A DNA stretch of 37,835 nt, from the NCBI RefSeq assembly GCF_000745835.1, contig NZ_JQKB01000052.1, forward strand, positions 1-37,835. The letters run 5' to 3'. The DNA is from Belnapia moabensis DSM 16746 (GTDB lineage Bacteria; Pseudomonadota; Alphaproteobacteria; Acetobacterales; Acetobacteraceae). Of the stretch, positions 1-37,835 are shown one piece after another (the first letter of the stretch is position 1; each line of letters begins with the position of its first letter). The position numbers and the translations under genes were made by a program. The notes under the pieces were generated by a model. The model worked only from the letters and a program-made list of their open reading frames with translations. It did no database searches and was not told the origin of the DNA.

Positions 1-1
1 C

Positions 2-322
2 GGCAAGGTGATCCACGCCATCCTTGACAACTACGCCACCCACAAGCACCCAAAGGTCCGGCAGTGGTTGGCTGATCATCCGCGCTGGGTCTTCCACTTC
101 ACGCCGACATCGGCGTCCTGGATCAACGCCGTCGAGGGCTTCTTCTCGGCCATCACACGCAGGCGCATCCGCCGCGGCGTCTTTCAGTCAGTCCCCGACC
201 TGCAGGACGCCATCACCCATTACATCCGCGACCACAACAAGAAGGCCAAGCCATTCGCCTGGACCAGGCCTGCCGACACCATCCTCGGCACGCTGGCCAG
301 GCTTCCTGCACCTTCCGTTTGA
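2..322 (+). CDS. IS630-family transposase, C-terminal part (cut by window start)
   Basis: This is the catalytic C-terminal half of a DDE transposase; the reading frame is open from base 2, so the 5' part lies outside the window. Visible landmarks are the second catalytic Asp in the LDNYATHKH motif and, after FTPTSASWINAVE, the catalytic Glu followed by GFFSAITRRRIRRGVF. Both are typical of the IS630/Tc1 branch. The stop is TGA at 320-322. The IS end probably lies a few bases further on, at the TA in the ACTAG around 333-334, because IS630 elements insert at and duplicate TA; this boundary is inferred. The neighbouring minus-strand gene reads into this end. Its sequence type differs from the transposase that starts at 37584. 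Confidence 0.85.
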   Translation, partial: GKVIHAILDNYATHKHPKVRQWLADHPRWVFHFTPTSASWINAVEGFFSAITRRRIRRGVFQSVPDLQDAITHYIRDHNKKAKPFAWTRPADTILGTLARLPAPSV

Positions 323-323
323 G

Positions 324-1577
324 TCAGTGCACTAGGCTGTCCAAGACCGCGCTCACGGCCCAGTAAGCAGCTTGCAGGCTCTCCTCGCGCGCGGTGCCGC
401 GGGCAGCCGCCGCTGCGGTGATGAGCTGGGCACGCGCCGCCGACGCGTGCATGCGGATAGTGAGGTCGGCTTCGGCGTTGATGGCTCCAGGTCCACGGTC
501 CACCGCTTGCGTGTTACCGTCGCGCTTGTCCACGAGCGCTTGCCTCGGCATGACAGACAATATCTTGAGGAACTTGGCGAGCATTGCCGCGCATCCGTCG
601 GCGCCGTCCTTACTGGCCATCTGGCGCATTACCTGGGCAACACTGGGCTTCAGGCTGATCTGCAGCCCGCCGGTTTCCCAATGGGTGGCGCTGACCAGGG
701 CGCCTATTGACGAATGCTTATCAATGGGGCCCGCGACCAGATCCTCGCGCGAGTGCCAGTCGCCATCACTGTCGTAGATTCCCCAGGGGACCGGCGGCGC
801 GGCGCTGGCACCGTTCGGGTGCCGCCACCACTCGGGCGCCCCCTCGTTGTCGACCGGTCCACTGGCGCCCGTGACTGGATCGACAAGCGCTGCCATGCTG
901 ACCGCGAAGGCGACTGCGCCAGCCTGGGATGCCGTTCCCCGCACGGGGTCCCAGCCCACGACAAGCTGGCCCACGGCACCGTCATGCCATGCCTGGATGC
1001 GGTCAAACTGCTCGGGCTTGTCGGAGAACGCCGAGAGGACGACGTCGGCCACGTCTACCCACCCTGCAGGGACATCAATATCCTTGCTTACGAGGCAGCT
1101 CCACCGGCGCCCAAGCAGGTTGAGCGCTTGCGGGCGACCTGCGCCGATGGGCGCACGATAAGGTTCGAGGAAGCGGGCCGGAGCAGGCTTATGGCCATCC
1201 ACCTCGTCGGGAGCGAGGATGAAGGTTTCACCATCACTGTTGACCATCGGCCTGCCAGGCCTGCCCGAAAGAGAGCTCACGGCAAGGCTCATGTGAAAGG
1301 CGGCGTTCACCGCCCCGCGCACGAAATTGTCCTGGCCGATGACATAGCAGTGCAGGCCACCACGCGGGAGCGACTGGATCCGCACTACCTGGAGGCGGTC
1401 CAGACCGGCCGCGCCGACGTGCCGATCGAGCACGCCAGAGAGCGCCAAGAGAATGGCAAACCAGCCGTCGCCGATTTCGGGTTTGAAGGGAGTCGAATCC
1501 TCTTCGGGTCGCCCGAGAGGATGCTCGTAGAGGATTGGGAACCGCGATCGCAGGAGTTGCTGGAGTTCCGGACGCAT
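324..1577 (-). CDS. Conserved hypothetical protein, 3' end altered by IS630
   Basis: A 417-residue soluble protein of unknown function. Residues about 10-50 contain an FPILYEH segment followed by IGDGWFAILLALSGVL, a pattern I associate with phage- or island-borne hypotheticals (GDGWF-type proteins). No enzyme motif, signal peptide or membrane segment is visible. The start ATG (1577-1575) shares its A with the stop of the upstream gene (TGATG), so translation is probably coupled. The last three or four codons (to the TGA at 326-324) lie in or next to the IS630 end, which suggests the insertion replaced the native C-terminus. The true protein may have been longer, and this copy could be a slightly truncated, possibly non-functional allele. 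It belongs to the operon driven from about 2240. The reading frame is well supported; the function is unknown. Confidence 0.7.
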   Translation of the reverse strand: MRPELQQLLRSRFPILYEHPLGRPEEDSTPFKPEIGDGWFAILLALSGVLDRHVGAAGLDRLQVVRIQSLPRGGLHCYVIGQDNFVRGAVNAAFHMSLAVSSLSGRPGRPMVNSDGETFILAPDEVDGHKPAPARFLEPYRAPIGAGRPQALNLLGRRWSCLVSKDIDVPAGWVDVADVVLSAFSDKPEQFDRIQAWHDGAVGQLVVGWDPVRGTASQAGAVAFAVSMAALVDPVTGASGPVDNEGAPEWWRHPNGASAAPPVPWGIYDSDGDWHSREDLVAGPIDKHSSIGALVSATHWETGGLQISLKPSVAQVMRQMASKDGADGCAAMLAKFLKILSVMPRQALVDKRDGNTQAVDRGPGAINAEADLTIRMHASAARAQLITAAAAARGTAREESLQAAYWAVSAVLDSLVH

Positions 1578-2155
1578 CAGGATGGCCCCTGCCCATCGCG
1601 CAGCAGTCTGTACTGCTCGATATTGGTCTCAAGGAAATGCGTGACCGCGGCCGAATCCTCGAGCGGCGGCGCCTCAAGCCTGAGGTGCCGGGCCATCTTG
1701 CACGCCGACAACCACATCGCGGCCGTGACCAGATCCGCTGAGACCGGCGGCAGCGGGATGGCAGCCGGGCTGTGAGGCGACACCAGGAAGGCGAACGCAA
1801 TCCTTGCCTCGATCGTCGGCAAGGTGTCGGCGGTGACCTCGCGGCCCAGCGCGTACCGCCTTCCGCTTGTGGTTTCGGCCCGCCCAACTGCCGCGTCGAG
1901 CCAGACGACCGGCGTGCTCAGGACCCATGACAGGCCGCCGGTCCCCGCGTGCTCGACCGCGAAGCCGAACAGGGCCTCGGAGCCGTCGGCAAGCTCCACC
2001 AGACACCAGGGGTCCATGAGACCATTGGGCACCCAAGCGGCGTCGGGCCTCATGCCGTCGTCAGGCGGTTGCCAGAGCCGCGCGGGTGCGCCTCGCCGAC
2101 TGCCATCACACGACACCTTAGGAGAGGACCCGTCGTCCCGGTGCCTCCCGCTCAT
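1577..2155 (-). CDS. Hypothetical protein, first gene of an unknown two-gene operon
   Basis: A 192-residue protein with the ATG at 2155-2153 (MSGRHRDDG). This start is chosen because a purine-rich GGGGGC sequence precedes it and because the -10/-35 candidate at 2212-2240 lies just upstream; the frame stays open further up but would then include the promoter. The central part (WCLVELADGSEALFG, then WVLSTPVVWLDAAVG) looks like a compact beta-rich domain, and the C-terminal part has helical stretches. I do not recognise the family. It overlaps the next gene by one base (TGATG), so the two products probably act together. The divergent XRE gene and the repeat operator between them suggest repression of this operon by the XRE protein (inference). 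Confidence 0.62.
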   Translation of the reverse strand: MSGRHRDDGSSPKVSCDGSRRGAPARLWQPPDDGMRPDAAWVPNGLMDPWCLVELADGSEALFGFAVEHAGTGGLSWVLSTPVVWLDAAVGRAETTSGRRYALGREVTADTLPTIEARIAFAFLVSPHSPAAIPLPPVSADLVTAAMWLSACKMARHLRLEAPPLEDSAAVTHFLETNIEQYRLLRDGQGPS

Positions 2156-2211
2156 GGCGCTGCCCCCGATTCGCCCATGACGTGCGTCTCCGGCCTTCGC
2201 TGTCGGCGACA

Positions 2212-2240
2212 AACTTAGGGCGTCCAATCTGGATTGACAA
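2212..2240 (-). promoter_or_regulatory. Candidate sigma70-type promoter for the 2155-324 operon
   Basis: On the minus strand TTGTCA (2240-2235) and TAAGTT (2217-2212) are separated by exactly 17 bases. Transcription would start near 2205, about 50 bases before the ATG at 2155. The -35 box overlaps the first CCGGTT unit of the operator at 2239-2275, the geometry expected for repression. Confidence 0.5.
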
Positions 2241-2275
2241 CCGGTTTGCCGGTTTCTGAAACCGGTTATCCGGTC
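2239..2275. promoter_or_regulatory. CCGGTT repeat operator between divergent XRE gene and unknown operon
   Basis: The core CCGG occurs at 2241, 2249, 2262 and 2270, that is with spacings 8, 13 and 8. The unit CCGGTT-NN-CCGGT is therefore repeated at 21 bp, two helical turns. Two of the sites are the full 8-bp palindrome AACCGGTT (2239-2246 and 2260-2267). The array touches the -35 box of the minus-strand promoter. The likely ligand is the XRE protein encoded at 2362, which is an inference from position. Confidence 0.6.
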
Positions 2276-2361
2276 CTTTATGTTGACTAGGATAGCCGGG
2301 GCTGGTCGCCGCTGTCGTATGTTGTCAAAGCTCGGCATCCCACCTGCGGACGCGACCTCGC

Positions 2362-2751
2362 ATGCTTCGCTCGCCCCGCGTACTCGTAGCCGCCCGTGTC
2401 CTGGCCGGGATGAGCCAGCCTGAGCTCGCCGCCGCCGCGGGGATTGCCGTCAGCGTCTTGCAGGCCATCGAGCAGGGGCGATCGGACCCCAGACTATCGA
2501 CTGTGCTCGCGCTGGTGGACGCACTGAAGGCGCGCGGTATTAACTTGGTCCCGGAAACCGAGCAGGTGGCCTGGGGCGTGCTTGTGACGAAGGGTTCCGA
2601 GGCGGAGCGGCTGGGCATCGCTCAGGCTGCCGCAAACCGTGCCGAGGAGAAAGCAAAGTCGACGCGGGAGGCAGCTGAAGGAGACGCCGAACGCGGGAAC
2701 AAGTCACCGCTGGTGCCAAGCGCCACTCGCAGGACGCAGGGCACAGCATAG
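2362..2751 (+). CDS. XRE-family helix-turn-helix regulator
   Basis: A 129-residue protein. Residues about 8-58 form a Cro/CI-type HTH: the recognisable run is GMSQPELAAAAGIAVSVLQ, followed by IEQGRSDPRLSTVLALVDALKARG. The remainder is a charged, Ala/Glu/Lys-rich, probably helical tail with no S24 or toxin-antitoxin domain that I can see. It is transcribed away from the unknown operon at 2155-324, with the CCGGTT operator array in between, so it most likely controls that operon and itself. The ATG at 2362 is chosen because the HTH starts directly after it; no strong ribosome-binding site is visible. Confidence 0.75.
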   Translation: MLRSPRVLVAARVLAGMSQPELAAAAGIAVSVLQAIEQGRSDPRLSTVLALVDALKARGINLVPETEQVAWGVLVTKGSEAERLGIAQAAANRAEEKAKSTREAAEGDAERGNKSPLVPSATRRTQGTA

Positions 2752-2853
2752 AAGCTGCGGCCAGGGCGACACCTGCGTGAGCATCGGTGACGCATCGGCT
2801 TGCTCAAGGCACTTAGCGTAGCGGAGAATCGTGCTGTTCAGAGGCGTCGTGGA

Positions 2854-3357
2854 TCACCAGATCGCTGATTTACGCTGGCATAGACGCGGGATCTGCCTGT
2901 TGGAGTGTCTCGGGTCCAAACCGCAGGCTTCGAGGACCGTCCGGGTTGCAGCAAGCACTCGGGCGAGCATCGCGTCGCCGAGCGCGTCGTCACACATCAG
3001 CCGCGCCGCGACGATGCTTGCTGCGAGACCGACGAAGGTGCCCATCGTCGAATTCGCGCTCACGCCCTTGGGGCAACCCCAAGAGGCTCCCTCGGCGTCG
3101 ATGACAACGACTCCTGGTTCAGCGTCATCTCGATGCCAGTCTCCGACAGTAATGCCAAGCCCAATTGCGCATGCCTCGTTTTCAGGTGTCCAGAGCCGGA
3201 CATCGATGCGCACGACCGGGAAGACTACTCGAGCGGCGGCGTAGGCCTCGTCGAGAACGCTGCGGAAGGTCTGGAGGTCACCTGCCGAGTCCTCATTGTC
3301 GTAAGCCAGAAGGATGAGGGCGGGGCGGAGCAGGTCGTCACTCGTCAGGACTGACAT
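2854..3357 (-). CDS. Hypothetical protein, second gene of small operon
   Basis: A 167-residue soluble protein I do not recognise. It has alternating hydrophobic strands (ALILLAYDNE, GVVVIDAEGASWG) that suggest an alpha/beta fold, and a Gly/Ala-rich helix (FVGLAASIVAARL). No catalytic motif or signal peptide is visible. Its ATG lies three bases after the stop of the 94-residue gene upstream, so the two form one transcription unit. Because it sits between an IS element and a prophage remnant, it is probably accessory cargo. Function unknown. Confidence 0.55.
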   Translation of the reverse strand: MSVLTSDDLLRPALILLAYDNEDSAGDLQTFRSVLDEAYAAARVVFPVVRIDVRLWTPENEACAIGLGITVGDWHRDDAEPGVVVIDAEGASWGCPKGVSANSTMGTFVGLAASIVAARLMCDDALGDAMLARVLAATRTVLEACGLDPRHSNRQIPRLCQRKSAIW

Positions 3358-3360
3358 GCG

Positions 3361-3645
3361 TCACCGGGACTCGAGCGTGGCGCCGACGCCGACGGGTTCG
3401 GCACCATCCAACTTCGGCTTCGAGGTTCTCGGCACTTGGCCGCCCAGTTCGGCCAAAGCTGCCATGAGCTTCATCGCGTCCTGACGCTCCAGGTGCCCGT
3501 CCAATGCTGGCAGGCGAACGCCAGCTAGGGTTACCGCCTGCGCCAGCAAGGTCATGGCTGCCTCCCAAGTTGCGGCGGGCGTGTCGGCGAACCGGACGCA
3601 GTGGAGGCGCAGGCGCGCCGGGGTTTGGGCGGCGTCGTGTTCCAT
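3361..3645 (-). CDS. Small hypothetical protein, first gene of small operon
   Basis: A 94-residue protein (MEHDAAQTPARLRLH at the N-terminus). The start at 3645-3643 is decided by a perfect Shine-Dalgarno AAGGAGG five bases upstream; the frame stays open above it but without such a signal. The sequence is mainly helical (TWEAAMTLLAQAVTLAGV, then QDAMKLMAALAELGG) with a polar tail. I see no known domain. The stop is followed after three bases by the ATG of the 167-residue gene, so they are co-transcribed. Function unknown. Confidence 0.6.
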   Translation of the reverse strand: MEHDAAQTPARLRLHCVRFADTPAATWEAAMTLLAQAVTLAGVRLPALDGHLERQDAMKLMAALAELGGQVPRTSKPKLDGAEPVGVGATLESR

Positions 3646-4151
3646 GCTGGCCTCCTTGACCTGCAACCAAGGTGACCGGGAACGAGGGGGAATGGAGCCC
3701 ACTTTAAGTTCGGGAAGCCGGGATTTCTGCTGGGCTATCCCACCGGTGTTCTGGAGCGTAAATCCTTGTGGCGCTCCCGCGCTCATAATGCTGCAGAAAG
3801 CACGGGTCGGCCTTCGTGCTCGCTGCCCGGCAAAACCGCGATCCTCCGCAGCCGCGGCCTGCAAGGGCCGCCTGTCCGCCATTCAAAAATGGATTGGTGC
3901 GGACGGCCGCTGGTCCCGCTATCGGGTTATATGGCACTTCTGTTTGCTGAGACCGGACATGACTTCGTGCAAGGAGCGCTCGGACTGCGACTCGCGTGCG
4001 CCGTGTCGACCTTCGCCTGCAGCCTAGCTGTCGCCCCACTTTAGCCGCCGAAACTCTGGAGCATCGCGCGACTCGGAAACTTTTGAATCATCCGCAAGCG
4101 AAAGAGGCGCCGCCGGACGAACCGGCGACGCCTCAGGTTTCCGTGCGCGGC
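3646..4151. other. About 500 bp without a recognisable gene
   Basis: Open frames here lack coherent protein character on either strand. The stretch holds the leader of the operon starting at 3645 and a hairpin at 4105-4133. It may be debris of former insertions, but I recognise no homologous fragment. Confidence 0.4.
4105..4133. terminator. Hairpin, possible terminator
   Basis: Arms AGGCGCCGCCGG and CCGGCGACGCCT pair over 12 positions with one mismatch around the loop ACGAA. There is no long T-tract, so it could equally be a repeat or an RNA-stability element. Confidence 0.4.
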
Positions 4152-4817
4152 CTATCCGTCCCCGGGGTCCGCCTGCCAACGTTCCACCAAGCACGCGATG
4201 CGGGTCAAGGGAAAAAAGCTGAAGGCCGACGCGCCTTCGAAGCGTCCTACGCATGACGCTGCCGATCCCGGTTTTTGTGCTTTGTATCCCGGGGGAAGCC
4301 GCCGCGTTCGCGGCGGCGTGGGGGCAGAGCCCCCACCGAGTACGGGCAGCTGTGGGGTCGCTAGTGAGGCCGGGCTGTACGGGCCTGCTGAGGGAATAAC
4401 GTATCGAGACGTGCGGCAGGTTCGGCGCTCTCGATGAACTTTGCTTCTTATCGTGTGGGGAAAGCCACGCTGCAGCTTCCTCTCGATAAATGGTTGTTCA
4501 CATATGCGGAAGTCGAAATGCCCCTGCAGTGTCGCGGCGGCATCCTCCAGCGCCTCGGCCATGGCGCGGCCGGCCTCACCCTCGGCGAAGGGCCGGGCGG
4601 GGGAGAGGCCGAACCAGCGTGACCAGGGCGGGGTCAGCTCGGCGAGCAGCGAGGCGGCGAGCTGCTCGGCCGCATCCGCCGCCGTCGCGTCGAACAGGGC
4701 GCCGCCCTGGCCGATGGGAGGAAGCACATGGGCGTAGCAATCCTGCCAGACCGGCTCCAGCGGGCGGCGGCGATCGAGCGCGGCCTGGTGGCGGGCGAGG
4801 ATTTCCTCGGCGGTCAT
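4152..4817 (-). pseudogene. Truncated phage head-tail connector (portal) gene
   Basis: The first ~102 residues (4817 down to about 4512) match the N-terminus of podovirus-type head-to-tail connector/portal proteins: MTAEEILARHQAALDRRRPLEP, then a region ending LLAELTPPWSRWFGLSPARPF. Such proteins are normally about 500 residues and form the dodecameric ring through which DNA is packaged. After ...TLQGHF the family resemblance stops abruptly, and the remaining ~119 codons are low-complexity, Arg/Pro/Ser-rich translation of unrelated DNA ending at 4152. This looks like a deletion or recombination junction near 4512, not a point frameshift. It lies five bases downstream of a small phage gene and is almost certainly non-functional. 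Confidence 0.75.
4298..4336. repeat. Two adjacent perfect hairpins (REP-like)
   Basis: The first hairpin has arms GCCGCCGC (4298-4305) and GCGGCGGC (4310-4317) around GTTC. The second starts on the next base, with GTGGGGGC (4318-4325) and GCCCCCAC (4329-4336) around AGA. Two back-to-back perfect 8-bp stems resemble a repetitive extragenic palindrome. They lie in the junk part of the truncated connector frame, which supports that region being non-coding. Confidence 0.6.
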
Positions 4818-4822
4818 CGGCG

Positions 4823-5053
4823 CTACTCCCCGAGCAGGGATTTGCGGGCCACCGCCGGCAGCGGCGCCAGCACGCCGCGGTCGGAGGTGGCGATGGTGCC
4901 CTCCAGGCCGCGCCGCGAGCGGGCCTGCGACTCGACCTGCGCGGCCTGCTGGGCCTGGACTGGGGTTGGCGCCACGGTCACCGGCGCGGGCGCCGGGGGC
5001 GGCGCGACGATCACCGGCTTCGGGGCACGGAACAGGCCACCCATGCGCGTCAC
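4823..5053 (-). CDS. Small phage structural-region protein
   Basis: A 76-residue protein. A short N-terminal part (MTRMGGLFRAPKP) is followed by a Pro/Ala/Val linker and a C-terminal half with RRGLEGTI...RGVLAPL...RKSLLGE. This architecture, with the RxG..TI / GVL / K(S/T)LLG end, is what I know from small proteins encoded next to the head-tail connector gene in podovirus-like prophages; their exact role is not established. The connector fragment starts five bases downstream. The upstream neighbour is separated by about 135 bases that contain a strong hairpin. Confidence 0.7.
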   Translation of the reverse strand: MTRMGGLFRAPKPVIVAPPPAPAPVTVAPTPVQAQQAAQVESQARSRRGLEGTIATSDRGVLAPLPAVARKSLLGE

Positions 5054-5096
5054 CTCGGGTTCTGGGAGTGCGGGAGCGATCCGGGGCCCGAAAAGG

Positions 5097-5130
5097 CCAC
5101 GGGCCCGGTCGGTGAGGACCAGGCCCGTGG
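5097..5130. terminator. Perfect 9-bp stem-loop between phage genes
   Basis: CCACGGGCC (5097-5105) pairs with GGCCCGTGG (5122-5130) around a 16-base loop. It lies after the stop of the 5630-5190 gene on the minus strand and may end or attenuate that transcript before the 5053 gene. There is no T-tract. Confidence 0.45.
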
Positions 5131-5189
5131 AAGTCGGGAGGATCGGGAGGAGGCCAGCGGGCGCAGATCGCCCGTTGACGAGGAATGTT

Positions 5190-5630
5190 CTACTCCGCAG
5201 CCGACGCGAGCGTCAAGATACTTTTCCTATCACCAGGCATTTTATTCAATGATCGAAACAAACCCAGCGGCGTCACCGCGAAGGGCGCATCGCCGCCCAG
5301 CACGGCCCGGCACAGCGCCACGCAGGAATAGGGCGCGAGCGGCGGCAGGCGCCGCGCGCGCGGCTCGCCGGGCAGGAAGGGACCGAGCACCAGCAGCCCC
5401 GCCCGCCGGTAGAAGCCCGGCAGGTCGAAGCCCAGCGGCAGGCCGAGGCGCGACACCACCAACCGTCCGGTCAGCGGGTCGAGCACCGTCCAACCGGTCT
5501 CGTCGGCAAGTGCGGCGAAGCAATGGCGGAAGCCCGGCCGCAACAGGCGCAGCCAGGGCTGGTCCGCGCCATCGCCGAAGACGATGTAGACCTGTTGCGC
5601 CGGCACCCGCCGATGCGCCGCGCGGATCAC
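5190..5630 (-). CDS. Phage-associated conserved hypothetical protein
   Basis: A 146-residue protein starting at GTG 5630-5628, which overlaps the upstream stop as GTGA; further-upstream starts would lie inside the previous gene. Recognisable stretches are VYIVFGDG, LRPGFRHCFAALADETGWTVLDPLTGRL and, near the C-terminus, YSCVALCRAVLG followed by FAVTPLGLFRSL. This combination (FRHC... and C-V..C...LG.....TP..L...L) recalls small proteins found beside connector and tail genes in podovirus-like prophages, whose function is unknown. The Cys/His pair in the FRHC segment and the CVALC segment could be catalytic, but this is speculation. Confidence 0.68.
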   Translation of the reverse strand: MIRAAHRRVPAQQVYIVFGDGADQPWLRLLRPGFRHCFAALADETGWTVLDPLTGRLVVSRLGLPLGFDLPGFYRRAGLLVLGPFLPGEPRARRLPPLAPYSCVALCRAVLGGDAPFAVTPLGLFRSLNKMPGDRKSILTLASAAE

Positions 5631-6055
5631 GCGCCGGCGCCCGGGAAACCGAGGATGTCGGCGGGTTTGCTGACAGGCAAAGGACCGGTGACGATTCCCT
5701 TCACCCGCAGCGGCCAGTCGAGCCGGCGCATCGCCTCGTTCCACAGCCGCCAGTCGCCGGCCTCGCGCGGCCGGGTTGGGTCGGGCGCCTCGCCCCGCTC
5801 GCCCCAAATGCGCATGATGCGGGCGTGCTGGAGATCGATGCGGCGCTGGCGGTAGAGCCGGTCGAGGCAGCGGATCACGTCGTCGGGCTCGCAGGGGCGG
5901 GCGACGAGGCCGGCGCCGGAGACGATGCGCGCGCCGTCATGGCGGGCGATGAGCGCAGACATGGTCCAGAACCAGGCCTCCTCAACGCTGTGGAAAGGCT
6001 GCTCGCGGGCTTCTACGAGGCGGCCGGGGGCGCGGCTGGGCTGGGGGGTCGGCAT
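5627..6055 (-). CDS. Conserved hypothetical protein behind a LexA box
   Basis: A 142-residue protein. The ATG at 6055-6053 (MPTPQPSRAPGRL) is favoured because a GAGAGGAC ribosome-binding site lies just upstream and a LexA-type operator lies 28-42 bases upstream; an earlier ATG would read through that operator. The conserved core is FHSVEEAWFWTMSALIARHDGAR, then PCEPDDVIRCLDRLYRQRRIDLQHARIMRIWGER, then GDWRLWNEAMRRLDWPLRVKGIV. I associate this family with prophage-type clusters of Acetobacteraceae but know no function. It is the first gene of the minus-strand phage operon and is coupled (GTGA) to the next. SOS control is inferred. Confidence 0.7.
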   Translation of the reverse strand: MPTPQPSRAPGRLVEAREQPFHSVEEAWFWTMSALIARHDGARIVSGAGLVARPCEPDDVIRCLDRLYRQRRIDLQHARIMRIWGERGEAPDPTRPREAGDWRLWNEAMRRLDWPLRVKGIVTGPLPVSKPADILGFPGAGA

Positions 6056-6082
6056 CGGGGATTGTCCTCTCTGTTCCTTTTG

Positions 6083-6097
6083 GAACATTTCGGGAAC
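6083..6097 (-). promoter_or_regulatory. LexA (SOS) box, GTTC-N7-GTTC
   Basis: On the minus strand GTTC-CCGAAAT-GTTC matches the alphaproteobacterial LexA consensus GTTC-N7-GTTC exactly. A third half-site extends it on the gene-proximal side (GTTCC-TTTT-GGAAC at 6073-6086). A weak -35/-10 pair (TTGCGA, 17 bases, TTACGT) would place the box over the transcription start of the gene beginning at 6055. Confidence 0.65.
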
Positions 6098-6225
6098 GTA
6101 AGGCCTGACCGGGATGGATCGCAAGGGAAAATAAAGGAAAATTCGCCTATTGATCTTAGTCCCAAGACCTAGGATGTTATGCCCATGAGACACCCCATAT
6201 CTGGTCGCAAGGCGGAGGTCGCGCC

Positions 6226-6870
6226 GTGACCCATGAGGAGATCTGGCGCGCGCTCGACGCGCTGGCCGCCGAGAACGGACTCTCCGCGTCAGGTCTCGCC
6301 CGCAAGGCCGGGCTCGACGCCACCGCCTTCAACCCCTCTAAGCGCATCGGCGCCGATGGCCGCGCCCGCTGGCCCTCCACCGAAAGCCTTGCCAAGGTCC
6401 TCGCCGCCACCGGCACCGGCATGGCGGATTTCGCCTCGCTCGTCACCGGCATGGTCGCCCTGCCCCGCGCCCGCGGCGCGCTCGGCCGGCGCATTCCGCT
6501 GATCGGCCTCGCCCAGGCCGGTGGTGAAGGCTATTTCGACGATGGCGGCTTCCCGGTCGGCGGCGGCTGGGACGAGATCGGCCTGCCCGATATCGGCGAC
6601 CCGCATGCCTATGCGCTGGAGATCTCCGGCGAGAGCATGGAGCCGGTCTTCCGCGACGGCGACATGGTCATCGTCTCCCCTGGCGCCCCCATCCGCCGCG
6701 GCGACCGCGTGGTGGTCCGCACCCAGAAGGGCGAGGTGATGGCGAAGGAGTTGAAGCGGCAATCGGCCCGGCGCGTCGACCTGCGCAGCCTGAATCCGGC
6801 GCATCCGGATTACACCTTCGACCTCGCCGAGCTGAACTGGATGCACCGGATCGTCTGGAGCAGCCAGTAG
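6226..6870 (+). CDS. XRE-S24 (LexA/CI-like) repressor
   Basis: A 214-residue phage-type repressor starting at GTG 6226 behind GGCGGAGG. The N-terminal HTH covers about residues 4-75. The C-terminal S24 peptidase/dimerisation domain contains the potential self-cleavage pair Ala98-Gly99 in GLAQAGGEG, the nucleophile Ser137 in SGESMEPVFRDGD and the general base Lys174 in VMAKEL, so RecA-stimulated autocleavage is plausible. It is encoded divergently from the minus-strand phage remnant, the classic position of a prophage repressor. Related XRE-S24 proteins are also kept as chromosomal regulators in alphaproteobacteria, so it may have outlived its prophage. It converges on the 8806-6881 gene; a small hairpin separates them. 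Confidence 0.9.
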   Translation: MTHEEIWRALDALAAENGLSASGLARKAGLDATAFNPSKRIGADGRARWPSTESLAKVLAATGTGMADFASLVTGMVALPRARGALGRRIPLIGLAQAGGEGYFDDGGFPVGGGWDEIGLPDIGDPHAYALEISGESMEPVFRDGDMVIVSPGAPIRRGDRVVVRTQKGEVMAKELKRQSARRVDLRSLNPAHPDYTFDLAELNWMHRIVWSSQ

Positions 6871-6872
6871 CG

Positions 6873-6891
6873 GCGAGGCATCACGCCTCGC
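6873..6891. terminator. Small hairpin between convergent genes
   Basis: GCGAGGC (6873-6879) pairs with GCCTCGC (6885-6891) around ATCAC, directly after the repressor stop and overlapping the last codons of the convergent minus-strand gene. It is a possible bidirectional terminator without a T-tract. Confidence 0.4.
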
Positions 6892-8806
6892 GCGGCAGCA
6901 GCTCCCTGAGCTCTACCAGGTCACGCTCCGCCCGCAGCGCGAGGTAGCGCGGCCCTTCGCCCAGCGAAACGGCAACCAAGCCGATATCGCCATAGACCCG
7001 CAGAAAGTCGGGCCCCACGCGCCAGAAGGCCGGGTCGACGCCTGCGCGCTCGCACAGGTCGCGGAAGCGCCAGATGGCGGAGATGGCGTCCCGCCGGTCC
7101 CCCGCCGGGTCGCCGAGCGCCAGCCAGACGCCGTCCCGCTTGAGGAAGGCGAAGCCTGCCCGCTCCGCCTCGCCGAAGACGGCGCCATCCGCCTCGGCCG
7201 GAGCCAGGGCGCCGAGCGAGGCGAGCCGCGACCGCACCCCAGGCTCCCAGTCCAGCGGGCGGAACCGCGCGGGACGCAACAGCCGCACCATGGCGAAGAG
7301 CAGCAGCACGCCGGTGAGTCCCACGGTGAAGCGCAGGCTGTCCGGCGCCAGCGGCGACATCGCCACCGTCCACCAGCTCTCATCCGCTACCCTTCCGCCA
7401 TAGGCGATGAGGGCGAGGGTGATGCCGGAAGCCGTCACCGCCAGCAGCGGCACCAGGGCCTGGGGCGAGAGCGGCTCGCGGGCCAGCCGGCTGTCGCGGT
7501 AGAAGGCCTGACGCAGCGCCGCCACCAGCACGCCGAGCAGCAGGAAGGCGCCCCAGAGCCACCAGGCCTCGCCCCGGAGCCAGGCGATGCCGGCGCCGTT
7601 CGCCAGCAGGAAGAGGGTGAAGCCCCAGGCGATGGTCAGCCGCCGCAGCAGCCCATAGGCCATCACCAGCAGCAGCGAGCCGACGACCGAGGCGGCGAAA
7701 TGCGAGGCGAGCGCGGCGACATGCCCCGCCCATTCCTCGAGGATCGTGCCCTTGGTCGGCAGCGCGCCGAGGAAGACCAGCAGGGCGCCCGCCAGCGCGA
7801 CCAGCGAGGCGATGGCCGGCACCTCCAGCGCATCCGTCCCCCGCCCGAAGGCGCTCATCCGCTGCAGCACCGCCCGCCGCTGGCCGAGTTCGAAGGAGAC
7901 GAATAACCCGCCGGCGATGAAAAGCGGAATGATGTAGTAGTAGAGCCGGAAGACCAGCAGCGCGCCCACCACCTCCGGCGCCGGCATGTAGGGTTGCAGG
8001 CCGAGCAGTATGGCGCCGTCGAAGACGCCAAGCCCGCCCGGCACGCTGGCCGCGATGCCGACCGCGTAGGAGGCGAGATAGATGCCGACAAAGCGGAGGA
8101 AGGTCAGCCCCTCCGCCTGCGGCAGCAGCGTGTAGAAGATCGCCGCCGTCATCGCCACGTCGACGGTGGCGAGCAGCGTCTGCATCAGCGCCATGCGCGG
8201 GCTCGGCAGGTCGATCTCGTATTTGAGGATACGGACATGCCGCCGGAAGCGGCTCAGCACCACATAGGTGCCGACGATGCCCCAGAGCGGCAGCGCCAGC
8301 GCCTGCAAGGCCCAGCGCGGCATGGTGCTGCCGAAGAAGGGCACCACCTCCGGCTCGAACATCAGTACGAGGCCGCCGAGCGCCATGCCGCCCAGGCCGA
8401 AGGTGAGGCTGGTGAAGCCGACCACCTTGGCGATCTCGAGCGGCGTCAGCCCCCAAGCGGAGTAGAGCCGGTAGCGCACCGCAGCCCCCGACACCGCGGC
8501 GAAGCCGAGATTGTGCGCCAGCGAATAGCCGCAGAAGGAGGCGAGCAGGGATTTCGGCCAGGAGACCGGCCGCCCGGCATAGCGCGACCCCAATTTGTCG
8601 TAGGCCGCGAGCACCAGATAGGCGACCACGGTGAGGCCGCCCGCCATCCAGAGGGCGCCGACCGTGAGCTTGCCCATCGCCTCGCGGATTTCCGCGACCG
8701 AGAGGCCGCGGAATTCCTTCTGCACCACATAGAGCGCACCGACGAGCAGCACGAGGCCGAACACCGTCGCCCCATGCCGGCGGAGCCAGGCCAGCGTTCC
8801 GGACAC
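6881..8806 (-). CDS. MprF-like flippase with shortened C-terminal domain
   Basis: A 641-residue integral membrane protein. Residues about 10-320 form the UPF0104/lysylphosphatidylglycerol flippase domain, with typical stretches [22 protein letters not shown] and [20 protein letters not shown]. More membrane helices follow to about residue 510. The soluble C-terminus (LDWEPG..., [48 protein letters not shown]) matches only the first half of the DUF2156 tandem-GNAT synthase domain; full MprF proteins have about 840-870 residues. The second acetyltransferase half, which carries the aminoacyl-transfer site, is missing. Its GTG start overlaps the stop of the lysyl-tRNA synthetase gene (TAGTG), so the two are coupled. 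It probably moves or senses a modified lipid; synthase activity is doubtful. Confidence 0.85.
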
Positions 8807-10377
8807 TAGGCTGCAATCTCCCGCGCCAATGCCGATTCGATCAGCCCGATCGTGCCCGGGATGCCGTAGAGGGCGACGAAGCCGCCGAAGCGCGGCCCCT
8901 CCTGCTGGCCGAGCAGCACTTGGTAGAGGCAGGAGAACCAGTCGCGCAGGCTGGCGAATTCATGCCGCTTGCCGACCTCGTAGAGCAGCGCCTGGATCGC
9001 CTCGGCATCGCTCTCGGCCGGCAGGGCGCGCAGCGCGGCCAGCAGATCCTCCAGCGCGCTGCGCTCCACCGCGCTCGGCGCCCGGTGGCGCTTCTGCGGC
9101 GCGACGAAGTCCCGGTAGTAGGCGACGGCATGCTCGGCGAGGCGGGCGAGCATCGGGTGGCTCTCAGCGGTGACGCCTGGCGCGTAGCGGCCGATGAAGC
9201 CCCAGAGGATGTCCGACCCCTCCGCATTCACCACGCTGGCGAGGTTCAGCAGCATGGCGAAGGAGATGGGCGAGCCCGGGTCATTGCTGCTGCCGTTATG
9301 GATATGCCAGGCGGGGTTGGCGCCGTCGGGGGTGGCTTTCAGCTTCTCCAGATTGGCGAGGTAGTCGTCCACCGCGCGGGGGATGACGTCGAAATAGAGC
9401 CGCTTCGCCCGCTGCGGCTGACCGTACATGAACTGCGCCAGGCTCTCCGGCGGGGCGTAGCGCAGCCATTCGTCGATGGTCAGGCCGTTGCCCTTGGACT
9501 TGCTGATCTTCCCGCCATTCTCGTCGAGGAAGAGCTCGTAGGTGAAGCCGACCGGCGGCTGTCCGCCGAGAACGCGGCAGATCTGGCCGGACAGCTTCAC
9601 GCTGTCGATCAGGTCCTTGCCCGACATCTCGTAGTCGACGCCGAGCGCGTACCAGCGCAGCGCCCAATCGGCCTTCCACTGCGCCTTGCAATGGCCGCCG
9701 GTGATGCGGGTGCCGTGGCGCTTGCCGGTGTCGGGATCGATCCAGACCAGCAGGTCCTCGGCCGGGCGGACCTCCTCCATCGGCACCTGCATGACGAGGC
9801 CGGTCTCCGGATGGATCGGCAGGAAGGGCGAGTAGGTGGCGCGGCGGTCGGGGCCGAGGGTCGGCAGGATGACCCCCCTCACCTCCTCATGCCGCTCCGC
9901 CATGCGCAGCAGCGCCGCATCGAAGCGCCCACCCCGGTAATACTCGGTCGAGGAGGCGAATTCGTAGTCGAAGCCGAAGGCGTCGAGGAAGGCCTGCAGC
10001 CGGGCGTTGTTGTGCGCCCCGAAACTGTCATGCGTGCCGAAGGGGTCCGGGATGGCGGTCAGTGGCCGGCCGAGATGCCCGGTGAGCATCTCCTTGTTCG
10101 GCACGTTGTCCGGCACCTTCCGCAGCGCGTCCATGTCGTCCGAGAAGGCCAGCAGCCGGGCGGGCAGCCCGGTCATCCGCTCGAAGGCGCGCCGCACCCA
10201 GGTCGTGCGCGCCACCTCGCCGAAGGTGCCGATATGCGGCAGGCCGGACGGCCCGTAGCCGGTCTCGAAGAGGGCGCCGCCCTCCGGTTTCGGCGCCGCG
10301 GCCAGCCGGTCGGCGACCTTGGTGGCTTCCTCGAAGGGCCAGGCCTTGACGGTGCGGAGGGATGGATCGGCGCTCAT
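8806..10377 (-). CDS. lysK: Lysyl-tRNA synthetase, class I
   Basis: A 523-residue class I-type LysRS, which charges tRNA-Lys with lysine in the cytoplasm. The Rossmann signature HIGH appears as PHIGT (residues 48-51) and KMSKS as KISKS (about 290-294, in [17 protein letters not shown]). Length and the sequence around [17 protein letters not shown] fit the archaeal/alphaproteobacterial type, not the class II LysS of E. coli. The ATG at 10377-10375 ([18 protein letters not shown]) is preferred over an upstream in-frame start because the family begins here. It overlaps the MprF-like gene by one base (TAG/GTG). Coupling a Lys-tRNA producer to a lipid-lysylation-type protein makes biochemical sense, although the partner lacks part of the synthase domain. 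Confidence 0.95.
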
Positions 10378-10527
10378 GCAGGGCAGATGGCAGGGGGCGG
10401 CGATGCGGTCAACGCAGGACACCGCGCCTCTTGCATGGCTGACCGGCATGGCACGAGGCCAAGTCCTTGTAGAATTGGCAACTCCCCTGCGCTAAGCGGG
10501 CAAGGTTGCACAGGAGTGAAAGGTGCC

Positions 10528-11520
10528 ATGCGGGTTGGCGTGATCGGAGCCACGGGCGCGGTCGGCAAGGAATTGGTAGAGGTGCTGGCCAAGCGGCGCT
10601 TCCCCGTGACGGAACTGCGCCTCTTCGCCTCGACCCGCAGCGCCGGCATCAAACAGAAAACGCCCTTCGGCGAGGTCACCATCGAGGCCTATAGCCTCGA
10701 GGCCGCCCGCGGCCTGGACCTCGCCCTGCTCGCCGTCTCCGGCGACTTCGCCAAGGCCCATGCGCGTGCCCTGGCCGAGGCGGGCGTCGCGGTGGTGGAC
10801 AATTCCTCCGCCTTCCGGCTGGAGCAGGACGTGCCGCTGGTGGTGCCGGAGGTGAATGCCTCAGCCATCGGCAACCATCGGCTGATCGCCAACCCCAACT
10901 GCACCACCGCCATCCTGGTTGTGGCGCTGGAGCCGCTGCGCCAGGCCTTCGGCCTCAAGCGCGTCATCGTCTCCACCTACCAAGCGGCCAGCGGCGCCGG
11001 CGCCGAGGGCATGGCCGAGTTGGAGCGCGAGACGCGCCGGGTGCTGCTGGAGGGCGGCCCGGCCGGGCATGAGGTCTTCGCCCACCCCCTCGCCTTCAAC
11101 GTCATCCCCCAGATCGACAGCTTCCAGCCGAACGCCTACACGCGCGAGGAGATGAAGGTCGCCTGGGAGAGCCGGAAGATCATGGGCCTGCCGGACCTGC
11201 TGATCTCCTGCACCGCCGTCCGCATCCCGACCTTCCGCGTCCATGCCGAGGCGGTGACGATCGAGACCGAGCGGCCGGTGACGCCCGAGGCCGCCCGCGC
11301 CGTGCTGGCGAAGGCCGCCGGGGTGAAGGTGGTGGACGACCCCGCGGCCCAGCTCTACCCGATGCCGATCACCGCCACCGGCCAGGACGATGTCGAGGCC
11401 GGCCGCATCCGCGCCAACCCGGTCTTCGGCGATTGCGGCCTCGACCTCTTCCTCTGCGGCGACCAGCTGCTGAAGGGCGCGGCGCTGAACGCGGTGCAGA
11501 TCGCCGAGCGGCTGCGCTGA
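10528..11520 (+). CDS. asd: Aspartate-semialdehyde dehydrogenase
   Basis: A 330-residue NADPH-dependent enzyme that reduces aspartyl phosphate to aspartate semialdehyde on the way to lysine, threonine, methionine and diaminopimelate. The N-terminal dinucleotide motif is GATGAVG (residues 7-13). The catalytic Cys is Cys125 in NPNCTTAIL. The segments [17 protein letters not shown] and [16 protein letters not shown] are typical of the family. The ATG at 10528 begins directly with the Rossmann strand and is preceded by AGGAGTGAAAGG. It is divergent from lysK across about 150 bases in which I see no convincing promoter. A strong hairpin follows the stop. It probably forms a single-gene unit and shares the lysine pathway with lysA at 21647. 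Confidence 0.95.
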
Positions 11521-11526
11521 CCTGAA

Positions 11527-11554
11527 GGCGGGGACGGACACCCTCGTCCCCGCC
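11527..11554 (+). terminator. Terminator-like hairpin after asd
   Basis: GGCGGGGACG (11527-11536) and CGTCCCCGCC (11545-11554) form a perfect 10-bp stem with an 8-base loop, six bases after the asd stop. There is no T-tract. Confidence 0.55.
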
Positions 11555-11606
11555 AGCGAACCCGGCTAGCCTTGGCTGAACACGGCCAGCCAAGGACACG
11601 CCCCGC

Positions 11607-12623
11607 ATGAACCTCGCCCGCTTCCCGCGCATCCGTCTCGGCCACATGCCGACGCCGCTGGAGCCAATGGAATCCCTCTCCCGCCACCTCGGCGGGCCGA
11701 AGCTCTGGATCAAGCGGGACGACTGCACCGGCCTCTCCACCGGCGGCAACAAGACGCGGAAGCTGGAATTCCTCTGCGCCGACGCCCAGGCCCAGGGTGC
11801 CGACATGCTGATCACCCAGGGCGCCACCCAGTCGAACCATGCCCGGCAGACCGCCGCCGCGGCGGCCAAGCTCGGCCTCGACTGCCTGATCCTGCTTGAG
11901 GACCGCACTGGCTCCACCGACCCGGCCTATACCCAGTCCGGCAACGTGCTGATGGACAAGCTGCACGGCGCCCAGGTCGCCCGCCGCCCCGGCGGCGTCG
12001 ACATGCAGGCGGAGATGGAAGCCGTCGCCACCGATCTCCGGGACAAGGGGCGCAAGCCCTACGTCATCCCGGGCGGCGGCTCCAACCCGGTCGGCGCGCT
12101 GGGCTATGTCAACGCGGCGCTGGAGCTGGTGGCCCAGGCGGCGGAGATGGGGCTGCGCATCGACCATCTCGTCCATGCCACCGGCTCGGCCGGCACCCAG
12201 GCGGGGCTGGTCGCCGGCCTTGTCGCGCTGAACAGCGGCATCCCGGTGCTCGGCATCGGCGTCCGCGCGCCGAAGCCGAAGCAGGAGGCGAATGTCCTGG
12301 CTCTGGCCGAACGCACCGCCGCCCATCTCGGCCTGCCAGGACTCATCAAGCCAGAGCATGTCGTCGCCAATTGCGACTATGTCGGCCAGGGCTACGGCAT
12401 CCCGACCGAGGGCATGGTCGAGGCGGTGAAGCTGGTGGCGCAGAAGGAGGGCATCCTCCTCGACCCGGTCTATTCCGGGAAGGGCATGGCCGGGCTGATC
12501 GACCTGATCCAGAAGGGCCAATTCACCAAGGACCAGAACGTCGTCTTCCTGCATACCGGCGGCCAAGCCGGGCTTTTCGGCTATCCGGAGGCCTTCGGAC
12601 TGCCCGGCGACATCGCCGCCTAA
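11607..12623 (+). CDS. D-cysteine desulfhydrase / L-cysteate sulfo-lyase family PLP enzyme
   Basis: A 338-residue fold-type II PLP enzyme of the ACC deaminase/D-cysteine desulfhydrase family. The N-terminus MNLARFPR and the PLP-binding [12 protein letters not shown] (Lys49, aligned to Lys51 of ACC deaminase) are clear, as are [40 protein letters not shown] and [12 protein letters not shown]. It would release pyruvate and ammonia with either sulfide (from D-cysteine) or sulfite (from L-cysteate). The sequence resembles the marine CuyA type at least as much as DcyD, but no sulfite exporter or sulfonate genes are adjacent, so the substrate stays open. It is a single gene with a strong hairpin after the stop. 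Confidence 0.88.
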
Positions 12624-12630
12624 TCGGGGT

Positions 12631-12661
12631 CCCCGCAAAACTGCGAAGCGGTTTTGCGGGG
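12631..12661 (+). terminator. Terminator hairpin after the PLP enzyme gene
   Basis: CCCCGCAAAAC (12631-12641) and GTTTTGCGGGG (12651-12661) form a perfect 11-bp stem with a 9-base loop. It is followed by AGTTCTAAAG, so the T-tract is poor. It lies 8 bases after the stop codon. Confidence 0.6.
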
Positions 12662-12705
12662 AGTTCTAAAGACCCGGCGCGGGTTCTGGGGTAAAGCGCG
12701 AACAC

Positions 12706-15498
12706 ATGCCCCAGCCCCCGCGCCTTCTCCTGCCCGACGCTCCGGCCCTGATCGCCGGGCTCGGCCGCGCCACGCTTCTCGCCCCGGATGGCGAGCTGCT
12801 GGCGGTGCCCGCCTCCGGCCTCGCTGAGGCATTGGGCGGCGCGGCGCCGCTGCTGGTCCATGCGCCTGCCGCCGCCCGCCGGCTCGACCTGCCGCGCTTC
12901 GACGCCGCTTTCGATCTGCTGGAGCTCTTCGCCTTCTGCATGCCGGCCCGCCCGGCGGCGCCGACGCCGCGCGGCCTCGCCATGGCGCTCGACCTGCCGC
13001 TGCCGACCGATGACGCGGCTGCCGCCGCGCAGCTGCCGGAGATGGCGACGATCCTGCTGCGGCACCTCGCCGCCGGTCGCCACCTGCCGCTGAACCGCGA
13101 CGCCGCCATCCTCGCCGCCCAGATGAAGAAGATTGCCGGATGGCCCTGGGCCGAGTCCGTCCTCGCCGCCCTCGGCGCCGGCGAGGAAAAACCCTCGCTC
13201 GACCCCTACAAGGTCTGGCGCCGCCTGCCCGACTGGGAGGATCCCGGCCCCGCCCAGCCCCCCGGCAGCTTCGAGGTCTCGCCCGGCGAGGCGCGTACCC
13301 GGCTGGCCCAGATTCTCGGCGAGAGCTCCGAGCAACGGCCGCAGCAGGCCGACTATGCCTCCGCAGCCAGCGGCGCCTTCGCACCGCGCGAGGATCGCGG
13401 CACGCCGCATGTCGTCCTCGCCGAGGCCGGCACGGGCACGGGTAAGACGCTCGGCTACATCGCCCCGGCCAGCCTCTGGGCCGAGCGGAACGGTGCCCCG
13501 GTCTGGATCAGCACCTTCACCCGCAACCTCCAGCGCCAGATCGACCAGGAACTCGCCCGCCTCTACCCGGAGCCGGAGGAGCGCCGCCGCCGCGTCGTCG
13601 TCCGCAAGGGGCGGGAGAACTACCTCTGCCTGCTGAACCTCGACGAGATGCTGGGCCAGGCGACCCATCCCGACATGGCCGTACCCCTCGCCCTCGTCGC
13701 CCGCTGGGCGCTGGCGACGCGCGACGGCGACCTGATGGCCGGCGACTTCCCCGGCTGGGTGGCGGAGCTGCACGGCCCCGCCAGCATCTGGCCGCTAGCC
13801 GACCGCCGCGGCGAGTGCATCCGCTCCGCCTGCCCCCGCTACAAGCAATGCTATGTCGAGCATTCCATCCGCCGCGCCCGCACGGCGAGCCTCGTCATCG
13901 CCAACCATGCGCTGGTGATGGTCCAGGCGGCGCAGGGCGGGGCGGAGGATGCCAAGCCGCTGCGCTACGTCTTCGACGAGGGGCATCACCTATTCGACGC
14001 TGCCGATGCCGCCTTCTCCGCCGCGCTCTGCGGCGGCGAGACGGCGGAGCTGCGCCGCTGGCTGCTCGGCGCCGAGGGCGGCCGCAGCCGGGCGCGCGGC
14101 CTCCGCCGCCGGATCGAGGAGCTGGCCGGCGACCTGCCCGACCTGCTGCCGCCGATGGAGGCCGCCCTCCACGCCGCCCGCGCCCTGCCCGGCCTCGGCT
14201 GGGTGACGCGCCTCTCCGAGGAGCCGCGCGAGCCCGCCTCCGAGGCCGCCGCCGAGCGGCAATCCAACCCGACCGAGATCTTCCTCCGCGCCGTCCGCCG
14301 CCAGGTCCTCGCCCGCGCGCGGGAGGAGGACGGCCTCTACGACGTCGAATGCGACCTCCACCCGCTCGGCGAGGACCTGCCCGAGGCCGGCGAGGCGCTG
14401 GAGCGCGCCCTCAAGCGCATCGAGGAGCCTCTGTCCCGGCTGCGCGAGAAGCTGATGGCCCGGCTCGAGGATGAGGTTGAGGAGTTGGAGACCGCCGACC
14501 GCATCCGCTACGAGACCGCCGCGAAGGGGATCGAGCGCCGCGCCCTGATGCCGCTCACCGCCTGGCAGGGCATGCTCCGGGCGCTGCGCGAGCCGCCGCC
14601 CACCCCCGGCGAGCGCCGCGCCTTCGTCGACTGGCTGGCGCTGACCCGCCGCGAGGGGCGCGACGTGGATGCCGGCCTGCACCGCCACTGGCTAGACCCG
14701 ACGACGCCCTTCGCCCTCACCGTCGCCGCCCCCGCGCATGGGATGCTCGTCACCTCGGCGACGCTGCGCGATGCCGGCCTGGGCGGCGACCAAGAGGCCG
14801 ACTGGGTCGCCGCCGAGGCCCGCACCGGCGCCAGCCACCTGGCGGCGCCGGCCATCCGCGCCGCCTTCCCCTCGCCCTTCGACTATGCGGCCCGCACCCG
14901 CGCCTTCGTCGTGACCGATGTGGACAAGACCCGCCCATCCCAGGTCTCAGCGGCGATGGGGGCGCTGTTCCTGGCGGCTGGCGGAGGGGGCTTAGGCCTC
15001 TTCACCGCCATCCGCCGGCTGCGCGACGGCTTCCGCCACATGGCGCCCCGGCTGGAGGCGGCCGGCATCCCGCTCTACGCCCAGCACATGGACGCGATGG
15101 ACAATGCGACGCTGGTCGACGTTTTCCGCGCCGAGGAGAATTCCTGCCTGCTCGGCACGGATGCGATGCGCGACGGCGTCGACGTGCCCGGCCGCAGCCT
15201 GCGCCTGCTGGTCTTCGACCGGGTGCCTTGGCCGCGCCCCTCCATCCTGCACCGGGAGCGGCGCATCCACCTCTCCGGCGGCGACCCCAAGGGCTATGAC
15301 GATGCGCTGGCCCGGCACCGGCTGCGCCAGGCCTTCGGCCGGCTCATCCGCCGGGCGGATGACCGCGGCGTCTTCGTCCTGCTCGACCGCTCCTGCCCGA
15401 GCCGGCTGCTGGCCGGGCTGCCGGAGGGGGTGCCGATACGCCGGACCGGCCTCGCCGAAGTGGTGGCGGAGACGCGTGCTTTCCTGGCAGAAGGGTGA
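12706..15498 (+). CDS. DinG/XPD-type ATP-dependent DNA helicase
   Basis: A 930-residue superfamily 2 helicase. Walker A is EAGTGTGKT (about 240-248) and the Walker B/DEAH box is FDEGHH (about 423-428). Four Cys placed as in the XPD/DinG iron-sulfur domain are Cys308 (NYLCLL) and Cys371, Cys376 and Cys382 (GECIRSACPRYKQC). The late motifs FDRVPWPRPS and RQAFGRLIRRADDRG (motif VI) complete the helicase core. The family unwinds DNA 5'-3' and resolves R-loops and replication-blocking structures. The roughly 230 residues before Walker A are an extra N-terminal region, common in alphaproteobacterial members. It is a single gene followed after about 60 bases by a TerB-like gene. No LexA box is visible upstream. 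Confidence 0.9.
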   Translation: MPQPPRLLLPDAPALIAGLGRATLLAPDGELLAVPASGLAEALGGAAPLLVHAPAAARRLDLPRFDAAFDLLELFAFCMPARPAAPTPRGLAMALDLPLPTDDAAAAAQLPEMATILLRHLAAGRHLPLNRDAAILAAQMKKIAGWPWAESVLAALGAGEEKPSLDPYKVWRRLPDWEDPGPAQPPGSFEVSPGEARTRLAQILGESSEQRPQQADYASAASGAFAPREDRGTPHVVLAEAGTGTGKTLGYIAPASLWAERNGAPVWISTFTRNLQRQIDQELARLYPEPEERRRRVVVRKGRENYLCLLNLDEMLGQATHPDMAVPLALVARWALATRDGDLMAGDFPGWVAELHGPASIWPLADRRGECIRSACPRYKQCYVEHSIRRARTASLVIANHALVMVQAAQGGAEDAKPLRYVFDEGHHLFDAADAAFSAALCGGETAELRRWLLGAEGGRSRARGLRRRIEELAGDLPDLLPPMEAALHAARALPGLGWVTRLSEEPREPASEAAAERQSNPTEIFLRAVRRQVLARAREEDGLYDVECDLHPLGEDLPEAGEALERALKRIEEPLSRLREKLMARLEDEVEELETADRIRYETAAKGIERRALMPLTAWQGMLRALREPPPTPGERRAFVDWLALTRREGRDVDAGLHRHWLDPTTPFALTVAAPAHGMLVTSATLRDAGLGGDQEADWVAAEARTGASHLAAPAIRAAFPSPFDYAARTRAFVVTDVDKTRPSQVSAAMGALFLAAGGGGLGLFTAIRRLRDGFRHMAPRLEAAGIPLYAQHMDAMDNATLVDVFRAEENSCLLGTDAMRDGVDVPGRSLRLLVFDRVPWPRPSILHRERRIHLSGGDPKGYDDALARHRLRQAFGRLIRRADDRGVFVLLDRSCPSRLLAGLPEGVPIRRTGLAEVVAETRAFLAEG

Positions 15499-15560
15499 CA
15501 GGCCGGGTGGTTGACGCCGCCCGCCGGCCGGGCGACCAACCGCGGGAAAGCGAGGCCCCC

Positions 15561-15977
15561 ATGCCCAATACCCGTTTCAATCCGCAGGAGGCACTGGTCT
15601 GCGCCATGGTGCTGATGGCGGCCTCCGACCGCATGATGTCGGATGCCGAGCTCGCCATGATGTCCCGGCTCGTGCAGACCCTTCCGGCCTTCAGCGACTT
15701 CCACCCGAACGGCATCTCGAGCGTCACCGAGACCTGCCTCACCCTGCTCGACCGGGCGGACGGGCTGGACCGCGCCTGCACCTTGATCCGCGAGGCCCTG
15801 CCGGCCCGGCTGCGCGAGACGGCTTATCTGCTGGCCTGCGAGGTGGCTGCGGCGGATGGCGACCTGACGCAGGAGGAGCTGCAATTCCTCCAGGACTTCC
15901 GCATCGCCATGGATATCGATCGCCTCATCGCCGGCGCCATCGAGCGGGCGGCGCGGGCACGCTACCAAGTGATCTGA
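15561..15977 (+). CDS. TerB-like tellurite-resistance-type protein
   Basis: A 138-residue, all-helical, acidic cytoplasmic protein. The first half (FNPQEALVCAMVLMAASDRMMSDAELAMMSRLV) and the second half (LRETAYLLACEVAAADGDLTQEELQFLQDF) are internally similar and carry the TerB/DjlA-type pattern D-x-x-x-x-x-E-x-x-x(L/M), in which Asp and Glu form a metal-binding site. The ATG at 15561 is preceded by GCGAGGC. Despite the family name, a role in tellurite resistance is not implied without other ter genes. It may be co-transcribed with the helicase. A strong GC hairpin follows. Confidence 0.8.
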   Translation: MPNTRFNPQEALVCAMVLMAASDRMMSDAELAMMSRLVQTLPAFSDFHPNGISSVTETCLTLLDRADGLDRACTLIREALPARLRETAYLLACEVAAADGDLTQEELQFLQDFRIAMDIDRLIAGAIERAARARYQVI

Positions 15978-15985
15978 GGGATGCC

Positions 15986-16007
15986 CCGGCGTGCCGCAGC
16001 ACGCCGG
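15986..16007. terminator. Bidirectional terminator-like hairpin
   Basis: CCGGCGTGC (15986-15994) pairs perfectly with GCACGCCGG (15999-16007) around CGCA, between the convergent TerB-like gene and the small minus-strand gene. There is no T-tract. Confidence 0.5.
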
Positions 16008-16018
16008 AGCGGCCGGCC

Positions 16019-16279
16019 TCAGTCGTTCTTCGAGCTGCTGTGCTTCGAGCTCTTGTAGGCGGTGTCGTGCGTATGCGCGACGTCGCGCTCACCCCCGCCG
16101 CCCGAGACGCGGGAACGGTCCGGGTTGGTCGGCGTGCCCGGCTCGCGCGTCGTGTCGCTGTTCGCCTTATCGTCGGAGCGTGTCGCGTGTCCATGCGAGC
16201 CGCCCTGGTGGCTGCTGCCCGGGCCGCCGCCGGAATGGTCGTTGTTCTTCTCGGTCGTCCGGGAATGCGGCTTGCTCAT
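16019..16279 (-). CDS. Small hydrophilic Ser/Gly/His-rich protein
   Basis: An 86-residue, strongly polar protein (MSKPHSRTTEKNNDHSGGG at the N-terminus, KSSKHSSSKND at the C-terminus) with nine His and almost no hydrophobic residues, so it is expected to be disordered. No known domain is visible. The ATG is preceded by AGGGA at about 10 bases. The composition resembles small stress- or desiccation-related proteins, but this is only an impression. The leader contains a long inverted repeat (16290-16352). Because of the low complexity, the coding status itself is not fully secure. Confidence 0.5.
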   Translation of the reverse strand: MSKPHSRTTEKNNDHSGGGPGSSHQGGSHGHATRSDDKANSDTTREPGTPTNPDRSRVSGGGGERDVAHTHDTAYKSSKHSSSKND

Positions 16280-16289
16280 GATGACTGAT

Positions 16290-16352
16290 CCCTGTGTATG
16301 GCCCGGGAGGAGGCTCCCGCAGGCAGCCTTCCTACAACGGTCCCATACAGGG
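16290..16352 (-). promoter_or_regulatory. Inverted repeat in leader of the small polar protein
   Basis: CCCTGTGTATGG (16290-16301) pairs with CCATACAGGG (16343-16352) with a single bulged base, and an inner GGGAG/CTCCC pair lies between them. The structure would fold in the 5' leader of the 16279-16019 transcript just before its ribosome-binding site. Confidence 0.35.
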
Positions 16353-16373
16353 TGGGTTTGATACGGCGGCCTT

Positions 16374-16886
16374 TCAGCCAGCCTTCTCGTTCAGCGGCCT
16401 GAGCGCCTCCGGCGTGCGGAAATCCGCCGGCACGACGAAGTCGCTCGCCGCGCCGCGCATCGCCCCGGGCGGCTTCGGCAGGCCGCTCCGCCGGCGGAAG
16501 CTCGCCATCGCCGCCGGCAGCGGCCGCCGCAGCGCCAGCGCGCAGGCGACGTCGAGGGCCGCGATGCCGAGCGTCATCAGGAAGGCGATGCCCGAACGCT
16601 CCCGCTCCGGCCCGGCGACACCCGCCGCCAGCGTGCCGAGATCGAGCGCATCCCCGCCGACGCGGCCCCAGACCCAGGGCGTCGGGTCCTTCGCCGTCAG
16701 CAACCCGATGCCGGTGACGATCTCCCGCACGCCATAGGAGGAGATGAGCCGCTCATGCCCGTGCAGCCCGGTCGCTCGGGTGATGCGGTGCGGCGCCAGC
16801 ACCTCGGCCACGCCGAGAGCGATGCTGAACCAGCCGAGCCCCTGCGCCAGCGCCAGGGCCTGGTTCGATCCGCGCGTCCGGCTCAT
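16374..16886 (-). CDS. Small membrane protein paired with alcohol dehydrogenase
   Basis: A 170-residue protein with about three to four hydrophobic helices ([48 protein letters not shown]). The [16 protein letters not shown] segment is typical of a family often labelled cyclase/dehydrase, a name that does not describe a proven function. Its ATG overlaps the stop of the zinc alcohol dehydrogenase gene (ATGA), so the two are translated together. I have seen this pairing elsewhere in alphaproteobacteria, but the role of the membrane partner is unknown. Confidence 0.7.
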
Positions 16887-18052
16887 GGCTTCAGCACCAC
16901 CTTGATGCAGCCGTCCTGCTTGTCGCGGAAGGTCTTGTACATCCCCGGCCCGTCCTGCAGCCCGACCGTGTGGGTGATGACGAAGGAGGGATCGATCTGC
17001 CCCATCTCGATCCGCTTCAGCAGGTCATCGGTCCAGCGGTTCACATGGGTCTGGCCCATGCGGAAGGTCAGGCCCTTGTTCATCGCCATCCCGAAGGGGA
17101 CCTTGTCCAGCAGTCCGCCATAGACGCCGGGGATGGAGAGCACGCCCGCGGGACGGCAGACATACATCATCTCCCGCAGCACATGCGGCCGGTCGGTCTC
17201 CAGCATAACCGCCTGCTTGGCGCGGTCATACATGCTGTCGATGGTCGCCGTGGCATGTGCCTCGAGCCCGACGCAGTCGATGCATTTCTCCGGGCCCTTG
17301 CCGCGGGTCAGCTCGTTCAGCCGCTCGACGACGCTCTCCTTCGAGAAGTCGATGGTGGTGGCGCCGCCCGCCTCGGCCATCGCCAGCCGTTCCGGCACGC
17401 GGTCGATGGCGATCACCTGCTTCGCACCGAGCAGCAGCGCGGAGCGGATGGCGAACTGCCCGACCGGCCCGCAGCCCCAGATGGCGACGGTGTCGTCCCG
17501 CTGGATGTCGCACTGCACCGCGGCCTGCCAGCCGGTCGGGAAGATGTCGCTGAGGAAGAGCAGCGTCTCGTCGGGGACGCCGAGCGGCACTTTGATGTGG
17601 GTCTTGTCGGCGAAGGGCACGCGCAGGTATTCCGCCTGCCCGCCCGGATAGCCGCCGGTCAGGTGCGTGTAGCCGAACAACCCTGCGGTGGTGTGGCCGA
17701 AGACCTTGTCGGCCAGCGACTTGTTACGGTTGCTCCGCTCGCAGACGGAGAAATTGCCGCGCCGGCACTGGTCGCATTCGCCGCAGAAGATGGTGAAGGG
17801 AATGACGACGCGGTCGCCCTTCTTCAGGTTCGTGACCTCGGACCCGACCTCCTCGACGATCCCCATGGTCTCATGGCCCATGATGTCGCCATTCTCCATG
17901 CCCGGCATGAAGCCGTCATAGAGATGCAGGTCGGAACCGCAGATCGCGCAGGACGTGACCTTGATGATCGCATCGCGCGGGTGCTCGATCTTCGGGTCGG
18001 GTACCGTATCGCAGCGGATGTCCTGCTTGCCGTGCCAACAGAGTGCGCGCAT
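16883..18052 (-). CDS. Zinc-dependent alcohol/formaldehyde dehydrogenase
   Basis: A 389-residue medium-chain dehydrogenase. Catalytic zinc ligands are Cys38 (CAICGSDLH) and His60-Glu61 (MGHETMG). The structural zinc is bound by Cys90, Cys93, Cys96 and Cys104 ([15 protein letters not shown]). The NAD(P) site is WGCGPVGQF. The extended form with [27 protein letters not shown] belongs to the branch that includes glutathione-independent formaldehyde dehydrogenase, so aldehyde dismutation or oxidation is possible; the substrate is unproven. The ATG at 18052 follows GGGAGAGAC. It is the first gene of a two-gene unit. Confidence 0.88.
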
Positions 18053-18126
18053 CGGAATGTCTCTCCCAGTCGGGGGGGAAACGCGATGCCACCAGCCCGG
18101 GTTGTCGGGCCGGGCGCGGAACGGCC

Positions 18127-19080
18127 CTACAGCGCCTCGGCGGGGGCGAGCGCGCAGGGATGCGCCGGGTCGCCCTGCTCCACCTGCAAGGTCGCATGGC
18201 CGATGCCGAAGTGCTCACGCAGCCCCCGCTGCACCGCACTGAGGAATCCGTCATCCACCGCCGCGCCCGGCCGCACCAGATGCGCGGTCAGCGCCGTCTC
18301 GGTCGTGGAGATCGCCCAGATATGCAGATCGTGCACCTCGGCGACACCCGGCTGCCCGGCCAGCCAGGTGCTCACCGCCTCCGGCTCGATGCCCCGCGGC
18401 ACCACATCCATGGCGAGGTCGATCGATTCCCGCAGCAGCCCCCAGGTGCCGACCAGGATGACGCCGGCGATGACCAGCCCGGCCACGGGATCGATCCAGT
18501 CCCAGCCCGTCAGCCGAATCAGCAACCCACCCACGACGACGCCGGCCGAGACGCCCGCATCGGCGACCATGTGCAGATAGGCCCCGCGCCGGTTGATATC
18601 CGCCTCCCGCCCGCGGGCGAAGAGCAGCGCCGTGCCGCCATTGACCAGGATGCCCGCCGCCGCCACGGCCATCATGAAGCCGGTGGCAACCGGCGCCGGC
18701 TCCATCAGCCGCTGCACCGATTCCAGGGCGATGGCGCCGACGGCGACCAGCAGCAGCATCGCATTGCCGAGCGCCGCCAGGATAGTGCCGCGATGCCAGC
18801 CATAGGTCCGCCGCCCACCCGGCAGCCGCCGCGCCAGCCGCACCGCCACCCAAGCCAGCACCAGGCCGAGCACGTCGGACAGGTTGTGCCCAGCATCCGC
18901 CAGCAGCGCCATGGAGCCGGCGACGAGCCCCGCCACCACTTCCAGCGCGACGAAGCCGAGATTGAGCGAGATGCCGAGGGCGAAGCCGCGCTCGCCCGGC
19001 GCCGGCCCATGGGAATGGCCAGGCCCGTGCTCATGTCCATGGCCGTGCCCATGGTGGTGGTGGTGATCCCCGTGCGGCAT
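18127..19080 (-). CDS. CDF-family zinc/cation efflux transporter
   Basis: A 317-residue inner-membrane antiporter that exports Zn2+ (or Cd2+/Co2+) in exchange for protons. The N-terminus is very His-rich ([16 protein letters not shown]), a likely metal buffer. Six membrane helices follow. The transport site residues are present: Asp62/His65/Asp69 in [11 protein letters not shown] and His170/Asp174 in HMVADAGVS. The C-terminal cytoplasmic domain contains [20 protein letters not shown]. The ATG shares its A with the stop of the TIGR02302 gene (TGATG), making it the last gene of the lysA operon. That placement ties metal export to envelope genes only by transcription. Confidence 0.92.
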
Positions 19081-21587
19081 CAGAAGCGTTTCAGCAGCCT
19101 GTCGATGTAGTCCAGCTCCTCCGACGGCCGTTCCCGCTCGGCGCCGCGGCGGCGCAGCTCGTCCTGGAGCTTGCGGGTGCGGAGCATCTCCGCCTCTTCC
19201 GGCACGCGGGTATCGGCGCCGTTGTCGGCATTGCCGTTGACGTCGCGCGAGCGGCGGCCGAGCGGGTCGCGCCCCTCACCCTGGCCCTGCGCCTGGTCCT
19301 GGCCCTGACCGCCGGGCTGGTTCTCGCCGGCCATGTCGCCGGGCTCGCCCTCCTCCTCGCCCTCGCCCGGCTGCGGGTTGCCGAACTGCCGCTGCATGGA
19401 CTGCGCCATCTGCCGGCCGCCTTCCTGCAAGGCGCGGAGTGCGCGCTGTTGGGCGTCGCGTGGGTCGCCGCCCCGGCCGAGCGCCTCCTGCGCCTCGCGC
19501 ATCGCCTGGTCGGCGCGGCCGAGGCCGTCCGGGATCTCGCCTGTGAGGTCGCCGAATTGCTGCATCAGCTCGCCGAGCGCCCGGCGCAGGGCGCGCTGGC
19601 GGCGACCATCCTGCCCGGCCTCGGGCTGCTGCTGTGCCTCGGCGCTCTGCTGCTGCTGGCGCTGCTGCTGCCGGCTGCGCGGGCTGCGGTCGCGCTCGCC
19701 CTGGTCGGCACGCTGGTGGCTGCGGTCGAGCATCTCGCTCTGCCGCTTCACCATGTCCTGGACGACGCCCATCTGCTGCTGGCCGCGCTCGCGGCGCTGC
19801 TGACGCTCGGGGCTCTCGGCGCGCTGGCTGCGGCCTTCCTCCAGCGCCTTCAGCATCTCCTCGAGCTCGGCGAGCTCCTTCCTCGCATCCTCGGTGCGGT
19901 CCTCGCGGGCGGCCTCCTCCATGCGACGGGTGCGGCGGTCCATGTCCCGCTGGTCCATCATCCGGTTCTGGCTGCCTTCCGGCATCGCCTCGGCATTCTC
20001 GCGCTGCAGCCGCTCGGCCAGCGCCTCCAGATGCTGGCGGATGGCATCGCGCAGTTCCTGGATGCGGCGCTGCACTTCGGCGCGCTGCTCGGCCTGCTCC
20101 GGTGCCCGCTCCGGGTTCTCGCGGGCCTCCTGCTGCTGCCGCTCGGCCTGGTCGAGCGCCTCGCGCAGCGCCTCGCGCGCCTGCTGCAAGGCGCGGGCGG
20201 TGCGGCCGTCGCGACCCTCCTCCAGCGCCAGCGCGGCTTCCCAGAGGATGTCCTGCACCTCCCGTACTGCCTCGGACCGGCGGTCGTTCAACAGCCGGCT
20301 GCGGGAGACGCGGAGGGCGAGATAGGTGGCGGTGTCGTGTTCGAAAGCCTCGGGCGCCTCGGCCACCTCCTCCAACGCCCGGCGGGCGGGGGTGCGCCGC
20401 TCCGGCTCCACCGACAGCTCGCGGCGGATGGCGATCAGCCGCTTCGCTACCGGATGGTTGAAGCTCCGCTCCGGCAGGGTGAGCGTCGCCGGCTCGGACA
20501 TGCCCTCCTGCCCGGCGCCATCGCGCACGATCAGCCGCGCCGCCACCTCCAGCCCGGCCCAGGGATGGGCGGAGAGGTCAGACTGTGCCGTGCCGCGCGC
20601 CGTCTTCGGGTTGCTGCCGGGCAGCGGCAGGTCGAGCACCAGCGGCGCCGCCTCCGGTCGCGTGGCCAACCGGATTTCGGCCCGCAGCCCGGCCAGGCCC
20701 CAGTCATCCTCCGCCCGCCAGGGCATCCGCGTGCCGAGGCCGCGTTGGACCCGGCCCGGCGGCTCGGCGAAGGCGACGGAGGGCGGTGCATCGGCCTGCA
20801 CGCTGAGCGTCCAGCGCGCCAGCTCCGTCCCGCCGCGACGGACGGCCAGGCGCAGGCCATGCTCCAGTGGCATCTCGGCGCTGAAGCTTGCTGCATCGAG
20901 CGCCTGGAAGGGCGTTGCCGCCGCATCGGCCACCAACTCCGGCACCCCGCCCCCACCGCCGGAGAGCGAGACCTGCAACCGGCTCCCCGCCGGCACCGTC
21001 ACATTGCCCCCAGCCGGGTCGAGGAAGATCGGCGGCGCCCCGGTATAGGCGGGCGGCGTCACCCAGGCCTCGAGCCGCAGCCCTGGCCCGGCTGTGGGGC
21101 CGGCGAAGGCCGGGCTCACCGACCGCCGCAGCCGCTCCCCCATCTCGCCCCCGGCCATGACGAAGGCGGCGACGAGGCCGACCACCAGCGCCGCCCGCAG
21201 CGCCCGCGGATCACGTGCCGGCAGGCCAGGACGCGGCGCGCCGATCCGCAACCGGCCGATCTGCGCCGCCGCCCGCTGCTGATGCACCTGCCAGAGCGCC
21301 AGCGCCGCCGGATCGTCGCCCGCGGGCCGGTCCGCCAGCGCCGCCAGCGGCCGATGGCTGAGGCCGGATTCCCGCTCCAGCCGCCGCTCCGCCACTGCAT
21401 CGCCGGGCGGGACGAAGCCGCGGAAAGCCCGCCACCCCACCAGCCCGAGCGCCGCGGCGAAGCCGATCAGCAGCAGGATATGCAGCGCCGCCGGCAGCTG
21501 CCGCGGCAGGTCGAGGAGGGCGAGGATCACGAACAGGCCGAGCACCGCCAGCACCGGCCAGAGCCGGGGCCAAAGCGCCTCCCACAA
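19080..21587 (-). CDS. TIGR02302-family membrane protein with Gln/Arg-rich coiled coil
   Basis: An 835-residue protein as drawn (minimum form). Two or three N-terminal membrane helices (PVLAVLGLFVILALLDLP, ALHILLLIGFAAALGLVG, ALVVGLVAAFVMAG) precede a periplasmic beta-rich region (LRLEAWVTPPAYTGAPP). A long charged coiled coil and a Gln/Gly-rich low-complexity stretch follow, and the protein ends LDYIDRLLKRF. This is the TIGR02302 layout, whose function is unknown but which is nearly always next to lysA. No ATG or GTG exists near the expected N-terminus. The TTG at 21587 falls inside the family's first conserved block (ALLWEALWP), so translation probably begins upstream, perhaps at CTG 21650-21648, which overlaps the lysA stop as CTGA. 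Confidence 0.85.
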   Translation of the reverse strand: MWEALWPRLWPVLAVLGLFVILALLDLPRQLPAALHILLLIGFAAALGLVGWRAFRGFVPPGDAVAERRLERESGLSHRPLAALADRPAGDDPAALALWQVHQQRAAAQIGRLRIGAPRPGLPARDPRALRAALVVGLVAAFVMAGGEMGERLRRSVSPAFAGPTAGPGLRLEAWVTPPAYTGAPPIFLDPAGGNVTVPAGSRLQVSLSGGGGGVPELVADAAATPFQALDAASFSAEMPLEHGLRLAVRRGGTELARWTLSVQADAPPSVAFAEPPGRVQRGLGTRMPWRAEDDWGLAGLRAEIRLATRPEAAPLVLDLPLPGSNPKTARGTAQSDLSAHPWAGLEVAARLIVRDGAGQEGMSEPATLTLPERSFNHPVAKRLIAIRRELSVEPERRTPARRALEEVAEAPEAFEHDTATYLALRVSRSRLLNDRRSEAVREVQDILWEAALALEEGRDGRTARALQQAREALREALDQAERQQQEARENPERAPEQAEQRAEVQRRIQELRDAIRQHLEALAERLQRENAEAMPEGSQNRMMDQRDMDRRTRRMEEAAREDRTEDARKELAELEEMLKALEEGRSQRAESPERQQRRERGQQQMGVVQDMVKRQSEMLDRSHQRADQGERDRSPRSRQQQRQQQQSAEAQQQPEAGQDGRRQRALRRALGELMQQFGDLTGEIPDGLGRADQAMREAQEALGRGGDPRDAQQRALRALQEGGRQMAQSMQRQFGNPQPGEGEEEGEPGDMAGENQPGGQGQDQAQGQGEGRDPLGRRSRDVNGNADNGADTRVPEEAEMLRTRKLQDELRRRGAERERPSEELDYIDRLLKRF

Positions 21588-21646
21588 CAGGGCCAGCCGC
21601 GCCAGGCGGCGCCGGCTGGCGAGCGCTGCGGCGAGGCGCTCCGGGC

Positions 21647-23002
21647 TCAGGGGACGGCCCCCCCGGCCAGCCAGTCGGGCATCCGCTGCCCGGCCAGCAT
21701 GGCATCGAAGCCCTGCCGCTCCCGCACCACGGCGAAGCGCGCGCCATCGACCAGCACCTCCGCCGCCAGGGGACGCGCATTGTAGGTGCTGCTCATCACC
21801 GCCCCATAGGCTCCCGCATCGAGGAAGGCGACCAGCGCCCCCGGTTGCAGAGATGGCAACGCGCGGCCGCGCGCAAAGGTGTCACCCGTCTCGCAGACCG
21901 GCCCGACGACATCGGCCGGACTGAGGGCGGCGGCGCAATCCGCCGACGCGACAGGGAGAATGCCATGCCAGGCATCATACATTGCTGGCCGCACCAGGTC
22001 GTTCATCCCCGAATCGAGGACGAGGAAGCGCCGCCCCGTCCCCTGCTTCTGCAGCACGACGGAGCTCAGCAGCAGGCCGGGCGGCCCCGCGATCCAGCGC
22101 CCCGGCTCCAGCATCACCGGCAGGCCGAGCGGGCCGAGCGTCGCGGCGATCGCCCCCGCCAGGGCCTCCGGCGCCGGCGCCGGCTCGTCCCGGTAGGGGA
22201 TGCCGAGGCCGCCGCCGCAATCGAGATGCTCGACCGGCAAGCCGCGCGCCATCAGCGCCTGCGCCATCTCCGCCATCCGCGCATAGGCGGCGCGATAGGC
22301 CGCCATGCCGCTGGTGATCTGGCTGCCGATATGCATGGCGATGCCAACCGGCCGCAGCCCCGGCAGCTCGGCGAGTCGGGCATAGAGCGCTGGCGCATCC
22401 TCGAAGGCGACGCCGAATTTGTTCTCGGACTTGCCGGTGGTGATCTTGGCATGGGTCCGGGCATCGACATCCGGATTGACCCGCAGCGCCACCCGCGCGA
22501 CCCGCCCGAGCGAGGCGGCCAGCGCCGAGAGCATCCCCGCCTCCTCCACGCTTTCGATATTGATCTGGGCGATGTCCTCGGCGACGGCGAGGCGCAGCTC
22601 CCGCTCAGTCTTGCCGACGCCGGAGAAGACGATGGCGGAGGCCGGGATGCCGGCGGCACGCGCCAGCCGCAGCTCCCCCTCGCTGACCACATCGGCGCCG
22701 AGCCCCTCGGCCGCCAGCACCCGCAGCACGGCGAGATTGCCGTTGGCCTTCACCGCATAATGGATGGAAGCCTTGAGCCCCACCCCCGCCAGCGCCGCCT
22801 TCAGCGACCGTGCCCGGCGCCTGAGCGCCCCGGCGGAGTAGACCCAGGTCGGGGTGCCGGCCGCGGCGGCGATGCGGGCGAGCGGCACCTCCTCCACCGT
22901 CAGCCCGTCGAGGGCATGCATGGAAAGATGCGGCCGGAGGGCCAGCATCTCGGCGAAACTCGGCTCGGCATCGGCCAGGGCGAGGGGAAGGGAGGAAGCC
23001 AT
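21647..23002 (-). CDS. lysA: Diaminopimelate decarboxylase
   Basis: A 451-residue fold-type III PLP enzyme that decarboxylates meso-diaminopimelate to L-lysine, the last step of the pathway. PLP binds Lys85 in HYAVKANGN. Other signatures are HIGSQITSGMAAYRAAY, the glycine-rich LDCGGGLGIPY, the arginine/Glu segment MLEPGRWI and the C-terminal catalytic CETGDTFARGR plus AGAYGAVMSSTYNARP. The N-terminus is longer than in E. coli, as is usual in alphaproteobacteria. It is the first gene of an operon with the TIGR02302 gene and the CDF exporter, all joined by overlapping stop/start codons. No lysine riboswitch is visible upstream. Confidence 0.95.
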   Translation of the reverse strand: MASSLPLALADAEPSFAEMLALRPHLSMHALDGLTVEEVPLARIAAAAGTPTWVYSAGALRRRARSLKAALAGVGLKASIHYAVKANGNLAVLRVLAAEGLGADVVSEGELRLARAAGIPASAIVFSGVGKTERELRLAVAEDIAQINIESVEEAGMLSALAASLGRVARVALRVNPDVDARTHAKITTGKSENKFGVAFEDAPALYARLAELPGLRPVGIAMHIGSQITSGMAAYRAAYARMAEMAQALMARGLPVEHLDCGGGLGIPYRDEPAPAPEALAGAIAATLGPLGLPVMLEPGRWIAGPPGLLLSSVVLQKQGTGRRFLVLDSGMNDLVRPAMYDAWHGILPVASADCAAALSPADVVGPVCETGDTFARGRALPSLQPGALVAFLDAGAYGAVMSSTYNARPLAAEVLVDGARFAVVRERQGFDAMLAGQRMPDWLAGGAVP

Positions 23003-23069
23003 CCCCTATTGTGCGGCGCGGCGGGGCGGCGGGACAAGCGCCCGCTTGCTGCCCGCCGCGCCCGGGCCC

Positions 23070-23504
23070 TCAACGCGCCCGAAAGTTGCGGTGGCAGCCG
23101 CCGCAGAATTGCGGCCCGGTCGCCTGGAAGGCGGTGGCGAAGGCCGCCGTGTCGCCCGAGGCCGCCGCCGCCTTCAGTACGTCGAGCTGACCGAGCAGTC
23201 GGGTATTCGCCGCATCGAAGCCGGCGCGATCCGACCACACCGCCGGCAGCGCCTTGGTGTCGCCGCGGTCGGAGCCGGGCGGGAAGCGCGTCGGCATGGT
23301 GCGGAACCAGGCGATCATGTCATCGATCCGCGGCTCCAGCGCCTTCACGTCGCCCCGCGCCTCGGCCATGGGCTTGATCGCATCCATATGCGCGCCCATA
23401 CGCTTCAGCCCGGCCCGGCGCTCGGCGATGACATCCCCCTGAGCCAAAGCCGTCCCCGTCAGCGCCATCAAGGCCAGCGCCGACACCATCATCCGCCATG
23501 TCAT
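23070..23504 (-). CDS. Cytochrome c', periplasmic
   Basis: A 144-residue protein with a Sec signal peptide (MTWRMMVSALALMALTGTALA, cleavage after Ala21) and a C-terminal haem c site CGGCH (134-138) in FCGGCHRNFRAR. The class II, four-helix-bundle layout with haem at the C-terminus identifies cytochrome c', a periplasmic protein that binds NO and CO and is often linked to nitrosative stress. The conserved Arg two or three residues after the haem His is present. The ATG at 23504-23502 is preceded by TTAGGGGATTC. An FNR-like palindrome lies about 30 bases upstream. No nitrite or NO reductase genes are in this window. Confidence 0.9.
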   Translation of the reverse strand: MTWRMMVSALALMALTGTALAQGDVIAERRAGLKRMGAHMDAIKPMAEARGDVKALEPRIDDMIAWFRTMPTRFPPGSDRGDTKALPAVWSDRAGFDAANTRLLGQLDVLKAAAASGDTAAFATAFQATGPQFCGGCHRNFRAR

Positions 23505-23527
23505 GCAAGAATCCCCTAACCCCAAAC

Positions 23528-23545
23528 CCATGATTGCGATCATGG
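23528..23545. promoter_or_regulatory. Palindrome resembling an FNR/FixK-type box
   Basis: CCATGAT-TGCG-ATCATGG is a perfect 7-bp inverted repeat. Its core TGAT-N4-ATCA equals the core of the FNR family site (TTGAT-N4-ATCAA), with the outer T/A swapped. It lies between the divergent cytochrome c' and LOG genes, but its centre is only 33 bases from the cytochrome start, too close for standard class II activation of that start. Confidence 0.35.
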
Positions 23546-23649
23546 CATGGCTGCCCCTTCCATTGGCAAGCCTCGGACTGTAACGAAGCCGCACCAGATA
23601 TCCGGTGGTGCCGCTGCGTTGCAGCCGCACCGCACCCGGAGTTCACCCG

Positions 23650-24237
23650 ATGCCAGAGCCCATCCGATCCGTCGCCGTCTTCTGCGGCAGCCGCCCCGGC
23701 GCCGACCCGGCCCATGCCGCGGCGGCCGAAGCCCTCGGCCGCACCCTGGCCGAGGCCGGCCTTACTCTGGTTTACGGCGGCGGCGGGATCGGGCTGATGG
23801 GCAAGGTGGCCGAGGCCGCCATCGCCGCCGGCGGGCAGGTGCATGGCGTCATCCCCGAATTCCTGACGCGGATCGAGCGGGTCTATCCTGAGATCACCGA
23901 ACTCGAAGTCACTAGCAGCATGCACAGCCGGAAAACCCGGATGTATGAGCTGTCCGATGCCTTCATCGTCCTCTCCGGGGGCCTCGGCACCATGGACGAG
24001 CTGATGGAGGTCCTGACCTGGCGCCAGCTCGGCCTGCACGACAAGCCCATCATCCTGCTCGACATCGCCGGCTGGGCGCGGCCGCTCCTCGCCTTGTTCG
24101 ATCATCTGATCGAGGCGGGGTTCGTTGCCGCCGATGGCCGGCAGCTCTTTGCCGTCGCGGCTGATGTACCGGCCGCCATGGCCTTGTTGCGGGCGAGCCC
24201 CGCCGACGAGGCCTCGGCGCCGGCCGAGCGGCTCTGA
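23650..24237 (+). CDS. LOG family protein (cytokinin riboside monophosphate phosphoribohydrolase type)
   Basis: A 195-residue Rossmann-like protein of the LOG family, formerly labelled lysine decarboxylase. Signatures are VAVFCGSRPG near the N-terminus, LVYGGGGIGLMG, MHSRKTRMYELSDAFIVL and GGLGTMDE (110-117), which corresponds to the PGGxGTxxE motif with Ser in place of Pro at 109. Enzymes of this family hydrolyse nucleoside 5'-monophosphates to base and ribose 5-phosphate. In bacteria the physiological substrate is usually not known. The ATG at 23650 is used. The gene is divergent from cytochrome c' and ends about 65 bases before tRNA-Pro. Confidence 0.9.
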   Translation: MPEPIRSVAVFCGSRPGADPAHAAAAEALGRTLAEAGLTLVYGGGGIGLMGKVAEAAIAAGGQVHGVIPEFLTRIERVYPEITELEVTSSMHSRKTRMYELSDAFIVLSGGLGTMDELMEVLTWRQLGLHDKPIILLDIAGWARPLLALFDHLIEAGFVAADGRQLFAVAADVPAAMALLRASPADEASAPAERL

Positions 24238-24302
24238 TCCCCCCTTGCCGGGTCGTGGCCCGGCTTGTATATGGCCGCCTCCCGCGGCGACGAGCCGACC
24301 AG

Positions 24303-24379
24303 CGGAGCGTAGCTCAGCCTGGTAGAGCACTGTGTTCGGGACGCAGGGGCCGGAGGTTCGAATCCTCTCGCTCCGACCA
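24303..24379 (+). tRNA. tRNA-Pro (anticodon CGG)
   Basis: A 77-base cloverleaf including an encoded CCA. The acceptor arm CGGAGCG (24303-24309) pairs with CGCTCCG (24369-24375). The D arm is GCTCAGCCTGGTAGAGC, the anticodon stem-loop is CTGTG-TTCGGGA-CGCAG with anticodon CGG, and the T arm is GGAGG-TTCGAAT-CCTCT. It reads proline codon CCG, which is very common in this GC-rich DNA. A strong terminator starts 20 bases downstream. Confidence 0.97.
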
Positions 24380-24398
24380 AGTCGGCCTCGCCGGAGAA

Positions 24399-24427
24399 CC
24401 CCGCCAGCCCCGCTGGCGGGGTTTTTT
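24399..24427 (+). terminator. Rho-independent terminator of tRNA-Pro
   Basis: CCCCGCCAGC (24399-24408) and GCTGGCGGGG (24412-24421) form a perfect 10-bp stem with loop CCC, followed by six T. The end of the T-tract touches the stop codon of the convergent DUF2842 gene. Confidence 0.92.
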
Positions 24428-24621
24428 CATCCCCGGCCGCTGCCGGCCCAGATGATCAGCTTGCTGGCGGGCAAGGCCCAGACCGTGCCCGCGACCAGGA
24501 AGAACACTGCCTGCACCGCCCAGTGCATCTGCAGCACATGGTCGGCCAGCGTCACCACGCCGACGATATAGGCGAGGAAGCCGGCGAGGCCGACGAGCGT
24601 GGCGATGGAGGCGCGAGACAT
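24427..24621 (-). CDS. DUF2842 small membrane protein
   Basis: A 64-residue protein with two hydrophobic helices ([19 protein letters not shown] and [21 protein letters not shown]) joined by HVLQMHWA. This matches the short DUF2842 family of alphaproteobacteria, for which no function is known. The C-terminal [12 protein letters not shown] segment is characteristic. It converges on tRNA-Pro and diverges from apt. Confidence 0.75.
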
Positions 24622-24753
24622 GCCCCGCAGATGGCGCAGGCCCGCGCCGCCGCCAAGCCCCGAATCGCGGCCCGGCCGTTGCGCCTCGCCCGCCCCCGGT
24701 GCTTATTGGCGCCGCCGCCGGCCCCCGGAGGCACGCCCACCGAAGGACAGGCC

Positions 24754-25290
24754 ATGCCCGAGACCCACCCCGATCTCGATCTCCGCGCGCATATCCGCGG
24801 CATCCCGGATTTCCCGAAGCCCGGCATCCTGTTCTACGACATTTCGACCCTGCTGCGGCACGGCCCCGCCTGGCGCGCGGCGATGGAGCGGCTGGCCGAG
24901 AAGATCCGTCCCTACAAGCCCGATGTGCTGGCCGGCATCGAGAGCCGCGGCTTCCTGGTCGCCGCCCCGCTGGCGCTGGAGCTTGGCCTCGGCTTCGTCA
25001 TGCTGCGCAAGCCGCGCAAGCTGCCGGGCGAGACGATCGGCCTCGACTACGCGCTGGAATACGGCACCGACCGGATCGAGATGCAGGCCGATGCGGTGCA
25101 GCCCGGCCAGCGCGTGGTGCTGCTTGACGATCTGCTGGCGACCGGCGGGACCATGGCGGCCGGCATCGGCCTGTTGCGCCAGGCCGGGGCCGAGGTGCCG
25201 GCCGTCGCGGCGCTGATCGAGCTCACCTTCCTCAACGGCCGCTCCCGTCTTGACCTCCCCTGCGAGACCCTGCTGCGCTACGACGACTAG
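24754..25290 (+). CDS. apt: Adenine phosphoribosyltransferase
   Basis: A 178-residue purine salvage enzyme making AMP from adenine and PRPP. The PRPP-binding loop is [13 protein letters not shown] (121-133). N-terminal [19 protein letters not shown] and the flexible-loop region [22 protein letters not shown] are typical of Apt. The ATG at 24754 ([15 protein letters not shown]) is chosen because GAAGGA precedes it by about six bases and the length equals the family norm. The gene downstream starts 31 bases after the stop and may be co-transcribed. Confidence 0.95.
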
Positions 25291-25321
25291 GGGGTTCCAC
25301 CGCAGGCGAGGGAGGCACAGC

Positions 25322-26302
25322 ATGGCGCAAGGCCCGCGACCGACCCGCCGGAAGGTGCTGGCTGCCGCCCTCGCCGCATGGCCCGCCCCGGCCTTCGCCC
25401 TGCCGCCAGCGACGGCGACGCTGCTGGTCCCGGGCCCGGAAGATGGGCCGCTCGCGGATTGGGCGAACCGCCTGGCCTCGGCGCTCGCGCGCGGCAGCAC
25501 CACGGCCATGACGCTGGAGCGGAGCGTGCTTGGCGGCCCGGATGGCGTGACCGCCGCCAACCGCTTCGCCACCGCCGCCGCGCCGGATGGCCGCACCCTC
25601 CTGGTACTGCCGGGCGCCGCGGCCCAGGCACGTCTGGTGGGCGACCAGCGCGCCCGCTTCGACGGCGCCGGCTGGGTGCCGGTCTGCGCCGCACAAGGGC
25701 CGGCGGTGCTGGCCGGACGAGGCCGCCCGCCCGCGGCCACGGCGCCGCTCCGCCTCGGCCTTGCCGCACCCGACCAAGCCGGCGCCGCGGCCCTGCTCGG
25801 CCTCGACCTGATCGGCCATGCCGCCACCCCGGTCCTCGGCCTCGCCGGCCCCCGCGCCGATGCGGCGCTGACGCAGGGCGCGGTTGAGGCAGTGGTGGTG
25901 CAAGGTGGCAATGGACTGGCGCGACTCGCCGCGCTCGGCGCCCAGCCCTGGTTCGTGCTGGATGAAGCGCGCGACCCGGCCCTGCCTGAGGTGCCAGCCG
26001 TCAGCGAGCTTGCCACCGGCGGCGATGCCGCCCTGCGTACTGGCCTGCTCGCCGCCGCGGCCAATGCCCGGCTGCTCGGCGCGCTGCTGCTCCCGGCGCT
26101 GACGCCGGGCGACCTCGTCGCCCTCTGGCGCGCGGCGGCGCAACGCTGGCTGGAGGAAGAACGCGGGGCATTGGGCCCGGGCATCCGGCTAAGCGCCGGA
26201 GCCGAGCTTGCTCCGGTCTTCAGCCCGCTCGCGCCACCGCCCGAGGCAGTTCTCGCCTACCGGGACTGGCTGTTCCGCCGGCTGCGCTGGAAACCGGATT
26301 GA
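25322..26302 (+). CDS. Bug/TctC-like periplasmic binding protein
   Basis: A 326-residue exported protein. The N-terminus MAQGPRPTRRKVLAAALAAWPAPAFA is a twin-arginine-like signal peptide, and the remainder fits the two-lobe Bug (tripartite tricarboxylate receptor) fold: LLVPGPEDGPLADWANRLASAL, the AAPDGRTLLVLPG segment that corresponds to APDGYTLL in TctC, and VEAVVVQGG. Such proteins scavenge small carboxylates, but many in Acetobacteraceae are orphan receptors without a cognate TctAB transporter, and none is adjacent here. The sequence is divergent (Asp/Gly ligand-loop positions unclear), so ligand and even binding ability are unknown. Confidence 0.7.
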   Translation: MAQGPRPTRRKVLAAALAAWPAPAFALPPATATLLVPGPEDGPLADWANRLASALARGSTTAMTLERSVLGGPDGVTAANRFATAAAPDGRTLLVLPGAAAQARLVGDQRARFDGAGWVPVCAAQGPAVLAGRGRPPAATAPLRLGLAAPDQAGAAALLGLDLIGHAATPVLGLAGPRADAALTQGAVEAVVVQGGNGLARLAALGAQPWFVLDEARDPALPEVPAVSELATGGDAALRTGLLAAAANARLLGALLLPALTPGDLVALWRAAAQRWLEEERGALGPGIRLSAGAELAPVFSPLAPPPEAVLAYRDWLFRRLRWKPD

Positions 26303-26460
26303 CCTCACGCCCCATCCCGGTTCAGGAGCCAAGCACCGACATCACTTATGGCGTGAGCGGCACGAAGATTTTCTGTTTGTGAACCTGCGTCTTTTTGGAA
26401 TGGCATATATTGCGGTGCGCTGTCGCCGCGGTGAACGTCCTTTCAGAAGAGCACAGACCG
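26303..26460 (+). promoter_or_regulatory. AT-richer leader of the acyl-transfer cluster
   Basis: This 158-bp gap is clearly less GC-rich than its surroundings at 26366-26412 (TTTTCTGTTTG..., CATATATTG) and probably holds the promoter of the cluster. TATATT (26406-26411) is the best -10 candidate, but I find no well-spaced -35. A CTCACGCC / GGCGTGAG pair (26304, 26350) brackets the left half. Confidence 0.35.
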
Positions 26461-28074
26461 ATGGTCTTCAGTTCCGCCACCTTCATTGTCGGGTTCTTGC
26501 CGCTCGTTCTGCTCGGCTTCCTGGTCTTCGCCGGGACGGGGCAAAGCCGGATGGCGGCGGGCTGGTTGACGCTCGCCTCGCTTGTCTTCTACGGCTGGTG
26601 GAATCCCTGGTGCGTCCCGCTGCTGATGGCCAGCATCCTCGCCAACTACCTGTTGGGCGGCTATCTTCTACACAGGCCGTCGCGGACGGTGCTCGTGCTC
26701 GGCATCATTGGCAATCTGCTGCCGCTGCTTTACTATAAGTATACTACCTTCCTTCTGACCAATATCGACACCGCCTTCGGTCTTGACTGGCAAATCCGCG
26801 AGATCGTCCTGCCGCTCGCCATCTCCTTCTTCACCTTCCAGCAGATCGCCTATCTCAGCGATGCGCATGACGGGGCCGTGGTCGAGCACGACTTCCTTAA
26901 CTATTGCCTGTTCATCACTTTCTTTCCGCATCTGATCGCCGGCCCGATCACCCATCACCGCGAGATGCTGAGCCAGTTCGGCAACCCGGAGAATTTCCGC
27001 CCGCGCTTCGACAACATCTCAATCGGCCTGACCCTGTTCGGCCTTGGCCTCGCCAAGAAGGTCATCCTGGCCGACCCGCTCGGCGCCCTGGCGACTCCTG
27101 CCTTCGCCGCGGCCGCGGGTGGCGAGAGCCTGGCGCTGCTCGATGCCTGGGGCGCCGCGCTGGCCTATGCGCTGCAAATCTATTTCGACTTCTCCGGCTA
27201 TACCGACATGGCGATCGGCCTCGGCCTGCTCTTCGGCATCAGCCTGCCGCCGAATTTCGACAGCCCCTTCAAGGCCCGCAACGTCATCGAGTTCTGGTCG
27301 CGCTGGCACATGACGCTGACGCGCTTCCTGACGACCTATGTCTACAACCCAATCGTGCTGCGCGCGACGCGTGCGCGCACCGCCGCCGGCAAGCCCCTCC
27401 CCCGCCGCGGGAAGATGTCGCCCGGCACCTTCCTCGCCCTGGTCGCCTGGCCGACCGTCCTGACCATGTTCGTCTCCGGCGTCTGGCATGGGGCGGGCTG
27501 GCAGTTCGTCGTCTTCGGCCTGCTGCACGGCTTCTATCTGGTGGTGGCGCATGGCTGGCGCGCCTGGAAAGCGAGCCGGGGCTGGAAGCTCGACGACGAC
27601 CGCCTGCTGCCGCATGCATCCTCCGTGCTGCTGACCTTCCTTTGCGTCGTCGTCGCCCTGGTCTTCTTCCGTGCGGAGGGTGTGCCGGCAGCGCTGAACT
27701 TGCTGGCCGGCATGGTCGGGCTGCACGGCACCGTCGTCCCGGCAAGCTTCGCCCATCTGCCGCTGATCGCCGACATCGTCGCCAGCCATGGGCTCGCGGT
27801 CGGCGCCGGGCGGTTCTTCCAGATCGAGGATTGGGCGAGGATTATCGTACTGCTCGCCTTCGTCTGGTTCATGCCGAACACTCAGCAGTTCATGCTGCAG
27901 TTCCGCACCGCCCTCGGCTGGCGTGGCCGCCCGGCCTGGGTGCAGGCGATCCTGCCGGCGATGACCTGGCGGCCGGCGCCCATCTACGGCGTCGCGCTCG
28001 GCGTGCTCTGCTTCTTCGTGCTAATGCAGACCTTCTCCTCGGCGCCGACCGAATTCCTCTACTTCCAGTTCTGA
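26461..28074 (+). CDS. MBOAT-family membrane O-acyltransferase (AlgI/DltB type)
   Basis: A 537-residue polytopic protein with about ten to eleven helices. Family landmarks include MVFSSATFIVGFLPLVL, YGWWNPW, LLYYKYTTF, LPLAISFFTFQQIAYLSD, the PHLIAGPITHH segment, YFDFSGYTDMAIGLGLLFGI, FNFW-like FWSRWHMTLTRF with His283, and the MBOAT active-site His343 in SGVWHGAGW. AlgI and DltB members pass acyl groups across the membrane to an exported polymer, usually together with an SGNH-type partner such as AlgJ/AlgX or DltD. It starts the all-plus-strand cluster. FkbH begins eight bases after the stop, and an SGNH protein follows, so the usual partner is present. The donor is probably the carrier protein encoded at 29992 (inference). 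Confidence 0.93.
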   Translation: MVFSSATFIVGFLPLVLLGFLVFAGTGQSRMAAGWLTLASLVFYGWWNPWCVPLLMASILANYLLGGYLLHRPSRTVLVLGIIGNLLPLLYYKYTTFLLTNIDTAFGLDWQIREIVLPLAISFFTFQQIAYLSDAHDGAVVEHDFLNYCLFITFFPHLIAGPITHHREMLSQFGNPENFRPRFDNISIGLTLFGLGLAKKVILADPLGALATPAFAAAAGGESLALLDAWGAALAYALQIYFDFSGYTDMAIGLGLLFGISLPPNFDSPFKARNVIEFWSRWHMTLTRFLTTYVYNPIVLRATRARTAAGKPLPRRGKMSPGTFLALVAWPTVLTMFVSGVWHGAGWQFVVFGLLHGFYLVVAHGWRAWKASRGWKLDDDRLLPHASSVLLTFLCVVVALVFFRAEGVPAALNLLAGMVGLHGTVVPASFAHLPLIADIVASHGLAVGAGRFFQIEDWARIIVLLAFVWFMPNTQQFMLQFRTALGWRGRPAWVQAILPAMTWRPAPIYGVALGVLCFFVLMQTFSSAPTEFLYFQF

Positions 28075-28081
28075 GGCCGTC

Positions 28082-30022
28082 ATGGAACAACTCGCCTGGC
28101 TCCCGGTGCATGATGATCTCGGCGCAGCGCTTTCCGCCGCCCGGCGCATCGCCGACCCGGGCGAGCGGCTGGCGCGGGCCATGCACCTCGCCGGCTTCCG
28201 CCGCGACTTCACCGCGACCGGCCGGCTCGACCGCCTGGCGGAGGAGGGCCTCGCCGCGCCGCCCGCCCATCTCGGCCTGGTGCCGCTGCGCCTTGCCATC
28301 CTTGCCTCGCATACCGTCGATCATCTGGTGCCCGGCATCCGCGTCGCCGGGCTGCATCGCGGCCTTGCCCTTGCGGTGCATGTCGCGCCCTATGGCAGCT
28401 ACCGCCAGTCGCTGCTCGGCGAAGATCCCGCGCTCGCCGCCTTTGCGCCGCAGCTGATCCTTCTTGCATTGGATGCGCAGGACTCTCCCATCGACCTGCC
28501 GCTCGACTCTCCGGAAAGCGCGGTGGAGGAAGCCGTTGCCGCCCGGATCGGCGAGTTGCGCCATCTCTGGCGCCGGGCGAAGGAGCGGTTCAACGCGCAG
28601 GTGGTGCAGCAGTTGTTGGTGCCCGCCAGCCCGCCGCTCTTCGGCAGCTACGAGGCGATGGTCCCTGCCGCACCGCACAGCCTGCTCGCCCGCCTGAATG
28701 CCGGTCTTCGCGCCGCCGCGCGCGAGGATGGCGTGCTGCTGCTCGACCTCGCCACGCAGATGGCCGGCCAGGGCCCGGCGGATGGCCTCGCCGACCCGGT
28801 ACGCTGGCACCAGGCGAAGCAGCTCGTCAGCCCGGTGATGGCGCCGCTGCATGGCGACCTCGTCGCCCGCATCGCCGGCGCGGTACTGGGCCGGGCGCGC
28901 AAATGCCTGGTGCTGGACCTCGACAACACCTTGTGGGGCGGCGTCATCGGCGATGACGGCATCGAGGGCATCAAGCTCGGCCAGGGCAATCCAACCGGCG
29001 AGGCCTTCCTCGCCATGCAGCGCTACGCCGCCCAGCTCGGCCGGCGCGGCATCATCCTCGCCGTCTGCAGCAAGAACGACGCCGCGGTCGCCGAGGCGGC
29101 CTTCGTCAACCATCCGGACATGGCGCTGAAGCGCAGCGACATCGCCGCCTTCCTCGCCAATTGGTCCGACAAGGCAGGCAACCTCCGTCAGATCGCGAAG
29201 CAGCTGAACATCGGCCTCGATGCCCTGGTCTTCGTCGATGACAATCCCGCCGAGCGCGACATCATCCGCCGCGAGCTGCCCGATGTCGCCGTGCCGGAAC
29301 TGCCGGAGGACGTTGCGCTCTATCCCACTTGGCTCGGTGCCGCCGGCTATTTCGAGACGGCCGGCTTCACCGCCGACGACGCCACGCGCGGCCGCAGCTA
29401 CGCGGCGAATGCCGAGCGCCAGGCCATGCTGGAGCAGGCGACCGATCTTGAGGGCTATCTCCGCAGCCTCGAGATGGTGCTGACCGCGCGCCCGATCGGC
29501 TCGGCCGAGCTGGCGCGCGCGACGCAGCTCGTCAACAAGACCAACCAGTTCAACCTTACCACCCGCCGCTACACCGAAGCCGAGATGCAGGCCCTGGCCG
29601 AGGCCCCGGACTCGCTGGCGCTGGCGCTCCGCCTCACGGACCGCTTCGGCGATAACGGCCTCATCAGCGTTGTGCTCGCACGCCCGGATGCGGCGCTGCG
29701 CCCGGACGAGTGGCTGATCGATACCTGGCTGATGAGCTGCCGCGTGCTCGGCCGCAAGGTCGAGGAAGCGACCTTGCAGGTGCTGCTGGACCATGCGCAG
29801 CACCAGGGCATCACCGCCCTCATCGGCGAATACCGCCCCACCGCCCGCAACGGCATGGTGGCGGAGCATTATCCGCGCCTCGGCTTCACGCCGATGGCGC
29901 CATTGCCGGATCGCCCCGACGGGACGCTGGTCTGGCGCATCGAGACTCGCGGCTCACGGCCGTTCGCCCACCCTATCGCTTTGGATACCCTATGCACGAA
30001 CAGGAGATCTACGCGGCACTGA
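28082..30022 (+). CDS. FkbH-like HAD-IIIC protein (glyceryl-ACP type)
   Basis: A 646-residue protein. The HAD domain has Asp279 and Asp281 in LDLDNTLWGGVIGDDG, the Ser/Lys region ILAVCSKND and the acidic FVDDNPAER. The C-terminal GNAT-like part contains NKTNQFNLTTRRYTEAEM, RLTDRFGDNGLI and IDTWLMSCRVLGRKVEE, all hallmarks of FkbH-type proteins. The first ~270 residues are an N-terminal region with SGNH-like character. Characterised FkbH proteins dephosphorylate 1,3-bisphosphoglycerate and load the glyceryl group on an acyl carrier protein. The carrier gene overlaps its 3' end by 31 bases, which strongly suggests a pair. It probably makes a glyceryl-type acyl-ACP for the MBOAT protein; the actual acyl group is not known. 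Confidence 0.92.
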   Translation: MEQLAWLPVHDDLGAALSAARRIADPGERLARAMHLAGFRRDFTATGRLDRLAEEGLAAPPAHLGLVPLRLAILASHTVDHLVPGIRVAGLHRGLALAVHVAPYGSYRQSLLGEDPALAAFAPQLILLALDAQDSPIDLPLDSPESAVEEAVAARIGELRHLWRRAKERFNAQVVQQLLVPASPPLFGSYEAMVPAAPHSLLARLNAGLRAAAREDGVLLLDLATQMAGQGPADGLADPVRWHQAKQLVSPVMAPLHGDLVARIAGAVLGRARKCLVLDLDNTLWGGVIGDDGIEGIKLGQGNPTGEAFLAMQRYAAQLGRRGIILAVCSKNDAAVAEAAFVNHPDMALKRSDIAAFLANWSDKAGNLRQIAKQLNIGLDALVFVDDNPAERDIIRRELPDVAVPELPEDVALYPTWLGAAGYFETAGFTADDATRGRSYAANAERQAMLEQATDLEGYLRSLEMVLTARPIGSAELARATQLVNKTNQFNLTTRRYTEAEMQALAEAPDSLALALRLTDRFGDNGLISVVLARPDAALRPDEWLIDTWLMSCRVLGRKVEEATLQVLLDHAQHQGITALIGEYRPTARNGMVAEHYPRLGFTPMAPLPDRPDGTLVWRIETRGSRPFAHPIALDTLCTNRRSTRH

Positions 30023-30240
30023 CGGAAGTCTTCCGCGACGTATTCGACGACGACGACATCACCATCTCCGCCGCGACCACCGCCGAGGACATCCCGGGCT
30101 GGGACAGCCAGGCGCATGTCAACCTCGTGGTCGCGGCCGAGACGCGGTTCGGCATCCGCTTCCGCACTGCCGAGCTCGAGGCGCTGCACAATGTCGGCGA
30201 CTTCGTCCAGCTGATCGGCACCAAGCGGAAAGGCACATGA
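29992..30240 (+). CDS. Acyl carrier protein, module A
   Basis: An 82-residue acidic carrier protein. The phosphopantetheine attachment Ser39 lies in IPGWDSQAHVNLV, the usual D-S-(x)-x motif. Helix 1 (EIYAALTEVFRDVFD) is followed by a poly-acidic turn (DDDD). The ATG at 29992 is inside the 3' end of the FkbH gene (31-base overlap, different frame). The GWDSxxHxxL form is the one commonly found beside FkbH and HAD-IIIC proteins in surface-polysaccharide clusters. The SGNH gene follows after four bases. Confidence 0.92.
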   Translation: MHEQEIYAALTEVFRDVFDDDDITISAATTAEDIPGWDSQAHVNLVVAAETRFGIRFRTAELEALHNVGDFVQLIGTKRKGT

Positions 30241-30244
30241 CGCC

Positions 30245-31300
30245 ATGTCCGGAGCGCCGATCGCCGAAGCTTCACCGAAACCGGTGCAGCCAAGCTACCT
30301 GTTGGCCTTCCTCGGCTCGCTGCTGGGGATGTTCGCCTTGTACTATGGCGTCCTGCTGACGCTCTCGGCGACGGGAAACCTGCCGCCGCCAGCCTTCAGC
30401 AATTCGCTCTGCGTCGACGAGAAGCTGCGCTTCCTGCGGGATGAACAACCCGGCTCGCCGACCTTGCTGGTCGTCGGCTCTTCCGTCGCCTGGCGCCATT
30501 TCGACGGCGACACGCTCTTGCGGAAGGCGCCGGACCTGAAGCCACTGAACGGTGCCTTCTGCGGGCTGCGCGTGAACCAGACCGGCTTTGCGGCCGACTG
30601 GCTGCTCGATCACTACCCAATGGTGCGAGAGGTGGTGATGGTCGCCTCGCCGCAGGATTTCGAGAACTGCACCAGCCATCCGACCGCCTTCCTCGACCGC
30701 GGCGATATCGACGACTACGTCTTCGATCGGGTAACGCCCTGGTTCTACTATACCCGGTACTTCTCCTTCGTCTCGCTGGCACGCAATGCCGCAACCATCG
30801 GCGACAAGCGCTCCGGCGTGAACCGCATCGACCCGCTGGTCTTCGACCGGTTCGGCAGCGGGCCGCTCGGCGCGGAAGGAGGTCGTGGGCAGCTGCTATA
30901 CGGCGCGGTCGACAAGCCGGATCCGGCCTGCCTCTCCGCCTTGTCGCAACTCGCCAGCCGAGTGCATGGCGAGGGCAGGCGACTGATGGTCGCAATGACG
31001 CCGCTGCACCCGCAATGGCGGGCCCAGCACGACCCGGATGGCGCGGTGCTCGGCCGCTTCTCCAGCGGCATCCGCGCCGCCCTCGGTGAAAGCGGTGCCC
31101 GCTATTGGGACAGCAACCTGTCCTTCGCGGCCGACGAGGAGGAATTCTTCGACGCCATCCACCTGCGCTGGACAGGCGTCCCGCGCTTCACCGCGGCGCT
31201 GCTGCAAGCTTTCGACATCCCCGGAGCCGAATCTCCATCCGACTCTCGGGCCCGCATCGTGCTCAATCCGCCTCCTCTGGGTGTGACGGGCAACGACTGA
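30245..31300 (+). CDS. Membrane-anchored SGNH/DltD-like protein
   Basis: A 351-residue protein with one N-terminal membrane helix (about 17-42, YLLAFLGSLLGMFALYYGVLLTL) and a periplasmic domain. The block-I serine is Ser79 or Ser80 in LLVVGSSVAWRHFDG. The C-terminal Asp303-x-x-His306 in DAIHLRWTGVPRF gives the catalytic dyad of SGNH hydrolases. A single-pass SGNH protein next to an MBOAT is the AlgJ/AlgX or DltD arrangement, in which the SGNH enzyme hands the acyl group to the polymer outside the membrane. No other domain is visible. A hairpin follows the stop, separating module A from module B. Confidence 0.8.
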   Translation: MSGAPIAEASPKPVQPSYLLAFLGSLLGMFALYYGVLLTLSATGNLPPPAFSNSLCVDEKLRFLRDEQPGSPTLLVVGSSVAWRHFDGDTLLRKAPDLKPLNGAFCGLRVNQTGFAADWLLDHYPMVREVVMVASPQDFENCTSHPTAFLDRGDIDDYVFDRVTPWFYYTRYFSFVSLARNAATIGDKRSGVNRIDPLVFDRFGSGPLGAEGGRGQLLYGAVDKPDPACLSALSQLASRVHGEGRRLMVAMTPLHPQWRAQHDPDGAVLGRFSSGIRAALGESGARYWDSNLSFAADEEEFFDAIHLRWTGVPRFTAALLQAFDIPGAESPSDSRARIVLNPPPLGVTGND

Positions 31301-31306
31301 TATCAG

Positions 31307-31326
31307 GGCGGCGGCATCACGCCGCC
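31307..31326 (+). terminator. Hairpin after the SGNH gene
   Basis: GGCGGCG (31307-31313) and CGCCGCC (31320-31326) form a perfect 7-bp stem around GCATCA, six bases after the stop. There is no T-tract directly after it. Confidence 0.45.
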
Positions 31327-31433
31327 TCCACCGTCATATTATACGAAGCTCATGACAGTGAGGCGTAATCCCTGTGCGCCGACGGCGGGACGACCTGTCG
31401 CCGGCGCAATCATTGCGGCTCGATAAAGCCATC

Positions 31434-31468
31434 TTGAGTTGATTAGCCCGTATATTTATTCAAATAAA
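31434..31468 (+). promoter_or_regulatory. AT-rich promoter candidate for module B
   Basis: TTGATT (31439-31444) is followed after 17 bases by AAATAA (31462-31467). The latter lies in the perfect inverted repeat TTTATT-CA-AATAAA (31455-31468). This is the most AT-rich spot of the cluster and lies 27 bases before the GTG at 31495, so module B may have its own regulated promoter. Confidence 0.45.
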
Positions 31469-31494
31469 GATTGCTGCTTGTTGGAGATCGCGCC

Positions 31495-31803
31495 GTGCTG
31501 CATGAAACCGTTCGAAATGTCCTGAGAGGCGTCGGTGACCTCGCGGCCTCCGCCGACACGCTCGGCGACAACACCGATCTCTTCGATGCCGGCCTTTCCT
31601 CCTACGGCACGGTGGAGGTGATGATCGGGCTCGAGAACGCCCTCGGCATCGAATTTCCCGAGACGGTGCTGACGCGCGACACCTTCACATCCATCAACGC
31701 CATCGTGCATGTGCTGGAACGCCTGCGCGATGGCACCGTCCCCGCTGGTGGCCAGGCGGTTGACGCCAATGGCTGGCCCGTCGCCACGGAGACCGTGCAG
31801 TGA
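31495..31803 (+). CDS. Carrier protein, module B (amino acid carrier)
   Basis: A 102-residue carrier protein starting at GTG 31495 behind GGAG. The attachment site is Ser36 in LFDAGLSSYGTVEVM. The following MIGLENALGIEFPETVLTRDTFTSINAIVHVL is a standard carrier helix 2-3 region. The C-terminus has about 20 extra residues after the carrier fold. Its stop overlaps the start of the amino acid:[carrier protein] ligase gene (GTGA), which marks it as the probable substrate of that ligase. It differs clearly from the module A carrier (Ser-Ser instead of Asp-Ser before the site), so the two are likely not interchangeable. Confidence 0.92.
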   Translation: MLHETVRNVLRGVGDLAASADTLGDNTDLFDAGLSSYGTVEVMIGLENALGIEFPETVLTRDTFTSINAIVHVLERLRDGTVPAGGQAVDANGWPVATETVQ

Positions 31804-32738
31804 GCGCCACCGAACTTGCTTCTCCCCTCAGCGCCGATGAATTCCGCCAGGAATTGTTCGAGCGCGGCCTGCTCTTCGCAACCGGCGTCGATGGCCTCTA
31901 CGGGCGCAGCGCTACATTCGAGAATCTGGTCGACGCTGTCGATCGCCTCATCGGCCGGATGTCGACGGAAGACGGCGCGGAGATCATGCGCTTCCCGCCG
32001 ATCATGACGCGCACCGGCTTCGAGGCGAGCGGCTATTTCAAGAACATGCCTCAGCTTGTCGGCACTGTTCACTGCTTCTGCGGCGATGACCGCGAGCACA
32101 AGCGCGTGCTCGCCTGCACGCCCGAGGAAGGCGGCTGGACCGCGGCGCAACAGCCCGCCGATGTCGTGCTGACACCGGCATCCTGCTACCCAGTCTATCC
32201 GATCATCGCCGCGCGTGGCCCGCTGCCGGCGGAAGGTTGGCTGGTCGATTCGTCCTCCTACTGCTTCCGCCGCGAGCCCTCGATCGACCCCGCGCGCATG
32301 CAGATGTTCCGTCAGCGCGAGCAGGTGTGCTTCGGCACGCCGGAGCGTATCCGCGCCTTCCAGTCGCATTGGATGACACGAGCCCTGGAGATGTTCCGCC
32401 GCATGGGCCTGCCTGCGACCACGGATCTGGCGAACGATCCCTTCTTCGGCCGCCCCGGCATGCTCATGGCGAATGGTCAGCGCAGCCAGCGCCTCAAATT
32501 CGAAATCCTCGTGCCGATTTCCAACCCCGACAAGCTCAGCGCCTGCGGCAGCTTCAACTATCATGTCCACCACTTCGCCGATGCCTACGGCATCCGTGAC
32601 GCGGATGGTGAGGCGGCACATACCGGCTGCGCTGGCTTCGGCCTGGAGCGTGTCTCCCTTGCACTGTTCCGGCAGCACGGGTTCGATATCGAAGCCTGGC
32701 CGGAATCGGTACGCGCAACGCTCTGGCCTCGGGCCTGA
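31800..32738 (+). CDS. Amino acid:[carrier protein] ligase, seryl-tRNA-synthetase-like
   Basis: A 312-residue class II aaRS core without a tRNA-binding domain. Motif 2 is seen as YCFRREPSIDPARMQMFRQRE (starting near residue 154) and motif 3 as GCAGFGLERVSLALF (about 276-290). Cys129, Glu174 and Cys277 occupy the places of the Cys/Glu/Cys zinc site known from the archaeal-type SerRS and from the bacterial amino acid:carrier ligases, which activate a small amino acid such as glycine or alanine with ATP and place it on the phosphopantetheine of a carrier protein. It starts with GTG overlapping the carrier stop by four bases. Which amino acid is used cannot be read from the sequence. Confidence 0.92.
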   Translation: MSATELASPLSADEFRQELFERGLLFATGVDGLYGRSATFENLVDAVDRLIGRMSTEDGAEIMRFPPIMTRTGFEASGYFKNMPQLVGTVHCFCGDDREHKRVLACTPEEGGWTAAQQPADVVLTPASCYPVYPIIAARGPLPAEGWLVDSSSYCFRREPSIDPARMQMFRQREQVCFGTPERIRAFQSHWMTRALEMFRRMGLPATTDLANDPFFGRPGMLMANGQRSQRLKFEILVPISNPDKLSACGSFNYHVHHFADAYGIRDADGEAAHTGCAGFGLERVSLALFRQHGFDIEAWPESVRATLWPRA

Positions 32739-32761
32739 AGACGAGACGGGGGCAGCCATCG

Positions 32762-34429
32762 ATGATTCCGGTCGCCTTTCAAGGCTGCCGCGGGTGGCTG
32801 CATCCGGCAAACGGATCGGCAGCGCATGGCCTCGTGCTGTGCCCGCCTTTCGGCTATGAGCTGATCTGCACCCAGGCCGGGCTACGCGCCCTGGCCGAGC
32901 GGGTGGCCGCCGCCGGCACGCCGGTTTTGCGCTTCGACTATCCTGGCACCGGCGATTCCGCAGGCGAGGAAGCGCCTGATCGCCTCACCGATTGGCTCGC
33001 CGCCATCGAGGCGGCCGGCGATTGGATGAGCGGGACGCTTGGCCTGAAAGCCATCAGCCTCGGTGGCCTGCGACTCGGCGCGCTCCTCGCTGCGGCCAGT
33101 GCGGCACGCCGCCCAGGCAGCATTCTCGATATCGTCCTTCTCGCGCCCGTCTGGTCGGGCCGCGCTTACGGGCGTGAATTGCTACTCGCCGCGCGTGCCG
33201 CCGGTGAGGCCACGCCAAAGCCGGGCTGGCTCGAAGCCGCCGGCTTCCGCCTGCATGAAAGCGACATCGCTGCATTGCGCGGGCTCGATCTCGCCGCTCT
33301 CTTGCGCCAGGCACGTCCCGCCCGCATCCTGCTCGCCGAGCCGCCCAGACCGGCAGCGGTCGCCCTTCCTGATCTTGGCGCAGCCGTGACCATGCTGCCT
33401 TTCGAAGGGCATGCCGCCTTCTTTCGTCATGCCCAGCTCAGCATCGCGCCCAAGGCGCTCTTCGGCAGCATCGCAACATGGCTGCCCAGGACTGCGACGC
33501 CACTACCCCTTCCGAGCCCACTGACAGACCGCCTTGCTGTCACACCGGGCATGGAGGAACGCGTCCTGCGCTTCGGCGCCGACGAGCAACTGACCGGCAT
33601 ACTCTGCTGCCCGGCACAACCGCAGCCGACCGCCGTGCTGATCCTCAATACCGGCGCCAACCATCATATCGGCAACGGCCGCATTGCCGTGCGCCTGGCA
33701 CGTCGCCTTGCGGAACTCGGCTTCGCCTCGTTGCGCATGGACGCCGACGGCGTCGGCGAAAGCGGCGTCCTCCGCAACGAGCAGCGCGCCGAAGCCTTGT
33801 TCGAGGATGGTCCGACATCGGATGCACTCGCTGGCCTCGATGCATTGGAACGCCAAGGCTTCCGACGCAGCCTGGCGGTCGGCGTCTGTTCCGGCGCGCA
33901 TCACGCCTTCCAGGCCGCGCTGCGGGATACTCGCATCGCCGGCCTCGCCCTTGCCAATCTGCCGGCTTTCGATCGCGCTGCCGGCGGCGCGCCGGATCTC
34001 GACGGCGGACCACCACCTGGCGAGAGCCCCAGATGGCGCAAACCGCGTATGGCGCTGCGCCGGCTCCTTGCCGAAACCGACCGCTTCCTGGCTGAACGGC
34101 TCGGCCTTGAAACCGGCCTGGACCGCGCCGGCCGCTGGCTGCGGCAGTTGCAGGCACGCGGAACGACGCTCTTTCTGGCCTACAGCGACCGCGACCGCTC
34201 GCTGCGCGAGCTGCGCGCGCATTTCGGCCGCGGCGGCCGCCACCTGCCGCAGCACGCTCCGATCCGTACCCTCGTCCTCGGCGGAACTGACCACGCCATC
34301 AATCCACAGGCCATGCAGGACGAGTTCATCGACGCCGTAGAGCGGGATCTGCTCCAGCATCACATGCATGTCCACGCTACCAATGCTCCGCAACTTCTCG
34401 CCCGAACCGCTACTACCCACGCAGCATAA
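32762..34429 (+). CDS. Tandem alpha/beta-hydrolase fusion protein
   Basis: A 555-residue cytoplasmic protein made of two alpha/beta-hydrolase domains. Domain 1 (about 1-245) has the oxyanion region LVLCPPFGYE and RFDYPGTGDSAG. Its nucleophile elbow reads either G102-L-Arg104-L-G106 (no nucleophile) or A-I-Ser99-L-G-G. Domain 2 (about 260-555) has LILNTGANHHIGNGR, MDADGVGESG and the elbow G374-V-Cys376-S-G378, so Cys would be the nucleophile. The end contains GGTDHAIN with the catalytic His. Both halves recall the hydrolases that accompany exosortase/polysaccharide loci. Possible roles are releasing or editing the group on the carrier (thioesterase-like) or transferring it; this is inference. 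It is 23 bases after the ligase gene. Confidence 0.8.
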   Translation: MIPVAFQGCRGWLHPANGSAAHGLVLCPPFGYELICTQAGLRALAERVAAAGTPVLRFDYPGTGDSAGEEAPDRLTDWLAAIEAAGDWMSGTLGLKAISLGGLRLGALLAAASAARRPGSILDIVLLAPVWSGRAYGRELLLAARAAGEATPKPGWLEAAGFRLHESDIAALRGLDLAALLRQARPARILLAEPPRPAAVALPDLGAAVTMLPFEGHAAFFRHAQLSIAPKALFGSIATWLPRTATPLPLPSPLTDRLAVTPGMEERVLRFGADEQLTGILCCPAQPQPTAVLILNTGANHHIGNGRIAVRLARRLAELGFASLRMDADGVGESGVLRNEQRAEALFEDGPTSDALAGLDALERQGFRRSLAVGVCSGAHHAFQAALRDTRIAGLALANLPAFDRAAGGAPDLDGGPPPGESPRWRKPRMALRRLLAETDRFLAERLGLETGLDRAGRWLRQLQARGTTLFLAYSDRDRSLRELRAHFGRGGRHLPQHAPIRTLVLGGTDHAINPQAMQDEFIDAVERDLLQHHMHVHATNAPQLLARTATTHAA

Positions 34430-34453
34430 CAAGAACAGCCCGGGACGCATTCC

Positions 34454-35623
34454 ATGGCCATCCTTCAGTCTGCACTGTCATCCACGAGACCCGTTGCGCA
34501 GGTCGATGCAGTGCGCAGCCTTCCCGCCAGCCTGCCGACGACGATCGAGGTCGCACGCGTGGTCCTCGTCATCGGCCTCGTCTTCCTGCACTACTTCTCC
34601 TTCCCGAACAGCCGCGTGTCGCCCTTCACCGGCTTCGATCCAGACAGCCACTCCTTCGCCACCTTCGTGAACAGCTTCGTGCTGCTGTTCTTCTTCAGCG
34701 CAGTGCCGCTGCTCAGCACCATCTCCGGCTGGCTCTTCTTCGGACTTGCCGACCACCCATTGCAGACCCTCACACGCCGGATGCGCAATCGCATCGGCTC
34801 GCTGCTGCTGCCGCTTCTCACCTGGAACCTTGCCACCATCGCCGTCGGCTTCCTCCTGCACGCTGTCGCCCCGACCACCGGGCTTCTCGGAGAGTTCCGC
34901 TTCGACTTCGACGAGCCCAGCCTCTTCGGCGTAGTCGATGGGGTCCTCGGCCTGACAGGCCTACCCGTCGCCTTCCAATTTTGGTTCGTACGGGACCTTT
35001 TTCTGTCCGTCCTGGTCAGCCCGCTCCTCTGGCTTATCCTGCGTCACGCGCCACTGGCCGGCGTTGCCGTACTCGGCGCCTCCTGGGTGCTGGACTTCAC
35101 CTTCGGCATCTTCATCCGCACCGATGTGCTGTTCTTCTTCTTCCTCGGCGGCTTCGCCCGCATGCGGCAGGTGCCGTTGAACGTCTCCTGGCACACCACG
35201 AAGATTCTGCTGTTGACCTATGCGCTGCTGATGGCGGCGCGGGCCCTGGCGCCGCTCTGGCTCGACCCGACCACACCACCGCACCAGGATGTGCTCGACC
35301 TTGCAACGCGTCTCGCCCGTCCGCTCGGCGTCATCGCCTGCTGGGGCCTCTGCCTGCGCCTGACCACGACGCCACTGGGCGGCTTCTTCGCCCGCTATGG
35401 CGGCTTCGCCTTCTTCCTGCATGCCTCGCATTTCCCCATCATCATCTTCGTGAAGTACCTGCTCTGGCGCCTGGTACCGGCTGAGACGGATGCGTGGATG
35501 CTCGCCCATTACGCCGCCAGCGTCGCCGTCACGGTTTCGATCGCGGCAGCCGGCGCGGCGGTGATCTTCCGCCTCTCGCCTGCGCTCTACGCCTTCCTCG
35601 CCGGCGGCCGGCGTTTCGTCTGA
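34454..35623 (+). CDS. Acyltransferase-3 family membrane protein
   Basis: A 389-residue protein with about ten membrane helices and the PF01757 pattern. The first helix contains VLVIGLVFLHYFSF with the catalytic-type His46. A conserved Trp/Arg region reads FQFWFVRDLFLSVL, and late helices include FFLHASHFPIIIF. Such proteins (OafA/OatA/WecH type) move acyl groups onto sugars of O-antigen, capsule or lipids. It is the second membrane acyltransferase of the cluster and presumably serves module B, while the MBOAT serves module A (inference). It is 24 bases downstream of the hydrolase, and its stop overlaps the GNAT start (TGATG). Confidence 0.85.
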   Translation: MAILQSALSSTRPVAQVDAVRSLPASLPTTIEVARVVLVIGLVFLHYFSFPNSRVSPFTGFDPDSHSFATFVNSFVLLFFFSAVPLLSTISGWLFFGLADHPLQTLTRRMRNRIGSLLLPLLTWNLATIAVGFLLHAVAPTTGLLGEFRFDFDEPSLFGVVDGVLGLTGLPVAFQFWFVRDLFLSVLVSPLLWLILRHAPLAGVAVLGASWVLDFTFGIFIRTDVLFFFFLGGFARMRQVPLNVSWHTTKILLLTYALLMAARALAPLWLDPTTPPHQDVLDLATRLARPLGVIACWGLCLRLTTTPLGGFFARYGGFAFFLHASHFPIIIFVKYLLWRLVPAETDAWMLAHYAASVAVTVSIAAAGAAVIFRLSPALYAFLAGGRRFV

Positions 35624-36327
35624 TGAGCGCGGCAGATCCCCTCGGCGAGCCCGTCGATCCGGCGCCGCGCCCGCGGCCGGAGCACGCCCTCATCACCGGC
35701 AGCAGCGTTACGCTAGAACCCTTGGCCGCTGCGCATGCGGAGGATTTGTGGCCCGCCGCACAGCAAGCCGCTGACAGTTGGCGCTGGCTGCCCTTCGGCC
35801 CGTTCGCAGACCGTGCCGCCTTCGCCGGCACGCTGCGCTTCATGGCGGTCAGCAAGGGCGAACTGGTCTGGGCAGTGCGGCCGCATGGCGCCGATGGCAA
35901 GCCCGGTCCCGCAGCCGGCTGGCTCGCGCTGCTCGACATCCGCCCGGCGGATGCGGCGATCGAACTCGGCAATATCTGGTTCCCACCCGGCCTCGCCCGC
36001 ACCCGGGCGGCGACCGAGGCCATGTTCCTGCTCCTCGATCTCGCCTTCCACCTCGGCTATCGTCGTGTCGCATGGAAGTGCAATATGCTGAACACCGCAT
36101 CCTCCCGGGCGGCGGAGCGGCTCGGCTTCCGCTTCGAGGGCGTGCTGCGCGCCCATATGGTGGTACGCGCCCATCGCCGTGATACGGCCTATTATTCCCT
36201 GCTCGATGCGGAGTGGCCCGAACGCCGCGCCGCGCTGGCTCATTGGCTACGCGATGCCAATTTCGACGCATCAGGACTCGTCCTCGAAAGCCTCCGGCGC
36301 CCGAAGGACCAGCATGCCTTCGCGTGA
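35623..36327 (+). CDS. GNAT-family N-acyltransferase (RimJ/RimL-like)
   Basis: A 234-residue protein. The core runs from about residue 27 (LITGSSVTLEPLAAAHAEDLW) to ERLGFRFEGVLRAHMVVRAHRRDT, which is the RimJ/RimL-type GNAT end with WKCNMLNTASSRAAERLGF. The acyl-CoA loop lies near FPPGLARTRAATEA. It starts at ATG 35623, overlapping the acyltransferase-3 stop, and overlaps the glycosyltransferase start by 14 bases. In this context it could acylate the amino group delivered by the aminoacyl module, or an amino sugar; this is inference from position. Confidence 0.85.
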   Translation: MSAADPLGEPVDPAPRPRPEHALITGSSVTLEPLAAAHAEDLWPAAQQAADSWRWLPFGPFADRAAFAGTLRFMAVSKGELVWAVRPHGADGKPGPAAGWLALLDIRPADAAIELGNIWFPPGLARTRAATEAMFLLLDLAFHLGYRRVAWKCNMLNTASSRAAERLGFRFEGVLRAHMVVRAHRRDTAYYSLLDAEWPERRAALAHWLRDANFDASGLVLESLRRPKDQHAFA

Positions 36328-37405
36328 CGATGCCCTTCCCTTCGACTTAAGGCTGGTCAACTCCGCCCCTGCTCCCGCGCCCGGCGAGGTGATCGGCATC
36401 GTAGTCGCGCGCAATGAGGCGCTTCGCCTCGGCGCCGCAATCCGCCACGCCCGCCATCTCGGCATCGGGTCGATCATCCTGATCGACAATCTCTCGAGCG
36501 ATGCCACGCGCGAGGTCGCCCTTCAGTTTCCGCGCGTTCATGTCGTCGAAGCACCGACCAATTTCGCCGATGCCAATTTCGGCATCGACTGGGTGAATGC
36601 GCTGCTGCACCGCTACGCGCACGGCCACTGGGTGTTGCTCTTCGATGCCGATGAGATGCTGGTCTTCCCCGGCAGCACCAGGCCGGGCGCACTGCCCCAA
36701 CTCTGCGCGCATCTTGACGGAATCGGCTCCGAGGGCCTGCTGACCCTCATGCTCGACTTCTTCCCGCGCGAGCCGCTGCACTCGACCTCGTATCAGCCTG
36801 AACAGGACCTGCTGGAGGCCGCGCCCTGGTTCGAGCCGCCGCAGCTGCGGCAGGAGCACGAGCCGGACTTTCCCCATATCGCAACCTATGGCGGGATTCG
36901 CGAGCGCCTCTTCTTCCCCGAGACAGTCCCGACCCGTCCAGCGCGCCTCCTCCACCAGAAGCTCTACAACCTCGGCTGGCGCCTGCCGCCGTTGCGCCGC
37001 GCCGCCTGGTTCACGCGTTTGGCGCCGCGCCGCTCGCCCAACCTCACCAAGCTACCCCTGCTGCGGTGGCGCGATGGAATGGCATTCCGCTCGGCGCATT
37101 CGGTCGCGCCGCTCGCCCTCGCCGCGGACCAGCCGAGCGGTGCGCTGCTCCACTTCAAATTTCTGCAGGACTTCCACGCCCGGGTGTTGGATGCGGTGGC
37201 GCGCAATGCGCATTACAACGGGTCGTCCGAGTACCGCCGCTACCTCGCGGCCCTGAAGCGCGATCCGGACTTCACCCTCCATGGCCCGCACAGCTTACGT
37301 TATGCCGGGCCTGAGCAGCTCCAGTCGCTCGGCCTGTTGCGCGATACGCCGGCCTGGGCCGCGGCCCGCGCCGAGGCGAAGGTCTTCGCCCCTACGCCGG
37401 GCTGA
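36314..37405 (+). CDS. Family 2-type glycosyltransferase
   Basis: A 363-residue soluble glycosyltransferase with a GT-A fold of the Glyco_tranf_2_4 type: IGIVVARNEALRLGAAIRHA at the start, IILIDNLSSDAT, and the metal-binding Asp111-x-Asp113 in LLFDADEMLVFPG. The C-terminal half carries SGALLHFKFLQDF, common in this branch. The ATG at 36314 follows GAAGGA and lies in the end of the GNAT gene. As the only sugar transferase in the cluster it suggests that the acylated target is a glycan or glycolipid. The other enzymes needed to build a polymer would have to be elsewhere in the genome. It is the last gene before the IS630 element. Confidence 0.9.
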   Translation: MPSRDDALPFDLRLVNSAPAPAPGEVIGIVVARNEALRLGAAIRHARHLGIGSIILIDNLSSDATREVALQFPRVHVVEAPTNFADANFGIDWVNALLHRYAHGHWVLLFDADEMLVFPGSTRPGALPQLCAHLDGIGSEGLLTLMLDFFPREPLHSTSYQPEQDLLEAAPWFEPPQLRQEHEPDFPHIATYGGIRERLFFPETVPTRPARLLHQKLYNLGWRLPPLRRAAWFTRLAPRRSPNLTKLPLLRWRDGMAFRSAHSVAPLALAADQPSGALLHFKFLQDFHARVLDAVARNAHYNGSSEYRRYLAALKRDPDFTLHGPHSLRYAGPEQLQSLGLLRDTPAWAAARAEAKVFAPTPG

Positions 37406-37583
37406 GGCGCTTCAGCCCATCGCGCCACGCGCCGCCGTATTCTCCGAAAGGGTATGCGACTTCACCTGGATGCCGGCCTTCTTCGCGCGGAGCCGTAATA
37501 CCAAGTCTCCGAGAGCATGACTCTCTGGGGATTCCCAGACTGACGGCGCTCTGATTCAACGTGGCGAGCAGAGGAGCTTCGCC
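37406..37583. other. Intergenic stretch with the left end of an IS630 element
   Basis: The left IS boundary is probably near a TA around 37497-37503, about 80 bases before the transposase start. A perfect GAGAG-CATGA-CTCTC inverted repeat (37511-37525) lies within the presumed terminal region. The right end is outside the window, so the terminal repeats cannot be compared. Confidence 0.4.
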
Positions 37584-37835
37584 ATGCCCATCCCACTCCG
37601 AGCTGACTTTGACGCAGCTGGGCTTCGTGCTGCGGCTCGCCGAACCAAGGATGCGGCCCAGGCCCGTCGCCTGTTGGCCTTGGCTGCCGTTTACGACGGA
37701 GTGTCGCGCACGGAGGCCGCCCGGATCGGCGGGGTGACGGTGCAGATCGTCCGGGACTGGGTGGTGCGGTTCAATGCCGAGGGTCCGGCTGGGCTGATTG
37801 ACCGCAAGGCGCCGGGCCAGGCGTCACGGCTGAAC
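37584..37835 (+). CDS. IS630-family transposase, N-terminal part (cut by window end)
   Basis: The first 84 residues of a transposase, open to the last base. After MPIPLRADFDAAGLR comes an arginine-rich segment and a helix-turn-helix of the IS630 type: RLLALAAVYDGVSRTEAARIGG, then VTVQIVRDWVVRFNAEGPAGL. The start ATG 37584 is preceded by GAGGAG. By its N-terminus it belongs to a different IS630 subgroup than the fragment at 2-322, so the two ends of this window are not an obvious matching pair. Confidence 0.88.
   Translation, partial: MPIPLRADFDAAGLRAAARRTKDAAQARRLLALAAVYDGVSRTEAARIGGVTVQIVRDWVVRFNAEGPAGLIDRKAPGQASRLN

Follow-up and report, generated by a model that had tools for sequence, protein, structure and literature searches.

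Two adjacent acyl-transfer gene modules, one FkbH-linked and Dlt-like and the other built on an aminoacyl carrier ligase, probably modify surface sugars in Belnapia moabensis

In the window, the whole stretch of 37,835 nucleotides analyzed from Belnapia moabensis DSM 16746, two neighboring gene sets probably add small acyl groups to surface sugars. Judged from the sequence, the run of genes concerned is composed of two modules, MBOAT-FkbH-ACP1-SGNH-like (module 1, 26461-31300) and ACP2-ligase-tandem hydrolase-AT3-GNAT (module 2, 31495-36327), a division read from gene content, the module boundary, independent occurrence of the halves and catalytic motifs (Table 1). We consider it reasonably likely that these are two independent acyl-transfer systems lying side by side, that is, a Dlt-like machine formed by FkbH, ACP1, the MBOAT and the SGNH-like protein, and a separate aminoacyl route. 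Two roles that had previously been merged are thereby separated, and the aminoacyl-tRNA synthetase (aaRS)-like ligase gains concrete partners (a cysteine alpha/beta-hydrolase, the GNAT and the AT3).

Table 1. Genes and boundary elements of the two modules in the window
Feature	Position	Strand	Family match or basis	Remarks
MBOAT	26461..28074	+	PF03062, 95.7 bits vs cut-off 27	DltB-like membrane acyltransferase, 537 aa
FkbH-type protein	28082..30022	+	TIGR01686, 306 bits vs 146.65	646 aa; HAD motif DLDNT; candidate glyceryl loader
ACP1	29992..30240	+	PF00550, 20.8 bits, exactly the cut-off	Carrier protein; phosphopantetheine site GWDS
SGNH-like protein	30245..31300	+	Motifs, cassette position	Single-pass; candidate Ser80/Asp303/His306
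Hairpin	31306..31327	+	z -3.95	Directly 3' of module 1 stop codon
Conserved element	31421..31443	+		CGATAAAGCCATCTTGAGTTGAT; 5' of module 2
ACP2	31495..31803	+	NF005480, 87.9 bits vs 72	Carrier protein; partner type of amino acid:[carrier protein] ligases
Amino acid--[carrier protein] ligase	31800..32738	+	NF005479, 459 bits vs 357	312 aa
Tandem alpha/beta-hydrolase	32762..34429	+	PF12146	
Acyltransferase-3 (AT3)	34454..35623	+	PF01757	Membrane protein
GNAT (Acetyltransf_3)	35623..36327	+	PF13302	
GT2-type glycosyltransferase	36317..37405	+	PF13704	

An earlier note on this DNA had listed ten same-strand genes (26461-37405), all of which were recovered as open reading frames with unchanged coordinates, and family matches upheld nine of its ten domain calls, including FkbH, the second carrier, AT3, the tandem hydrolase, GNAT and GT2; the exception was the frame at 30245. 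Its description of the run as a single unit did not hold. Intergenic gaps within either half are at most 24 bases, with some overlaps, and the halves are parted by 194 bases (31301-31494) containing a hairpin and a conserved element. The hairpin was found in four relatives (z -2.2 to -6.1); it has no T-run and is absent from the terminator scan list. Within the conserved element, GATAAAGCCATCTTGAGTTG is identical in 5/5 loci. A genome-wide regulatory role for the element was not supported: apart from the element itself the genome offered a single match, at three mismatches, and the reversed control pattern likewise yielded one. A single ten-gene operon was likewise set aside, with the gap, the hairpin, the conserved element and the independent occurrence of the modules all arguing against it. 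The GT2 gene is only loosely attached: in a Paracraurococcus locus (L006) it has a different place and the opposite orientation, and L007-L012 gave no match for it.

The ligase survey kept 80 of 132 confirmed loci, and an MBOAT was found within the fetched flanks of four, which are the closest relatives. Six Acetobacteraceae-type loci (L006-L011) carry the five-gene ligase module without module 1 in their flanks, and the Paracraurococcus genome gave no MBOAT match at all. An MBOAT search of 15 ligase-bearing genomes returned no match in five, and seven further genomes of this set, outside Belnapia, had no MBOAT within the fetched ligase flanks; of the five ligase genomes from other families in this search, four had no MBOAT match. 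Conversely, the MBOAT-FkbH-ACP1-SGNH cassette is present, and a ligase match absent, in four genomes of the family (L112-L115). Across 200 family genomes, the SGNH-like gene was found in 11, the ligase in 13, and both in three, all of the window's own genus. Since either module occurs without the other, the MBOAT most likely draws its acyl group from FkbH-loaded ACP1, not from the ligase.

The earlier note had this MBOAT supplied by the ligase and its carrier, a claim that these distributions and the boundary elements do not support. On that proposal there would be one machine, in which the ligase substitutes for DltA and ACP2 for DltC, the MBOAT and SGNH protein aminoacylate a surface glycan, and FkbH is accessory. 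The full ten-gene order is preserved in L002-L005 (three Belnapia loci and one Craurococcus MAG), ACP2 is weakly similar to DltC (NF003464, E 7e-8), and a ligase/MBOAT combination does exist in a divergent ligase branch (described below), all of which speak for a single machine; but module 1 possesses its own FkbH and ACP1 and is found in genomes where the ligase has no match, one genome with module 2 gave no MBOAT match at all, and boundary elements lie between the halves, so that we hold the single machine to be very improbable. The modules do stand together in all five Belnapia/Craurococcus loci, window included, which counts against the two-module reading and could mean cooperation.

The assignment of the MBOAT as DltB-like, made in the earlier note, was borne out by a PF03062 score above cut-off, by similarity to the DltB model TIGR04091 (E 9.6e-56, yet 189.6 bits against a cut-off of 375) and by a match to the DltB structure 6bug (E 4e-31). 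The protein terminates in FLYFQF (28054-28071), with Tyr534 as the candidate shuttle residue, and an FxYxxF ending was present in 22 of the 23 MBOATs examined. In MBOAT-SGNH pairs, this motif is described as the one that shuttles acyl groups on its tyrosine; it bears the acyl-Tyr in PatA and is also present in DltX (PMC12148441). Because the MBOAT of the window ends in this motif, module 1 probably works like Dlt, with FkbH replacing DltA.

The fkbH gene overlaps that of ACP1, and the two products match 3slr (BF1531; E 1e-54) and 2lml (E 2e-18), respectively; no DltC model was among the family matches of ACP1. FkbH proteins load glyceryl onto an ACP in polyketide pathways, and the FkbH domain of module 1 similarly adjoins a dedicated ACP, but the ten genes include no polyketide synthase and the ACP belongs to an MBOAT-SGNH cassette. 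The MBOAT cassettes of the window, L112-L116, L187-L190 and L194 each include an ACP1-like gene. Among FkbH relatives in 385 genomes of the class (30 loci listed of 38 matching places), an ACP1-like gene lay within about 1.5 kb in 20 of the 30 listed loci and an MBOAT in 10, the window included; as the other 20 listed loci had no MBOAT at this distance, FkbH-ACP pairs appear to serve other pathways too. FkbH could also deliver an acyl group other than glycerate. Campylobacter fkbH has been discussed in the context of flagellar glycan loci, which is only suggestive here (PMC7099621). Among the papers listed by searches of an open-licence library, none showed an FkbH-loaded MBOAT-SGNH system.

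The frame at 30245, which the earlier note had called a DltD-like SGNH protein, gave no family match; the SGNH label derives from its motifs (GSS at 78-80, DAIH at 303-306), the hydrophobic N-terminal stretch, the position in the MBOAT cassette and a weak DltD/AlgX profile match of the wider family. Across 15 diverse sequences of the family, G78, S80, P253 and H306 were invariant, and a PDB profile search with these 15 had DltD and AlgX chains as its best four matches (E 0.0068 to 0.23), with DltD first and the only match below 0.01, and AlgX at E 0.049. The same search with five close sequences returned one unrelated match (E 1.5), the best GDSL match among the 15 sequences was E 0.0046, in one member, and the AlphaFold model built from the five close sequences had a mean pLDDT of 42.5.

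Module 1 probably encodes a Dlt-like machine in which an acyl group runs from the carrier through the MBOAT to the SGNH-like protein. FkbH would charge ACP1 with this group, most likely D-glycerate derived from a glycolytic phosphate. At the cytoplasmic face the MBOAT would accept the acyl group and move it to Tyr534 of its own C terminus, from which it would pass to Ser80 of the SGNH-like protein and finally form an ester on a surface glycan. The identity of the acyl group, the direction of transfer and the glycan acceptor are what we infer; on this scheme, surface glycans of Gram-negatives should bear glycerate esters. Module 1 shares with Dlt (DltA, DltB, DltC, DltD, DltX) a carrier-bound donor, a DltB-like MBOAT, an SGNH-like acceptor protein and the FxYxxF motif. 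It differs in that FkbH, not a DltA-type adenylation enzyme, adjoins the carrier (no AMP-binding family match was found among the ten proteins), in that the tyrosine motif is fused to the MBOAT whereas Dlt has a separate DltX, and in that the DltB and DltC scores in the window fall under curated cut-offs, those of ACP2 against DltC models being 32.3 versus 68 and 28.1 versus 52.35. The PatA/PatB and AlgI/AlgJ/AlgX O-acetyltransferases are likewise Gram-negative and pair an MBOAT bearing a C-terminal hexapeptide with a separate SGNH-like protein, but module 1 owns a carrier and an FkbH. Such pairs are described as carrier-less because they use acyl-CoA, and carrier-fed envelope acylation is described there for the Gram-positive Dlt pathway (PMC12148441). 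An FkbH-loaded carrier next to an MBOAT that itself bears the tyrosine motif suggests that the Dlt principle has a wider reach and a modular design.

In module 2, the aaRS-like amino acid:[carrier protein] ligase proposed in the earlier note proved genuine, with NF005479 above cut-off, the expected residues at the zinc positions and an NF005480-type carrier adjoining. The ligase (4h2w, E 2e-91; 3mey, E 2e-89) and ACP2 (4h2w_C and Atu2571, E 1e-16) match solved Bradyrhizobium/Agrobacterium proteins and are thus clear members of the group typified by Bll0957 and carriers such as Atu2571. The ligase is a catalytic core without the tRNA-binding domain, and its match to archaeal-type SerRS is limited to about residues 121-306. 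Cys129, Glu174 and Cys277 occupy the zinc positions, and the same residues were found in 56/56 aligned rows (55 different) of an alignment that, like the tree, was thinned for legibility by 59 of the 80 ligase loci given names; we take this Cys-Glu-Cys set to be the zinc ligands of these ligases. The tandem hydrolase has Arg104 at the nucleophile elbow of its first half and Cys376-Asp478-His511 in its second, where Cys376 (GxCxG) was kept in 29/29, His511 in 28/29 and Asp478 in 27/29 sequences. Its structure model has a pLDDT of 81, and the matches listed in the fold search (50 rows) were mainly alpha/beta-hydrolases, with nothing specific. The halves resemble the exosortase-A-associated hydrolases 2 (TIGR03101) and 1 (TIGR03100), but are fused here and score far below the cut-offs (82 versus 202.75 and 79.5 versus 168.45 bits).

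For module 2 we suppose that the ligase would charge ACP2 with a small amino acid, to judge by its family Gly or Ala, that Cys376 of the hydrolase probably accepts the aminoacyl group as a thioester and hands it onward, that the GNAT would N-acylate this group or attach it, and that AT3 would put the product onto an exported glycan; the roles of hydrolase, AT3 and GNAT are guesses from fold and gene order. In the survey, AT3 and GNAT matches were each present in 11 of the 80 ligase loci. The hydrolase, AT3 and GNAT of the window differ from the usual company of these ligases, an acyl-CoA-dehydrogenase-like, DUF1839 and GH2-like set seen in 65-66 of 80 loci, in a neighbor clustering that leaves out the window itself. 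A sugar-transferase family lies near the ligase in 54/80 loci. Ligase relatives also occur on Streptomyces plasmids in natural-product-type clusters and, on a Priestia plasmid, near comX. Given this company elsewhere, a link to surface glycans does not extend to the ligase family as a whole. The biological role of aaRS-like carrier ligases is described as unknown (PMC9437257).

These plasmid contexts favor a reading in which module 1 is a true glyceryl modification system and the product of module 2 is small and soluble, an aminoacyl-derived signal or natural product, and no glycan substituent. Hydrolase, GNAT and ACP are moreover of the kinds employed in peptide assembly. We nevertheless consider this unlikely, as AT3 is a membrane acyltransferase family, PF13440 (polysaccharide biosynthesis) and GT2 genes lie directly upstream of the module in the Paracraurococcus locus, and the P. 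xenovorans ligase lies near Bac_transf, Wzc-like and Wzy_C genes. On a further reading, a single exopolysaccharide or O-antigen receives glycerate esters from module 1 and N-acyl-aminoacyl groups from module 2, hence their pairing in Belnapia. The stable pairing in five loci fits it, as does the possession by each module of a membrane acyltransferase and its own carrier, but the pairing was seen in a single small clade, where it may reflect shared ancestry, and neither module could be assigned an acceptor gene; this reading is conceivable, though rather doubtful.

Beyond the two independent modules that we favor for the window, the substitution of an aaRS relative for DltA, as imagined in the earlier note, seems to hold elsewhere, judging from gene neighborhoods in a divergent ligase branch. 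In L177, L178, L179 and L248 (three genomes), a carrier, a divergent aaRS-like ligase, an MBOAT and a protein that is SGNH-like by motif are neighbors, and these MBOATs carry the tyrosine motif. Co-occurrence, the criterion set in the earlier note itself, thus counts against its idea for the ligase family of the window and in favor of it for this branch. With nearly even confidence, we propose that carrier-fed MBOAT-SGNH machines may form a general class in Gram-negatives, in which the MBOAT itself bears the DltX tyrosine and the loader can be exchanged, being either FkbH (glycerate; the window and its relatives) or an aaRS-like ligase (amino acids; the divergent branch). If true, the divergent branch would represent Dlt-type surface aminoacylation with a tRNA-synthetase relative replacing DltA, and aaRS-like carrier ligases would gain a cell-envelope function; it is here that the swap is directly testable. 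No further ligase-MBOAT pairs were found in the families of two of the survey genomes, G381 (2 genomes) and G568 (18 genomes). Among 398 genomes of the phylum, a relative was present in 44; at about 1.5 kb, one of 27 new loci examined had an MBOAT (L221, the same place as L248), as did one of 13 wider stretches.

The ten-gene run reported in the earlier note stands: every ORF was found at its coordinates on a single strand, and nine of the ten domain calls agreed with Pfam and NCBIfam, the 30245 protein having no family match in either. The ligase reached 459 bits, above the 357 cut-off of the amino acid--[acyl-carrier-protein] ligase model, and its residues 23-308 aligned with the solved enzyme of Bradyrhizobium (E 2e-91); ACP2 exceeded the cut-off of the carrier model matching this ligase family and aligned with the carrier of PDB entry 4h2w, the same entry as the ligase. 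The MBOAT aligned with DltB (E 4e-31), FkbH with BF1531 (3slr), and ACP1 with 2lml, a putative acyl carrier protein. A tRNA-Pro (cgg) gene precedes module 1 by about 2 kb, and an ORF directly past the cluster, crossing the window end, presumably resembles the N-terminal region of an IS630-type transposase.

Coordinates of the cluster genes and flanking features in the window
Feature	Coordinates	Strand	Module
tRNA-Pro (cgg)	24303-24379		
MBOAT	26461-28074	+	1
FkbH	28082-30022	+	1
ACP1	29992-30240	+	1
SGNH-like	30245-31300	+	1
ACP2	31495-31803	+	2
Ligase	31800-32738	+	2
Tandem hydrolase	32762-34429	+	2
AT3	34454-35623	+	2
GNAT	35623-36327	+	2
GT2	36317-37405	+	
Transposase-like ORF	37584-37835		

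Intergenic spacing did not exceed 24 bases, with several overlaps, within MBOAT-FkbH-ACP1-SGNH and within ACP2-ligase-hydrolase-AT3-GNAT, and 194 bases separate module 1 from module 2. Folding predicted a hairpin at the start of this gap (z -3.95). The corresponding position is likewise predicted to form a hairpin in each of the four nearest relatives (z -2.2 to -6.1), with L005 differing in sequence and hairpins and having been folded over a longer stretch. Farther into the gap, 20 consecutive bases are identical across 5/5 loci. Because the hairpin has no T-run and was not listed in the terminator scan, we only infer that it acts as a terminator. Roseomonas-type loci L008-L011 carry another shared stretch, about GACTTGATGCCGAGTTGAATTG, just upstream of ACP2 (one base different in L010, by eye), where Belnapia has its own element.

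A related-locus search confirmed 132 ligase stretches, 80 of which were kept (loci up to 21 kb) and compared with the window proteins using tblastn (E 1e-3). ACP2 was matched in 78/80 loci, AT3 and GNAT in 11 (L002-L012), and MBOAT, FkbH, ACP1 and the SGNH-like protein in 4 (L002-L005). Loci L006-L011, from Paracraurococcus, Roseomonas and Falsiroseomonas (two MAGs among them), hold ACP2-ligase-hydrolase-AT3-GNAT in the window order, with module 1 absent from these stretches of up to 21 kb. In the window's family, 200 genomes were searched: 11 had a match to the SGNH-like protein, 13 to the ligase (two of them weak, 31% identity), and three to both, all of the window's own genus. The eight genomes with an SGNH-like protein and no ligase match hold MBOAT-FkbH-ACP1-SGNH (four, L112-L115), SGNH-MBOAT-ACP1 (L116), or an SGNH-MBOAT pair (three, L119-L121). 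Of 385 genomes of the class, 33 had FkbH (E 1e-30) and 16 the ligase (E 1e-10); the two occurred together in four (the host genome G000, G338, G381, and G456), and on one contig only in G000. MBOAT was searched for in G036 and in 15 genomes carrying a ligase locus; six of the 16 gave no match, namely, G036 and the ligase bearers of L006, L031, L045, L013, and L019. Thus, with five ligase-bearing genomes lacking an MBOAT match, the ligase does not need MBOAT. G036, of the window's genus, also gave no match to the ligase or the SGNH-like protein and may naturally lack the cluster.

The earlier note had proposed a single Dlt-like two-carrier machine, with the aaRS-like ligase in place of DltA feeding MBOAT and SGNH. 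This is half right. Module 1 appears Dlt-like but FkbH-loaded, and the aminoacyl module appears separate; from sequence, the two are most likely adjoining modules paired in one small clade.

Regarding module 1, D-Ala in the Dlt pathway passes from the carrier to DltB, the DltX tyrosine and DltD; PatA, whose donor is acetyl-CoA, has the tyrosine hexapeptide of DltX at the end of its own chain (PMC12148441). FLYFQF forms the C-terminus of the window MBOAT, and an FxYxxF end was found in 22/23 collected MBOATs (exception, L193_11) and in one further MBOAT, L248_08. The motif belongs to the MBOAT itself, as in PatA, whereas in Dlt the tyrosine is carried by DltX. Among the best 30 of 38 FkbH places (about 1.5 kb flanks), 20 had an ACP1-like gene, weakly matched in two (E 0.006; E 0.008), and an MBOAT was present in 10, counting the window. 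FkbH proteins load a glyceryl group from a glycolytic phosphate onto ACPs, so glycerate is most likely the acyl group of module 1.

The 30245 protein is called SGNH-like because Ser80 and His306 are invariant in 15 diverse aligned relatives and the best four hits in a profile search of the PDB with its family, albeit weak, were DltD and AlgX (E 0.0068 to 0.23); structure prediction gave no usable model. GDSL families weakly matched one member each among the 15 sequences. By-eye motif calls placed SGNH-like proteins beside MBOAT in L187, L188, L189, L190, and L194, those of L187 and L194 being without a Pfam match. A genome search of G000 matched MBOAT once and found two SGNH-like genes, the second (L117, G000:C10:27001-47000, ORF 9376-10419) being 59% identical, with no MBOAT nearby.

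In module 2, Cys129, Glu174, and Cys277 at the ligase zinc positions, which we take to be zinc ligands, were kept in 56/56 rows of an alignment of the window, 21/80 named loci, and relatives from other genomes and plasmids. The ligases of AT3-GNAT loci form one clade in the tree (11 rows, support 100/100). The hydrolase gave a good structure model (pLDDT 81); its first half has Arg (Arg104) at the nucleophile elbow in 26/29 sequences, and its second half (GxCxG) has Cys376 in 29/29, His511 in 28/29, and Asp478 in 27/29. A cysteine nucleophile serves acyl transfer in SyrC, CmaE, and PHA synthases; because a cysteine likewise occupies the nucleophile position here, the second half is suggested to perform acyl transfer. 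GNAT and AT3, next in gene order, would act after the hydrolase. Ligases of this family load Gly, Ala, or Ser onto carrier phosphopantetheine according to PMC9437257, which calls their biological role unknown.

Although the ligase-MBOAT-SGNH idea was not supported for the window ligase family, it seems to apply to divergent ligases (about 380-400 aa, 26-34% identity) accompanied by a carrier and an FxYxxF-ending MBOAT in L177 and L178 (both G381), L179 (G568), and L248 (G690), where all SGNH calls are by motif. In L178 and L179 the genes run carrier-ligase-GNAT-MBOAT-SGNH-like, Pfam confirming both GNATs; in L177 they run SGNH-like-MBOAT-ligase-carrier, and a receiver domain precedes the SGNH-like part. 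L248 holds, on both strands, a carrier, a DUF1574-type protein (match below cut-off; SGNH-like motifs by eye), the ligase, MBOAT, and a GNAT-reading gene without a Pfam match. The L177-L180 ligases scored 124-158 bits, below the family-model cut-off of 357, and L177-L179 group with L180 in the tree (94/82), long branches making this placement unsure; L180 has a carrier and no MBOAT within 20 kb. Wide flanks of 12 other such loci contained an ACP-like neighbor in 8 and MBOAT in 0; therefore, MBOAT-linked ligases are a minority even among distant ligases. No significant Pfam match was obtained, in two members tested, for an about 370-aa gene reading like GNAT that stands with a carrier beside long aaRS-like ligases in L250, L251, and L253-L256.

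By heuristic gene calling and clustering, with family names from P. xenovorans members, the neighbors at the 80 ligase loci were acyl-CoA-dehydrogenase-like (66), DUF1839 (66), GH2-like (65), and sugar transferase (54). A tandem hydrolase was present in 28 of the 80. Annotated plasmids of Azospirillum and Shinella carry a carrier, acyl-CoA dehydrogenase, ligase, DUF1839, and GH2, with an alpha/beta-hydrolase in Azospirillum. This five-gene set recurs in about 65/80 loci (among L013-L081, mostly Burkholderiales and Roseibium; e.g., L045:8411-14791), and in P. xenovorans exopolysaccharide-type genes lie nearby. PMC10318531 describes DUF1839 as papain-like and suggests a role in glycan processing from gene context only. 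On Priestia megaterium plasmid NZ_CP085444.1 (L214:3006-14635), a ligase cluster encoding a holo-ACP synthase of its own, as well as an ATP-grasp enzyme, an alanine permease, and an alanine racemase, adjoins a comX quorum-sensing set.
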